From IMG/VR virus record IMGVR_UViG_3300006224_000024, positions 1 through 34,690 of that record: DNA of 34,690 nt; one strand, given 5' to 3'. This document shows, piece after piece, positions 1 to 34,690 of the stretch. A program made the translations under genes and the position numbers. The stretch comes from a virus. Every line of letters begins with the position of its first letter. Positions within the stretch are counted from its first letter, which is position 1. Under the pieces are notes generated by a model. It ran no database searches, was not told where the DNA came from, and saw only the letters and a program-made list of their open reading frames with translations.

Positions 1-38
1 ATCAGCTTGGCGTCCAGCTCGGCGATGTCGTCGCTCAC
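1..38 (-). CDS. Partial CDS at left edge, unknown
   Basis: A GTG codon at 38 follows a GGGAG ribosome-binding site on the minus strand and opens a frame reading VSDDIAELDAKL before the window ends. It overlaps the stop of the preceding small gene by a GTGA junction, the same coupling used throughout this genome. Only 12 residues are visible, so nothing can be said of function. Confidence 0.45.
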   Translation of the reverse strand, partial: MSDDIAELDAKL

Positions 39-145
39 GGGCAATCTCCCGGGCGACGTTCGGAAGGGCGCGGCGGCAACTTTGCCAGCCACGCCACGTC
101 GAAAGCCCTCGACGCCTCTTCCGGCGACGTTCCGAACCCGGCCAC
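35..145 (-). CDS. Small hypothetical protein (36 aa)
   Basis: A 36-residue frame with a GTG start behind AGGAC, ending in the GTGA overlap with the next gene. Product starts VAGFGTSPEEASRAFDVAWL and has a Pro/Arg-rich tail. It fills the gap between two likely genes in a genome with almost no spacing, which is the main support. Function unknown. Confidence 0.45.
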   Translation of the reverse strand: MAGFGTSPEEASRAFDVAWLAKLPPRPSERRPGDCP

Positions 146-151
146 GCCGTC

Positions 152-346
152 CTAAATGTTCTCGCCCAGCAAGATGCACCACTGGGTGCCGTCGATGCTG
201 AACTTGAGCTGGCCGCTGGCCAACAGGAGATGGAAGGGGCGCGCCAGTTCTATCGCGGCCGTGTACCTCAGCCCGGCGGCGGCATTGTCTTGCGCTGCCG
301 CTTCCAGTAACTGCGCCATCTCCGCGCTTCTGTCCGGTCCGCTCAT
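152..346 (-). CDS. Hypothetical protein (64 aa)
   Basis: Small unknown protein. The ATG overlaps the stop of the upstream gene (ATGA), indicating translational coupling. The sequence looks like a soluble alpha/beta mini-domain: a helical N-terminus (AEMAQLLEAAAQDN) and a C-terminal part reading KFSIDGTQWCILLGENI. No family recognised. Confidence 0.7.
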   Translation of the reverse strand: MSGPDRSAEMAQLLEAAAQDNAAAGLRYTAAIELARPFHLLLASGQLKFSIDGTQWCILLGENI

Positions 347-630
347 AGCTCCGTTCCGGCCTCAAAAAGCGCTACGGCAGCAAGATCAAGAAGCCGCCGA
401 AGCTCCCTCATGGCAGCCCGCCCGCGCTCATCCTCGGGATATGGCTCCCCTTGGCTCGACCACAGGCCATAGAGCGCGTGACGGCTCTGCTGTAGGACAT
501 CAACAAGCAGCGGCGCCGCGGCCATCTGCCGGCCGAGCCCGTCCCGCTCGGGACCCGGTTGCAGGCTCGCAACCTGCTTGCCGGTCTCGTCGACGATGAC
601 GCCAAGCTCGGGGTCATAGGTCAGGCCCAT
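343..630 (-). CDS. Hypothetical protein (95 aa)
   Basis: Unknown protein. An in-frame ATG lies 15 bases upstream at 645, but the ATG at 630 overlaps the upstream stop as TGATG and has GGAGG at correct spacing, so I chose 630. The N-terminus (residues 1-25) contains a DPELGVIVDETGKQVASLQP strand-turn segment. The rest is mainly helical, including RAAMRELRRLLDLAAVALFEAG. No signal peptide or membrane segment. Confidence 0.75.
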   Translation of the reverse strand: MGLTYDPELGVIVDETGKQVASLQPGPERDGLGRQMAAAPLLVDVLQQSRHALYGLWSSQGEPYPEDERGRAAMRELRRLLDLAAVALFEAGTEL

Positions 631-824
631 CACCACGCCCTCCATCCATGGGCCCTGTCCTCTCGTTCCAGGGCCGCCGTAGGCGCGGGGTAGTTCTCAA
701 CCGGCCCCTTGGCGCCGTAAATCCACTCGTGCAATTCGGCGCGCTCGGCCTCCGTCAGCCGCTTCGGAAAAACCCCGTAGCCACGGTTATGGCTTGCTTG
801 AATGACCATTGCTCGATCGTTCAT
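630..824 (-). CDS. Hypothetical protein (64 aa)
   Basis: Unknown small soluble protein. Start supported by GGGAGAG nine bases upstream; the stop of the gene before it lies just upstream. It contains a helical LTEAERAELHEWIYG segment and a Trp-rich end (HGWRAW). Its stop is shared with the start of the downstream gene (TGATG). Confidence 0.7.
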   Translation of the reverse strand: MNDRAMVIQASHNRGYGVFPKRLTEAERAELHEWIYGAKGPVENYPAPTAALEREDRAHGWRAW

Positions 825-833
825 GGTCTCTCC

Positions 834-1076
834 CTACAGCGCCCCGCGCTCGAGGTGCCCGTAGCTGCCGCTGGCCTTCATCGCCAACAGCGCCCGCGAG
901 CAAATCTCGTGCCACCACGGCATGACGTACCTATCGGCCATCTGCACGCCGCGGAGGCGAGCCGCGTGCCGCTTGGCGTACTTCGACTCCCCGCCGGGGT
1001 TTGCCAAGCCGGCGGCCTTCGCGGCCTTTTTCTGCGCCCGCGCCCTCATGAGTTTTTCGGTTCTCTTCGACGGCAT
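834..1076 (-). CDS. Small basic protein, first gene of left minus operon (80 aa)
   Basis: Unknown protein with a strongly basic, helical N-terminal third (KRTEKLMRARAQKKAAKAAG) that could bind nucleic acid. An open frame runs upstream to 1214, but ATG 1076 is chosen because it is preceded by a very strong purine-rich RBS (GAAGGAGAAGGAGAAGG on the minus strand). It is the promoter-proximal gene of the minus operon running off the left edge, about 110 bases from the promoter at 1186-1214. Confidence 0.7.
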   Translation of the reverse strand: MPSKRTEKLMRARAQKKAAKAAGLANPGGESKYAKRHAARLRGVQMADRYVMPWWHEICSRALLAMKASGSYGHLERGAL

Positions 1077-1185
1077 GGCCTTCTCCTTCTCCTTCAGGTT
1101 GGACTTCTTTCGTCTTCGCTCACCTATCCCCGAGCTGCGCCCGTGGCGACTTCCGCAAGGTGGACCGTGGCCTCGAGTTGCAGGC

Positions 1186-1214
1186 AGACTACCGGCCGGT
1201 ATAACGCTTGTCAA
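1186..1214 (-). promoter_or_regulatory. Minus-strand sigma70-type promoter
   Basis: Reading the minus strand: perfect TTGACA (1214-1209), a 17-base spacer and TAGTCT (1191-1186). It points toward the operon starting at 1076. The same -35/-10 pair with the same spacing recurs at 18787-18815. Its -35 overlaps the -35 of the divergent plus-strand promoter. Confidence 0.65.
1190..1201. promoter_or_regulatory. Palindrome between -10 and -35, candidate operator
   Basis: TACCGGCCGGTA is a perfect 12-base palindrome overlapping the edge of the -10 and lying in the spacer of the minus promoter, where a bound repressor would exclude RNA polymerase. The regulator is not known; the ribbon-helix-helix-like protein encoded at 1258 is a neighbour and a candidate. 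Confidence 0.35.
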
Positions 1215-1236
1215 GCGCTCGTATAGCGGCTAGGAT
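1208..1236 (+). promoter_or_regulatory. Plus-strand promoter for the replication operon
   Basis: TTGTCA (1208-1213), 17-base spacer, TAGGAT (1231-1236). A start site near 1243 would leave a leader of about 15 bases containing the AAAGGGGG RBS of the gene at 1258. The -35 lies in the 13-base palindrome CGCTTGTCAAGCG (1205-1217) shared with the opposing promoter. Confidence 0.6.
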
Positions 1237-1257
1237 GCTCGGTCGAAAGGGGGCCGA

Positions 1258-1482
1258 ATGGCCAGGAAAGCGATGAAAACGACGGCGTTTCGGCTGCCGG
1301 AGCCGATGATCCGGTGGCTGAAGAGGAGCTCGCGGGCGCTTGGGATGGACCGATCCGAGCGCTTGCGCGGACTGCTCGTGGCGGAGATGCTTCGCGAGGA
1401 GGAGGAGGAGGAGGAGGAGACGGCGGAAGCGGTCCGCGAGCAGCAGACCATCCGGGAGAATCTGGGGGTGCCGCGTGGCTAG
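1258..1482 (+). CDS. Ribbon-helix-helix-like regulator with poly-Glu tract
   Basis: Likely small DNA-binding protein of the CopG/Arc type. Residues 5-45 read as a short basic strand (MKTTAFRLPEPM) followed by two helices (IRWLKRSSRALG and DRSERLRGLLVAEML), the usual ribbon-helix-helix order. A run of eight Glu encoded by (GAG)8 at 1396-1419 follows, then a helical tail. It is the first gene behind the divergent promoter, typical of an autoregulator controlling the adjacent operators. The pure triplet repeat could change length by slippage without breaking the frame. The family call is from pattern only. Confidence 0.7.
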   Translation: MARKAMKTTAFRLPEPMIRWLKRSSRALGMDRSERLRGLLVAEMLREEEEEEEETAEAVREQQTIRENLGVPRG

Positions 1483-1687
1483 CATGATTTTGGCTCTGAC
1501 GCTGCTTTCGCTGGCGGTGTCCGGCTGGGGATGGGCCTACCACCTTTGGTGCGAGCTGTGCGACGAGCGGCGGGCGGCGGTGGATGGCGACGTCGACTTC
1601 GGGGGCATCAAGACGACCTCAACTCTTTCGGTGGCTCCCGGGGCCATGATCGACTGGATCCATGCGCCCGCTCGGAAGGCGCCATGA
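1475..1687 (+). CDS. Small single-pass membrane protein (70 aa)
   Basis: Starts at GTG 1475 (GGGGG about six bases upstream) or, less likely, ATG 1484; it overlaps the end of the preceding gene. Residues 4-24 form one hydrophobic segment (MILALTLLSLAVSGWGWAYH) followed by a cytosolic or periplasmic tail with LWCELCDERR. No cleavage site is evident, so it is probably an N-terminal anchor. Function unknown; too small and out of place to call a holin. Confidence 0.55.
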   Translation: MASMILALTLLSLAVSGWGWAYHLWCELCDERRAAVDGDVDFGGIKTTSTLSVAPGAMIDWIHAPARKAP

Positions 1688-2088
1688 GTTCCGCCTCGAA
1701 GATGCGCGACGGCCCTTCGGACGCTGCGCGGGCAGGCCAAGCTGCGCAAGCGGAGGGGCATGTGATCACCGCCGAGTTTGCGGCTACTCGCCCGTGGGCG
1801 CAGAAGCTGGCGGCACACTTTCGCCTGCACTGCGGCTTGGACCTGGCCGAGCTGGTGCCGGGTTCGGTGCGCGGATACTGGATGCGGCGTAAGGCTTGCG
1901 GCGGCCTTGCCGGTGGCTGTAGGCATCCGCTGCACGCCTACCTCGGGCGCCAGAACGCCATGAATCATAGCGCCAGCTTCACGGATCCCTCGACGCTCGT
2001 CAAGGGGCGGTTTTTCTCCCCCTACCGGACCTGGAAGCTGGCTTGCGAGGCGCTGGCAGACGGCACGTGGCCGGGAGGAGACCCGTGA
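1684..2088 (+). CDS. Hypothetical protein (134 aa)
   Basis: Unknown. ATGA overlap with the gene before and TGATG overlap with the gene after. Residues 30-65 are helical and Trp/Leu rich (TRPWAQKLAAHFRLHCGLDL); the C-terminal half has a Cys/His/Gly-rich patch (CGGLAGGCRHPLHAY) and FFSPYRTWKLACEAL. The Cys/His patch might bind metal but shows no standard spacing. Confidence 0.6.
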   Translation: MSSASKMRDGPSDAARAGQAAQAEGHVITAEFAATRPWAQKLAAHFRLHCGLDLAELVPGSVRGYWMRRKACGGLAGGCRHPLHAYLGRQNAMNHSASFTDPSTLVKGRFFSPYRTWKLACEALADGTWPGGDP

Positions 2089-2294
2089 TGCCGAGGTGCC
2101 CCTGCGGCGAAGATGCGGCCGTTGCCTCGTGCTGGTGCGAGTCCTGTGCCAAACCCCTGTGTGCAGAGTGCATCGCCGGAAGCGAACAGGAGATGGCGGA
2201 TTCACCAGGGGCAGAGACGGCGAAATGCCTCTGTCGTCCCTGCTACGACCGAGTGCTCGGGGCGGGGCACCACGAGGAGGACGACGGTGACTGA
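2088..2294 (+). CDS. Cys-rich small zinc-binding protein (68 aa)
   Basis: A compact zinc-finger-like protein: CPCGEDAAVASCWCESC, then CAEC, then CLCRPC, ten Cys arranged mainly as CxC/CxxC pairs, reminiscent of B-box or treble-clef fingers. It ends in an acidic tail (HHEEDDGD). The TGATG overlap with the upstream gene and the overlap with the GTG start at 2287 place it firmly in the operon. Probably a protein- or DNA-binding adaptor; partner unknown. Confidence 0.65.
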   Translation: MPRCPCGEDAAVASCWCESCAKPLCAECIAGSEQEMADSPGAETAKCLCRPCYDRVLGAGHHEEDDGD

Positions 2295-2985
2295 ACGACC
2301 GATTCTGTGCAGCGACAGCGTGGCGCTGGCCATCCGGGAGGGCCGACAGACGCAGCACCGGGTGCCGATGCGACCGCAACCCGTCATCGGGGACGATGGC
2401 GTTTGGTATCCGGCCGCGCCCAGGAAGCCCGCTCACCAGAGCCGTCACTACGCGAACGAGGAGCATTTTAGGAGGGGGGTTGCGTTAGACTTCGCCCCAT
2501 GGCAGCCCGGGGATGTGCTGTACGTGCGCGAGTGCTGGCGGACCACGGAGCTCGTCAACGGCCTGGACGGCTTTCGGTACCGCGCTGACGGAGCGTTTTG
2601 GCCGATCGCGAATACGAAGGAGGCGGCCGATCGATGGCTGGCCGTTCACCGGGCGTCGGGAGCGTGGCGCCCCTCCATCCACATGCCGAAGCTGGCGGCC
2701 AGGACGTGGACTGGTCCTGTCGCGCGGACGTGGATCGAGCGCGTGCAGGACATCTCCGAGGAGGACGCGCGCGCCGAGGGGATTCGGCCGTTGACCGGCC
2801 AGGCGGGTCAGCCGGGGTGCTGGTACACCGGCAACGTCGCCGCGGATCCACCGCTGCACGCGCGCTCCGCGAGGGAGGCCTATCGCAGGCTGATCGAGGC
2901 GCTCTATCCCGGCATCTGGGAGAGCAACGTCTGGCTCTGGTGCTGCGCTTTCGAGCTTGACCGCGAACGCCCGGGTGTCCTGTGA
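2287..2985 (+). CDS. ASCH/PUA-like phage protein (232 aa)
   Basis: Resembles a family common in phages and prophages that carries an ASCH-type (RNA/nucleotide-binding beta-barrel) fold. Diagnostic stretches in order: ILCSDSVALAIREGRQTQHR near the N-terminus, WQPGDVLYVRECWR at about 75-88, RPSIHMPKLAARTW near 130, IERVQDISEEDARAEGI near 150, and a C-terminal WESNVWLWCCAFEL. GTG 2287 is the start, overlapping the previous gene. The biochemical role in this family is not established; nucleic-acid binding is likely. The stop forms a GTGA junction with the next gene. Confidence 0.8.
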   Translation: MTERPILCSDSVALAIREGRQTQHRVPMRPQPVIGDDGVWYPAAPRKPAHQSRHYANEEHFRRGVALDFAPWQPGDVLYVRECWRTTELVNGLDGFRYRADGAFWPIANTKEAADRWLAVHRASGAWRPSIHMPKLAARTWTGPVARTWIERVQDISEEDARAEGIRPLTGQAGQPGCWYTGNVAADPPLHARSAREAYRRLIEALYPGIWESNVWLWCCAFELDRERPGVL

Positions 2986-3134
2986 CAGCCGCCGAACGCC
3001 GCGCCCATGCTCTCGTGGCTGAGGTTCTATCGGGAGACGTGCTTGCCTATCGGGAGCCACGGGCGGTGGCCGACGCCGTGCGCGCCATCATCGCCTACCA
3101 TCGCAAGAAAGGTGCAGCTCGTGACACGAAGTGA
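2982..3134 (+). CDS. Hypothetical protein (50 aa)
   Basis: A short gene opened by a GTGA overlap with the ASCH-like gene and overlapping the next GTG start by 14 bases. The product is one helical unit (TAAERRAHALVAEVLSGDVL, then AVADAVRAIIAYHRKKG) with a basic end. Junction geometry and high third-position GC support it. Function unknown. Confidence 0.6.
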   Translation: MTAAERRAHALVAEVLSGDVLAYREPRAVADAVRAIIAYHRKKGAARDTK

Positions 3135-3294
3135 GGCGAGAACGAAGCGTGCGCGGCTGGTGGAGGTCTTGCGTCGGGAGCCGGAACTGACGAGCACGGA
3201 GCTGGCGGAGCGGCTCGGCGTCTCACTCAAGGCCGCTCAGGCCTGGGCGGCGCCGATTCGGGCGGCCATGAGAAGCGCGAAGGTCACGCCATGA
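3121..3294 (+). CDS. Mini helix-turn-helix protein (57 aa)
   Basis: Starts at GTG 3121. It is essentially a single HTH unit: KRARLVEVLRREPELTSTEL followed by AERLGVSLKAAQAWAAPI, the spacing expected for a helix-turn-recognition helix of DeoR/winged-helix type, with a basic tail. It may bind DNA as a dimer. ATGA overlap with the XF1762-like gene. Confidence 0.6.
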   Translation: MTRSEARTKRARLVEVLRREPELTSTELAERLGVSLKAAQAWAAPIRAAMRSAKVTP

Positions 3295-3791
3295 AACTCC
3301 GACTGCGCCCGTGGACGGTGAAGCGCTCGGATGCACTCGAGTTTGTCCGCCGAGTGCATCGCCGGCTGCCTCGCGTACAGGGTGTGATGTGGGCTATCTC
3401 CGTGCGAAGCGGGACCGAGATCGTCGGCGTCGCGCTTGTCGGCTGGCCGTCGAGGTTGCAGACCAGCGACGAGATGGATCATCTTCGCGTCCTCCGGATG
3501 GCCGTGAAAGAGGGCTACCCCAACGCCTGCTCGATGCTGTACGGCGCGTGCTGGCGAGCGGCTCGGGCAATGGGTTGCGACAGCATGGACACCTTCACGC
3601 ACGCCGACGAACCCGGCACGAGCTTGCGGGCCGCCGGCTGGGTAGAGGACGGATGGACTCGCGGAGGTGAGCACACCAGGGCAGGCCGGCCGCGCCCCCT
3701 CCAGGTGGATGCCTTCCCGAAGCGGCGCTGGTGGGCGCCCGGCTCGGTCAAGGCGCCCAGGGCGCTTGACGGCCGAGCGGGCAAGCGGTAG
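3291..3791 (+). CDS. XF1762-family phage protein, acetyltransferase-like
   Basis: Matches a family of about 150-170 aa found in phage early regions and named after Xylella XF1762. Recognisable parts: an N-terminal AxxFVRRVHRRLPRVQG element, IVGVALVGWPSRL near 43-55, HLRVLRMAVKEGYPNACSML near 64-83, ARAMGCDSMDTFTHADEPG, SLRAAGW, and a C-terminal KRRWWAP. The order (cofactor-like strand, GNAT-like helix, TSLRAAGW) resembles a reduced GNAT fold, but acetyltransferase activity is unproven. Last gene before a 127-base gap with hairpins. Confidence 0.8.
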   Translation: MKLRLRPWTVKRSDALEFVRRVHRRLPRVQGVMWAISVRSGTEIVGVALVGWPSRLQTSDEMDHLRVLRMAVKEGYPNACSMLYGACWRAARAMGCDSMDTFTHADEPGTSLRAAGWVEDGWTRGGEHTRAGRPRPLQVDAFPKRRWWAPGSVKAPRALDGRAGKR

Positions 3792-3844
3792 GCTGGTATG
3801 AGGTGCTCGGGGTGGAAGCCGGGCTTCGACTTACGCGGGACGCC

Positions 3845-3896
3845 CCTCGGGGCTTTTGCTGCTCCCCGCCGCCGGCAACTTCCACCCGGCGGCGGG
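3845..3896 (+). terminator. Hairpin pair in gap: possible weak terminator/leader
   Basis: Two elements lie between the genes ending at 3791 and starting at 3919. A short stem GCCC-CTCG-GGGC is followed at once by TTTT (terminator-like but only four pairs). It is followed by a perfect 11-bp inverted repeat, CCCGCCGCCGG (3865-3875) and CCGGCGGCGGG (3886-3896), with a 10-base loop and no T tract. The large stem ends about 20 bases before the next start codon and could reduce readthrough or access to that ribosome site. Confidence 0.4.
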
Positions 3897-3918
3897 TGAG
3901 CGGCGCTTGAGGTGCAAG

Positions 3919-4419
3919 ATGCTCGTGGACGAGATGACGAAAGTGGTAGGCCTCACCCCATACGGAAACTGCCCGGTCCAGGCGGAAGGCACCGTGAACG
4001 GCAATCCGGCGTACTTCCGTGCTCGCGGGGACGGGTGGAGTTTCGCCGTGTCCCTTCCCGGCGTGGATCCGGTGAACATCAACGCGGCCACGGATGCCGG
4101 CGCCGTCTACTACCGGGAGGGGAATTGGGGCGCGTGGCCCGACGCCGGGTGGATGGCCGAGATCGAGGCCGCCGCCATCATCACCGACTGCGTCGCGGAG
4201 ATGGGCGGCGTGCCTTGGCCACGACGTCACGCCGGCCGTGTTGAACTGGCTCTGCGCGGCCTGCCAAACGTCGTTCTGGGGTGGTTTGGGCGCGTGCCCC
4301 GCTGGTGCCGCCCGGTGGCGTGGCTGCTGTTCAAGGCGTGGCGCTTTGCCGCGTGGCTCGTCGGCCCGGCCGTTCGGGAGCTGGCGCTGCGCCGGGGCGC
4401 CGGCAGCGGGGAGGGGTGA
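3919..4419 (+). CDS. Hypothetical protein with hydrophobic C-terminus (166 aa)
   Basis: Start ATG 3919 (GAGG seven bases upstream; ATG 3934 is an alternative). Residues 6-95 are a soluble mixed domain (GLTPYGNCPVQAEGTVNGN, WSFAVSLPGVDPVNINAATD). The last 60 residues are Trp/Arg/Leu rich with a hydrophobic stretch (WLLFKAWRFAAWLVGPAV) that could lie along a membrane. TGATG overlap with the PP-loop gene. Around 4210-4340 another frame (from GTG 4238) also has coding-like composition and a CxxC pattern, so the C-terminal half may be misread here. Confidence 0.55.
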   Translation: MLVDEMTKVVGLTPYGNCPVQAEGTVNGNPAYFRARGDGWSFAVSLPGVDPVNINAATDAGAVYYREGNWGAWPDAGWMAEIEAAAIITDCVAEMGGVPWPRRHAGRVELALRGLPNVVLGWFGRVPRWCRPVAWLLFKAWRFAAWLVGPAVRELALRRGAGSGEG

Positions 4420-5456
4420 TGGAGGGGAGCATTCGACGTGCGTTGGCTGGGCAGCGAGTTGTGGCGTCGGTGTCCGGCGGCAAGGACAGCGCCGCCCTGA
4501 GCCTCTGGCTGACCGAGCAGGGCATCGAGCACGATAGGGTGTTCTTGGATACCGACTGGGAACGCCCCGCCACGTACGAGTACCTGAGAGGAGAGTTGAC
4601 GCGGGTCATCGGCCCCATCACGGAGGTCAAGGCGCCCAAGGGCATGGCGGACCTGATCCGGAGCAAGGCTATGTTTCCGTCTCGGCTCATCAGGTTTTGT
4701 ACGCAGTCGTTGAAGATAGAGCCGATGATTGACCATCTTGTTAATGGATGGGGCTCACACGCTTGCCAGCAGTGCGGCGCCCTGGGGAGCAAGGAGGATA
4801 TCGAGGACGAGTGTGAATGCGGGGGTGATTTCGCGCCCAGGCCGACCGTCAACGCGGTTGGAATTCGCCACCAAGAAAGCGCGGCGCGAGCAGGGCTCCC
4901 TGAATGGGAGTATACCGAGGACTTTCCGGTGCCTATCTGGCGTCCTTTGGTGCGGTGGACCGAGGCCGAGGTGGTCGCAATTCATAAGCGACACGGGCTT
5001 AAGCCCAACCCGTTGTATTTACTCGGTGCTTCGCGGGTCGGGTGCTGGCCCTGCATCTACGCGCGCAAGTCGGAAATCCGCCTACTTACTGAGGTGGACC
5101 CCAGCCGAGTCGAGGTGATCCGCGCGTTGGAGGCGGAGATCGCGAGACCCGCGCAGGAGCGGTACGAGCGCGATCGGGCGGCGTGGCTTGCTGATCCGCC
5201 ACCGAAACCAGAGGACGAGTGGGGTGCCACAAAGTGGGAGCACAAGCGACGCCGACTTGAGGCGCCGTTTAGCCCTCCAGCTTGGTTCCAGAGCCAAGCC
5301 CCCGATCGGGCCGGCCACTACCGCATGCTGCCGATCGACGAGGTGGTGAGGTGGGCGCGCACCTCGCGCGGGGGGCGACAGTACGAGATGTTCGGCCAGG
5401 ATCCGGACGCGGGCTGCATGCGCTGGGGCATGTGCGACACGGGCGGGGCTGGGTGA
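4419..5456 (+). CDS. PAPS-reductase-like PP-loop enzyme (345 aa)
   Basis: Member of the adenine-nucleotide alpha-hydrolase superfamily related to phosphoadenosine-phosphosulfate reductase. The PP-loop SGGKDS is at residues 19-24, followed by an acidic strand VFLDTDWE (41-48) and the RFCTQSLKI motif near 92-100, all typical of phage PAPS-reductase-like proteins. A four-Cys insert (C116, C119, C132, C134) looks like a zinc ribbon and RVGCWPC (206-212) gives a further Cys pair. The C-terminal 120 residues are charged. The family activates a substrate with ATP; members include DndC of DNA phosphorothioation, but no dnd or dpt partners are visible here. The substrate is therefore unknown. It lies directly before the replication genes. 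Confidence 0.8.
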   Translation: MEGSIRRALAGQRVVASVSGGKDSAALSLWLTEQGIEHDRVFLDTDWERPATYEYLRGELTRVIGPITEVKAPKGMADLIRSKAMFPSRLIRFCTQSLKIEPMIDHLVNGWGSHACQQCGALGSKEDIEDECECGGDFAPRPTVNAVGIRHQESAARAGLPEWEYTEDFPVPIWRPLVRWTEAEVVAIHKRHGLKPNPLYLLGASRVGCWPCIYARKSEIRLLTEVDPSRVEVIRALEAEIARPAQERYERDRAAWLADPPPKPEDEWGATKWEHKRRRLEAPFSPPAWFQSQAPDRAGHYRMLPIDEVVRWARTSRGGRQYEMFGQDPDAGCMRWGMCDTGGAG

Positions 5457-6436
5457 TGGGTCGCCTCCCGTGGATCCAACTCGGCGCGGCCTTCGAGCTC
5501 GCGCCTCGCCTGGAGGGCCTGCTCGGGGTGAGCTACCTCGAGGCGCTCGGCCTGCTGGCGCAGCTCGACCGTGTTGCCGTTGAGCTCGTGGACGCATCCG
5601 GGGCGCCCACGGGGCTCTTCCCGGGGGAACGGGGGGGGCGTCAGCTTGCCAGCTCTGTGCGGTGGCCGGCGGCAAAGGCCGAGGAGTTGATCCTGGCGCT
5701 GGTGGAGGTGGGCAAGGTGGAGGTGGAGGGTGAGGGGGCTGGCGTGCGCGTGCTCGGCCTGGAGTGGGCGGTCAAGGCGCTGACAGCCCAGGCTGGCGCC
5801 CGGAAGCGCGCCATCGAGTCTCTTTCGCGCAAATTGCGCGCAAGTTGCGCGCAGACCGCCGGCAAGCTGCGCGAATCTGCGGCGCTAGATCAAGATCTAG
5901 ATCAAGATCTAGAAACAACTACAACTACTGCGGGCGTGCCGCCCGCGGGGCCATCGGATTCTGCTGGCAACGGATTCCAGCGGCAAAAAGAAGGCCTTCT
6001 TTTTCCGGAGCCACTCATTGCCCCAGGAGCGGCGCTCGCGGCGAAGGCGAGCCGGCGGAAGGCGAAGGCCCCGGAAGCCCCGGAGGAGCCTAACGCGGCG
6101 CCCAGGCGCCAGCTCTCTGACGCTCTCGTCGCCGACTTCGAAGACTTGCGGCGGGCAAAGTACGCTTTTGCCGGGGCGCGTGACGGCAAGGCGCTGGACG
6201 TGCTGATCGACTTCGCAGCCGGCGAGATCGACGAGGTGCGCCGCCGCTGGCGGTGGGGGCTGAACTCGGCGCATGAGCGGGATGGGGGTCCGCCCTGGGC
6301 CGGGAGGGTGAACACGATTGCCGAGCTGGCGCTACCCGCGCGCTGGAACGCGCTGGCCGCCGCTCCGGCGACGCCACGCGGAGTAAGCTCCTACCGGACC
6401 GCGTTTGAGGGGGGTGAGGTGCCCAATGAGTTTTGA
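5456..6436 (+). CDS. Replisome organiser-like replication initiator (326 aa)
   Basis: Likely DNA-binding initiation protein. An N-terminal winged-helix-like region (residues 1-110; WIQLGAAFELAPRLEGLLGV, LLAQLDRVAVELVD) is followed by a low-complexity linker (residues 120-220, LDQDLDQDLETTTTT then Ala/Pro-rich). A C-terminal helical domain (225-326) contains ALVADFEDLRRAKYAFAGAR and VDEVRRRWRWGL-like residues. This layout, and its position immediately before a DnaC-like ATPase, matches phage replisome organisers that recruit the loader and host helicase. The DNA encoding the linker carries iteron-like and AT-rich repeats. No recognisable primase or helicase motifs. Confidence 0.6.
   Translation: MGRLPWIQLGAAFELAPRLEGLLGVSYLEALGLLAQLDRVAVELVDASGAPTGLFPGERGGRQLASSVRWPAAKAEELILALVEVGKVEVEGEGAGVRVLGLEWAVKALTAQAGARKRAIESLSRKLRASCAQTAGKLRESAALDQDLDQDLETTTTTAGVPPAGPSDSAGNGFQRQKEGLLFPEPLIAPGAALAAKASRRKAKAPEAPEEPNAAPRRQLSDALVADFEDLRRAKYAFAGARDGKALDVLIDFAAGEIDEVRRRWRWGLNSAHERDGGPPWAGRVNTIAELALPARWNALAAAPATPRGVSSYRTAFEGGEVPNEF
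5823..5935. repeat. Iteron-like repeats plus AT-rich tandem, candidate origin
   Basis: Inside the replisome-organiser gene three adjacent 11-base units occur: TTTCGCGCAAA (5823), TTGCGCGCAAG (5834) and TTGCGCGCAGA (5845), with a weak fourth and a better fifth unit in the same phase (5856, 5867). They are followed by two copies of CTAGATCAAGAT (5885-5908) plus CTAGA, then an A/T/C stretch ending about 5930 that is far less GC-rich than its surroundings. Iterons beside an AT-rich segment within the initiator gene are known from lambda O and from lactococcal phage replication genes. Confidence 0.5.
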
Positions 6437-7199
6437 GCCAACCACAAAACACGTGCCGGCCCTGGTCGCTCGGATCATAGCCAACAGCCGACTACGCGGG
6501 GAGCTGCAGGCCGAGAAGGCGGGTGAAATCGCTGCGGCGCAAAAGGCGCTGTTGGACCAGGCGGCCACGGCGAGGACGGCAAACGCTGCGCGCCACCTTG
6601 AGGCCTGCGGCGTGGACCCACTGACCCGAGCACCCTTCGCCGCCGGGCGCCGCCTGGAGGACACCCACGCGCTTGAGGGGGCTCGCGCCTGGATCCGAAA
6701 CGGCACGTACAAGTCCCGCCCGTTTCTTGTCCTTTGCACCAGCGGCGGCTACGGCGCCGGCAAGAGCGTGGCGGCGGCATACTGCCTGCTGCGGGCAACC
6801 CGGACGGCGCGCTCGCTCGCGCACGAGCTGGCAGATGAGCCGACCACCTTTGAGGAGTACGACTCCAGCAAAGGACTTTGGATCAGGGCCGCGAGCGTGC
6901 GGTCCAGCTCGCGCTTTCTTCCGGGCCGGGAAGTGCCGCTGATGGACCTTGCGGCCACTGTGCGCTGGCTGGTCCTGGATGAGGTGCGCACGGCGGATGT
7001 TCAGGGGGCTGGGCAGGCGCGCATCGAGGAGTTGCTGAGCGAGCGGTACGCACGAGGTCTTCCGACCGTGATCACCTCGAACCTGGGGCAGGATGATTTG
7101 AGCCGGTGTCTTGGACCGCGGCTGGCCAGCAGAATTCACGAAGGCGGGGTTATCGTGGACCCCGGGCAGGTAGACTTGCGAAGGAGGGAGCAAAAATGA
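6426..7199 (+). CDS. DnaC-like AAA+ helicase loader (257 aa)
   Basis: AAA+ ATPase of the DnaC/IstB type that loads the replicative helicase. Walker A GGYGAGKS (107-114), Walker B WLVLDEV (181-187), sensor-1 TVITSNL (214-220) and a candidate arginine finger RLASRI (232-237) are present in the expected order. The N-terminal 90 residues form a helical partner-binding domain. Start ATG 6426 has GAGGTG upstream and overlaps the initiator gene. In this context it should act with the protein at 5456 and the host helicase. Length fits the family. Confidence 0.85.
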   Translation: MSFEPTTKHVPALVARIIANSRLRGELQAEKAGEIAAAQKALLDQAATARTANAARHLEACGVDPLTRAPFAAGRRLEDTHALEGARAWIRNGTYKSRPFLVLCTSGGYGAGKSVAAAYCLLRATRTARSLAHELADEPTTFEEYDSSKGLWIRAASVRSSSRFLPGREVPLMDLAATVRWLVLDEVRTADVQGAGQARIEELLSERYARGLPTVITSNLGQDDLSRCLGPRLASRIHEGGVIVDPGQVDLRRREQK

Positions 7200-7945
7200 A
7201 CCCACAGGGAGCCGTTACGCGGTTGTACGATAGAGCAAAAGCTTTCGCGATAGACGAAGACGCGGGACCAGATGCCGCCGACCTGGCAGCCGCTTTTGGT
7301 GATCTTGGATTCGCGGCGCAAGGGGACACTGCGCGGACGCTACTGGGGCAGCTCGATGTCGTAGCCTCGTGGTCCCCGGACAGGCGAGCGCTGATCGCCC
7401 AACTCGACGCAGCGAGACCGGAGGCGTGGGCGCTTCTCCCGGACGTGCTCTGGGGGCTTGCCGACAAGGGCATGCCCGCGATGGTCGAGAGCATCGTGGT
7501 CGCGCCGGACGAGCAGAAGCTGGGCGCACGGCTGGCAGCCTGGGCCGGGGGATTCAGCGAGGTGCAAGCTCGCCTCCTGCTCGTGGCACTAAGGGACGGG
7601 ATCCGAGCGGCAAGCGCCAGAAGGGACGACTTCGCCGCGGCGCAGCTCGACGTACGGCGCAAGGAACTTGAGGCGGCCATCACGGGCGAGAATGGATACC
7701 ATGAATCCACCGCGTGCGATAGGCATGACTGCGCGAGCTGCCAGTACAACGGAGGCTGCGAGCCCTTTGCGGTGCCGGAAGCGCAGACCCGTCGGCTCGC
7801 GCGAGTAGCCGCGCTCGGGGAGGACAACGCCGCCTTGCTTGACAGCGTGCTTGATGAACTGGAGGGTAAGACGCTGCCTCCGACGCTGCCTCCGAGATCC
7901 GACCCGGCCGCGCTCGCGAGAAGGGAGTCGGGCGATGGCCGGTGA
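7196..7945 (+). CDS. Hypothetical protein with Cys cluster (249 aa)
   Basis: Unknown protein translationally coupled to the helicase loader (ATGA). Mostly helical; residues 1-160 hold repeated Asp/Ala-rich helices (DAADLAAAFGDLGFAAQGD). A Cys/His cluster CDRHDCASCQYNGGC lies near residues 178-192 and could bind zinc or an iron-sulfur cluster. The C-terminus has a Pro-Thr linker (LPPTLPPRSDP). Position suggests a replication accessory role, but no motif supports a specific activity. Confidence 0.6.
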   Translation: MNPQGAVTRLYDRAKAFAIDEDAGPDAADLAAAFGDLGFAAQGDTARTLLGQLDVVASWSPDRRALIAQLDAARPEAWALLPDVLWGLADKGMPAMVESIVVAPDEQKLGARLAAWAGGFSEVQARLLLVALRDGIRAASARRDDFAAAQLDVRRKELEAAITGENGYHESTACDRHDCASCQYNGGCEPFAVPEAQTRRLARVAALGEDNAALLDSVLDELEGKTLPPTLPPRSDPAALARRESGDGR

Positions 7946-8201
7946 CAGGTTCAGGGCCGGAGACGTGGTTTTTGACAAGGACAAGCCGGCTGTGCTGGGG
8001 CTTGTTTTGGAGAGCCGTAGTCGCTCCGTCACGGTTGTCTGGGAGCACGGCGGCACTTCCGGCGGACCTCCGCTTCTGTCGCTTCTGCGTCACTCCAAGC
8101 CGGCGACAATGGTCGTGGTGCCAGCAGGCGCGCTCGGCACCCGGTATCGGAATCGAGAGCAGGCCGTGAAGGCCGTGCTCAGAAAGGCGGGGTTGAGATG
8201 A
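7935..8201 (+). CDS. Hypothetical protein, small beta-barrel-like (88 aa)
   Basis: Unknown. The first 45 residues look like an SH3-like or KOW-like barrel (RFRAGDVVFDKDKPAVLGLV, then RSRSVTVVWEHGG), a nucleic-acid-binding shape, followed by a helical end RNREQAVKAVLRKAGL. Start ATG 7935 overlaps the upstream gene; ATGA overlap with the RusA-like gene. Confidence 0.6.
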   Translation: MAGDRFRAGDVVFDKDKPAVLGLVLESRSRSVTVVWEHGGTSGGPPLLSLLRHSKPATMVVVPAGALGTRYRNREQAVKAVLRKAGLR

Positions 8202-8773
8202 GGCCTGGCATCAGATTCGAGGTGCCGCTGCGGCTCGGGCGCGGTCAGAACGAGCGGGGAGGCTGGCGGTCTCGGCACGGGAGGAACCAGAGGGAACGGG
8301 ATGCGATATTCTACGCCGCAGCCAGCGTGGTAACGGTGGAGGGGTGTGCTCGAGCGCGGCTCGGCGAAGTGCTCAAGGCGATGGCTTGCAAGCCGGTGGA
8401 GGTCTGCCTTGTGCGGCTCCACACGCGGCACTCGAAGGGGCTCGACCGTGACAACCTGGTCGCGTCTTTCAAGTCCGTCCGCGACGCCCTGACCGAGGTC
8501 ATGGGTCTGAAGTCCGACCGCGAGTCGGCCATGTTGGCCTGGACCTACGCCCAGGAGGAAGCCTGGACATGGGGTCTTCGGGTGGAGGTGGGGCCGCTTT
8601 CGCCGCCCGTCAAGCTGCCGGAGTGGACGGCGGAGGAGTGGCGCGAGATAGAGAAAGCCCTTCGCGCCGAACTGCGCTACGGCTCTGACGAAGAGCCAGA
8701 CCGCGCGCGGCGGCTGGAGAAATTGGCCGACAAAGCCAGGGCCGTGGGCAGGGCGCTGGAGGGCTCTGCATGA
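8198..8773 (+). CDS. RusA-like Holliday junction resolvase (191 aa)
   Basis: The central part carries a RusA-type signature: VRLHTRHSKGLDRDNLVASF followed by KSVRDALTEVMGLKSDRESA. The acidic residues of DRDN and KSDRE occupy the positions of the catalytic Asp residues that bind metal and cleave four-way junctions, and the downstream WTYAQEEAWTWGLRVEV matches the final strand. The C-terminal 50 residues (EWTAEEWREIEKALRAELRY onward) are an extra helical tail absent from typical 120-aa RusA. Likely resolves recombination or replication intermediates before packaging. Confidence 0.7.
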   Translation: MRPGIRFEVPLRLGRGQNERGGWRSRHGRNQRERDAIFYAAASVVTVEGCARARLGEVLKAMACKPVEVCLVRLHTRHSKGLDRDNLVASFKSVRDALTEVMGLKSDRESAMLAWTYAQEEAWTWGLRVEVGPLSPPVKLPEWTAEEWREIEKALRAELRYGSDEEPDRARRLEKLADKARAVGRALEGSA

Positions 8774-9192
8774 AGGCCAAATTTCGCCTCGTCGAGAAGG
8801 CGCTGCTCGTCCACCAGCTCGTTCTCGCGAGACGTGAGCGGCGCCGGAAGAAGCCGCGCAGACTCATGGCGGAGCTCTTGGCGGCGAAGCGTCCCGGAAG
8901 GTGCGCGTTTTGCGACGGCGTTTTGACGAAACTATCGCCGAATCAGGTCGTGCACGCGAGGTGCCGCTGGGGGTGGGACCGGCTCTACTGGCGCGCGCTT
9001 AGGGCCGAGAAGAAAGCCGAGCGCGAGGCCCGCGGCGAGGAAGTCAACCGAACCGGCGGCGTGGCCTCGCGATACTCGGTCGAGAACAGGGCCGAGATGC
9101 GCGGCGAGCGAGCGGCCGGAGCGACTCTCGGCGCGCTCGCTCGCAAGTGGCGGTGCTCCCGGGGCTACGTCTGCGCGTTACTTCGCGGGTAG
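8770..9192 (+). CDS. Zinc-finger/HTH protein, last gene of early operon (140 aa)
   Basis: Two putative DNA-binding parts. Residues 44-66 hold CAFCDGVLTKLSPNQVVHARC, a Cx2C...HxxC-type finger. The C-terminal 30 residues (AGATLGALARKWRCSRGYVC) form a helix-turn-helix of resolvase/HNH-associated style. The basic N-terminus and the linker (REARGEEVNR) are charged. It may be a late regulator or recombination accessory. Its end overlaps tail-to-tail (15 bases) with the convergent gene ending at 9178. Confidence 0.6.
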   Translation: MKAKFRLVEKALLVHQLVLARRERRRKKPRRLMAELLAAKRPGRCAFCDGVLTKLSPNQVVHARCRWGWDRLYWRALRAEKKAEREARGEEVNRTGGVASRYSVENRAEMRGERAAGATLGALARKWRCSRGYVCALLRG

Positions 9193-9573
9193 CCATTGAC
9201 CCGATGACGGGTCGAGACGCACCAGTTCGGCGGAGTCGTTGCCCCACTCTCGGGCCTTGGCCAGGTATTGCCTGGCCTCCGCCTTCGTGGCGCGCCTCTC
9301 AATATTCACGAGGCCACCGACAGAGAGATAGCGGACGCCCCAACACTCTACCTTTCGCACCCCGCGTTTCTCCGAGTCCGTGACTCGGACGCTGGGCGCC
9401 GAAAGTGCCTCTGGCGATGAAGGCGGTTGAGCGTCGGTGCCCAATAGCTCGGCACGACGGTCAAGCAGTTCCCCGAGTCGCGTTACCAACGCGTCCAGCC
9501 CGCTCGCCGTTTCGCAAACATGCTGCACCAGTTCTCGGAAAAACACCCGATAGACTTCCGCCGTCCGGCTCAC
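9178..9573 (-). CDS. Hypothetical protein (131 aa)
   Basis: Unknown last gene of the long minus-strand island. I chose GTG 9573, which makes a GTGA overlap with the upstream gene; an in-frame GTG at 9597 is possible. The N-terminal 50 residues are helical (YRVFFRELVQHVCETASGL), the middle is a Ser/Pro-rich linker, and the C-terminus (RATKAEARQYLAKAREWGND) is helical. Convergent overlap with the plus-strand operon leaves no room for a terminator. Confidence 0.6.
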   Translation of the reverse strand: MSRTAEVYRVFFRELVQHVCETASGLDALVTRLGELLDRRAELLGTDAQPPSSPEALSAPSVRVTDSEKRGVRKVECWGVRYLSVGGLVNIERRATKAEARQYLAKAREWGNDSAELVRLDPSSGQWLPAK

Positions 9574-10739
9574 GGCATCACCCAACGCGTGTGGCACAGG
9601 ACGCTCCAGACCACTTCGTGGATGTCAAGCCCAGAACCCTGCGGCTTCGGGCTTCCCAAGATGCACGAGGCGTGGTTGCCTCCCCAGCCCGGCTCCCGAG
9701 CGCACAACTCGTCGCGAATCTCTGCCCAGTCGAGCGCCACCTGACCGACAGCGTTCGTCGCGCGGGCGATGGTGTAGAGGAGTTTGCCGGTCGGGCGTCC
9801 AGCGCCGGTGCCACCGCATCCGCCCAGACACGGCACGTCGATCGGGTCGATGCGCGATCGATCCACGCCCGAGCCGCCGCACTCGCACGGCTCAAGGATC
9901 GGCGAGCAGGCCACGACTACGGGCGCGTGCTCGTAGCCGTAGGAGAGAGCCCCGCGGCCAGCCGACAGCCCGGTGATCGTCGAGCGCACCACGGCGACTA
10001 GGGGGCGACCGTCGCACAGCTCAATCGCGAGATCCATGGCCTCGCGACCGGCGGCGAGCTCCTCCCGCGCATGCTCGTCGATCGCGGCAAGCACGAGGAT
10101 CTCGCCGGCCTGATCGTAGAGCAGGTGCCGGCCGTGGCCGAGCGCGGTCTCCGGGGACCCGAAGAGTTCCTGCCGCGCCTGCGCATCCAGCCGGCAGCGC
10201 ACCATCACGTCACCGGTCTCCAACCACGTCCCGATCAGCTCCGCCCGGAGCTCGGGCGTCAGTGCGCTGCACGCGCAGAGCCGAGACAAACCCGGGAAAC
10301 CTTTCGTCACGTCCCCCAGCGTCTGGCCCGGCGTCCAGGGACCAAGGGCCTCGTAGCAGGCGTTGTCGGCAATGGCCACGGCGGCGATCCGGGAGCGCAT
10401 CTCTGGCGAGTAGGGGTAGGTCCGGATCCCTGTCCCGAGAAGAATCGCAGCCGCCAGGTAGTCATCAAGCCCCGCATCCTGACGGAGACAGAGCCGACCG
10501 GGCAGGTCCCCGGCTTGGCCGGGGAAGTGGAGCGCGGAGGTGCAGGCGGCGGCAGGCGCGTACGTCTTGGCCTCTGCTACCCAGAGGTGCCGGTCGAGCT
10601 CCTCGGGCTCCACGCCGAGAATCTTGCTTCCCCCGTGCTGGGGGTCCAACCACCAGCCGACTCCGGCCGCGCGCACCTGAGCGGAGGGCTCGATCCAGAG
10701 GTCGTTGCTACGGTGGTTCGACGGATTGACGAAGATCAT
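9570..10739 (-). CDS. Unknown 389-aa protein with DnaJ-like Cys motif
   Basis: Largest gene of the accessory island; not recognised. Residues 50-135 resemble a nucleotide/phosphoester-processing Rossmann-like region (LHFPGQAGDLPG, DAGLDDYLAAAILLG, IAAVAIADNACYEALG). Residues 205-280 contain alternating strands and helices (GEILVLAAIDEHAREE, RPLVAVVRSTITGLS). At 285-312 a CECGGSG...CLGGCGGTG pair resembles half of a DnaJ-type zinc domain. The layout faintly recalls DHH-type phosphoesterases, but the diagnostic DHH/DxD motifs are not clear. Start ATG 10739 has TGGAG upstream. Confidence 0.65.
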   Translation of the reverse strand: MIFVNPSNHRSNDLWIEPSAQVRAAGVGWWLDPQHGGSKILGVEPEELDRHLWVAEAKTYAPAAACTSALHFPGQAGDLPGRLCLRQDAGLDDYLAAAILLGTGIRTYPYSPEMRSRIAAVAIADNACYEALGPWTPGQTLGDVTKGFPGLSRLCACSALTPELRAELIGTWLETGDVMVRCRLDAQARQELFGSPETALGHGRHLLYDQAGEILVLAAIDEHAREELAAGREAMDLAIELCDGRPLVAVVRSTITGLSAGRGALSYGYEHAPVVVACSPILEPCECGGSGVDRSRIDPIDVPCLGGCGGTGAGRPTGKLLYTIARATNAVGQVALDWAEIRDELCAREPGWGGNHASCILGSPKPQGSGLDIHEVVWSVLCHTRWVMP

Positions 10740-10786
10740 TTGCTACTCCAGCGTGTTGGGGCGCCCGTCTCCCCGTGAAGGCGTGG

Positions 10787-10811
10787 TGGCCCGCGATGTG
10801 CTCACGGGCCA
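10787..10811 (-). terminator. Inverted repeat downstream of secreted-protein gene
   Basis: TGGCCCG (10787-10793) and CGGGCCA (10805-10811) form a perfect 7-bp stem with an 11-base loop in the 78-base gap after the stop of the gene at 10818. There is no T tract, so a rho-independent terminator is unlikely; it may protect or partly end the transcript before the 389-aa gene. Confidence 0.3.
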
Positions 10812-10817
10812 GAGCGT

Positions 10818-11021
10818 CTACCCCTTCGGTTGCGCGGGTTCACAGAGCGCCATCGGAGCGCCCGAGGGCGAACTGACATACCCGCAGAAAACCATCCCGG
10901 TGGGGCACTCGGGGTGGTTCTCCAGGCACCGAGGTTGGGGGGGGGGCGGGGACGGACGCGCCTTCTTCGGCGCGGCGTCGACGGCAAAAGCAAACAGCAG
11001 GACGAGCAGGGCGATGCGCAT
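10818..11021 (-). CDS. Small secreted Cys/Pro-rich protein (67 aa)
   Basis: N-terminal signal peptide: MRIALLVLLFAFAVDAAP, with a likely cleavage after AVDA. The mature part is about 50 residues: a Lys/Pro-rich stretch (PKKARPSPPPPQPR) and four Cys (in RCLENHPECP, VFCGY, ALCEP) that could form two disulfides outside the cytoplasm. Strong AAGGGAG RBS. The proline run is encoded partly by a C10 homopolymer (G10 on the plus strand, 10937-10946), prone to slippage. Role unknown; a host-envelope or superinfection function is only a guess. Confidence 0.65.
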   Translation of the reverse strand: MRIALLVLLFAFAVDAAPKKARPSPPPPQPRCLENHPECPTGMVFCGYVSSPSGAPMALCEPAQPKG

Positions 11022-11095
11022 GCGGGACTCCCTTGATTGGCCTCAAGCGAGGCTGGCGACCGAGCACGTCACGCGGCTCGATCAACGCGCCGAAG

Positions 11096-11386
11096 TCAGC
11101 GGTACCCCTCGCTCTTCGGTGTCGGCGATGCGGCGACTATTCGACAACACTCGCGCAGCGCCGCTCTGTCTGCTGCGTCATAGCGGCCGTCGCGCGCGCC
11201 TCTGCTCTCGACTCGCCGAATACGCCAGAGCCCTTCGTGGGCCACCCCGGACAGAGCATGACCAAATCCAGAAACGAGGCTGACTCTGACCACGTCGCGA
11301 AACCGGAAGACACTCGGCGACACCCATACCTCCCGGCCGCTCGGCAAGTGAAAGTGCCTGCCGTACTTGCGCAGATCGCCGCTCAT
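11096..11386 (-). CDS. Hypothetical protein (96 aa)
   Basis: Unknown. ATG 11386 with GAGGGTG upstream, overlapping the stop of the gene before it (ATGA). The first half is strand-rich (KYGRHFHLPSGREVWVSPSV, VVRVSLVSGFG) and the second half basic and helical (YDAADRAALRECCRIVAASP). Confidence 0.6.
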   Translation of the reverse strand: MSGDLRKYGRHFHLPSGREVWVSPSVFRFRDVVRVSLVSGFGHALSGVAHEGLWRIRRVESRGARDGRYDAADRAALRECCRIVAASPTPKSEGYR

Positions 11387-11673
11387 TGCACCCTCACAAA
11401 AGCGCCGGCCTGCTCTAGCCGGCAACACACCTCCGCGTCCCCGCGCTCGGTGGCCCCGGCGCCGTCCGGCTCCGCGCGCAGTACCGCGATCGCACGGTCC
11501 AGGCGGTAGATGACCACCGACTGCCAGCCCTCAACGTAGACAGACACCTCCCCGGGCGCCGCCTCCTCGGGCACAGCAACCGAAGCGGAGGCGCCGAAGA
11601 CGCGGCACAGCTCGAAGACCAGGCGCCTGGAGTCCCCGGCGACGAGCGGCGTCTCCGCCTCTACCGAGTCCAC
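11383..11673 (-). CDS. Hypothetical protein (96 aa)
   Basis: Unknown. Start at GTG 11673 is favoured by the GGGGGG run upstream and by the short overlap with the preceding gene. Sequence is beta-rich: RRLVFELCRVFGASASVAVP, EVSVYVEGWQSVVIYRL, AIAVLRAEP, ending with CCRLEQAGAFVRVQ. Part of a run of three overlapping genes. Confidence 0.6.
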   Translation of the reverse strand: MDSVEAETPLVAGDSRRLVFELCRVFGASASVAVPEEAAPGEVSVYVEGWQSVVIYRLDRAIAVLRAEPDGAGATERGDAEVCCRLEQAGAFVRVQ

Positions 11674-11948
11674 GGAGCCCCCCTGTAGCGCGTGTGCTCG
11701 CAACGCTCGGCGGCCAGCGGGTCCGTGCGGCGGTGTTCGGCCACGAGCTCGAGCGGTACATGGATCCGGCTGCGCAGGTGGGCGGCCAAGCGGGCGTACC
11801 TGGCGTTCTCGGCTTCCCATAACTCGTCGGCCCGCTCGTCACCGGCCGGGCTGTCTGGTGTGAGGGGGCGGGCCTGAGAGGCGAGGTGCTCCAGCTCCTC
11901 GACTCTCGTGAGCGTGATCGCGGCTCGCCGCAGGCGTGCTCGTCTCAC
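11661..11948 (-). CDS. Hypothetical helical protein (95 aa)
   Basis: GTG start at 11948 forms a GTGA overlap with the stop of the 260-aa gene. The product is almost wholly helical and Arg/Glu rich (RVEELEHLASQARPL, RADELWEAENARYARLAAHL, LELVAEHRRTDPLAAE), which could form a coiled coil. Unknown function. Confidence 0.6.
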   Translation of the reverse strand: MRRARLRRAAITLTRVEELEHLASQARPLTPDSPAGDERADELWEAENARYARLAAHLRSRIHVPLELVAEHRRTDPLAAERCEHTRYRGAPWTR

Positions 11949-12727
11949 GAGAGCCTCCGGCTGTCCGAGGAGAGGAGCTCGACCAGCGAGCAGTCACCGG
12001 GATTCGCCTGGGCCAGAAGCTCCGCGACCTCCCGCGGCGGCCTGATCGCATCGAGCACGATCTGCCGGCCTTCGTCCGCACCGGCTCCGTCGCGGAAGAG
12101 ACGGAGCACGCGCTGGGTCGTGTCTGTGTGCGCGCGCATCGGTTCTGAGCAAACACCGCGATCAAGCTCGACCCACAGGTGTGACGGCGGCACCCGGGCG
12201 ACAACCTTCACGCGCTCACGCAGACCGAAAACCCGGTCCAACTCGACCTGGAGGCGGGACACGGCCTCGGCGCGGCTGGCAAAGAAGCTGGGCTTGCACG
12301 GGGTCTCCTGCGCCTGCACCAGCGGGTAGCTCCACCCGCCCGTGTCGGTCTGGACGGCGGGGGTCTCCGACAACGACCAGCCGGCGGGCAGCGCGGCCTC
12401 GGTCTCGGTCCGCTCGACCTCTCCGTACAGGACCACCCTCGGGCCGACGGCGGAATCGAGCTCCACCTCAATCCGGGCCGCCGTGGGCGAGCCCGCCTCG
12501 TGCTTAACCTCAAGCACCTCCACCGTCCCGCTCGCTCCGCCCGGCGTGGCCTGCCCCAGGCAGGTCCAGGAGCCGTCCTCGTGGCGCTCCCAGTCGGCAG
12601 GGGAGGCAGCCTCCCACTCCTCGCGGGTGTAGGCTGTGCCGTCCTCGCAGAGCTGGACAAAGGTCTCGTAAATCTTGCCGTCGGCAGCGGCGAAGCGGAT
12701 CAGGTGGGTGGGGGCGAAAGTGCTCAT
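11945..12727 (-). CDS. Hypothetical protein (260 aa)
   Basis: Unknown acidic protein. The N-terminal 60 residues look like a small mixed domain with Trp-rich turns (YTREEWEAASPADWERHED, SWTCLGQATPG). Residues 65-115 are strand-rich (VEVLEVKHEAGSPTAARIEV), 130-200 mixed, and the C-terminus is helical (VLDAIRPPREVAELLAQANP). Start ATG 12727 has AGGAGCACGCC upstream, the RBS block shared with other genes of this island. Its leader carries the hairpin element at 12751-12786. Confidence 0.65.
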   Translation of the reverse strand: MSTFAPTHLIRFAAADGKIYETFVQLCEDGTAYTREEWEAASPADWERHEDGSWTCLGQATPGGASGTVEVLEVKHEAGSPTAARIEVELDSAVGPRVVLYGEVERTETEAALPAGWSLSETPAVQTDTGGWSYPLVQAQETPCKPSFFASRAEAVSRLQVELDRVFGLRERVKVVARVPPSHLWVELDRGVCSEPMRAHTDTTQRVLRLFRDGAGADEGRQIVLDAIRPPREVAELLAQANPGDCSLVELLSSDSRRLS

Positions 12728-12750
12728 GGCGTGCTCCTGGGTGGTTGGGG

Positions 12751-12786
12751 TGCTTGGGTGTACAGCTCAGCCCCGGAGGGCTCGGC
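12751..12786 (-). ncRNA. Leader element copy A with UCCG-loop hairpin
   Basis: On the minus strand this leader folds into AGCCC-UCCG-GGGCU (stem 12782-12778 with 12773-12769). It is followed by a GTACACCCAAGCAC stretch and, a little further, the RBS of the 260-aa gene. The 36-base block matches 14909-14944 at 28 of 36 positions, and seven of eight differences are transitions. An alternative, overlapping stem GGGCTC/GAGCCC (12778-12783 with 12788-12793) is also possible. Confidence 0.45.
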
Positions 12787-12811
12787 GGAGCCCCCGAGCG
12801 GGGGTGAGTGG

Positions 12812-13141
12812 TCAGGCAATCGCCGCGCGGAGAGCCTCGCGCACAAGCTCGATGGCGCTCGCGCCGATCCAGCTCTTCGCGATGCAACGGCCTCGGATCG
12901 CCGTCCCGAGCTCGCGCAAAACACGCTCACGGCGAGCGGCGTCGGCGTCAAAGTCGGCAGCCCGAGCGGGCGAGTCCACCAGCAGGTGCAAGGCAGCGCG
13001 GACGACTCGGCCCCGGCTGTCGGTGCCGTACCGCACCTGGGCGTCGGACGCCCCAGACAGCTCCGGTAGCTCCACCTCAAGCGTCAAGGTGTGGGTGGAG
13101 ATCGATCCAGTCTTGAGGTAGTGCTCAGTAAAGGTCGCCAT
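12812..13141 (-). CDS. Hypothetical protein behind cassette promoter (109 aa)
   Basis: Unknown. Start ATG 13141 with AAGGAGG upstream, directly after the cassette promoter at 13157-13201. Residues 1-60 are strand-rich (ISTHTLTLEVELPELSG, AQVRYGTDSRGRVVRAALHL); 60-109 helical and Arg/Ala rich (DADAARRERVLRELGTAI, ASAIELVREALRAAIA). No motif recognised. Confidence 0.7.
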   Translation of the reverse strand: MATFTEHYLKTGSISTHTLTLEVELPELSGASDAQVRYGTDSRGRVVRAALHLLVDSPARAADFDADAARRERVLRELGTAIRGRCIAKSWIGASAIELVREALRAAIA

Positions 13142-13156
13142 CGTGTCCTCCTTGTC

Positions 13157-13201
13157 CTGCGTTGGTGGACGAAAGGTAGCGAGTGTCGCGACCTTTGTCA
13201 A
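13157..13201 (-). promoter_or_regulatory. Repeated promoter cassette, copy 1
   Basis: Minus strand: TTGACA (13201-13196), 17-base spacer containing the palindrome GTCGCGAC, TACCTT (13178-13173), then a start-site-proximal CACCAACGCAG. The same 45-base block recurs at 14562-14606 (40 of 45 identical) and 16359-16403 (41 of 45). Immediately upstream lies a C9 run (13202-13210) that touches the -35. Confidence 0.7.
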
Positions 13202-13257
13202 GGGGGGGGGCAGAAGAAAGTGGAAATCCGCGTGGTTAAGCGGGGTTAGGAGGATGG

Positions 13258-13521
13258 TTAGAAAAAGAAGGCCTCGAAAAGCTCTCGGGCTCGCTGCTCC
13301 GGTGCCTCCCCCGGCCAGAGGACTTCGCAGAGCCGGCGCCTGTTGGCTCGGGCGGGGACCTGGGGGCGAGCGGCGGACACCCATCCTTTGGCGGTGGCCA
13401 GGCTCACTCCCGTGCTTGCCGCCAGCTCTCGGAGGGGCATCCGGAGCTCTCTCCGCCGGGCCTGGAGGCGCGCGGCCAAGGCCAGCGCCAGTTCGCGACG
13501 GGTGGGGACGGGGGTCTTCAC
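13258..13521 (-). CDS. XRE-like HTH regulator (87 aa)
   Basis: Small DNA-binding protein. After a basic N-terminal helix (RELALALAARLQARRRELRM) comes a canonical helix-turn-helix, PLRELAASTGVSLATAKGWV, as in Cro/CI-type regulators. The tail is helical (RRLCEVLWPGEAPEQRAREL) and ends FEAFFF. The frame is open far upstream, but GTG 13521 has AAAGGAG at ideal spacing. It sits just upstream of a cassette promoter whose spacer holds a GTCGCGAC palindrome, so it is the best local candidate for that operator's binding protein (inference). Confidence 0.65.
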   Translation of the reverse strand: MKTPVPTRRELALALAARLQARRRELRMPLRELAASTGVSLATAKGWVSAARPQVPARANRRRLCEVLWPGEAPEQRARELFEAFFF

Positions 13522-13535
13522 GGATTGCTCCTTTG

Positions 13536-13761
13536 TCACCAAGCCCCGGTGATTGGGACCGCGAGGTGGACAGCAAGCGCCCGCGGGTAGGGGCGCAGGG
13601 TAGACGGCAGCAGCCCGACGTGTGCCAGCCAGCGGGCGGCCCTCTTGCGCGGCTTGCGCGGAACCCGGCCGTGCCGTGCGCCGAACAGCGCGCGGGGAGC
13701 GCGTGCCTGCCTTCAGCACGCGCACCTCGACCGGCTCGGCCACGACCAAGCAGCCGCTCAC
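13536..13761 (-). pseudogene. Frameshifted small gene
   Basis: The GTG at 13761 makes a GTGA overlap with the preceding gene and opens a frame of high third-position GC (VSGCLVVAEPVEVRVLKAGT). After the C4 run (plus strand GGGG 13694-13697) coding character moves to the +1 frame, which reads ARHGRVPRKPRKRAARWLAH onward to a TGA at 13538-13536 next to the HTH gene's RBS. Removing one base would give a continuous 74-aa basic protein. Either a real lesion, slippage, or a sequence error. Confidence 0.5.
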
Positions 13762-14021
13762 CCGAGCACCAGGGGCGCGTCCGCCAGGTCGAGGTAGCGG
13801 GCAAGGAACTTGCGCGGGGTGCAGGGCGTGTGGGGGGCCAGCTCCCCGTGCACCTGCTCGCGGATCGCGTCGTCCATCCCCGCGACAATCAGCGCCCACG
13901 TCGCCGGACGCGAGAGGCTATCCTCCTGCTCGGCGAGTCGAGCCTCGAGGCGATCCAGGTCGCCAGAGCGGTAGCAGGGGGTACCTTCGACGCCGTTGTG
14001 GAGGTTGATGTAGGTGCTCAT
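13758..14021 (-). CDS. Hypothetical protein (87 aa)
   Basis: Unknown. ATG 14021 is preceded by CACAGGAGCACCGC, the same RBS block used at 14896 and 12727. Sequence starts MSTYINLHNGVEGTPCYRSG and continues as a helical, acidic domain (LDRLEARLAEQEDSL, WALIVAGMDDAIREQVHGEL) ending KFLARYLDLADAPLVLG. Confidence 0.65.
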   Translation of the reverse strand: MSTYINLHNGVEGTPCYRSGDLDRLEARLAEQEDSLSRPATWALIVAGMDDAIREQVHGELAPHTPCTPRKFLARYLDLADAPLVLG

Positions 14022-14090
14022 GCGGTGCTCCTGTGCTGCGGGTTTGAGGTGGTGGCGAGAGGTCTTTGGCCCTCCCGCGAGTGGCCGGGG

Positions 14091-14546
14091 CTACTGGACC
14101 TCGGGATAGGTCTCCTCGTAGACCCGCAGCCACGGGTCTCCTTTGGCCAGATGCCCCCGCCGTATCGTGGAGCCGCGGACGCGCGCCTTGCGCGCCGCCC
14201 CGAGGGTGTGGTGAGAGGACAGCACTTGGGTGCGATCGCCGTAGTATCCAGGGGCGGGTGTCACGAAGTACTTGGTGCCGGCGTCCATGTCAGCACCTCC
14301 GGCGAGCTGCGCCGGGGTGGGCGAGGTCTTGACGGGCAAGGGCTGCGAAGCCGCGGGTACCAATCGCCCGTCCCGGATCCAGAACCCGGCTCGATCGTCG
14401 GTGTCCGGCTGGACCAGCACATCGTTGCCGTCAACCTCGAGCACCGCACCCGACCAGCCAGTGAACTCGTCGGGCACCATCGCGCCGTTGACGCGCGCCT
14501 GCCCCACAACGACTTGTTCGCCAATCTCGATCTCTGAGGTGTTCAT
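14091..14546 (-). CDS. Hypothetical protein behind cassette promoter (151 aa)
   Basis: Unknown. ATG 14546 (GGGAG five bases upstream) is preferred over in-frame codons lying inside the promoter. The N-terminal 65 residues look like a small beta-barrel (IEIGEQVVVGQARVNGAMVP, WSGAVLEVDGNDVLVQPDTD, GFWIRDGRLVPA), a KOW/SH3-like pattern. The C-terminal half has TKYFVTPAPGYYGDRTQVLS and a basic helix. Transcribed from cassette copy 2. Confidence 0.65.
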   Translation of the reverse strand: MNTSEIEIGEQVVVGQARVNGAMVPDEFTGWSGAVLEVDGNDVLVQPDTDDRAGFWIRDGRLVPAASQPLPVKTSPTPAQLAGGADMDAGTKYFVTPAPGYYGDRTQVLSSHHTLGAARKARVRGSTIRRGHLAKGDPWLRVYEETYPEVQ

Positions 14547-14561
14547 GCGTGCTCCCATCTC

Positions 14562-14606
14562 CTGCGTTGGTGGATGAAAGGTAGCGAGAATCGCGACTTC
14601 TGTCAA
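14562..14606 (-). promoter_or_regulatory. Repeated promoter cassette, copy 2
   Basis: Minus strand: TTGACA (14606-14601), 17-base spacer with TCGCGA at its centre, TACCTT (14583-14578), then CATCCACCAACGCAG. The TGA of the -35 hexamer is also the stop codon of the gene 14603-14896. Upstream similarity to copy 3 continues as CCTCGATYGC into the last codons of the preceding genes. Confidence 0.7.
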
Positions 14607-14896
14607 GCGGCAATCGAGGCGTCGTCCCCGTTGTGGTCCAGCCAGCGCCAGCCTGGAGGGATCTCGGCGCCGTCGATCACCTCGGGCTCCCGAGCGTCCA
14701 TCGCCTCGGCGACCTTGAGGACGCGCGCACGGAGCGCACGCTGGCGCTCCTGCTGCTCGGTGGTGCCGGCGGAGTACCCGACGCCGAGCCGCTGGCCTAC
14801 CACGTGGGTGCGGGGCCGGAGGGTGCCCCGGTCGAGGTTCACCAGCACGGTGCCGATTCCGTTGATGGTGATGGTGGCGACGTTCGAGGGGCTCAT
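14603..14896 (-). CDS. Hypothetical protein (97 aa)
   Basis: Unknown. ATG 14896 follows the shared CACAGGAGCACGAC block; the frame stays open upstream to 14998, so an N-terminal extension is possible, but that DNA looks like the leader element B. The N-terminus is strand-rich (NVATITINGIGTVLVNLDRG); the centre is helical (TTEQQERQRALRARVLKVAE); the end reads PPGWRWLDHNGDDASIAA. The C-terminal SIA(A/S) is shared with the gene ending at 16400. Confidence 0.65.
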   Translation of the reverse strand: MSPSNVATITINGIGTVLVNLDRGTLRPRTHVVGQRLGVGYSAGTTEQQERQRALRARVLKVAEAMDAREPEVIDGAEIPPGWRWLDHNGDDASIAA

Positions 14897-14908
14897 GTCG
14901 TGCTCCTG

Positions 14909-14944
14909 TGCTCGGGTATACGGCTCAACCCCGAAGGATTCGCC
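14909..14944 (-). ncRNA. Leader element copy B with UUCG-loop hairpin
   Basis: Minus-strand RNA can form AAUCC-UUCG-GGGUU (14940-14936 with 14931-14927), a five-pair stem capped by a stable UNCG tetraloop. It is followed by GAGCCGTATACCCGAGCAC and the RBS AGGAG. Copy A at 12751-12786 keeps the stem although several stem bases differ, which favours conservation of structure. A looser third copy of the core GCTCANCCCCGRAGG lies at 15004-15018. Confidence 0.45.
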
Positions 14945-15101
14945 GGTGCTGCTGATCCTGTAGGCTGCCATCGAGTCAGTAAAGTTCATGCTAGGCATCC
15001 GTGGCTCATCCCCGAAGGGGCGGTTGCTTGGGTGGTACTACTAGTTGCACCGAAAATCGGACAGTTCAAGCGGCGCAGCAAGGTTGGCCCAGGCTAGAGG
15101 C

Positions 15102-15392
15102 TCAGGCCCGCTTTCGAGCGCTGGCGATGGCAGCGTTCAGAGCTCGCAGCTTCAACATCAGTGCAACCTGCCGGTCGACTTCGGCGTCCGGCAAATCAAG
15201 GTTGCCTTGCCGCATGAGCTCGGGCACTTGCGCCAGCAACTCTGCCGCGCTGCGTTCCCACGTGCCGCGCTCGTCCATTTCGAGCCAGCTCTTGAGCTCG
15301 CCGCACTCCTCAGATACGAGCGAGGCGGCAAGCGCTACGCAATGGCGGGCTCTTGATGGGGTGTCCGAAAAGGAGATGTTGTCGGATTGCAT
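15102..15392 (-). CDS. Hypothetical helical protein (96 aa)
   Basis: Unknown acidic helical protein. Start ATG 15392 with GAGGAC upstream. Segments: RARHCVALAASLVSEECGEL, WERSAAELLAQVPELMRQGN, EVDRQVALMLKLRALNAAIA. The pattern suggests a helical bundle. It follows a degenerate relative of the cassette promoter. Confidence 0.65.
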   Translation of the reverse strand: MQSDNISFSDTPSRARHCVALAASLVSEECGELKSWLEMDERGTWERSAAELLAQVPELMRQGNLDLPDAEVDRQVALMLKLRALNAAIASARKRA

Positions 15393-15411
15393 GGTGTCCT
15401 CAGCAAGGGGC

Positions 15412-15651
15412 CTAAATGTAGCGCCAGTCGCGCAACCATTGACGCCAGTCGGCGCCAGGCTCATCAGCGCGGATCTCGAGGGATTGTGCTCGACTTTCGG
15501 CGATCTCGATCTCGCGTAGCAAAATGGAGTTGTCTGCCTGGCGCTGCGCGGCATTCAGGCAGGCAAAAGCTCGGATGAGGAGCGCGATCTTGCGCGGCTC
15601 GCGGGAGCTGCGCATTTGGTCGCGAATTTCGTCAGCAGTGACGGGATGCAT
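15412..15651 (-). CDS. Hypothetical helical protein (79 aa)
   Basis: Unknown. ATG 15651 lies seven bases after the stop of the preceding gene. Sequence MHPVTADEIRDQMRSSREPR, then LIRAFACLNAAQRQADNSIL and LREIEIAESRAQSLEI; strongly helical, ending in a Trp-rich tail (DWRQWLRDWRYI). Its last 30 bases contain a degenerate promoter element for the next gene. Confidence 0.65.
   Translation of the reverse strand: MHPVTADEIRDQMRSSREPRKIALLIRAFACLNAAQRQADNSILLREIEIAESRAQSLEIRADEPGADWRQWLRDWRYI
15415..15443 (-). promoter_or_regulatory. Degenerate fourth copy of cassette promoter
   Basis: Minus strand: GTCAAT (-35 position, 15443-15438), 17-base spacer, TACATT (15420-15415). The CGCGAC and CGCTAC.TTT blocks line up at the same positions as in the three full cassettes, but the -35 has decayed. 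The element is framed by a direct repeat CGACTGGCG. Drives the gene at 15392 if active. Confidence 0.4.
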
Positions 15652-15658
15652 GGGGCCT

Positions 15659-16015
15659 CTACTCGGGGTTGGAGGTGGAAATGGACTGCTCAAGGAACTG
15701 GCGGATCGCGTGAGCCTTGCGATCGTTGGGTGTCTTGCCGTACCCGCGGATCGTCTTCCATGTGGAGGGATCTGGACGGCTCCGGCCGGCGGCATCGTCT
15801 CGCAGGTGTTCGAAGCGAGCCTCACTCCTTGGTAACGAGCGATCTGCGCCCAGATCTCCCGCTCGCTTGCATCGTAGCCGGAATCGTAGAAGCCAGGACG
15901 TGCGGGCGGAGTCCGGTAGAATTCGCACCCGGAAACGCGGCGCAGGAAGCCGAGCAGGTTGGCCGCTTGCGGCTGGCCTTCAATCTGGCGGTAGATGGTG
16001 CTGAGTGGGGGTCAT
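15659..16015 (-). pseudogene. Gene broken by two compensating frameshifts
   Basis: ATG 16015 begins MTPTQ and stops after 11 codons. Coding-quality sequence continues in the +1 frame (IYRQIEGQPQAANLLGFLRR, YDASEREIWAQIARYQG) and then returns to the original frame near 15824-15833 (EARFEHLRDDAAGRSRPD, STWKTIRGYGKTPNDRK) to a TAG at 15659. Dropping one C from the C5 run (plus strand 16007-16011) and adding one base near the CCAAGGAG would give a single 118-aa protein. Third-position GC follows the three-part reading. Function unknown. Confidence 0.55.
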
Positions 16016-16023
16016 GAGAGTTC

Positions 16024-16341
16024 TCAGGCGATAGGTGAAACGACGAGGCCAGCGGCAACGCGGCTGGCCTTGCGTGCGACCTTGGCCATATCCATAGCTT
16101 CCGACCGAGTGACACAGACATGGACGCGCGTTCCATCCTTCAGGCCGCCACTCACCCAGCTCGAGCCATCCCAGTTCCACCCCAGCTTCTTGACGAGCGC
16201 TAGCATGGCGGCTCGGTGGTTTTGATCGGGATCGAGCCCATAATTCCAGCCCACGGTCAGCTTGCCGCCATCGCACTCGGCCTTGATCCTGGATCCGCGG
16301 TAATTGGTGGCAGGCATGTACTTCGTCTGAATGGCTTGCAT
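16024..16341 (-). CDS. Conserved phage hypothetical protein (105 aa)
   Basis: Resembles a small family seen in phages and plasmids, opening with MQAIQTKYMPATNYRGSRIK and followed by a strand GGKLTVGWNYGLD, a helix NHRAAMLALVKKLGW, then WDGSSWVSGG and RVHVCV. Role not established. ATG 16341 has AGGAG upstream and lies behind cassette copy 3. C-terminal KVARKASRVAAGLVVSPIA is basic. Confidence 0.75.
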   Translation of the reverse strand: MQAIQTKYMPATNYRGSRIKAECDGGKLTVGWNYGLDPDQNHRAAMLALVKKLGWNWDGSSWVSGGLKDGTRVHVCVTRSEAMDMAKVARKASRVAAGLVVSPIA

Positions 16342-16358
16342 TTTGCTCTCCTGGTGTG

Positions 16359-16403
16359 CTGCGTTGGTGAGGTAAAGGTAGCGAGTGTCGCGACCTTTGT
16401 CAA
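16359..16403 (-). promoter_or_regulatory. Repeated promoter cassette, copy 3
   Basis: Minus strand: TTGACA (16403-16398), 17-base spacer identical to copy 1 including GTCGCGAC, TACCTT (16380-16375), and CACCAACGCAG. The TGA inside TTGACA ends the gene at 16400. The block 5' of the -35 matches copy 2. Confidence 0.7.
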
Positions 16404-16702
16404 GATGCGATCGAGGTTTTAAGGGCCTCGGCTCGGAGGACTTCGCCGTCCATGACGGTGCACCACATTTGCCGGTAGGCAGTTTGGTAGACGTGGTTGG
16501 CAGTCCCTCGGGTGAGCGGCGGGCAGTCCGGGTAGGCCGCTGCCTCAAGCTGCCAGTCGCCAGCGACGAAGCGCACCCTCAAGCCGTAGGTGAGCTCGCG
16601 CTGCGCCTTCGTGCGCGTGGCCCAAGCGCAGTAGCGCAGGACGAATTCGAAGCGGTCGAGCGTCCGCGCCAGGGTGGGGATGTCAAGGGCTGCTGGGGTT
16701 AT
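16400..16702 (-). CDS. Hypothetical protein, start unclear (about 100 aa)
   Basis: The frame from 16702 to the stop at 16400 has convincing coding character: ALDIPTLARTLDRFEFVLRY, KAQRELTYGLRVRFVAGDWQ, TANHVYQTAYRQMWCTVMDG. No ATG or GTG lies between the end of the upstream gene (16708) and the protein-like start; the ATA at 16702 behind AAAGG is one option, so the 5' end is approximate. Function unknown. Ends in KTSIAS on the shared TGA of the promoter. Confidence 0.55.
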   Translation of the reverse strand: MTPAALDIPTLARTLDRFEFVLRYCAWATRTKAQRELTYGLRVRFVAGDWQLEAAAYPDCPPLTRGTANHVYQTAYRQMWCTVMDGEVLRAEALKTSIAS

Positions 16703-16707
16703 GGCCT

Positions 16708-17118
16708 TTAGGTGGTCGGGGTGGCCAACGCCCGTTCGAGGATCAGCCGGGCGTGGGTTGACGTGGTGTTGCCGGCGGCGTCGGCCTCGGACAGCAGCCG
16801 GGCGTGATGCTTTGGCGCCAGGCTGATCGTGATGCGAGGCGACCTTCCTTCCGTGGAAAGGGCTCCGCCCCGCGGTCCGATAGCGCCAGCTCGCCGGGAA
16901 GCGCGCCTGCCGCGATAGTAGTGAGCGGCGCAACGCCTCTTTGCTACCGATGGCCGGCCGCAGAAACCCTCCTGAGTCGGGGCCTCACAGGGTACGAGCT
17001 TGGTCACTTGGACGCCGAGCGACCTGGCGTCGGTAGCGCACGCGGCACAGAGCGGCTGCTTGGTGTCTGTACGGTAGTAGGTGACCTCGGCCTGACCGCA
17101 TCCACAGATGTCTTTCAT
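16708..17118 (-). CDS. Zinc-finger plus RHH-like fusion protein (136 aa)
   Basis: Residues 1-30 hold ICGCGQAEVTYYRTDTK then CAAC, and residues 44-67 hold C...C...CAAHYYRGRR, giving a Cys/His finger region. A basic linker (GRRASRRAG) follows. The C-terminal 45 residues (RITISLAPKHHARLLSEADA, STHARLILERAL) follow a ribbon-helix-helix pattern. Probably a DNA-binding regulator. ATG 17118 has GGAGACTAC upstream and ATGA overlap with its neighbour. Confidence 0.65.
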   Translation of the reverse strand: MKDICGCGQAEVTYYRTDTKQPLCAACATDARSLGVQVTKLVPCEAPTQEGFCGRPSVAKRRCAAHYYRGRRASRRAGAIGPRGGALSTEGRSPRITISLAPKHHARLLSEADAAGNTTSTHARLILERALATPTT

Positions 17119-17480
17119 GTAGTCTCCTTACGAGGGTCGGTTACAAAACAGCCGCACAGACCGGATTGGTACCGACTGGTCTGCCAATCGAGTTGTTGAG
17201 GTGGGATGTGTACTTGCCGCAGGGGCTTGCCGCGATAGGTGCCATCATCGACGGAGCGCGTACCCATGCCGTCATACGACGGTGGAGCCACGGTCCAGCG
17301 GACCGGCCAGGTGGCGGCAACGGCATCAGCCCGGCCGGCTACGGCAGTCTCGCAGTCGGCCTTGAGTATCGCAAGGTCGCCTTCGTAGTCCATAATGTAA
17401 TCAGCGACCTCGGGGTTGTTCGCGAACGCCTCAACTGTCGTGTAGGTGGCGGCCAGGGCAACGATTTCAGCGCGTGTCAT
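17115..17480 (-). CDS. Hypothetical protein (121 aa)
   Basis: Unknown. Start ATG 17480 is shared with the upstream stop (TGATG). First 50 residues helical and acidic (MTRAEIVALAATYTTVEAFA, VADYIMDYEGDLAILKADCE), the remainder Trp/Pro/Gly rich with IPPQQLDWQTSRYQ and CGCFV. No motif recognised. Confidence 0.6.
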   Translation of the reverse strand: MTRAEIVALAATYTTVEAFANNPEVADYIMDYEGDLAILKADCETAVAGRADAVAATWPVRWTVAPPSYDGMGTRSVDDGTYRGKPLRQVHIPPQQLDWQTSRYQSGLCGCFVTDPRKETT

Positions 17481-17701
17481 CACCACTCCGGGCAGTGCAC
17501 CATCTGTGAGGGGGACACGATCTGCCAAACGCCGCGATCGTCGTAGTACATCGGCACCCACTTGCCATCCTCGGGGCCACCACACGTCTGGTGGGCAAAC
17601 CCGGAAATTGCATGCTGGTGTAGCCACCGCTGAACTTCCTGCGCGGTCGAAAATGAGATGTTTGAGTCCATGGGCTTGTCAAGGTTGAGGTAGGTAGGCA
17701 T
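17480..17701 (-). CDS. Hypothetical protein (73 aa)
   Basis: Unknown. MPTYLNLDKPMDSNISFSTA leads into QEVQRWLHQHAISG, then HQTCGGPEDGKWVPMYYDD and a VWQIVSP strand. TGATG overlaps at both ends. It may carry a small ligand- or peptide-binding fold. Confidence 0.65.
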   Translation of the reverse strand: MPTYLNLDKPMDSNISFSTAQEVQRWLHQHAISGFAHQTCGGPEDGKWVPMYYDDRGVWQIVSPSQMVHCPEW

Positions 17702-17883
17702 CAGCGCACCTTCATGTAAAAATGAACTCCCCGGATCTCCGAGACGAGCTCGGCGGAGAGCTCGCCGTAGAGGAGGGACTCGAGCAGCGAGATGGCCAGG
17801 TACAACGCTCGGATCTCCGTCAGGCAGCAGGCCGACCAGAAGTCGGCGAGGTGGGACTGGAGGACGGTAAGATTGGAGGTCAT
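17701..17883 (-). CDS. Hypothetical helical protein (60 aa)
   Basis: Unknown helical protein: TVLQSHLADFWSACCLTEIR, ALYLAISLLESLLYGELSAE, ending VSEIRGVHFYMKVR. The central helix is hydrophobic but interrupted by charged residues, so a membrane segment is doubtful. Start ATG 17883 with AGGACC upstream. Confidence 0.6.
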   Translation of the reverse strand: MTSNLTVLQSHLADFWSACCLTEIRALYLAISLLESLLYGELSAELVSEIRGVHFYMKVR

Positions 17884-17904
17884 TGTGATGGTCCTAGGGC
17901 AGTG

Positions 17905-18016
17905 CTACCGGTGTTGTCTTGCCTTGCTGTAGTCAGGATGGCCGATGCCCACGCTGTAGGCCAGGGACCGAAGAGCTCGATCCGAGGCGGCCTGAAAGTC
18001 GCACTTTCGTGTTCAT
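17905..18016 (-). pseudogene. Frameshifted small gene
   Basis: ATG 18016 has a perfect AGGAG RBS and begins MNTKVRL. The coding-like frame then changes by +1 near the AAA/TTT runs (17999-18010) to read QAASDRALRSLAYSVGIGHP and DYSKARQHR to a TAG at 17907-17905. Total length is one base more than a multiple of three; removing one base gives a 36-aa protein. Without correction the start frame gives only 27 residues. Confidence 0.45.
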
Positions 18017-18050
18017 GGTGGGCTCCTGATGTGCGAAAATGGGGGAAAAA

Positions 18051-18251
18051 TTAGTCGGTGAAGGGGTGGACAAGCTTGGCGCGGTGCAGCAGTTCGGCTC
18101 CGATGGCGTCAAGCATCTCGATGCGGCCCCACACGTCATCATCATCCCGGCCAACGGCAATGGCGGCCAGGATTTCGGCGGTGAGGACGGCGCGGACGCG
18201 GAGCAGCTCTTCGTCGGTGTGAGCGGCAACCGCCGAGCGAACGGGGGACAT
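18051..18251 (-). CDS. Hypothetical protein (66 aa)
   Basis: Unknown helical acidic protein: HTDEELLRVRAVLTAEILAA, then VWGRIEMLDAIGAELLHRAK. ATG 18251 begins directly after the upstream TAG. Likely a small helical bundle. Confidence 0.65.
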   Translation of the reverse strand: MSPVRSAVAAHTDEELLRVRAVLTAEILAAIAVGRDDDDVWGRIEMLDAIGAELLHRAKLVHPFTD

Positions 18252-18467
18252 CTAGATGCCCTCGCGCGCAGCGGTGGCAAGTCGACCGGCCTTGCCGATG
18301 CCCACCCAGTCACCAGGATCGTCGGCGGTGCCAGCGTCGTACCGCTGGATCCGGTAGCTTTCCGCCCACGGGAACGAACGCTCGGCGAGCAGTGCGCGCT
18401 TGACGGCCTCGTAGGACGAGTAGGTGCTCGACACTTGCCCGTTGGCGTAGTTGATTCGGTAGGTCAT
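18252..18467 (-). CDS. Hypothetical protein (71 aa)
   Basis: Unknown. MTYRINYANGQVSSTYSSYE then AVKRALLAERSFPWAESYRI and QRYDAGTADDPGDWVGIGKA. The strand-helix-strand pattern with Tyr/Trp resembles small phage domains that sense or bind ligands, but no family is certain. ATG 18467 shares its A with the upstream TAA. Confidence 0.65.
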   Translation of the reverse strand: MTYRINYANGQVSSTYSSYEAVKRALLAERSFPWAESYRIQRYDAGTADDPGDWVGIGKAGRLATAAREGI

Positions 18468-18682
18468 TACCAGTCTCCGTAGGTGCAAATGGGGCCGCAC
18501 CCGGTGACGGTACAGTCGTGGGTGCGCAGGGCCTGGCGCAGGATCTGTGCTTGCTCGGCCTGACTCCGCCCATAGCCCTGCCGCGCGGGGGCACCGGCGG
18601 CCAGCTCTTCGCAGCGCGGGCATCCCGGGGTCAGTCGGCCAAACTTTGGTCCTCCGCAGGTGTGCTTGGTGTGGGTGGTCAT
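18467..18682 (-). CDS. Small zinc-ribbon protein, first gene of accessory island
   Basis: 71-aa protein with CGGPKFGRLTPGCPRC, a CxnCPxC metal-binding ribbon, a helical middle (SQAEQAQILRQALRTHDC) and a second Cys pair near the end (GCGPICTYGDW). ATG 18682 has GGGAG upstream. It is the promoter-proximal gene of the minus island, about 100 bases from the promoter at 18787-18815. Confidence 0.65.
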   Translation of the reverse strand: MTTHTKHTCGGPKFGRLTPGCPRCEELAAGAPARQGYGRSQAEQAQILRQALRTHDCTVTGCGPICTYGDW

Positions 18683-18786
18683 CGTAATGCTCCCGGTAAG
18701 TGCTGCGTTTCGGTCGTCCTCAGGCTCAGAAGCCCTCGCGCCTTCCCGCCCTCCTTGCCCGCCCGTCCGACCGTCCAACACCAGCG

Positions 18787-18815
18787 AGACTATACAATGT
18801 GCGGCGAGGTGTCAA
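18787..18815 (-). promoter_or_regulatory. Minus-strand promoter for the accessory island
   Basis: Minus strand: TTGACA (18815-18810), 17-base spacer, TAGTCT (18792-18787). A TATAGT hexamer overlaps at 15-base spacing. Same -35/-10 pair as 1186-1214 but a different spacer, without the cassette palindrome. Confidence 0.6.
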
Positions 18816-18857
18816 GCGATTGGAGTTCTTTTCTTCCGCCGAAAGCCTCAGAGGATC

Positions 18858-18886
18858 TTGAGAAAGCGAGCGAGCGCTGGTATGGT
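18858..18886 (+). promoter_or_regulatory. Possible late promoter before the terminase genes
   Basis: TTGAGA (18858-18863), 17-base spacer, TATGGT (18881-18886). Start would fall near 18893, giving a leader of only about seven bases before ATG 18900. The match is reasonable but unsupported by any other feature. Confidence 0.4.
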
Positions 18887-18899
18887 TTTTGCCCAGGTC

Positions 18900-19391
18900 A
18901 TGGCCAGGAAAAGCGCAGCAGAAGTAGAGGTGGAGCCAAGCTTGAGCGCAGGTGATGCCAAGGCGCAGACGGTGGAACTGTTGGAGGGGCTCACTCCCAA
19001 GATGCGCCGATTTGCCCAGGAGTGCGTGGCGAACGGCGGGAACGGGACGGCAGCGGCAAGAGCAGCCGGGTACGCGTCCGGCAGCGCAGAAGGCACGGCC
19101 AGCCGCCTTCGTCGCGACCCTCGAATCGCGGCCTACCTCGCCGCCTCAGAGCGCGAGCTGGCTGCGCGGGTGGAGGTGGACGCTCAGATGGTGCTCAAGG
19201 GGCTCGTGGAGGTGGCGACCGATCCGGACCACCGAGACCGCGTCAAGGCCCTCGTGGCGCTGGGCAAGGTGCGAGGAGTGAACCTGTTCGAGGACCACGT
19301 GAAGATGGAGGGTGGGCAGGCAGTGCAGATCATCGTCGGCAGCTTTGCCGGTGTGGTGACCGGCGGCAAATCGGGAGGGGAGAAGCCATGA
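18900..19391 (+). CDS. terS: Terminase small subunit
   Basis: DNA-recognition subunit of the packaging motor, family terminase_2-like. The N-terminal region contains LTPKMRRFAQECVANGGNGT followed by AAARAAGYASGSAEGTASRL and LRRDPRIAAYL, the characteristic HTH block. The centre is a helical oligomerisation segment (RVEVDAQMVLKGLVEVAT) and the C-terminus binds the large subunit. 163 aa from ATG 18900; ATG 18882 is an alternative but lies in the possible -10. Large subunit is encoded at 22045, after eight small genes. Confidence 0.85.
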   Translation: MARKSAAEVEVEPSLSAGDAKAQTVELLEGLTPKMRRFAQECVANGGNGTAAARAAGYASGSAEGTASRLRRDPRIAAYLAASERELAARVEVDAQMVLKGLVEVATDPDHRDRVKALVALGKVRGVNLFEDHVKMEGGQAVQIIVGSFAGVVTGGKSGGEKP

Positions 19392-19477
19392 AGGAAACGA
19401 GAGAACAGCGGCTGGTTAGGTTGGAGGTTGCGGCAGGCGAGACGGACGAAGGTGAGGGAGGGCCGGAGCATGTGTGA
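19388..19477 (+). CDS. Tiny hypothetical protein (29 aa)
   Basis: ATGA overlap with the terminase small subunit gene. Sequence MKETREQRLVRLEVAAGETD followed by an acidic end. Could be a small peptide coupled to terminase translation; too short for a family call. Confidence 0.45.
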   Translation: MKETREQRLVRLEVAAGETDEGEGGPEHV

Positions 19478-19604
19478 GCGCGAGCAATCCGCCCTCGCGC
19501 CACTCGGGGCAGGTGCGCCTCGAGCCCGGGCCGATAACACACATTATGTCAACTCGGGCAGTTCGGCACGAAAGGGGCTTGACAATGTGCCGCAGAGCGA
19601 GTAG
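19470..19604 (+). CDS. Small hypothetical protein (44 aa)
   Basis: ATG 19470 behind GGGAGGG. Reads MCEREQSALAPLGAGAPRAR and continues to a stop in the -10 of the following promoter. Composition is compatible with coding but not strong. Function unknown. Confidence 0.35.
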   Translation: MCEREQSALAPLGAGAPRARADNTHYVNSGSSARKGLDNVPQSE

Positions 19605-19607
19605 TAG
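19579..19607 (+). promoter_or_regulatory. Plus-strand promoter in the late region
   Basis: Perfect TTGACA (19579-19584), 17-base spacer, TAGTAG (19602-19607), with a TAGTAT register at longer spacing. Start would be near 19614, before the gene at 19635. The surrounding DNA is less GC-rich than average. Confidence 0.5.
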
Positions 19608-19634
19608 TATTCTCCATCAAAGCACAACTCGCGG

Positions 19635-20120
19635 GTGCGGCTCGTGAGCTGCCGCCCCGATGGCCTCCCGCGGGCCACCTGCGCCAGCGAGGTGCAGCCT
19701 GAGCCCACGCCTGGCGCCGCCGGCCCCCCGCCCCATGATCCCCCCACCCCGGGGCAGGTGGAACAAGTACCCGTGCACGGGCAGCAAGCCCCGTCATCCC
19801 CTCTCCTCAACCCCTCGGTCTTCGGGGCCTCGCCCGCCGAAGCTACGACGCCATGCTCAGGCTGCGGCTGGGAGTACCTCGTGCTTGACCAACCGGCCGC
19901 ACCCCGACCGTCCGCGCACGAGGCGCTTCAGCGGGGCTTGCCGGTGTGGGCGGCGCTCTACGCGACGACTTTCGAGCGCAGCCGGGATCATGCAACGGCG
20001 GACCAGGAGGCCTGGCGTGGCTACCTGAAGCTGTGCGAACTGGCCCTCAAGCACGCCAGCCGACCGTGCGGCCCTGTGCAGCCCAGCCCCTTCGTCCATC
20101 TCGTCGCGGGGCCGCCATGA
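19635..20120 (+). CDS. Hypothetical protein (161 aa)
   Basis: Unknown. Start is uncertain: GTG 19635 or GTG 19644, neither with a strong RBS. The N-terminal 70 residues are Pro-rich and disordered. The C-terminal half looks folded: CSGCGWEYLVLDQPAAP, EALQRGLPVWAALYATTFER, TADQEAWRGYLKLCELALKH. Confidence 0.55.
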   Translation: MRLVSCRPDGLPRATCASEVQPEPTPGAAGPPPHDPPTPGQVEQVPVHGQQAPSSPLLNPSVFGASPAEATTPCSGCGWEYLVLDQPAAPRPSAHEALQRGLPVWAALYATTFERSRDHATADQEAWRGYLKLCELALKHASRPCGPVQPSPFVHLVAGPP

Positions 20121-20335
20121 CCCTCCCCGAGCTCTCCGACTTGCTGCTCGCCAGCGACCTGCCTCGAGGCCGCCGCGTCCACGTCTTTGCCCTCACCCCG
20201 GGCACCTTCGAGCTCCTGGCGCTCGACGTCCGCAAGCGCTGCCCAGAAACCGCCGACAGCCCGCCCTTCGCAAGCATCACCATCACCGCAGCGCCGGGCC
20301 TCGACGTGCGCCTCATCCCCGCGGAGCCCCAATGA
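20117..20335 (+). CDS. Hypothetical protein (72 aa)
   Basis: Unknown. ATGA overlaps at both ends. LPELSDLLLASDLPRGRRVH, VFALTPGTFELLALDVRKRC and ITITAAPGLDVRLIPAEPQ: an alpha/beta mini-domain. Confidence 0.65.
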   Translation: MTLPELSDLLLASDLPRGRRVHVFALTPGTFELLALDVRKRCPETADSPPFASITITAAPGLDVRLIPAEPQ

Positions 20336-20499
20336 CCACCCATGGCGCCGAGCTCGCCGCGCGCGCACGCTGCGTACAAGCGGGAGATCATGAGGGTGCA
20401 ATTCCCGACATCCGGTGTCAATATGACATGGATGTCATAGTCCAACATGGCCTAACCGTTGAGGATTTTCAGAAATGCAATGTGCCGACCTACATGTAG
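20332..20499 (+). CDS. Hypothetical protein with low-GC 3' half (55 aa)
   Basis: ATGA overlap with the upstream gene. Sequence MTTHGAELAARARCVQAGDH, then IPDIRCQYDMDVIVQHGLTV and EDFQKCNVPTYM. The second half uses AT-ending codons unlike its neighbours (TAT, CAT, GTT, TTT, AAA), suggesting recent acquisition, and contains the 18-base palindrome at 20422-20439. Confidence 0.55.
   Translation: MTTHGAELAARARCVQAGDHEGAIPDIRCQYDMDVIVQHGLTVEDFQKCNVPTYM
20422..20439. promoter_or_regulatory. 18-base palindrome, candidate operator
   Basis: TATGACATGGATGTCATA is two perfect 8-base half-sites (TATGACAT/ATGTCATA) separated by GG. It is AT-rich in a GC-rich genome and lies inside a gene ahead of further small late genes. 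Looks like a dimeric regulator site; no cognate protein known. Confidence 0.35.
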
Positions 20500-20555
20500 G
20501 CCAACGGCGCCAAACTCCGGAAGCGGCACTTTGTCGCTCGTGGTCCACGCGACAG

Positions 20556-20639
20556 ATGGCAGCAGAATCGACTCGGCGCGTCATGCTGTTTGAGCGCGAG
20601 GCCGGCGCCTCTGGCCACTTTGACCCCGAGGCCTCATGA
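20556..20639 (+). CDS. Tiny hypothetical protein (27 aa)
   Basis: ATG 20556 opens MAAESTRRVMLFEREAGASG and ends in an ATGA overlap with the next gene. Short, but the junction and codon use suggest it is real. The 56 bases before it (20500-20555) hold no clear feature. Confidence 0.35.
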   Translation: MAAESTRRVMLFEREAGASGHFDPEAS

Positions 20640-20914
20640 AATGCCATCTCGGCATCAAGAAGCTTCGTCGCATCGCGACGCTCACGGGCAAATCCGTTTC
20701 GCACGCCTACGTGCGGGGCGGATGGCGGCATTACCTTGCGGAGACCTGGTTCATGGACGGCACCGTGGAAATGGTGAACTACCGCTCTGGCGAACGCGAG
20801 CCCGTTCTGCAGTGCGCCAGTCCCTGGTGGAATGGCGGTTCGCCGCCGGACCCCACTACCGCCATTCATCCCTCGGCGGCGTCCGCCCGCGCATCCATCG
20901 GGAGCGCCGCTTGA
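20636..20914 (+). CDS. Hypothetical protein (92 aa)
   Basis: Unknown. MKCHLGIKKLRRIATLTGKS, then VRGGWRHYLAETWFMDGTVE and MVNYRSGEREPVLQCASPWW: strand-rich with Trp/Tyr, followed by an Ala/Pro tail. GAGG upstream of ATG 20636. Confidence 0.6.
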   Translation: MKCHLGIKKLRRIATLTGKSVSHAYVRGGWRHYLAETWFMDGTVEMVNYRSGEREPVLQCASPWWNGGSPPDPTTAIHPSAASARASIGSAA

Positions 20915-20916
20915 CC

Positions 20917-21645
20917 ATGACGCCGCCTCGCTGTCCGAAGCTCATCTTTGCGCTCACCGAGTGCGCCATCGAGGTTTGGGCTCGCCCCAGGGGACTCAGG
21001 CCCAGCGACGTGGTGCACGTGCTGACAGACCCTCACCGCCATCTGCGCGGGCGAAACTTCACCACCGCCGACCTGGTCCACCTGAATCGGGCCTCCGAGC
21101 ACCCCAACTTCAAAGAGGCGGTGTCGTTTCTGGGCAACATTCCTCTGGCCGAGCCCTCCACCTGCCGACTACCGGGAGACCCCATGAGCAGCCGCCCTGC
21201 CAAGAAGCAACTTCTCCGCGAGCTGCGCGCCCAGCACGACGTCCGACCGAGCCTCACGCACGACGCCTGGACCTGCACCCGCGGATGGGCGCTGACCGAG
21301 ATGGAGGCCGCGGAGGCAGGAAGGCACGGCTTCTTCTGGCTCAAACAGGCACACTTCGACGGCGCCCTATCCAAGCTCCGGCGAGTGAAGAGCAAGCGCC
21401 ACGCCGCGCTGAGACGGACCGGGGCGTGGCCCGACGCCTGCGACGGCTGCGCGAAGGCGCGCGCCGAGGTGCACCCCAACTTTCAGTTCATTCACACCCC
21501 CTGCGGTCATCTCATGGCCTGCGAGTCCCACCTCGCGGCCTGCATCGGCGAGACCCCCGGCTTCATATCGCTTGACCGTACTCTTGCCGAGTATGGCCGC
21601 GCCAAACTCGCCGCCATGACCGCCAACACGGAGAGGCGCCCATGA
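20917..21645 (+). CDS. Hypothetical protein with Cys-rich C-terminus (242 aa)
   Basis: Unknown. ATG 20917 with GGGAGCG upstream; an internal ATG 21184 could start a shorter product. The N-terminal 85 residues are alpha/beta (LIFALTECAIEVWARPRGLR, NFTTADLVHLNRASEHPNF). Residues 90-180 are basic and helical (KKQLLRELRAQHDVRPSLTH). Residues 185-225 contain CDGCAKARAEVHPNFQFIHT, PCGHLMACESHLAAC, a possible zinc-binding module. Confidence 0.6.
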   Translation: MTPPRCPKLIFALTECAIEVWARPRGLRPSDVVHVLTDPHRHLRGRNFTTADLVHLNRASEHPNFKEAVSFLGNIPLAEPSTCRLPGDPMSSRPAKKQLLRELRAQHDVRPSLTHDAWTCTRGWALTEMEAAEAGRHGFFWLKQAHFDGALSKLRRVKSKRHAALRRTGAWPDACDGCAKARAEVHPNFQFIHTPCGHLMACESHLAACIGETPGFISLDRTLAEYGRAKLAAMTANTERRP

Positions 21646-21833
21646 CATCTCCCGCCGGCCTACCGCCAGCGCTCCGCCAGCGCCTCCAGGAGCGCCTGCG
21701 AGAGATGAGGCGCCAGCCCGCCGCTTCGTCGCCCCCGGTCAAGCCCCGCCGCGCCTGCGAGCCCTGCGGCACGTCTACCACCGAGGCCCGCTGCCCAGGA
21801 TGCGGATGCTCGACCAAAGAGGACACCACCTGA
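21642..21833 (+). CDS. Small zinc-ribbon protein (63 aa)
   Basis: A helical Arg-rich N-terminus (ALRQRLQERLREMRRQ) and a C-terminal CEPCGTSTTEARCPGCGC ribbon with paired CxxC motifs. ATGA overlap with the previous gene and TGATG overlap with the next. Probably a nucleic-acid or protein adaptor. Confidence 0.6.
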   Translation: MTSPAGLPPALRQRLQERLREMRRQPAASSPPVKPRRACEPCGTSTTEARCPGCGCSTKEDTT

Positions 21834-22045
21834 TGCCCAAGTTCACCAGCGAGAAACAGCGCGGCGCCTTTGTCGCTGCCGCCTCAAACCCGGCCGTGGC
21901 CAAGCGTCTCGGCATCCCCCAGGCCGTTGCCCGGCGCGCGATGGCCGAAGACCGAGGCGGCAAACTGCCGGCTCGAGCCCCCAGCGCTATTGCTCGAGAG
22001 CGGGCAGAACTTCTCCGCCGCAGGGGGACCCAGGACACCGCCTGA
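21833..22045 (+). CDS. Small basic protein before terminase (70 aa)
   Basis: MPKFTSEKQRGAFVAAASNP, then AVAKRLGIPQAVARRAMAED, and a basic end (SAIARERAELLRRRG). It resembles small phage proteins encoded next to terminase genes; role not established. TGATG overlaps at both ends. Confidence 0.6.
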   Translation: MPKFTSEKQRGAFVAAASNPAVAKRLGIPQAVARRAMAEDRGGKLPARAPSAIARERAELLRRRGTQDTA

Positions 22046-23535
22046 TGCCCTTTGGCCGCAAACAAGAGCCGGAGCCGATCCGGATTCGGTTGCCGAACTA
22101 CACGCCCCGAGCCTACCAGCTCGGGCCTTACGACTTCCTCGACAGCGGGGCAGAGGGTCGGACGCCGGGCGGCTCCCGCGTCATCACCGTCTGGCACCGC
22201 CGCGGAGGCAAGGACCTCGCCGCCGGACACTACTGCGCCTACGCCGGAAGTAAGTGGGTGGGGGCCTACTACCACCTCTTCCCCACCGCCGAGCAGGGGC
22301 GCAAGGCGCTCTGGACCGACTTCACCGCGGACGGCGTCCGCAAGATGGAGATGATGTTCCCCCGCGCCATCCGCAGGCACCCGGAGGAATTCAGCCCCCA
22401 GGCTGAGATGATCGTTGAAATGGTAACGGGTAGCACCTACCGCATCCTGGGCGCCGACAAAATCGACAACGTGGGCGCCGGCCCTCTCGGCATCGTCCTC
22501 TCCGAGTACAGCCTGATGAAGCCTACCGTCTGGCCTCTGCTTTCGCCCATGTTGCGCGAGCCAGGCCCAGGCGGCCGGCCCCGCTGGGCTTGGTTCAACT
22601 TCACGCCCCGCGGTCGGAACCACGCCTGGGAGTTGTTTCAGAAGAACGGCCCCGCCAACGGCTGGTACAAGGATGTCCGCACCGTCCTGGACACCGGCCT
22701 GCTCTATGGGTCGAGCCAGTACCCTGGCAAGCTCGTCACGCCAGCCGAAATGATGGCCGAAGAACGCGCGGACGGGATGCCATCGGCGCTCGTTGACCAG
22801 GAGTACCTCTGCGACTTCAGCGCCGCGAACATCGGCGCCATTTGGGGGGAGGAGCTCGCCGCGCTGGAGAAGGAAGGGCGCGTTTGTGAGTTCGAGCACG
22901 GCCGAGACGACATCTTCGCGAACGTGGACATCGGCCACCGCGACGCCTGCGCCATCTGGCTGTGGACGCCGAACGAATACGGCGGCTTGGACTTCCTCCA
23001 ACACCACGAGTTCACCCGCGGCCATGCCGATGATCTTTGCCGGTGGCTCGCGGCGCAGCGCGAAAACATGGGGTGGCGGTATGCCGCCATCAGCCTGCCG
23101 CACGACGCTCGCTCCCATCACTTCAACTCCGCGGTTTCGACGCTTGAGGTGGTCTTCGAGGCCTTCCCAGGCCTCGTGCGCATGACCCCCAACATCCCCC
23201 GGGACGATGGGTTACGGGCCGGCCGCCGCCTCTTGAAGCTCAAGACGCGCTTTCACCCGCGCTGCGCTCCCGGCTTGGCAGCTCTGCGCCACTACCACCG
23301 AGGCTGGGATGCCGACAAGAAGGTATTCACGGATGAGCCGGTCCACGATTGGAGCTCCAACAGCGCGGACGCCTTCCGCTACGCCGCGGTGGACCACGAG
23401 CACGCTCGTCAGGAGATCCAGTCTCGCCGCACCAAGAGGGCGGACTCCGCCAGGGTGTCCAACAAACCCACCGGCGTGGGCACGTTGATGGAAATGTTCC
23501 AGGACAGGGAGGAGCAGCGACAATGGATGAACTGA
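22045..23535 (+). CDS. terL: Terminase large subunit
   Basis: ATPase/nuclease that pumps and cuts DNA at the portal. Walker A variant WHRRGGKD (50-57), Walker B LGIVLSEY (148-155), a motif-III-like WFNFTPRGRNHAW (183-195), and the nuclease domain starting with NVDIGHRDACAIW (293-305), where D295 is the first metal ligand. The C-terminal HDWSSNSADAFRYA (near 450) is also typical. 496 aa is normal. ATG overlaps the preceding stop, and the gene end overlaps the portal start. Confidence 0.9.
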   Translation: MPFGRKQEPEPIRIRLPNYTPRAYQLGPYDFLDSGAEGRTPGGSRVITVWHRRGGKDLAAGHYCAYAGSKWVGAYYHLFPTAEQGRKALWTDFTADGVRKMEMMFPRAIRRHPEEFSPQAEMIVEMVTGSTYRILGADKIDNVGAGPLGIVLSEYSLMKPTVWPLLSPMLREPGPGGRPRWAWFNFTPRGRNHAWELFQKNGPANGWYKDVRTVLDTGLLYGSSQYPGKLVTPAEMMAEERADGMPSALVDQEYLCDFSAANIGAIWGEELAALEKEGRVCEFEHGRDDIFANVDIGHRDACAIWLWTPNEYGGLDFLQHHEFTRGHADDLCRWLAAQRENMGWRYAAISLPHDARSHHFNSAVSTLEVVFEAFPGLVRMTPNIPRDDGLRAGRRLLKLKTRFHPRCAPGLAALRHYHRGWDADKKVFTDEPVHDWSSNSADAFRYAAVDHEHARQEIQSRRTKRADSARVSNKPTGVGTLMEMFQDREEQRQWMN

Positions 23536-25550
23536 ACGCCGCGCACGAGGCCTCGGAGGCACCGGAAGGGGAGCCCGGCGAGCAGGCCGCGCCCATCGAC
23601 CGAGCCAAGCTCGCCAAAGAGTGGGAGGCAGAGCTTGAGGCCGCCCAGAAGCGGCTTCAGCCATGGCACGACGAGGCCGAGAAGGCGCTCAAGGCCTTCC
23701 GACAAAGCAAGGGCGACGATCCGGAGGGCCGCAAGCAAAGCGGGCTGGCGCTCTTCTACTCGAACATCATCACGCAACTCGCCCTGCTCTTCGGCCGCAC
23801 GCCCTCCACGGCTGTCCGTCAACGTTGGGCGGATTCTCAGGATGAAGCGGCCCGTGCCGCTTCGCAGATCCTCGAGCGCCTGCTGGACGCAGATATCGAA
23901 GACCGGATCGACGGTTACTGTGAGGCGCTGGCCGCCGCACTCCAGGACTTCCGCATCGTCGGATTCGGCATGGCCCGCGCCCACTACGAGGCCACGTTCG
24001 CAAAGGTGCGCACCGCGGCCGTCGCGGCACAGCCCGTTCCCGAAGGCCAACAGGTTGCGGCCGAGATGGAGGTGGAGGTCAAAACCGACGAAAACGTACG
24101 CCTGCGGTATGTGCACTGGAGGCGTGTTCGGTGGGGCTCGTGCTCCATCTGGGATGAATGCCCGTGGCTGGCCTTCGAAACGCCTATGAGCCAGCGCGAC
24201 ATCGAAAAGCGCTTCGGCCAGGGGTGGGCGGACAAGTTGGAGTTCTACGCCTCCAACTCCACCGAGGTGCTGGACAAGGCAGAGCGGTCCAAGCCCGGGG
24301 CGCGAGCCCGGGTGTGGGAGATTTGGGACAAGGACACGCGCCGAGTCATATGGTGGTCGCGGGGAGCCGATGAGGTTCTGGACGTGAAGGACGACCCCTA
24401 TGAGCTACCAGGATTTTTCCCCGGCCCGCGCCCGCTCATCAGCAACACCACCACCGAAGAGTTTCTGCCACGTCCAGATTTCAGTTATTGTGCACGGCAG
24501 TACGACCGCATCAACGCGACCGCCGAGGCTCAAGACCGGTGTGTTGACAATATCGGGGTCAAGGGCGCGTTCAACGGCTTGCAGGCGGAGCTCGGCAGCA
24601 TTTTCAAGACAAGGGGAAACCAGTTGGTGCCCGTGCAGAACTGGACCGCATTCCAGGAGGGAGGAGGCATCCGCGGCGCGATCGACATCGTGGACATCCT
24701 CCCCTTCGTCAACGCCATTCAGGCACTCCAGGCGCGCCAGGGCGCGCTCCAGCAGGAGGTGTACGAGACGACGGGCGCCTCCGATCTACTTCGAGGCGCC
24801 GGCAGCAAGGGCGGACGGGCAACGGCCGCGGAAAGCCAGTTGAAGGCGCAATTCGGCGGCGCCCGGATGCAACTTGTGGAGGAGCAATTTGCGGCCTTCG
24901 CCAGCGCCCTGGCGACGCTGAAGGCTCACCTGATCGGGACCATGTTTGACCCCGAGCGCATCGTCTCTCGCAGCAACGCCAGGGCCACCTTTGACGCCCA
25001 GTCACCGGGCCTGGTCGAAAAAGCAGTCATGGCCATCAAGGATCACGCGCTTGGCTACCGCGTGGTGATCAAGCCCGAGTCGCTGGCCGTCGTGGATGAC
25101 CAACTGATGCAGGCCGAGCGGCAAGGCGTGATGACCGTCGTATCCCAATACCTGCCCGCGGCAACGCAAATGGCCGGCCAGATGCCCCAGGCCGTCCCGC
25201 TTCTGCTATCTCTCCTGGAGTGGATGATGCAGGGCACCAAGGGCGCATCTTCCGTACTTGCTCCGATTCATCTGGCCCTTGAGCAGGCGCGCCGCGCCGC
25301 CGCGACCGCTCAGGCGCAACCTGCCGCGCCACCTCCGCCAGACCCGAAGCTTCTGGCGGTGCAGGCCAAGACGGCCGGTGAGCTGGCCAAGGTGGAGGCG
25401 GAACTGCGCGCGGATCTAATCCGAGACCAGTCTGAGGCGCAGGTAGCCCAGGCAAAGGAGGTCGCTCAGCGCGAACAGAACGTGATGGAGGCGGCCCAGA
25501 CCCGGCAAATGCGGCCGCCGAAACCCATGGCAACAAGGGAGGAGCAGTAA
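23523..25550 (+). CDS. Portal protein (675 aa)
   Basis: Forms the dodecameric DNA channel. ATG 23523 follows GGAGG and overlaps the terminase stop, the usual order. Recognisable portal features: GLALFYSNIITQLALLFGRT near 75-95, GFGMARAHYEATF near 148-160, YVHWRRVRWGSCSIWDECPW near 197, EFLPRPDFSYCARQYDRINA near 312, and the VYETTGASDLLRGAG loop near 414-428. The C-terminus is Ala/Gln-rich and coiled (AQPAAPPPPDPKLLAVQAK). Length matches the large portals of podovirus-like phages. Confidence 0.85.
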   Translation: MDELNAAHEASEAPEGEPGEQAAPIDRAKLAKEWEAELEAAQKRLQPWHDEAEKALKAFRQSKGDDPEGRKQSGLALFYSNIITQLALLFGRTPSTAVRQRWADSQDEAARAASQILERLLDADIEDRIDGYCEALAAALQDFRIVGFGMARAHYEATFAKVRTAAVAAQPVPEGQQVAAEMEVEVKTDENVRLRYVHWRRVRWGSCSIWDECPWLAFETPMSQRDIEKRFGQGWADKLEFYASNSTEVLDKAERSKPGARARVWEIWDKDTRRVIWWSRGADEVLDVKDDPYELPGFFPGPRPLISNTTTEEFLPRPDFSYCARQYDRINATAEAQDRCVDNIGVKGAFNGLQAELGSIFKTRGNQLVPVQNWTAFQEGGGIRGAIDIVDILPFVNAIQALQARQGALQQEVYETTGASDLLRGAGSKGGRATAAESQLKAQFGGARMQLVEEQFAAFASALATLKAHLIGTMFDPERIVSRSNARATFDAQSPGLVEKAVMAIKDHALGYRVVIKPESLAVVDDQLMQAERQGVMTVVSQYLPAATQMAGQMPQAVPLLLSLLEWMMQGTKGASSVLAPIHLALEQARRAAATAQAQPAAPPPPDPKLLAVQAKTAGELAKVEAELRADLIRDQSEAQVAQAKEVAQREQNVMEAAQTRQMRPPKPMATREEQ

Positions 25551-25876
25551 TGCGTTACTTCTACAACAAGGACACCGGACGCGTTGAGCCGGTAACGCCT
25601 GAGTGGGAGGCGGCCAACAACAGGAGGCCCGCCCACTACTTCACCGAGGGCGTCGAATACAGCAACCTTCGCACGCAAGACGGCGTTGACATTTCCAGCC
25701 GCAGGAAGCGCGCCGAGTACATGCGAGTCACCGGCGTTACTGACGCACGCGACTTTGCAGAAACCGGACCCAGGCGCGAACGGGAGCGGATTGGACGGCA
25801 TTTCACCGGGTCCACGCCCAATCCAAGAACCAAAGCGGCCGTCATTGAGGCGGTCAACCGACACTGGAGGAGATGA
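25550..25876 (+). CDS. Hypothetical head-gene protein (108 aa)
   Basis: Unknown small protein between portal and scaffold, starting at the shared TAATG. YFYNKDTGRVEPVTPEWEAA, then YSNLRTQDGVDISSRRKRAE and ARDFAETGPRRERERIGRHF, ending with a basic tail (VIEAVNRHWRR). Probably a head-assembly accessory by position. Confidence 0.65.
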   Translation: MRYFYNKDTGRVEPVTPEWEAANNRRPAHYFTEGVEYSNLRTQDGVDISSRRKRAEYMRVTGVTDARDFAETGPRRERERIGRHFTGSTPNPRTKAAVIEAVNRHWRR

Positions 25877-25879
25877 GCA

Positions 25880-27016
25880 ATGGCAGGCACGAATGAAACG
25901 CAGGGTCCCACCATCCGCGCCGCGCTGGAGACGGCGTGGGACGCGGCGTCTGGAGCGTCGAATCCCACCCCGGCCGCATCGAGCGCACCGGCGACGCCGG
26001 CCGCGGAGCCTGCCGGAGCGCTCGAGCTCGCCGAGACGCCGAGGGCCTACAACAAGGACGAGAAAGGGCGCTTCGCCAAGAAAGCGACCGGCGAGCCCCA
26101 GGCCGCCGCGGTTACCGGGACAGAGTCGGATCCCGCAGCGGGCGGCGATGGCACGACCGGGGCGGAGCCAAAGGCCGAGGCAGCGCCCGTAGTTCCAGCC
26201 AAAACCGCGACGCCCGCCCCGGCATCCTGGAAACCAGAGGCGAAGAAGGCATGGAGTGGCCTTCCCGCGGAGGTGCAGGCGGAGGTGGTGCGCCGGGAGC
26301 GAGAGGTCAGCGCGGCGCTGGCCAGAGCTGCTCCCGGAGCCAAGCTTGGTGCGGAGGTTGAAAAGATTGTCGCCCCCTACAGACAGATGATGGAGGCCGA
26401 GGGATCCACCTGGCAGGCGGGCCTTGCAAGCCACCTTCAGATGTCGGCCGTCGTGCGGCAGGGGACCCCGCAGCAAAAGGCCAACCTGGTGGCCGGCATC
26501 ATGGCTCAGTTCGCGGTGGAGCCTGGCGACGTGGCGACCGCTTTCGAGGGGCTTGTGCGCCATGGCGGCCAGCGGCAACCGCAACCGCTTTCCACTGACC
26601 CGAAGGTAGAGCATCTCGCGGCGCAAGTGGAGGAACTTGCCGCCTACCACAACGCCATCATGGACCGAGAGGCAGCGGAGGGCTACGAGGAGGTCGCGGC
26701 GTTGCCCCACTTCGAGGAGCTGCGGGAGACGATGGCGGAGATTCTCACCACGCCCCTTGCGCAGACGCGAAACATGTCCTTCAAAGAGGCCTACCGTGCC
26801 GCTTTGGCGCTCCACCCGGAGCTGGAGGAGGAAGTGCTGGCGGCCCGCCTGGCCGAGCGCGAAGCCAAAACCCGCGCCGAGCAGGCCGCCGAGGTGGAGC
26901 GGGCCAAGAAAGCTTCGGTCAGCATCGCCCCAAGGCCCGGCGCTTCCATGGCGCCACCCCGGCAGAAGATGGACCGGTCTGCGGCTGTCCAGGCGGCCGT
27001 GGACAAGCATTGGTGA
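25880..27016 (+). CDS. Scaffolding protein (378 aa)
   Basis: Internal scaffold that shapes the procapsid and leaves before packaging. It lies just before the major capsid gene. Layout is typical: Ala/Pro-rich disordered region (residues 20-115, with YNKDEKGRFAKKA), a conserved SWKPEAKKAWSGLPAEVQAE segment (114-133) with VVRREREVSAAL, a helical core with VEKIVAPYRQMMEAEGSTWQ, and a C-terminal coiled coil (ELEEEVLAARLAEREAKTRA) ending in a basic capsid-binding tail. Confidence 0.8.
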   Translation: MAGTNETQGPTIRAALETAWDAASGASNPTPAASSAPATPAAEPAGALELAETPRAYNKDEKGRFAKKATGEPQAAAVTGTESDPAAGGDGTTGAEPKAEAAPVVPAKTATPAPASWKPEAKKAWSGLPAEVQAEVVRREREVSAALARAAPGAKLGAEVEKIVAPYRQMMEAEGSTWQAGLASHLQMSAVVRQGTPQQKANLVAGIMAQFAVEPGDVATAFEGLVRHGGQRQPQPLSTDPKVEHLAAQVEELAAYHNAIMDREAAEGYEEVAALPHFEELRETMAEILTTPLAQTRNMSFKEAYRAALALHPELEEEVLAARLAEREAKTRAEQAAEVERAKKASVSIAPRPGASMAPPRQKMDRSAAVQAAVDKHW

Positions 27017-27024
27017 TGAGGGGC

Positions 27025-27053
27025 TTGACAAATTCCGCGGACACGTTTTAGCC
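27025..27053 (+). promoter_or_regulatory. Promoter for the major capsid gene
   Basis: Perfect TTGACA (27025-27030), 17-base spacer, TTAGCC (27048-27053). Start near 27060, giving a leader of about 150 bases before GTG 27208. An extra promoter at this position would raise capsid expression over the rest of the operon. Confidence 0.5.
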
Positions 27054-27066
27054 TGCGGGTGAGGCT

Positions 27067-27165
27067 GGCGGAAGCCCATTTTGGCCCATCCGCCCGGTGT
27101 GCCCCGGCCACAGACCGGGAGCGGTGCCCCATGACGGCGGGGCGTGGCGAGCGGCAGGGTGCCGC
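27067..27165 (+). ncRNA. Structured leader with four hairpins before capsid gene
   Basis: Between the promoter and the capsid start four successive stems can form: GGCGGA/TCCGCC (27067-27072 with 27089-27094); CCCGGT/ACCGGG (27093-27098 with 27114-27119), overlapping the first by two bases; GCCCC/GGGGC (27126-27130 with 27139-27143); GCGGCA/TGCCGC (27151-27156 with 27160-27165). No T tract follows, so a terminator is unlikely. Could stabilise the abundant capsid transcript or bind a regulator. Confidence 0.4.
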
Positions 27166-27207
27166 CCACGCGCGAAGGCCGGATCCACAACATGAGGAGC
27201 GCCCGCC

Positions 27208-28176
27208 GTGCCCGCCAACCCCGACGTTGGCTCCATGATCGCCACGACCCTGGAGCTTCGCAGCCAAGAGTTTTCCGACGAGGTGTCCGAATCGATCGCC
27301 CTTTGGTCGTTCATGGCCAAGAGCGGCAACGTGAAGCCAGCCCCGGGCGGCACGGAGATTTGGCAGGAAATCATGGAGGGGGAGGTCGAAAACGTCCAGG
27401 CCTATACCGGCTCCGAGCAAATGGAGCTGGGCGGGTACGACGGCCTGACCGCGGCCAAGTTCGCCTGGAAGCTCGTGGCCGGTAGCGTGCAGATCACCGG
27501 CTCCGAGCGGCTTCAGAACGCCAGCAAGCAGCAGATGATCAACCTGCTCGACTCCCGAATGACCGCGCTCGAGCTCAGCATGAAGAATTTCATGGGCCGG
27601 GCGATGTACGGGGACGGAACGGAGTTCGGGGGCAAGAGCCCCGGCGGCCTCGGGCTGCTGGTGGTGACGGACCCCACGACGGGGACGGTTGGCGGCATCA
27701 ACCGCGCCACGAATCCCTTCTGGCGGAACTACTCCACCGGGCTGGTGGGTCCGCTCACGAAGGACACCATCCAAGACTACATGATGGATGTCTGGGTCAA
27801 CACGTCGCTCGGAAACGAGCACCCCACCATCATCTCTGCCGGCAACGAGGCCTTCACGCTTTACAGCAGGGGCTTGCAGGCGGACCAGCGATTCACCGAC
27901 CCGGCCTTGGCCGATCGCGGCTTCACTAACATCCGGTTCATGGGCGTGCCCGTCATTCTGGATGGCGGCATCGGCGGCGCCCAGGACAGCAATGTGATGC
28001 ACTTCCTGAACACGAAGTACATCTACGCGCGTCCCCACCCTGAGCGCAACTTCGTAGCCATGGGCGGCGATCGCGTCCCGGTCAACCAGGACCTTGTCGT
28101 CCGTTTCATGGGGTGGTACGGCAACTTCACCGTCTCGTCGATGCGCCGCCAGGGCAAGCTCGACGGCAACCAGTAG
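27208..28176 (+). CDS. Major capsid protein (322 aa)
   Basis: Main shell protein, probably HK97-fold. GTG 27208 behind GAGGAGCG gives PANPDVGSMIATTLELRSQE, matching a capsid family of podoviral and siphoviral phages. Diagnostic stretches: WQEIMEGEVENVQAYTGSEQ (near 52), VQITGSERLQNASKQQMINL (near 94), TDPTTGTVGGINRATNPFWR (near 152), ALADRGFTNIRFMGVPVILD (near 233), FLNTKYIYARPHPERNFVAM (near 264), NQDLVVRFMGWYGNFTVSS (near 293). Length normal; follows scaffold gene and its own promoter. Confidence 0.9.
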   Translation: MPANPDVGSMIATTLELRSQEFSDEVSESIALWSFMAKSGNVKPAPGGTEIWQEIMEGEVENVQAYTGSEQMELGGYDGLTAAKFAWKLVAGSVQITGSERLQNASKQQMINLLDSRMTALELSMKNFMGRAMYGDGTEFGGKSPGGLGLLVVTDPTTGTVGGINRATNPFWRNYSTGLVGPLTKDTIQDYMMDVWVNTSLGNEHPTIISAGNEAFTLYSRGLQADQRFTDPALADRGFTNIRFMGVPVILDGGIGGAQDSNVMHFLNTKYIYARPHPERNFVAMGGDRVPVNQDLVVRFMGWYGNFTVSSMRRQGKLDGNQ

Positions 28177-28191
28177 GAAAGGAGCCAGACC

Positions 28192-29580
28192 ATGGCATAC
28201 CCCAGCAACATTCTCTTCCGAATCACAACCCCCCAGGGTGGGCTCCAGGGCATCCACGAGCTCTCTTCGACCGCTCAGCACCCCATTGGGCACGAGGTGC
28301 TGGCGGTCGATGAGAACTACAACGCAGCCACCTTCATTTATCTGGCCGGGGTGGCGTCCACCGCTGCCGGCGACTGGGTCGCCTACAACACGGACTCCGG
28401 GGCCACCACGCGCACGCTGGCGGCAAGTCGAGGCAACCTTGCGGTGGCGATGGCCGCCTGCGTGGCCGGCTATTACGGCTGGTACATGCGGCGCGGCTCG
28501 GCGGTGGTCAGCACCACGGCCGCTGGCACCGGCGCCGCCAACGCCTTCCTCTGCGTGACGGGAACGGCCGGACGGGCCACGGTAGCCGGCACCGATGGCC
28601 AGCGGATCAACGGCGCCATTTGCACCGGCGCTCAGGACGCGCCGGGCGCCGGCTACACCGTCGTCCAGCTCTCGGACCCCTTCTGTCAGGGTGACACCTT
28701 CTCCCTGGGGCAGGCCGCCGAGGCGGACCTGACGGACAACTCTGGCGGAGTCGCGGCGGACGGCACCATTGGGGTGGTGACTGCGCCCACGGCGCTCACC
28801 GACAACGGCGGCGGGGTGGCAGACGGGACAGTCGCCTCGCAGGCGGCGCCGGTTACCCTGACGGATTCGAGCGGCTACAGCGGCACCCACGACGACACGA
28901 TCGCCGCCACGCCCGCGATCGTGACGCTCACGGACAACACCGGAGGTTCTGGCACCCATGACGACACGCTTGCGACCGGTGACAACGCTGCGGCCCCTAT
29001 CGCGCTCACCGCGATCGACCTCGACAACGAGATCGTCGCGAGCGCCGACGCACAGCAGGACGTGGTAGCGCTCAGCGTGGCGGTGGGTACGCTGGGCGGT
29101 GCGGCGGACGGGTCGTTCGAGACGGTGGGCGACACGTCCACGGGCGATCGCTCCGGGCAGATCATGAACAACTTCCAGGAGATCCGCGCCAAGCTCGATC
29201 TGGCTCAGGCGAACGACGCGACGATTGCTGTTCAGGTGGACGCGCTTGTGGCGGATATCATAAGCCTGCGGGGCACGGTGGCCGACTGCGTGACGGACCT
29301 CGGCGTACAGAATCAAACCGATTCGGATCTGGCACAGAAGATCATCGAACTGGTGACGCGCGAGGCCGTGACGGCGCAGCACGTCAGCAACGTGGCACAG
29401 AAGGTGATCGAGCTCGTCACGCTGGCGGGCACGGCACAAAACAACCTTCGAGAGCTTACCACCGCCCAGAGCCAAGACCGGACGGCAATCGTCGCGCTCA
29501 CGGACGCGGTGACGGAGCTTTCCACCAAGATCAACGACGTGCTGGCAAAGCTCCGCCTCGCGGGCATCCTCAACCCGTAG
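28192..29580 (+). CDS. Head decoration/fibre-like protein (462 aa)
   Basis: Probably a surface protein of the head. Residues 1-175 form a beta-rich domain (NILFRITTPQGGLQGIHELS, GRATVAGTDGQRINGAICTG, QLSDPFCQGDTFSLGQA) as in head decoration proteins. Residues 179-270 contain four tandem copies of an LTDN(S)GG...DGTI unit of 22-25 residues, then a long Ala/Asp-rich stretch that is probably a trimeric coiled coil (DLAQKIIELVTREAVTAQHV, then SNVAQKVIELVTLAGTAQNN). Strong AAAGGAG RBS. A fibre-like role is inferred from shape. Confidence 0.6.
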   Translation: MAYPSNILFRITTPQGGLQGIHELSSTAQHPIGHEVLAVDENYNAATFIYLAGVASTAAGDWVAYNTDSGATTRTLAASRGNLAVAMAACVAGYYGWYMRRGSAVVSTTAAGTGAANAFLCVTGTAGRATVAGTDGQRINGAICTGAQDAPGAGYTVVQLSDPFCQGDTFSLGQAAEADLTDNSGGVAADGTIGVVTAPTALTDNGGGVADGTVASQAAPVTLTDSSGYSGTHDDTIAATPAIVTLTDNTGGSGTHDDTLATGDNAAAPIALTAIDLDNEIVASADAQQDVVALSVAVGTLGGAADGSFETVGDTSTGDRSGQIMNNFQEIRAKLDLAQANDATIAVQVDALVADIISLRGTVADCVTDLGVQNQTDSDLAQKIIELVTREAVTAQHVSNVAQKVIELVTLAGTAQNNLRELTTAQSQDRTAIVALTDAVTELSTKINDVLAKLRLAGILNP

Positions 29581-29589
29581 GAGATCATC

Positions 29590-30297
29590 ATGGAAGACCT
29601 GTTCACGTCCGAGGCCGCCGCCGAGATGTCGGCAGCGCAGCTCACGAACGTCAACCCGGCAGCAGCCGCTGCGCTCGCCGGCCTCTACAACCTTCCGGCC
29701 CCGCGGTCGGCCCGGCAGAGCACTACCAACCTGGATGCTCGGTTCGAGATGCGGGCAATTACGGATCCCGTGGCCTCCAAGGCCGCTGGCAAGCCGCGGT
29801 TCAGGAACAGGCTTTGTCTCGTGGTCCTCAATCGCCTCGATCCAAATTCGGTGGTCAGTCGGCCGGCGTTCGTGGAGGGCGAGGGCTCGGATGCCGTTCG
29901 GCATGCGCGCGCATACCGCAACTTTCTGGCCGGCCAAAGGGGCGCGGCCGAAGGCACGCCCTTGGCCGTCATGAAGTCCACGAAGCCGCCCATGCTGGAC
30001 AACGTTCAGGAAGCCGAGCTCGCGGCCAAGCCGCTCTACATTCGCACGGTTGAGCAGCTTGCTGCCCTGCCGGACGAGGCCCTCAAGGACTTCTCCGGTT
30101 GGGGGCTGAGGGTGCGCGACGCCGCGAAGCAGTTTTTGGCCATCGCCAAGGCCACCGAGCCGCAGCGCCTGGCGGACGCTGCCGTGGCGACGATGAAGGC
30201 CGAGAACGACGATCTACGGAAGAGGCTGGCGGACATCGAGGCGTTGATGGAAAAGGCCACCAAACCGGCCGAAACACAGAAGGCCGCCGGGGGATGA
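29590..30297 (+). CDS. Hypothetical structural protein (235 aa)
   Basis: Unknown; encoded between decoration and connector genes. N-terminal part flexible (SEAAAEMSAAQLTNVNPAAA), centre with RFRNRLCLVVLNRLDP and KSTKPPMLDNVQEAELAAKP, C-terminus a coiled coil (KAENDDLRKRLADIEALMEK). The end PLYIRTVEQLAALPDEALKD resembles linker helices of head or tail accessory proteins. Confidence 0.55.
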   Translation: MEDLFTSEAAAEMSAAQLTNVNPAAAAALAGLYNLPAPRSARQSTTNLDARFEMRAITDPVASKAAGKPRFRNRLCLVVLNRLDPNSVVSRPAFVEGEGSDAVRHARAYRNFLAGQRGAAEGTPLAVMKSTKPPMLDNVQEAELAAKPLYIRTVEQLAALPDEALKDFSGWGLRVRDAAKQFLAIAKATEPQRLADAAVATMKAENDDLRKRLADIEALMEKATKPAETQKAAGG

Positions 30298-30300
30298 CGG

Positions 30301-31041
30301 GTGCTTTCGGCCACCGCCAGTGACGTGGTGAACACCGCCGCCTTGGAACTCGGTCTTGTCTCCGTGCCCTTGGCGGACCCCTACGCCGCTGGCGTGGTGG
30401 ACCCCAACGTTCGTCTGCTCCGCTCCCTGCTGGCTACGCTTGGGCAGCTTCTTGTCCGGCAGCACGCCTGGCAGGAGCTGCAGAAAGAAGCCGTCATCAC
30501 GATCATCGACGGCCAGTCGGTCTACGACCTGCCGGCAGGTTACGATCGCGTGCTCCCGACGACGGAGTGGGACAGAAGCAACAGCGCTCAGATGAATGGC
30601 GGCCTGACGCCGCGCGAGTGGCAGGGCATCAAGGGCGTGAACAGCACCACCGGGCCGCCGCTTCAGTACCGAATCTTTGGCGGCCAGGTGCACGTTCAGC
30701 CGGACGTAGACACGCCGCCCGGTATTGTGGCGTTCGAGTACGTCAGCAACCTTTGGGTCCAAGAGGCTCCGGGCGTAGATCCCGAGGCGGATCCGGTCTT
30801 TCGAAACGCGCCGCTGGCCGGTACCGACATTCTGTTGCTCGACCGGCTTCTTCTAATCGCCGGCCTGAAGTTCCGTTACCGCTCAAGCCGCGGCTACGAA
30901 GCGACCTTCGAGGCCGGTGAGTACAACAACGCCCTGGCGCTGGCAAAGAGCGCCGACATGCAGCCGGGCATCATCGATTTGAACGGGGGCGCGGAGGGTC
31001 CGTGGTGGCCGACGTTTGCGAACGAGGCGCGGAGCCTATGA
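30301..31041 (+). CDS. Head-tail connector / tail-tube-A-like protein (246 aa)
   Basis: GTG start at 30301. Resembles podoviral connector proteins that bind the portal ring. Recognisable blocks: DVVNTAALELGLVSVPLADP at the N-terminus, QLLVRQHAWQELQKEAVITI, SVYDLPAGYDRVLPTTEWDR, TPREWQGIKGVNSTTGPPLQ, then YRIFGGQVHVQPDVDTPPGI and AFEYVSNLWV. The C-terminal part (GLKFRYRSSRGYEATFEAGE) forms the helical region. Likely the first ring below the portal. Confidence 0.7.
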   Translation: MLSATASDVVNTAALELGLVSVPLADPYAAGVVDPNVRLLRSLLATLGQLLVRQHAWQELQKEAVITIIDGQSVYDLPAGYDRVLPTTEWDRSNSAQMNGGLTPREWQGIKGVNSTTGPPLQYRIFGGQVHVQPDVDTPPGIVAFEYVSNLWVQEAPGVDPEADPVFRNAPLAGTDILLLDRLLLIAGLKFRYRSSRGYEATFEAGEYNNALALAKSADMQPGIIDLNGGAEGPWWPTFANEARSL

Positions 31042-32855
31042 GCGCTCGCTCACGACCAGCGACCGAACAAACCGTCACTCTGCCGGCGCCAGTGAACGGG
31101 CTCAACACGATCGCCGCGGGGCCAGCCGTTCCACCTTCGGAATGCCTGCTGCTTGAGAACCTCCGCCCTGACGAGCGCGGGCTGAGCGTGCGTCGCGGCT
31201 GGGCGGAGTGGGCCACCGACATTTTGGGCGCCGGTGACAACACCCCGCGCTCCATCATCGGCTTTCACGGCACCGCCGGAAACGGCATCGCCGATCGCCT
31301 GTTTGCCATTACGAACGACCGCGTCTGGGACATCACCGGTGGCGGAGTTGGCCCTCACGTGTCCGCCCTGACGCTGCCCAACGTTGGCGCGACGAGCGGC
31401 GAGACGATCAGCACCTCGTTTACGAACGAGGCCACGACGTTCTGTGCGCTGTGCGACGAGCAGAACGGCTACCTGCTGTACCGCCAGGACACACAAGCAT
31501 GGTCGCGCGTTCCCGCTGGCACGAGCCAGGCGTGGCAGAACTCGACGCCCTACTTTGTCGGCAATCTGGTGGTGAACGGCGGAAACGAGTACGTCTGCGA
31601 CACGGACGGACTGTCCTCGGCGCTCGGGACCGGGCCGGCAGGCGCTGGCGCTGACATCGTGGACGGCACGACGCGCTGGGACTACGTCGGCCCCGCGGTG
31701 GCCGGCGCGCTCGGTCCAAGCCTTGCGGACCAACAGGCTGGCTTGTCCATCGATCCCGCGGATCTGGTTTTCGTCCTTGAGTTCAAAGGTCGCCTCTGGT
31801 TTGTGGAGCGGGACTCCTCGCGCGCGTGGTACCTCGACGTCGGCGCCGTCACGGGTACCGCCACCGCCTTCCCTTTCCCGCTGCATCATGGCGGGGAGCT
31901 TGTCGGCTTGTACGCCTGGAGCTACGACGCCGGGGGCGGACTGGACACTCTTCTTGTGGCGCTTTCTCGCACCGGGGACGTGGTCATCTACCAAGGCGCG
32001 GATCCAAGCAGCGCCGCCACCTGGGGTCAAAAAGGAGCGTGGTACGTTGGGCCGCTTCCGACCGGCCGGCGGGTGGCTACCGACCTCGGCGGGGAGATGT
32101 TCGTCTTGAGTTTGCGCGGCGTCATGCCGCTCTCGAGGCTGGTTGTCGGCGGCGCAGTGGAGCTGGAAAGTCTCTACACGACGGCGAAGATCGCCAACCT
32201 TTTCACCAGGCTGGCGCAGGAGGCACAAGGAAGAAGAGGGTGGGCCATCGTGGTGCACCCTACCGACAACGCCCTTTTGATTCTTATCCCCCAGACCCAG
32301 GGAAACGGCTGGATTCAGCTTGCCCAGAGCTTTGCACGCCCGGCGTGGAGCATCTATCGCGACGTCCCAATGACCGGAGGCGCGGCAGTCTGGCGGGGCG
32401 AACTCTACTTCGGCGGAGATGGTGGCGTGGTGGCGCGGAACAAGGGAAGCATGGACGCTCGCATGCTGGCGGCTCCGGAGGACTACGAGCCCATTCGCTG
32501 GCGCCTCCTCACGGGCTTCTCGGACCTAGGCAACGGCCGCAACAAGCGCGTCTTGGGCTTTCGGCCCATTTTTGAGTCGGGCAGCGCGGCGGTGCCCTAT
32601 GTCTCCCAGGCTCGGTACGGGTACGACAAAACTCCGGCCCCCGATCCGGCGCTGCCCGCCGGAGGCGGCCCCAACTCCTGGTCCACCGGGCTCTGGGATG
32701 TGATGCTCTGGTCCGGCAGTGAGACCCCGTCCACGCCGCTCACCGGCGGCGTCGGCGAGGGCAAGCACGTGGCGGTGGCGATGACGGGCTTGTCCGTGTC
32801 ACCCACCACGCTGGTGGCCATCAACGTCACTTTCGAGCAGGGGGGCACCCAATGA
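31038..32855 (+). CDS. Tail hub/stabilisation-type protein (605 aa)
   Basis: Large connector-type beta protein encoded after the tail-tube-A-like gene and translationally coupled to it (ATGA). Sequence begins TLPAPVNGLNTIAAGPAVPP and contains repeated beta-propeller-like units (LFAITNDRVWDITGGGV, LVFVLEFKGRLWFVERDSSR, DTLLVALSRTGDVVIYQGAD, MFVLSLRGVMPLSRLVVGG). It ends with LTGLSVSPTTLVAINVTFEQ-like strands. Layout matches P22 gp10 or T7 gp12-type proteins that close the tail tube. Confidence 0.65.
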   Translation: MSARSRPATEQTVTLPAPVNGLNTIAAGPAVPPSECLLLENLRPDERGLSVRRGWAEWATDILGAGDNTPRSIIGFHGTAGNGIADRLFAITNDRVWDITGGGVGPHVSALTLPNVGATSGETISTSFTNEATTFCALCDEQNGYLLYRQDTQAWSRVPAGTSQAWQNSTPYFVGNLVVNGGNEYVCDTDGLSSALGTGPAGAGADIVDGTTRWDYVGPAVAGALGPSLADQQAGLSIDPADLVFVLEFKGRLWFVERDSSRAWYLDVGAVTGTATAFPFPLHHGGELVGLYAWSYDAGGGLDTLLVALSRTGDVVIYQGADPSSAATWGQKGAWYVGPLPTGRRVATDLGGEMFVLSLRGVMPLSRLVVGGAVELESLYTTAKIANLFTRLAQEAQGRRGWAIVVHPTDNALLILIPQTQGNGWIQLAQSFARPAWSIYRDVPMTGGAAVWRGELYFGGDGGVVARNKGSMDARMLAAPEDYEPIRWRLLTGFSDLGNGRNKRVLGFRPIFESGSAAVPYVSQARYGYDKTPAPDPALPAGGGPNSWSTGLWDVMLWSGSETPSTPLTGGVGEGKHVAVAMTGLSVSPTTLVAINVTFEQGGTQ

Positions 32856-33268
32856 TTACCGTTCGAGCCGCTCCGCCGGAGGACTTCGATTGGCTTCTCA
32901 ATCGCACCGGCTGCTCCATCACGGGCGAGTTTCGGGCGCTAAAGGCCGTCGATGTCGCTGGCAAAGTCCGCGGCATGGTGGGCTTCGACGCCTGGACTCC
33001 CGCGTCCTGCCAAGCCCACATGGCGGCCGACTCACCCATGGCCTGGCGGCGCCTGCTGCCGGCCGCCTGCGACTACGCTTTTCGCCAGGCCGGCAAAAAC
33101 GTGGTGCTCGGCCTGATCCCGGGGCACAACGAGCGCTCGCTGGCACTGGCCCACCACATGGGCTTCCGCGTGGTATGCCAGCTTGCGGACGCATGGTCCG
33201 CGGGCATTCCGCTGGTAGTCCATGAAATGCGGCGGGCGGATTGCCGCTGGCTGAAGGAGGCGTGCTGA
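32852..33268 (+). CDS. GNAT-like acetyltransferase domain protein (138 aa)
   Basis: Small protein with GNAT features: VRAAPPEDFDWLLNRTG at the N-terminus, RGMVGFDAWTPASCQAHMAA, an acetyl-CoA-binding-loop region (ACDYAFRQAGKNVVLGLIPG), and NERSLALAHHMGFRVVCQL, the usual C-terminal helix-strand. GNAT-like genes among tail genes are common in podoviruses; substrate unknown. ATGA overlap upstream, TGATG downstream. Confidence 0.65.
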   Translation: MITVRAAPPEDFDWLLNRTGCSITGEFRALKAVDVAGKVRGMVGFDAWTPASCQAHMAADSPMAWRRLLPAACDYAFRQAGKNVVLGLIPGHNERSLALAHHMGFRVVCQLADAWSAGIPLVVHEMRRADCRWLKEAC

Positions 33269-34242
33269 TGGGCCAGAACATCCCGGCACCGCCCAACTAC
33301 CAAGACCTCGTTCGGCAGCAGGCCCAGGCCGGCGCGCAAGCCGCGCGTCCGGACCAGACGACGCCCTTTGCGACCTCGGGGTGGACTTTCAACCCCACGA
33401 CCGGCCAATGGCAGCAGAGGACGCAGCTTGCCGGCGGCCTCGGTCAGGCAGCCTCGGGCCTTGGCGAGCAGGCTGCCCAGCTCGGCGCCCAGGGTCTGAA
33501 TTTCGGCGCCCTGCCCGCGGTGGGCACTGGCGACGAAGCGCGTCAGCAAGCTCTGGAAAGCGCCATGGGCGCGGCACGGAGTCAACTCGACCCGATGTTC
33601 GCGCAGCGCGGTCAGGCGCTCGATGCCCGGCTTGCTGCACAAGGCCTTCTCCCTGGCTCCGCCGCTGCGCGCCGCGGTCGCCAGGAGCTGGCGGGAGAGC
33701 GTGGCGGCGCCTACCAGCAGGCGCTCGCCGGGGCCATCGGCCAGGCCACCCAGGCTGGTCAGGCGATCACCCAACAGGACATGGCCCGCCGGCAGCAAGC
33801 GATGGCAGAGCTCCTGCGGGCGCGCGCGCAACCGCTGGAAGAACTCCAGGCGCTTCAGAACCTGACATCCATGCCGGGCTTCCAGGCGGCGCCGACGCCC
33901 GACCTGATGGGCGCCGCTCAGGCCCAGTACGAGGGAACGCTCGCCCAGCAGCAGCTTCAGCAGCAGCAGATGTCCGATCTTTTCGGTGGCCTCGGCGACC
34001 TCGGGGGCGCCTTGGGCGGCCTGTTCATGCTATCGGACGTCCGAGTCAAGCGCTCCATCCGCCGTCACGGCGAAGCCCTGCCCGGCGTCGCGCTCGTGAG
34101 CTGGGAGTACCTGGCCATGCCCGGCGCGCGCTTCCTTGGGGTGCTGGCACAGGAACTTCGACGGGCCTGTCCGTGGCTCGTGATAGAAGGCAGCGACGGG
34201 CTCTTGCGAGTCAACTACTCTGGCCTGCTGGAGGTGTTTTGA
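33268..34242 (+). CDS. Virion protein with C-terminal S74-like domain (324 aa)
   Basis: N-terminal 250 residues are Gln/Ala-rich and helical (PNYQDLVRQQAQAGAQAARP, MARRQQAMAELLRARAQPLE, YEGTLAQQQLQQQQMSDLFG), typical of internal or ejection proteins. The last 70 residues match an intramolecular chaperone of the peptidase S74 type: LSDVRVKRSIRRHG (255-268; S256 and a nearby Lys would be the dyad), then VSWEYLAMPGARFLGVLAQE and LLRVNYSGLL. S74 usually cleaves itself off tail spikes; here it is fused to a helical protein. Confidence 0.65.
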   Translation: MGQNIPAPPNYQDLVRQQAQAGAQAARPDQTTPFATSGWTFNPTTGQWQQRTQLAGGLGQAASGLGEQAAQLGAQGLNFGALPAVGTGDEARQQALESAMGAARSQLDPMFAQRGQALDARLAAQGLLPGSAAARRGRQELAGERGGAYQQALAGAIGQATQAGQAITQQDMARRQQAMAELLRARAQPLEELQALQNLTSMPGFQAAPTPDLMGAAQAQYEGTLAQQQLQQQQMSDLFGGLGDLGGALGGLFMLSDVRVKRSIRRHGEALPGVALVSWEYLAMPGARFLGVLAQELRRACPWLVIEGSDGLLRVNYSGLLEVF

Positions 34243-34568
34243 TGGCCGATCAGATGGGAGACCGAGAGGCGCTGCTCGAAATGCTTGGGCTCGGAGGAAT
34301 GAGCGCCGAGCAAGCCGCCCTTCAACGTCAGTTTCGACGCGCACAGATGTTGCGGGGGATGGGCGGCGGTAACTTCCGCTCCGGGCCGGGCGCGGCCCTC
34401 GGCGCGCTCGCGCAAACGGTGGGCGGCGTGGCCGGCGGGCTGGCCGAGGCAGGCGCCGAGCGGGGCATGCAGGAGTTGGCTCCGAGGCAGGCGGCTGCGC
34501 GCGCTCGTGCGTTGCGGATCCTGCCGCTTCTTGGTCCCGAGTACGCCGGGTTGAAGGGGCTTCGCTGA
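34242..34568 (+). CDS. Hypothetical virion-associated protein (108 aa)
   Basis: Unknown. TGATG overlap with the S74-domain gene. MADQMGDREALLEMLGLGGM, then QRQFRRAQMLRGMGGGNFRS, and a Gly/Ala-rich hydrophobic centre (AALGALAQTVGGVAGGLAEA), ending LRILPLLGPEYAGLKGLR. The glycine-rich hydrophobic stretch is reminiscent of membrane-interacting ejection proteins (inference). Confidence 0.6.
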   Translation: MADQMGDREALLEMLGLGGMSAEQAALQRQFRRAQMLRGMGGGNFRSGPGAALGALAQTVGGVAGGLAEAGAERGMQELAPRQAAARARALRILPLLGPEYAGLKGLR

Positions 34569-34690
34569 TGGCTCCACCTCGCCAGCCCTCCGGCCTCGAG
34601 CGCCTGCGAATGGCCGGCGGGCCCCTGCCGCCCTATCGTCTCAAGAACCCGGCCTGGGGCTCTGTCGAGGTGCCCGGCGAACTACCGCCA
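34568..34690 (+). CDS. Partial CDS at right edge
   Basis: TGATG overlap with the previous gene; reads MAPPRQPSGLERLRMAGGPL and YRLKNPAWGSVEVPGELPP before the window ends. Probably the beginning of a further internal virion or tail protein, by position only. Confidence 0.6.
   Translation, partial: MAPPRQPSGLERLRMAGGPLPPYRLKNPAWGSVEVPGELPP

Follow-up and report, generated by a model that had tools for sequence, protein, structure and literature searches.

A candidate lambda-like replication origin within the initiator gene of an uncultured GC-rich phage

Where does a GC-rich, uncultured phage whose initiator is almost an orphan begin to copy its DNA? The question is raised by the window, the whole 34,690-nucleotide stretch analyzed here (positions 1 to 34,690 of IMG/VR record IMGVR_UViG_3300006224_000024), in which an earlier note had placed a possible origin at 5823 to 5935. 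A second record of 54,628 nucleotides, IMGVR_UViG_3300009111_000007 (G001), spans the whole window at its positions 19936 to 54625 with one mismatch. This 54.6-kb contig of the same phage was used as the reference for genome-scale ranks because it holds the window plus more of the phage, and it may itself be incomplete. As the stretch of interest lies in coding DNA, the null model consisted of shuffles that preserve the protein and its codon usage. The features on which the argument depends are as follows (window coordinates).

5456 to 6436, plus strand: initiator-like gene of 326 amino acids, an assignment based on the C-terminal domain and on gene order; its linker coding region holds the candidate origin
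5823 to 5833, plus strand: iteron-like unit 1, TTTCGCGCAAA, matching the consensus TTGCGCGCAAG at 9 of 11 positions
5834 to 5844, plus strand: iteron-like unit 2, TTGCGCGCAAG, identical to the consensus and holding the perfect palindrome TTGCGCGCAA
5845 to 5855, plus strand: iteron-like unit 3, TTGCGCGCAGA, matching the consensus at 9 of 11 positions
5856 to 5877, plus strand: two weaker in-phase units of the earlier note (starting at 5856 and 5867), each matching the consensus at 7 of 11 positions
5885 to 5912, plus strand: 12-nucleotide array, CTAGATCAAGAT CTAGATCAAGAT CTAG (lag-12 P of about 0.01), with four GATC sites 6 bp apart
5885 to 5929, plus strand: AT-rich run, the proposed strand-opening element, notable for its duplex instability, AT content, and codon endings
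5985 to 6004, no strand assigned: perfect 20-bp palindrome, AAAAAGAAGGCCTTCTTTTT (P = 0.016 against protein-preserving shuffles), a possible further origin element
6426 to 7199, plus strand: DnaC-like helicase loader gene (phrog_50, E = 7.8e-16), directly downstream of the initiator-like gene and overlapping it

Three things make the gene at 5456 to 6436 the probable initiator gene: its C-terminal domain, its place in the gene order, and the loader that follows it. Residues 209 to 306 are 36% identical over 98 amino acids to p19 of phage Mx8, which is annotated as a "replication initiation protein," and the C-terminal domain was recovered again in a search of the Mx8 record (E = 4.2e-8). The sole match of the protein to PHROGs at an E value of <1 was phrog_8130 (E = 1.2e-5), a group of unknown function. 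No O-like initiator model in PHROGs matched it, and by this test the protein is not a member of the lambda O family. The N-terminal domain, which presumably binds DNA, matched no family, and its comparison to two of the initiator families surveyed below was not significant (families A and B; P = 0.36 for the profile comparison with family A). Searches of phages, plasmids, and viral contigs yielded no close relative of the initiator, a scan of genome contigs with the loader alignment gave one weak match only, and a single-sequence fold of the initiator had a mean pLDDT of 43.5, too poor for a structure search. The loader is 34% identical to Mx8 p20 over the alignment. As the earlier note had placed them, the repeats lie in the linker of the initiator-like gene, upstream of the loader. 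Other genes were recorded in the same neighborhood. A phosphoadenosine phosphosulfate reductase-like gene (4281 to 5456, plus strand; PF01507, E = 3.3e-20) has a stop codon that overlaps the initiator start, and a Mom-like DNA modification gene (3291 to 3791, plus strand; phrog_1384, E = 3.1e-20) lies near the replication genes. The longer contig carries leftward recombination genes for a PD-(D/E)XK nuclease, an SbcC-like ATPase, and RecT (L010:15227-19680, minus strand). Farther along the window, a direct repeat of ~57 nucleotides and ~90% identity occurs at 13148 to 13202 and 16348 to 16404, with ~3 kb between the copies, which may mark where an insertion or rearrangement begins and ends.

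Three adjacent 11-base iteron-like units had been described in the linker coding region, and they are present at 5823, 5834, and 5845 beyond what the protein-preserving null produces. The units (5823 to 5855) are palindromic, are spaced at 11 nucleotides, and lie out of codon phase. Under the protein-preserving null, repetition at a lag of 11 had a P value of 0.002 to 0.0045, and repetition at any non-codon lag from 7 to 30 had a P value of 0.004 to 0.006. Few short-period tandem segments in the 54.6-kb contig are as strong as the 11-mer repeat, which is tied by a 12-mer at 7870; the latter is a second exact 12-nucleotide tandem pair (GACGCTGCCTCC, 7870 to 7893), located in the gene that follows the loader gene. 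The two weaker in-phase units did not fare as well, with 32% of protein-preserving shuffles matching them (P = 0.32). Units 4 and 5 were dismissed as chance, and three iterons stand.

The doubled CTAGATCAAGAT and the AT-rich run in a GC-rich genome, also claimed previously, were both found, beginning after a gap of 31 nucleotides from the iteron units. The 12-mer is exactly doubled at 5885 to 5908, in codon phase, and as a short-period tandem the array is outscored in the 54.6-kb contig only by a GAG x8 microsatellite. Its four GATC sites lie 6 bp apart, and the contig has no denser GATC cluster; genome-wide, GATC shows no marked depletion (240 occurrences versus about 268 expected). The 6-nucleotide periodicity within the 12-mer was not significant by itself (P = 0.24, protein-preserving shuffles). 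By nearest-neighbor energies, 5885 to 5924 is the least stable 40-nucleotide duplex in the 54.6-kb contig (z = 5.0), and the segment beginning at 5885 ranks first in instability at lengths of 30, 40, and 50 nucleotides, second at 60, and outside the top five at 80. The AT-richest 30 and 40 nucleotides of the contig likewise fall within 5885 to 5929, and none of 500 protein-preserving shuffles contained a 40-nucleotide stretch equally rich in AT. All 15 codons of 5885 to 5929 have A or T at the third position in a phage that uses CTA for 3% of its Leu codons and ACA and ACT for 5% and 6%, respectively, of its Thr codons.

The palindrome at 5985 to 6004, absent from the earlier note as was the GATC cluster, lies in the same gene, 55 nucleotides downstream of the AT-rich run, and is the longest perfect palindrome in 54.6 kb. 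Such a palindrome was present in just 2 of 40 surveyed initiators and is not a general feature of them. The tandem repeat, the duplex instability, and the palindrome are three independent genome-wide or near-genome-wide extremes inside 182 bp of one linker.

This anatomy resembles that of the lambda origin. Like lambda oriL and other lambdoid origins (PMC7466680), the candidate lies inside the initiator gene. Lambda gene O contains four annotated iterons, an A-rich run, and an imperfect palindrome (L134:563-590), followed by gene P; the window shows the same order of iterons, AT-rich run, and palindrome, with the helicase-loading gene next downstream. However, the window has three iterons 11 nucleotides apart without spacers, whereas lambda has four of 18 nucleotides with spacers, and, unlike lambda, the phage is GC-rich and its initiator has no match to the O-like family. 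Mx8 shares the C-terminal initiator domain and the loader in the same gene order (p19-p20), but the N-terminal domains of p19 and the window initiator have no significant alignment. The p19 linker contains GGACGTCC repeats about 10 nucleotides apart and then GGAGAT repeats; the array had a P value of 0.020, and the 10-nucleotide repeat taken alone was not significant (P = 0.214). The open-access papers searched gave no mapped origin for Mx8. The linker of p19 (L007:3499-4680) also holds a T5orf172/MUG113 domain, as if a nuclease had inserted beside the origin, and an HNH-like domain is visible by eye in two other initiator linkers (L129 and L132) in the same manner. In the phage P1 plasmid origin oriR, GATC heptamers lie beside iterons. 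Both P1 oriR and the window thus have iterons adjoining a regularly spaced GATC cluster; the array of the window differs in having four sites at six-base spacing and in lying inside a gene.

Since the initiator is nearly an orphan, the arrangement rather than the sequence was compared across families. Three sets of initiators were assembled from viral contigs, with members of each set less than 70% identical to one another: family A, 53 initiators whose N-terminal domain resembles that of Mx8 p19; family B, 18 DUF1376-type initiators; and family C, 13 O-like ones. The gene next downstream served as the control, short arrays were defined by lags of 5 to 8, and significance was assessed at 0.05 with protein-preserving shuffles; because members of a family are related, the counts that follow are not fully independent. 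Short arrays were significant in 24 of 53 family A initiators versus 2 of 46 controls and in 16 of 18 family B initiators versus 0 of 14 controls, while just 1 of 13 family C initiators had one. For longer repeats lying out of codon phase, significance was reached in 26 of 53 family A genes (controls, 2/46) and 9 of 18 family B genes (controls, 1/14), some of these being multiples of a 7- or 8-nucleotide array; for longer repeats in family C, the figure was 11 of 13 genes (controls, 2/11). Once the short array had been masked, the longer, iteron-like repeats were most often spaced at 11 nucleotides (12/35), and these repeats lay upstream of the array in all 21 genes having both elements. The window, with its 11-nucleotide units ahead of the array, conforms to this pattern. 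Several family C members from GC-rich hosts have a 12-nucleotide AT-rich array (ACAGAGATTACT-like) with the same period as that of the window. Many family A arrays consist of 7- or 8-nucleotide units read in several frames (e.g., CCTGATT), a pattern for which selection on the protein would hardly account. A universal GAT-based motif, seen by eye in a few phages, was rejected, as a trinucleotide test did not single out GAT; arrays across the initiators use many different sequences. As both the sequences and the encoded residues differ between initiators, selection appears to act on the DNA. Initiators that keep the linker protein and lose the DNA repeats, which had been named as evidence against an origin, were not seen across the other families, in which the protein changes and the DNA arrangement stays. 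One further linker, in another phage, has almost four exact 21-nucleotide repeats (CCAGCCGTGGAAAGGTATGAC; approximately L065:3325-3402) and is a very strong iteron candidate in its own right.

The repeats, duplex instability, palindrome, and gene order described above are observed features, as is their recurrence in other families. Because three contig extremes cluster in one linker and the same order recurs in other families, we consider it probable that 5823 to 6004 is a lambda-like replication origin inside the linker coding region of the phage's own initiator gene. The arrangement of iterons beside a melting element put forward in the earlier note is therefore supported, but its extent is revised from 5823-5935 to 5823-6004. 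The cumulative GC-skew minimum falls at window position ~1142, ~4.7 kb from the candidate origin and near a divergent switch between leftward and rightward genes at ~646; as the minimum adjoins this switch, the skew mixes gene direction with any replication signal and was set aside as a guide to the origin.

It is conceivable that the iterons are instead an operator through which the initiator or another phage protein controls transcription of the replication genes, the true origin being elsewhere. Palindromic sites 11 bp apart would suit a repressor too, and the window has further weak duplex regions near 4700 and 20420. However, the sites lie ~370 nucleotides inside the gene, and an operator leaves unexplained both the adjacent melting element and the fact that other initiators repeatedly have iterons with an array downstream of them, which makes this explanation improbable. 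We likewise see little probability in the proposal that the repeats arose by slippage and persist because a neutral, low-complexity linker tolerates them. The linker looks disordered, the exact, in-phase doubling of the 12-mer is what slippage would give, and other families have dipeptide runs such as DTDTDT. Against this, the 11-nucleotide unit is out of codon phase, the codon choice throughout 5885 to 5929 is AT-ending and mostly rare, and the protein-preserving nulls are exceeded here and only rarely in control genes; in addition, the 7- and 8-nucleotide units of many family A arrays occur in several frames, where simple slippage would cause frameshifts. An internal terminator or attenuator formed by the palindrome with its T run (5985 to 6008) and GC-rich repeats is very improbable, for even though the palindrome ends in TTTTT and folding of the strand is somewhat stronger than in shuffles (z = -2.12), that excess is modest, the site is inside an open gene that overlaps the next gene, and the AT-rich run and iterons are left unexplained.

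Under the origin reading, we infer that iteron binding, melting, helicase loading, and initiation would occur at 5823 to 6004. By analogy with lambda, the initiator would bind the three 11-bp iterons in a phased complex, probably with one dimer per palindromic site; the iterons would sit on one helix face about one turn apart. Once assembled, this complex would strain and open the AT-rich run at 5885 to 5929 and may hold one exposed strand, and the DnaC-like loader, the product of the following gene, would then deliver the helicase. The palindrome at 5985 to 6004 may form a hairpin or mark the far edge. More tentatively, and with rather less than even confidence, we hypothesize that unrelated phage initiator families share a two-part linker DNA code, in which iterons spaced at approximately a helical turn are followed by a phage-specific array of 6 to 12 nucleotides for opening or single-strand binding. 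If so, residue repeats in the linkers (DTDTDT, SLIPDSLIPDS, and DQDLDQDL) would be by-products of selection on the DNA. Within such a code, methylation could influence opening in this phage through its GATC-rich array; this role, likened to that at P1 oriR, is a guess.

These results place a testable candidate origin in an uncultured GC-rich phage, and they suggest that origins inside initiator genes may be detectable wherever the DNA repeats exceed what the protein needs. An origin inside an initiator gene is of a known kind, but it may be a new observation that short arrays recur across families; no description of the iterons-then-array arrangement in several initiator families was found in the open-access papers searched. 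DnaA-trios gave bacterial origins a comparable anatomy. If the short array is a general opening element, then unrelated phage initiator families would have a comparable origin anatomy as well, and the odd residue repeats of their linkers would be explained.
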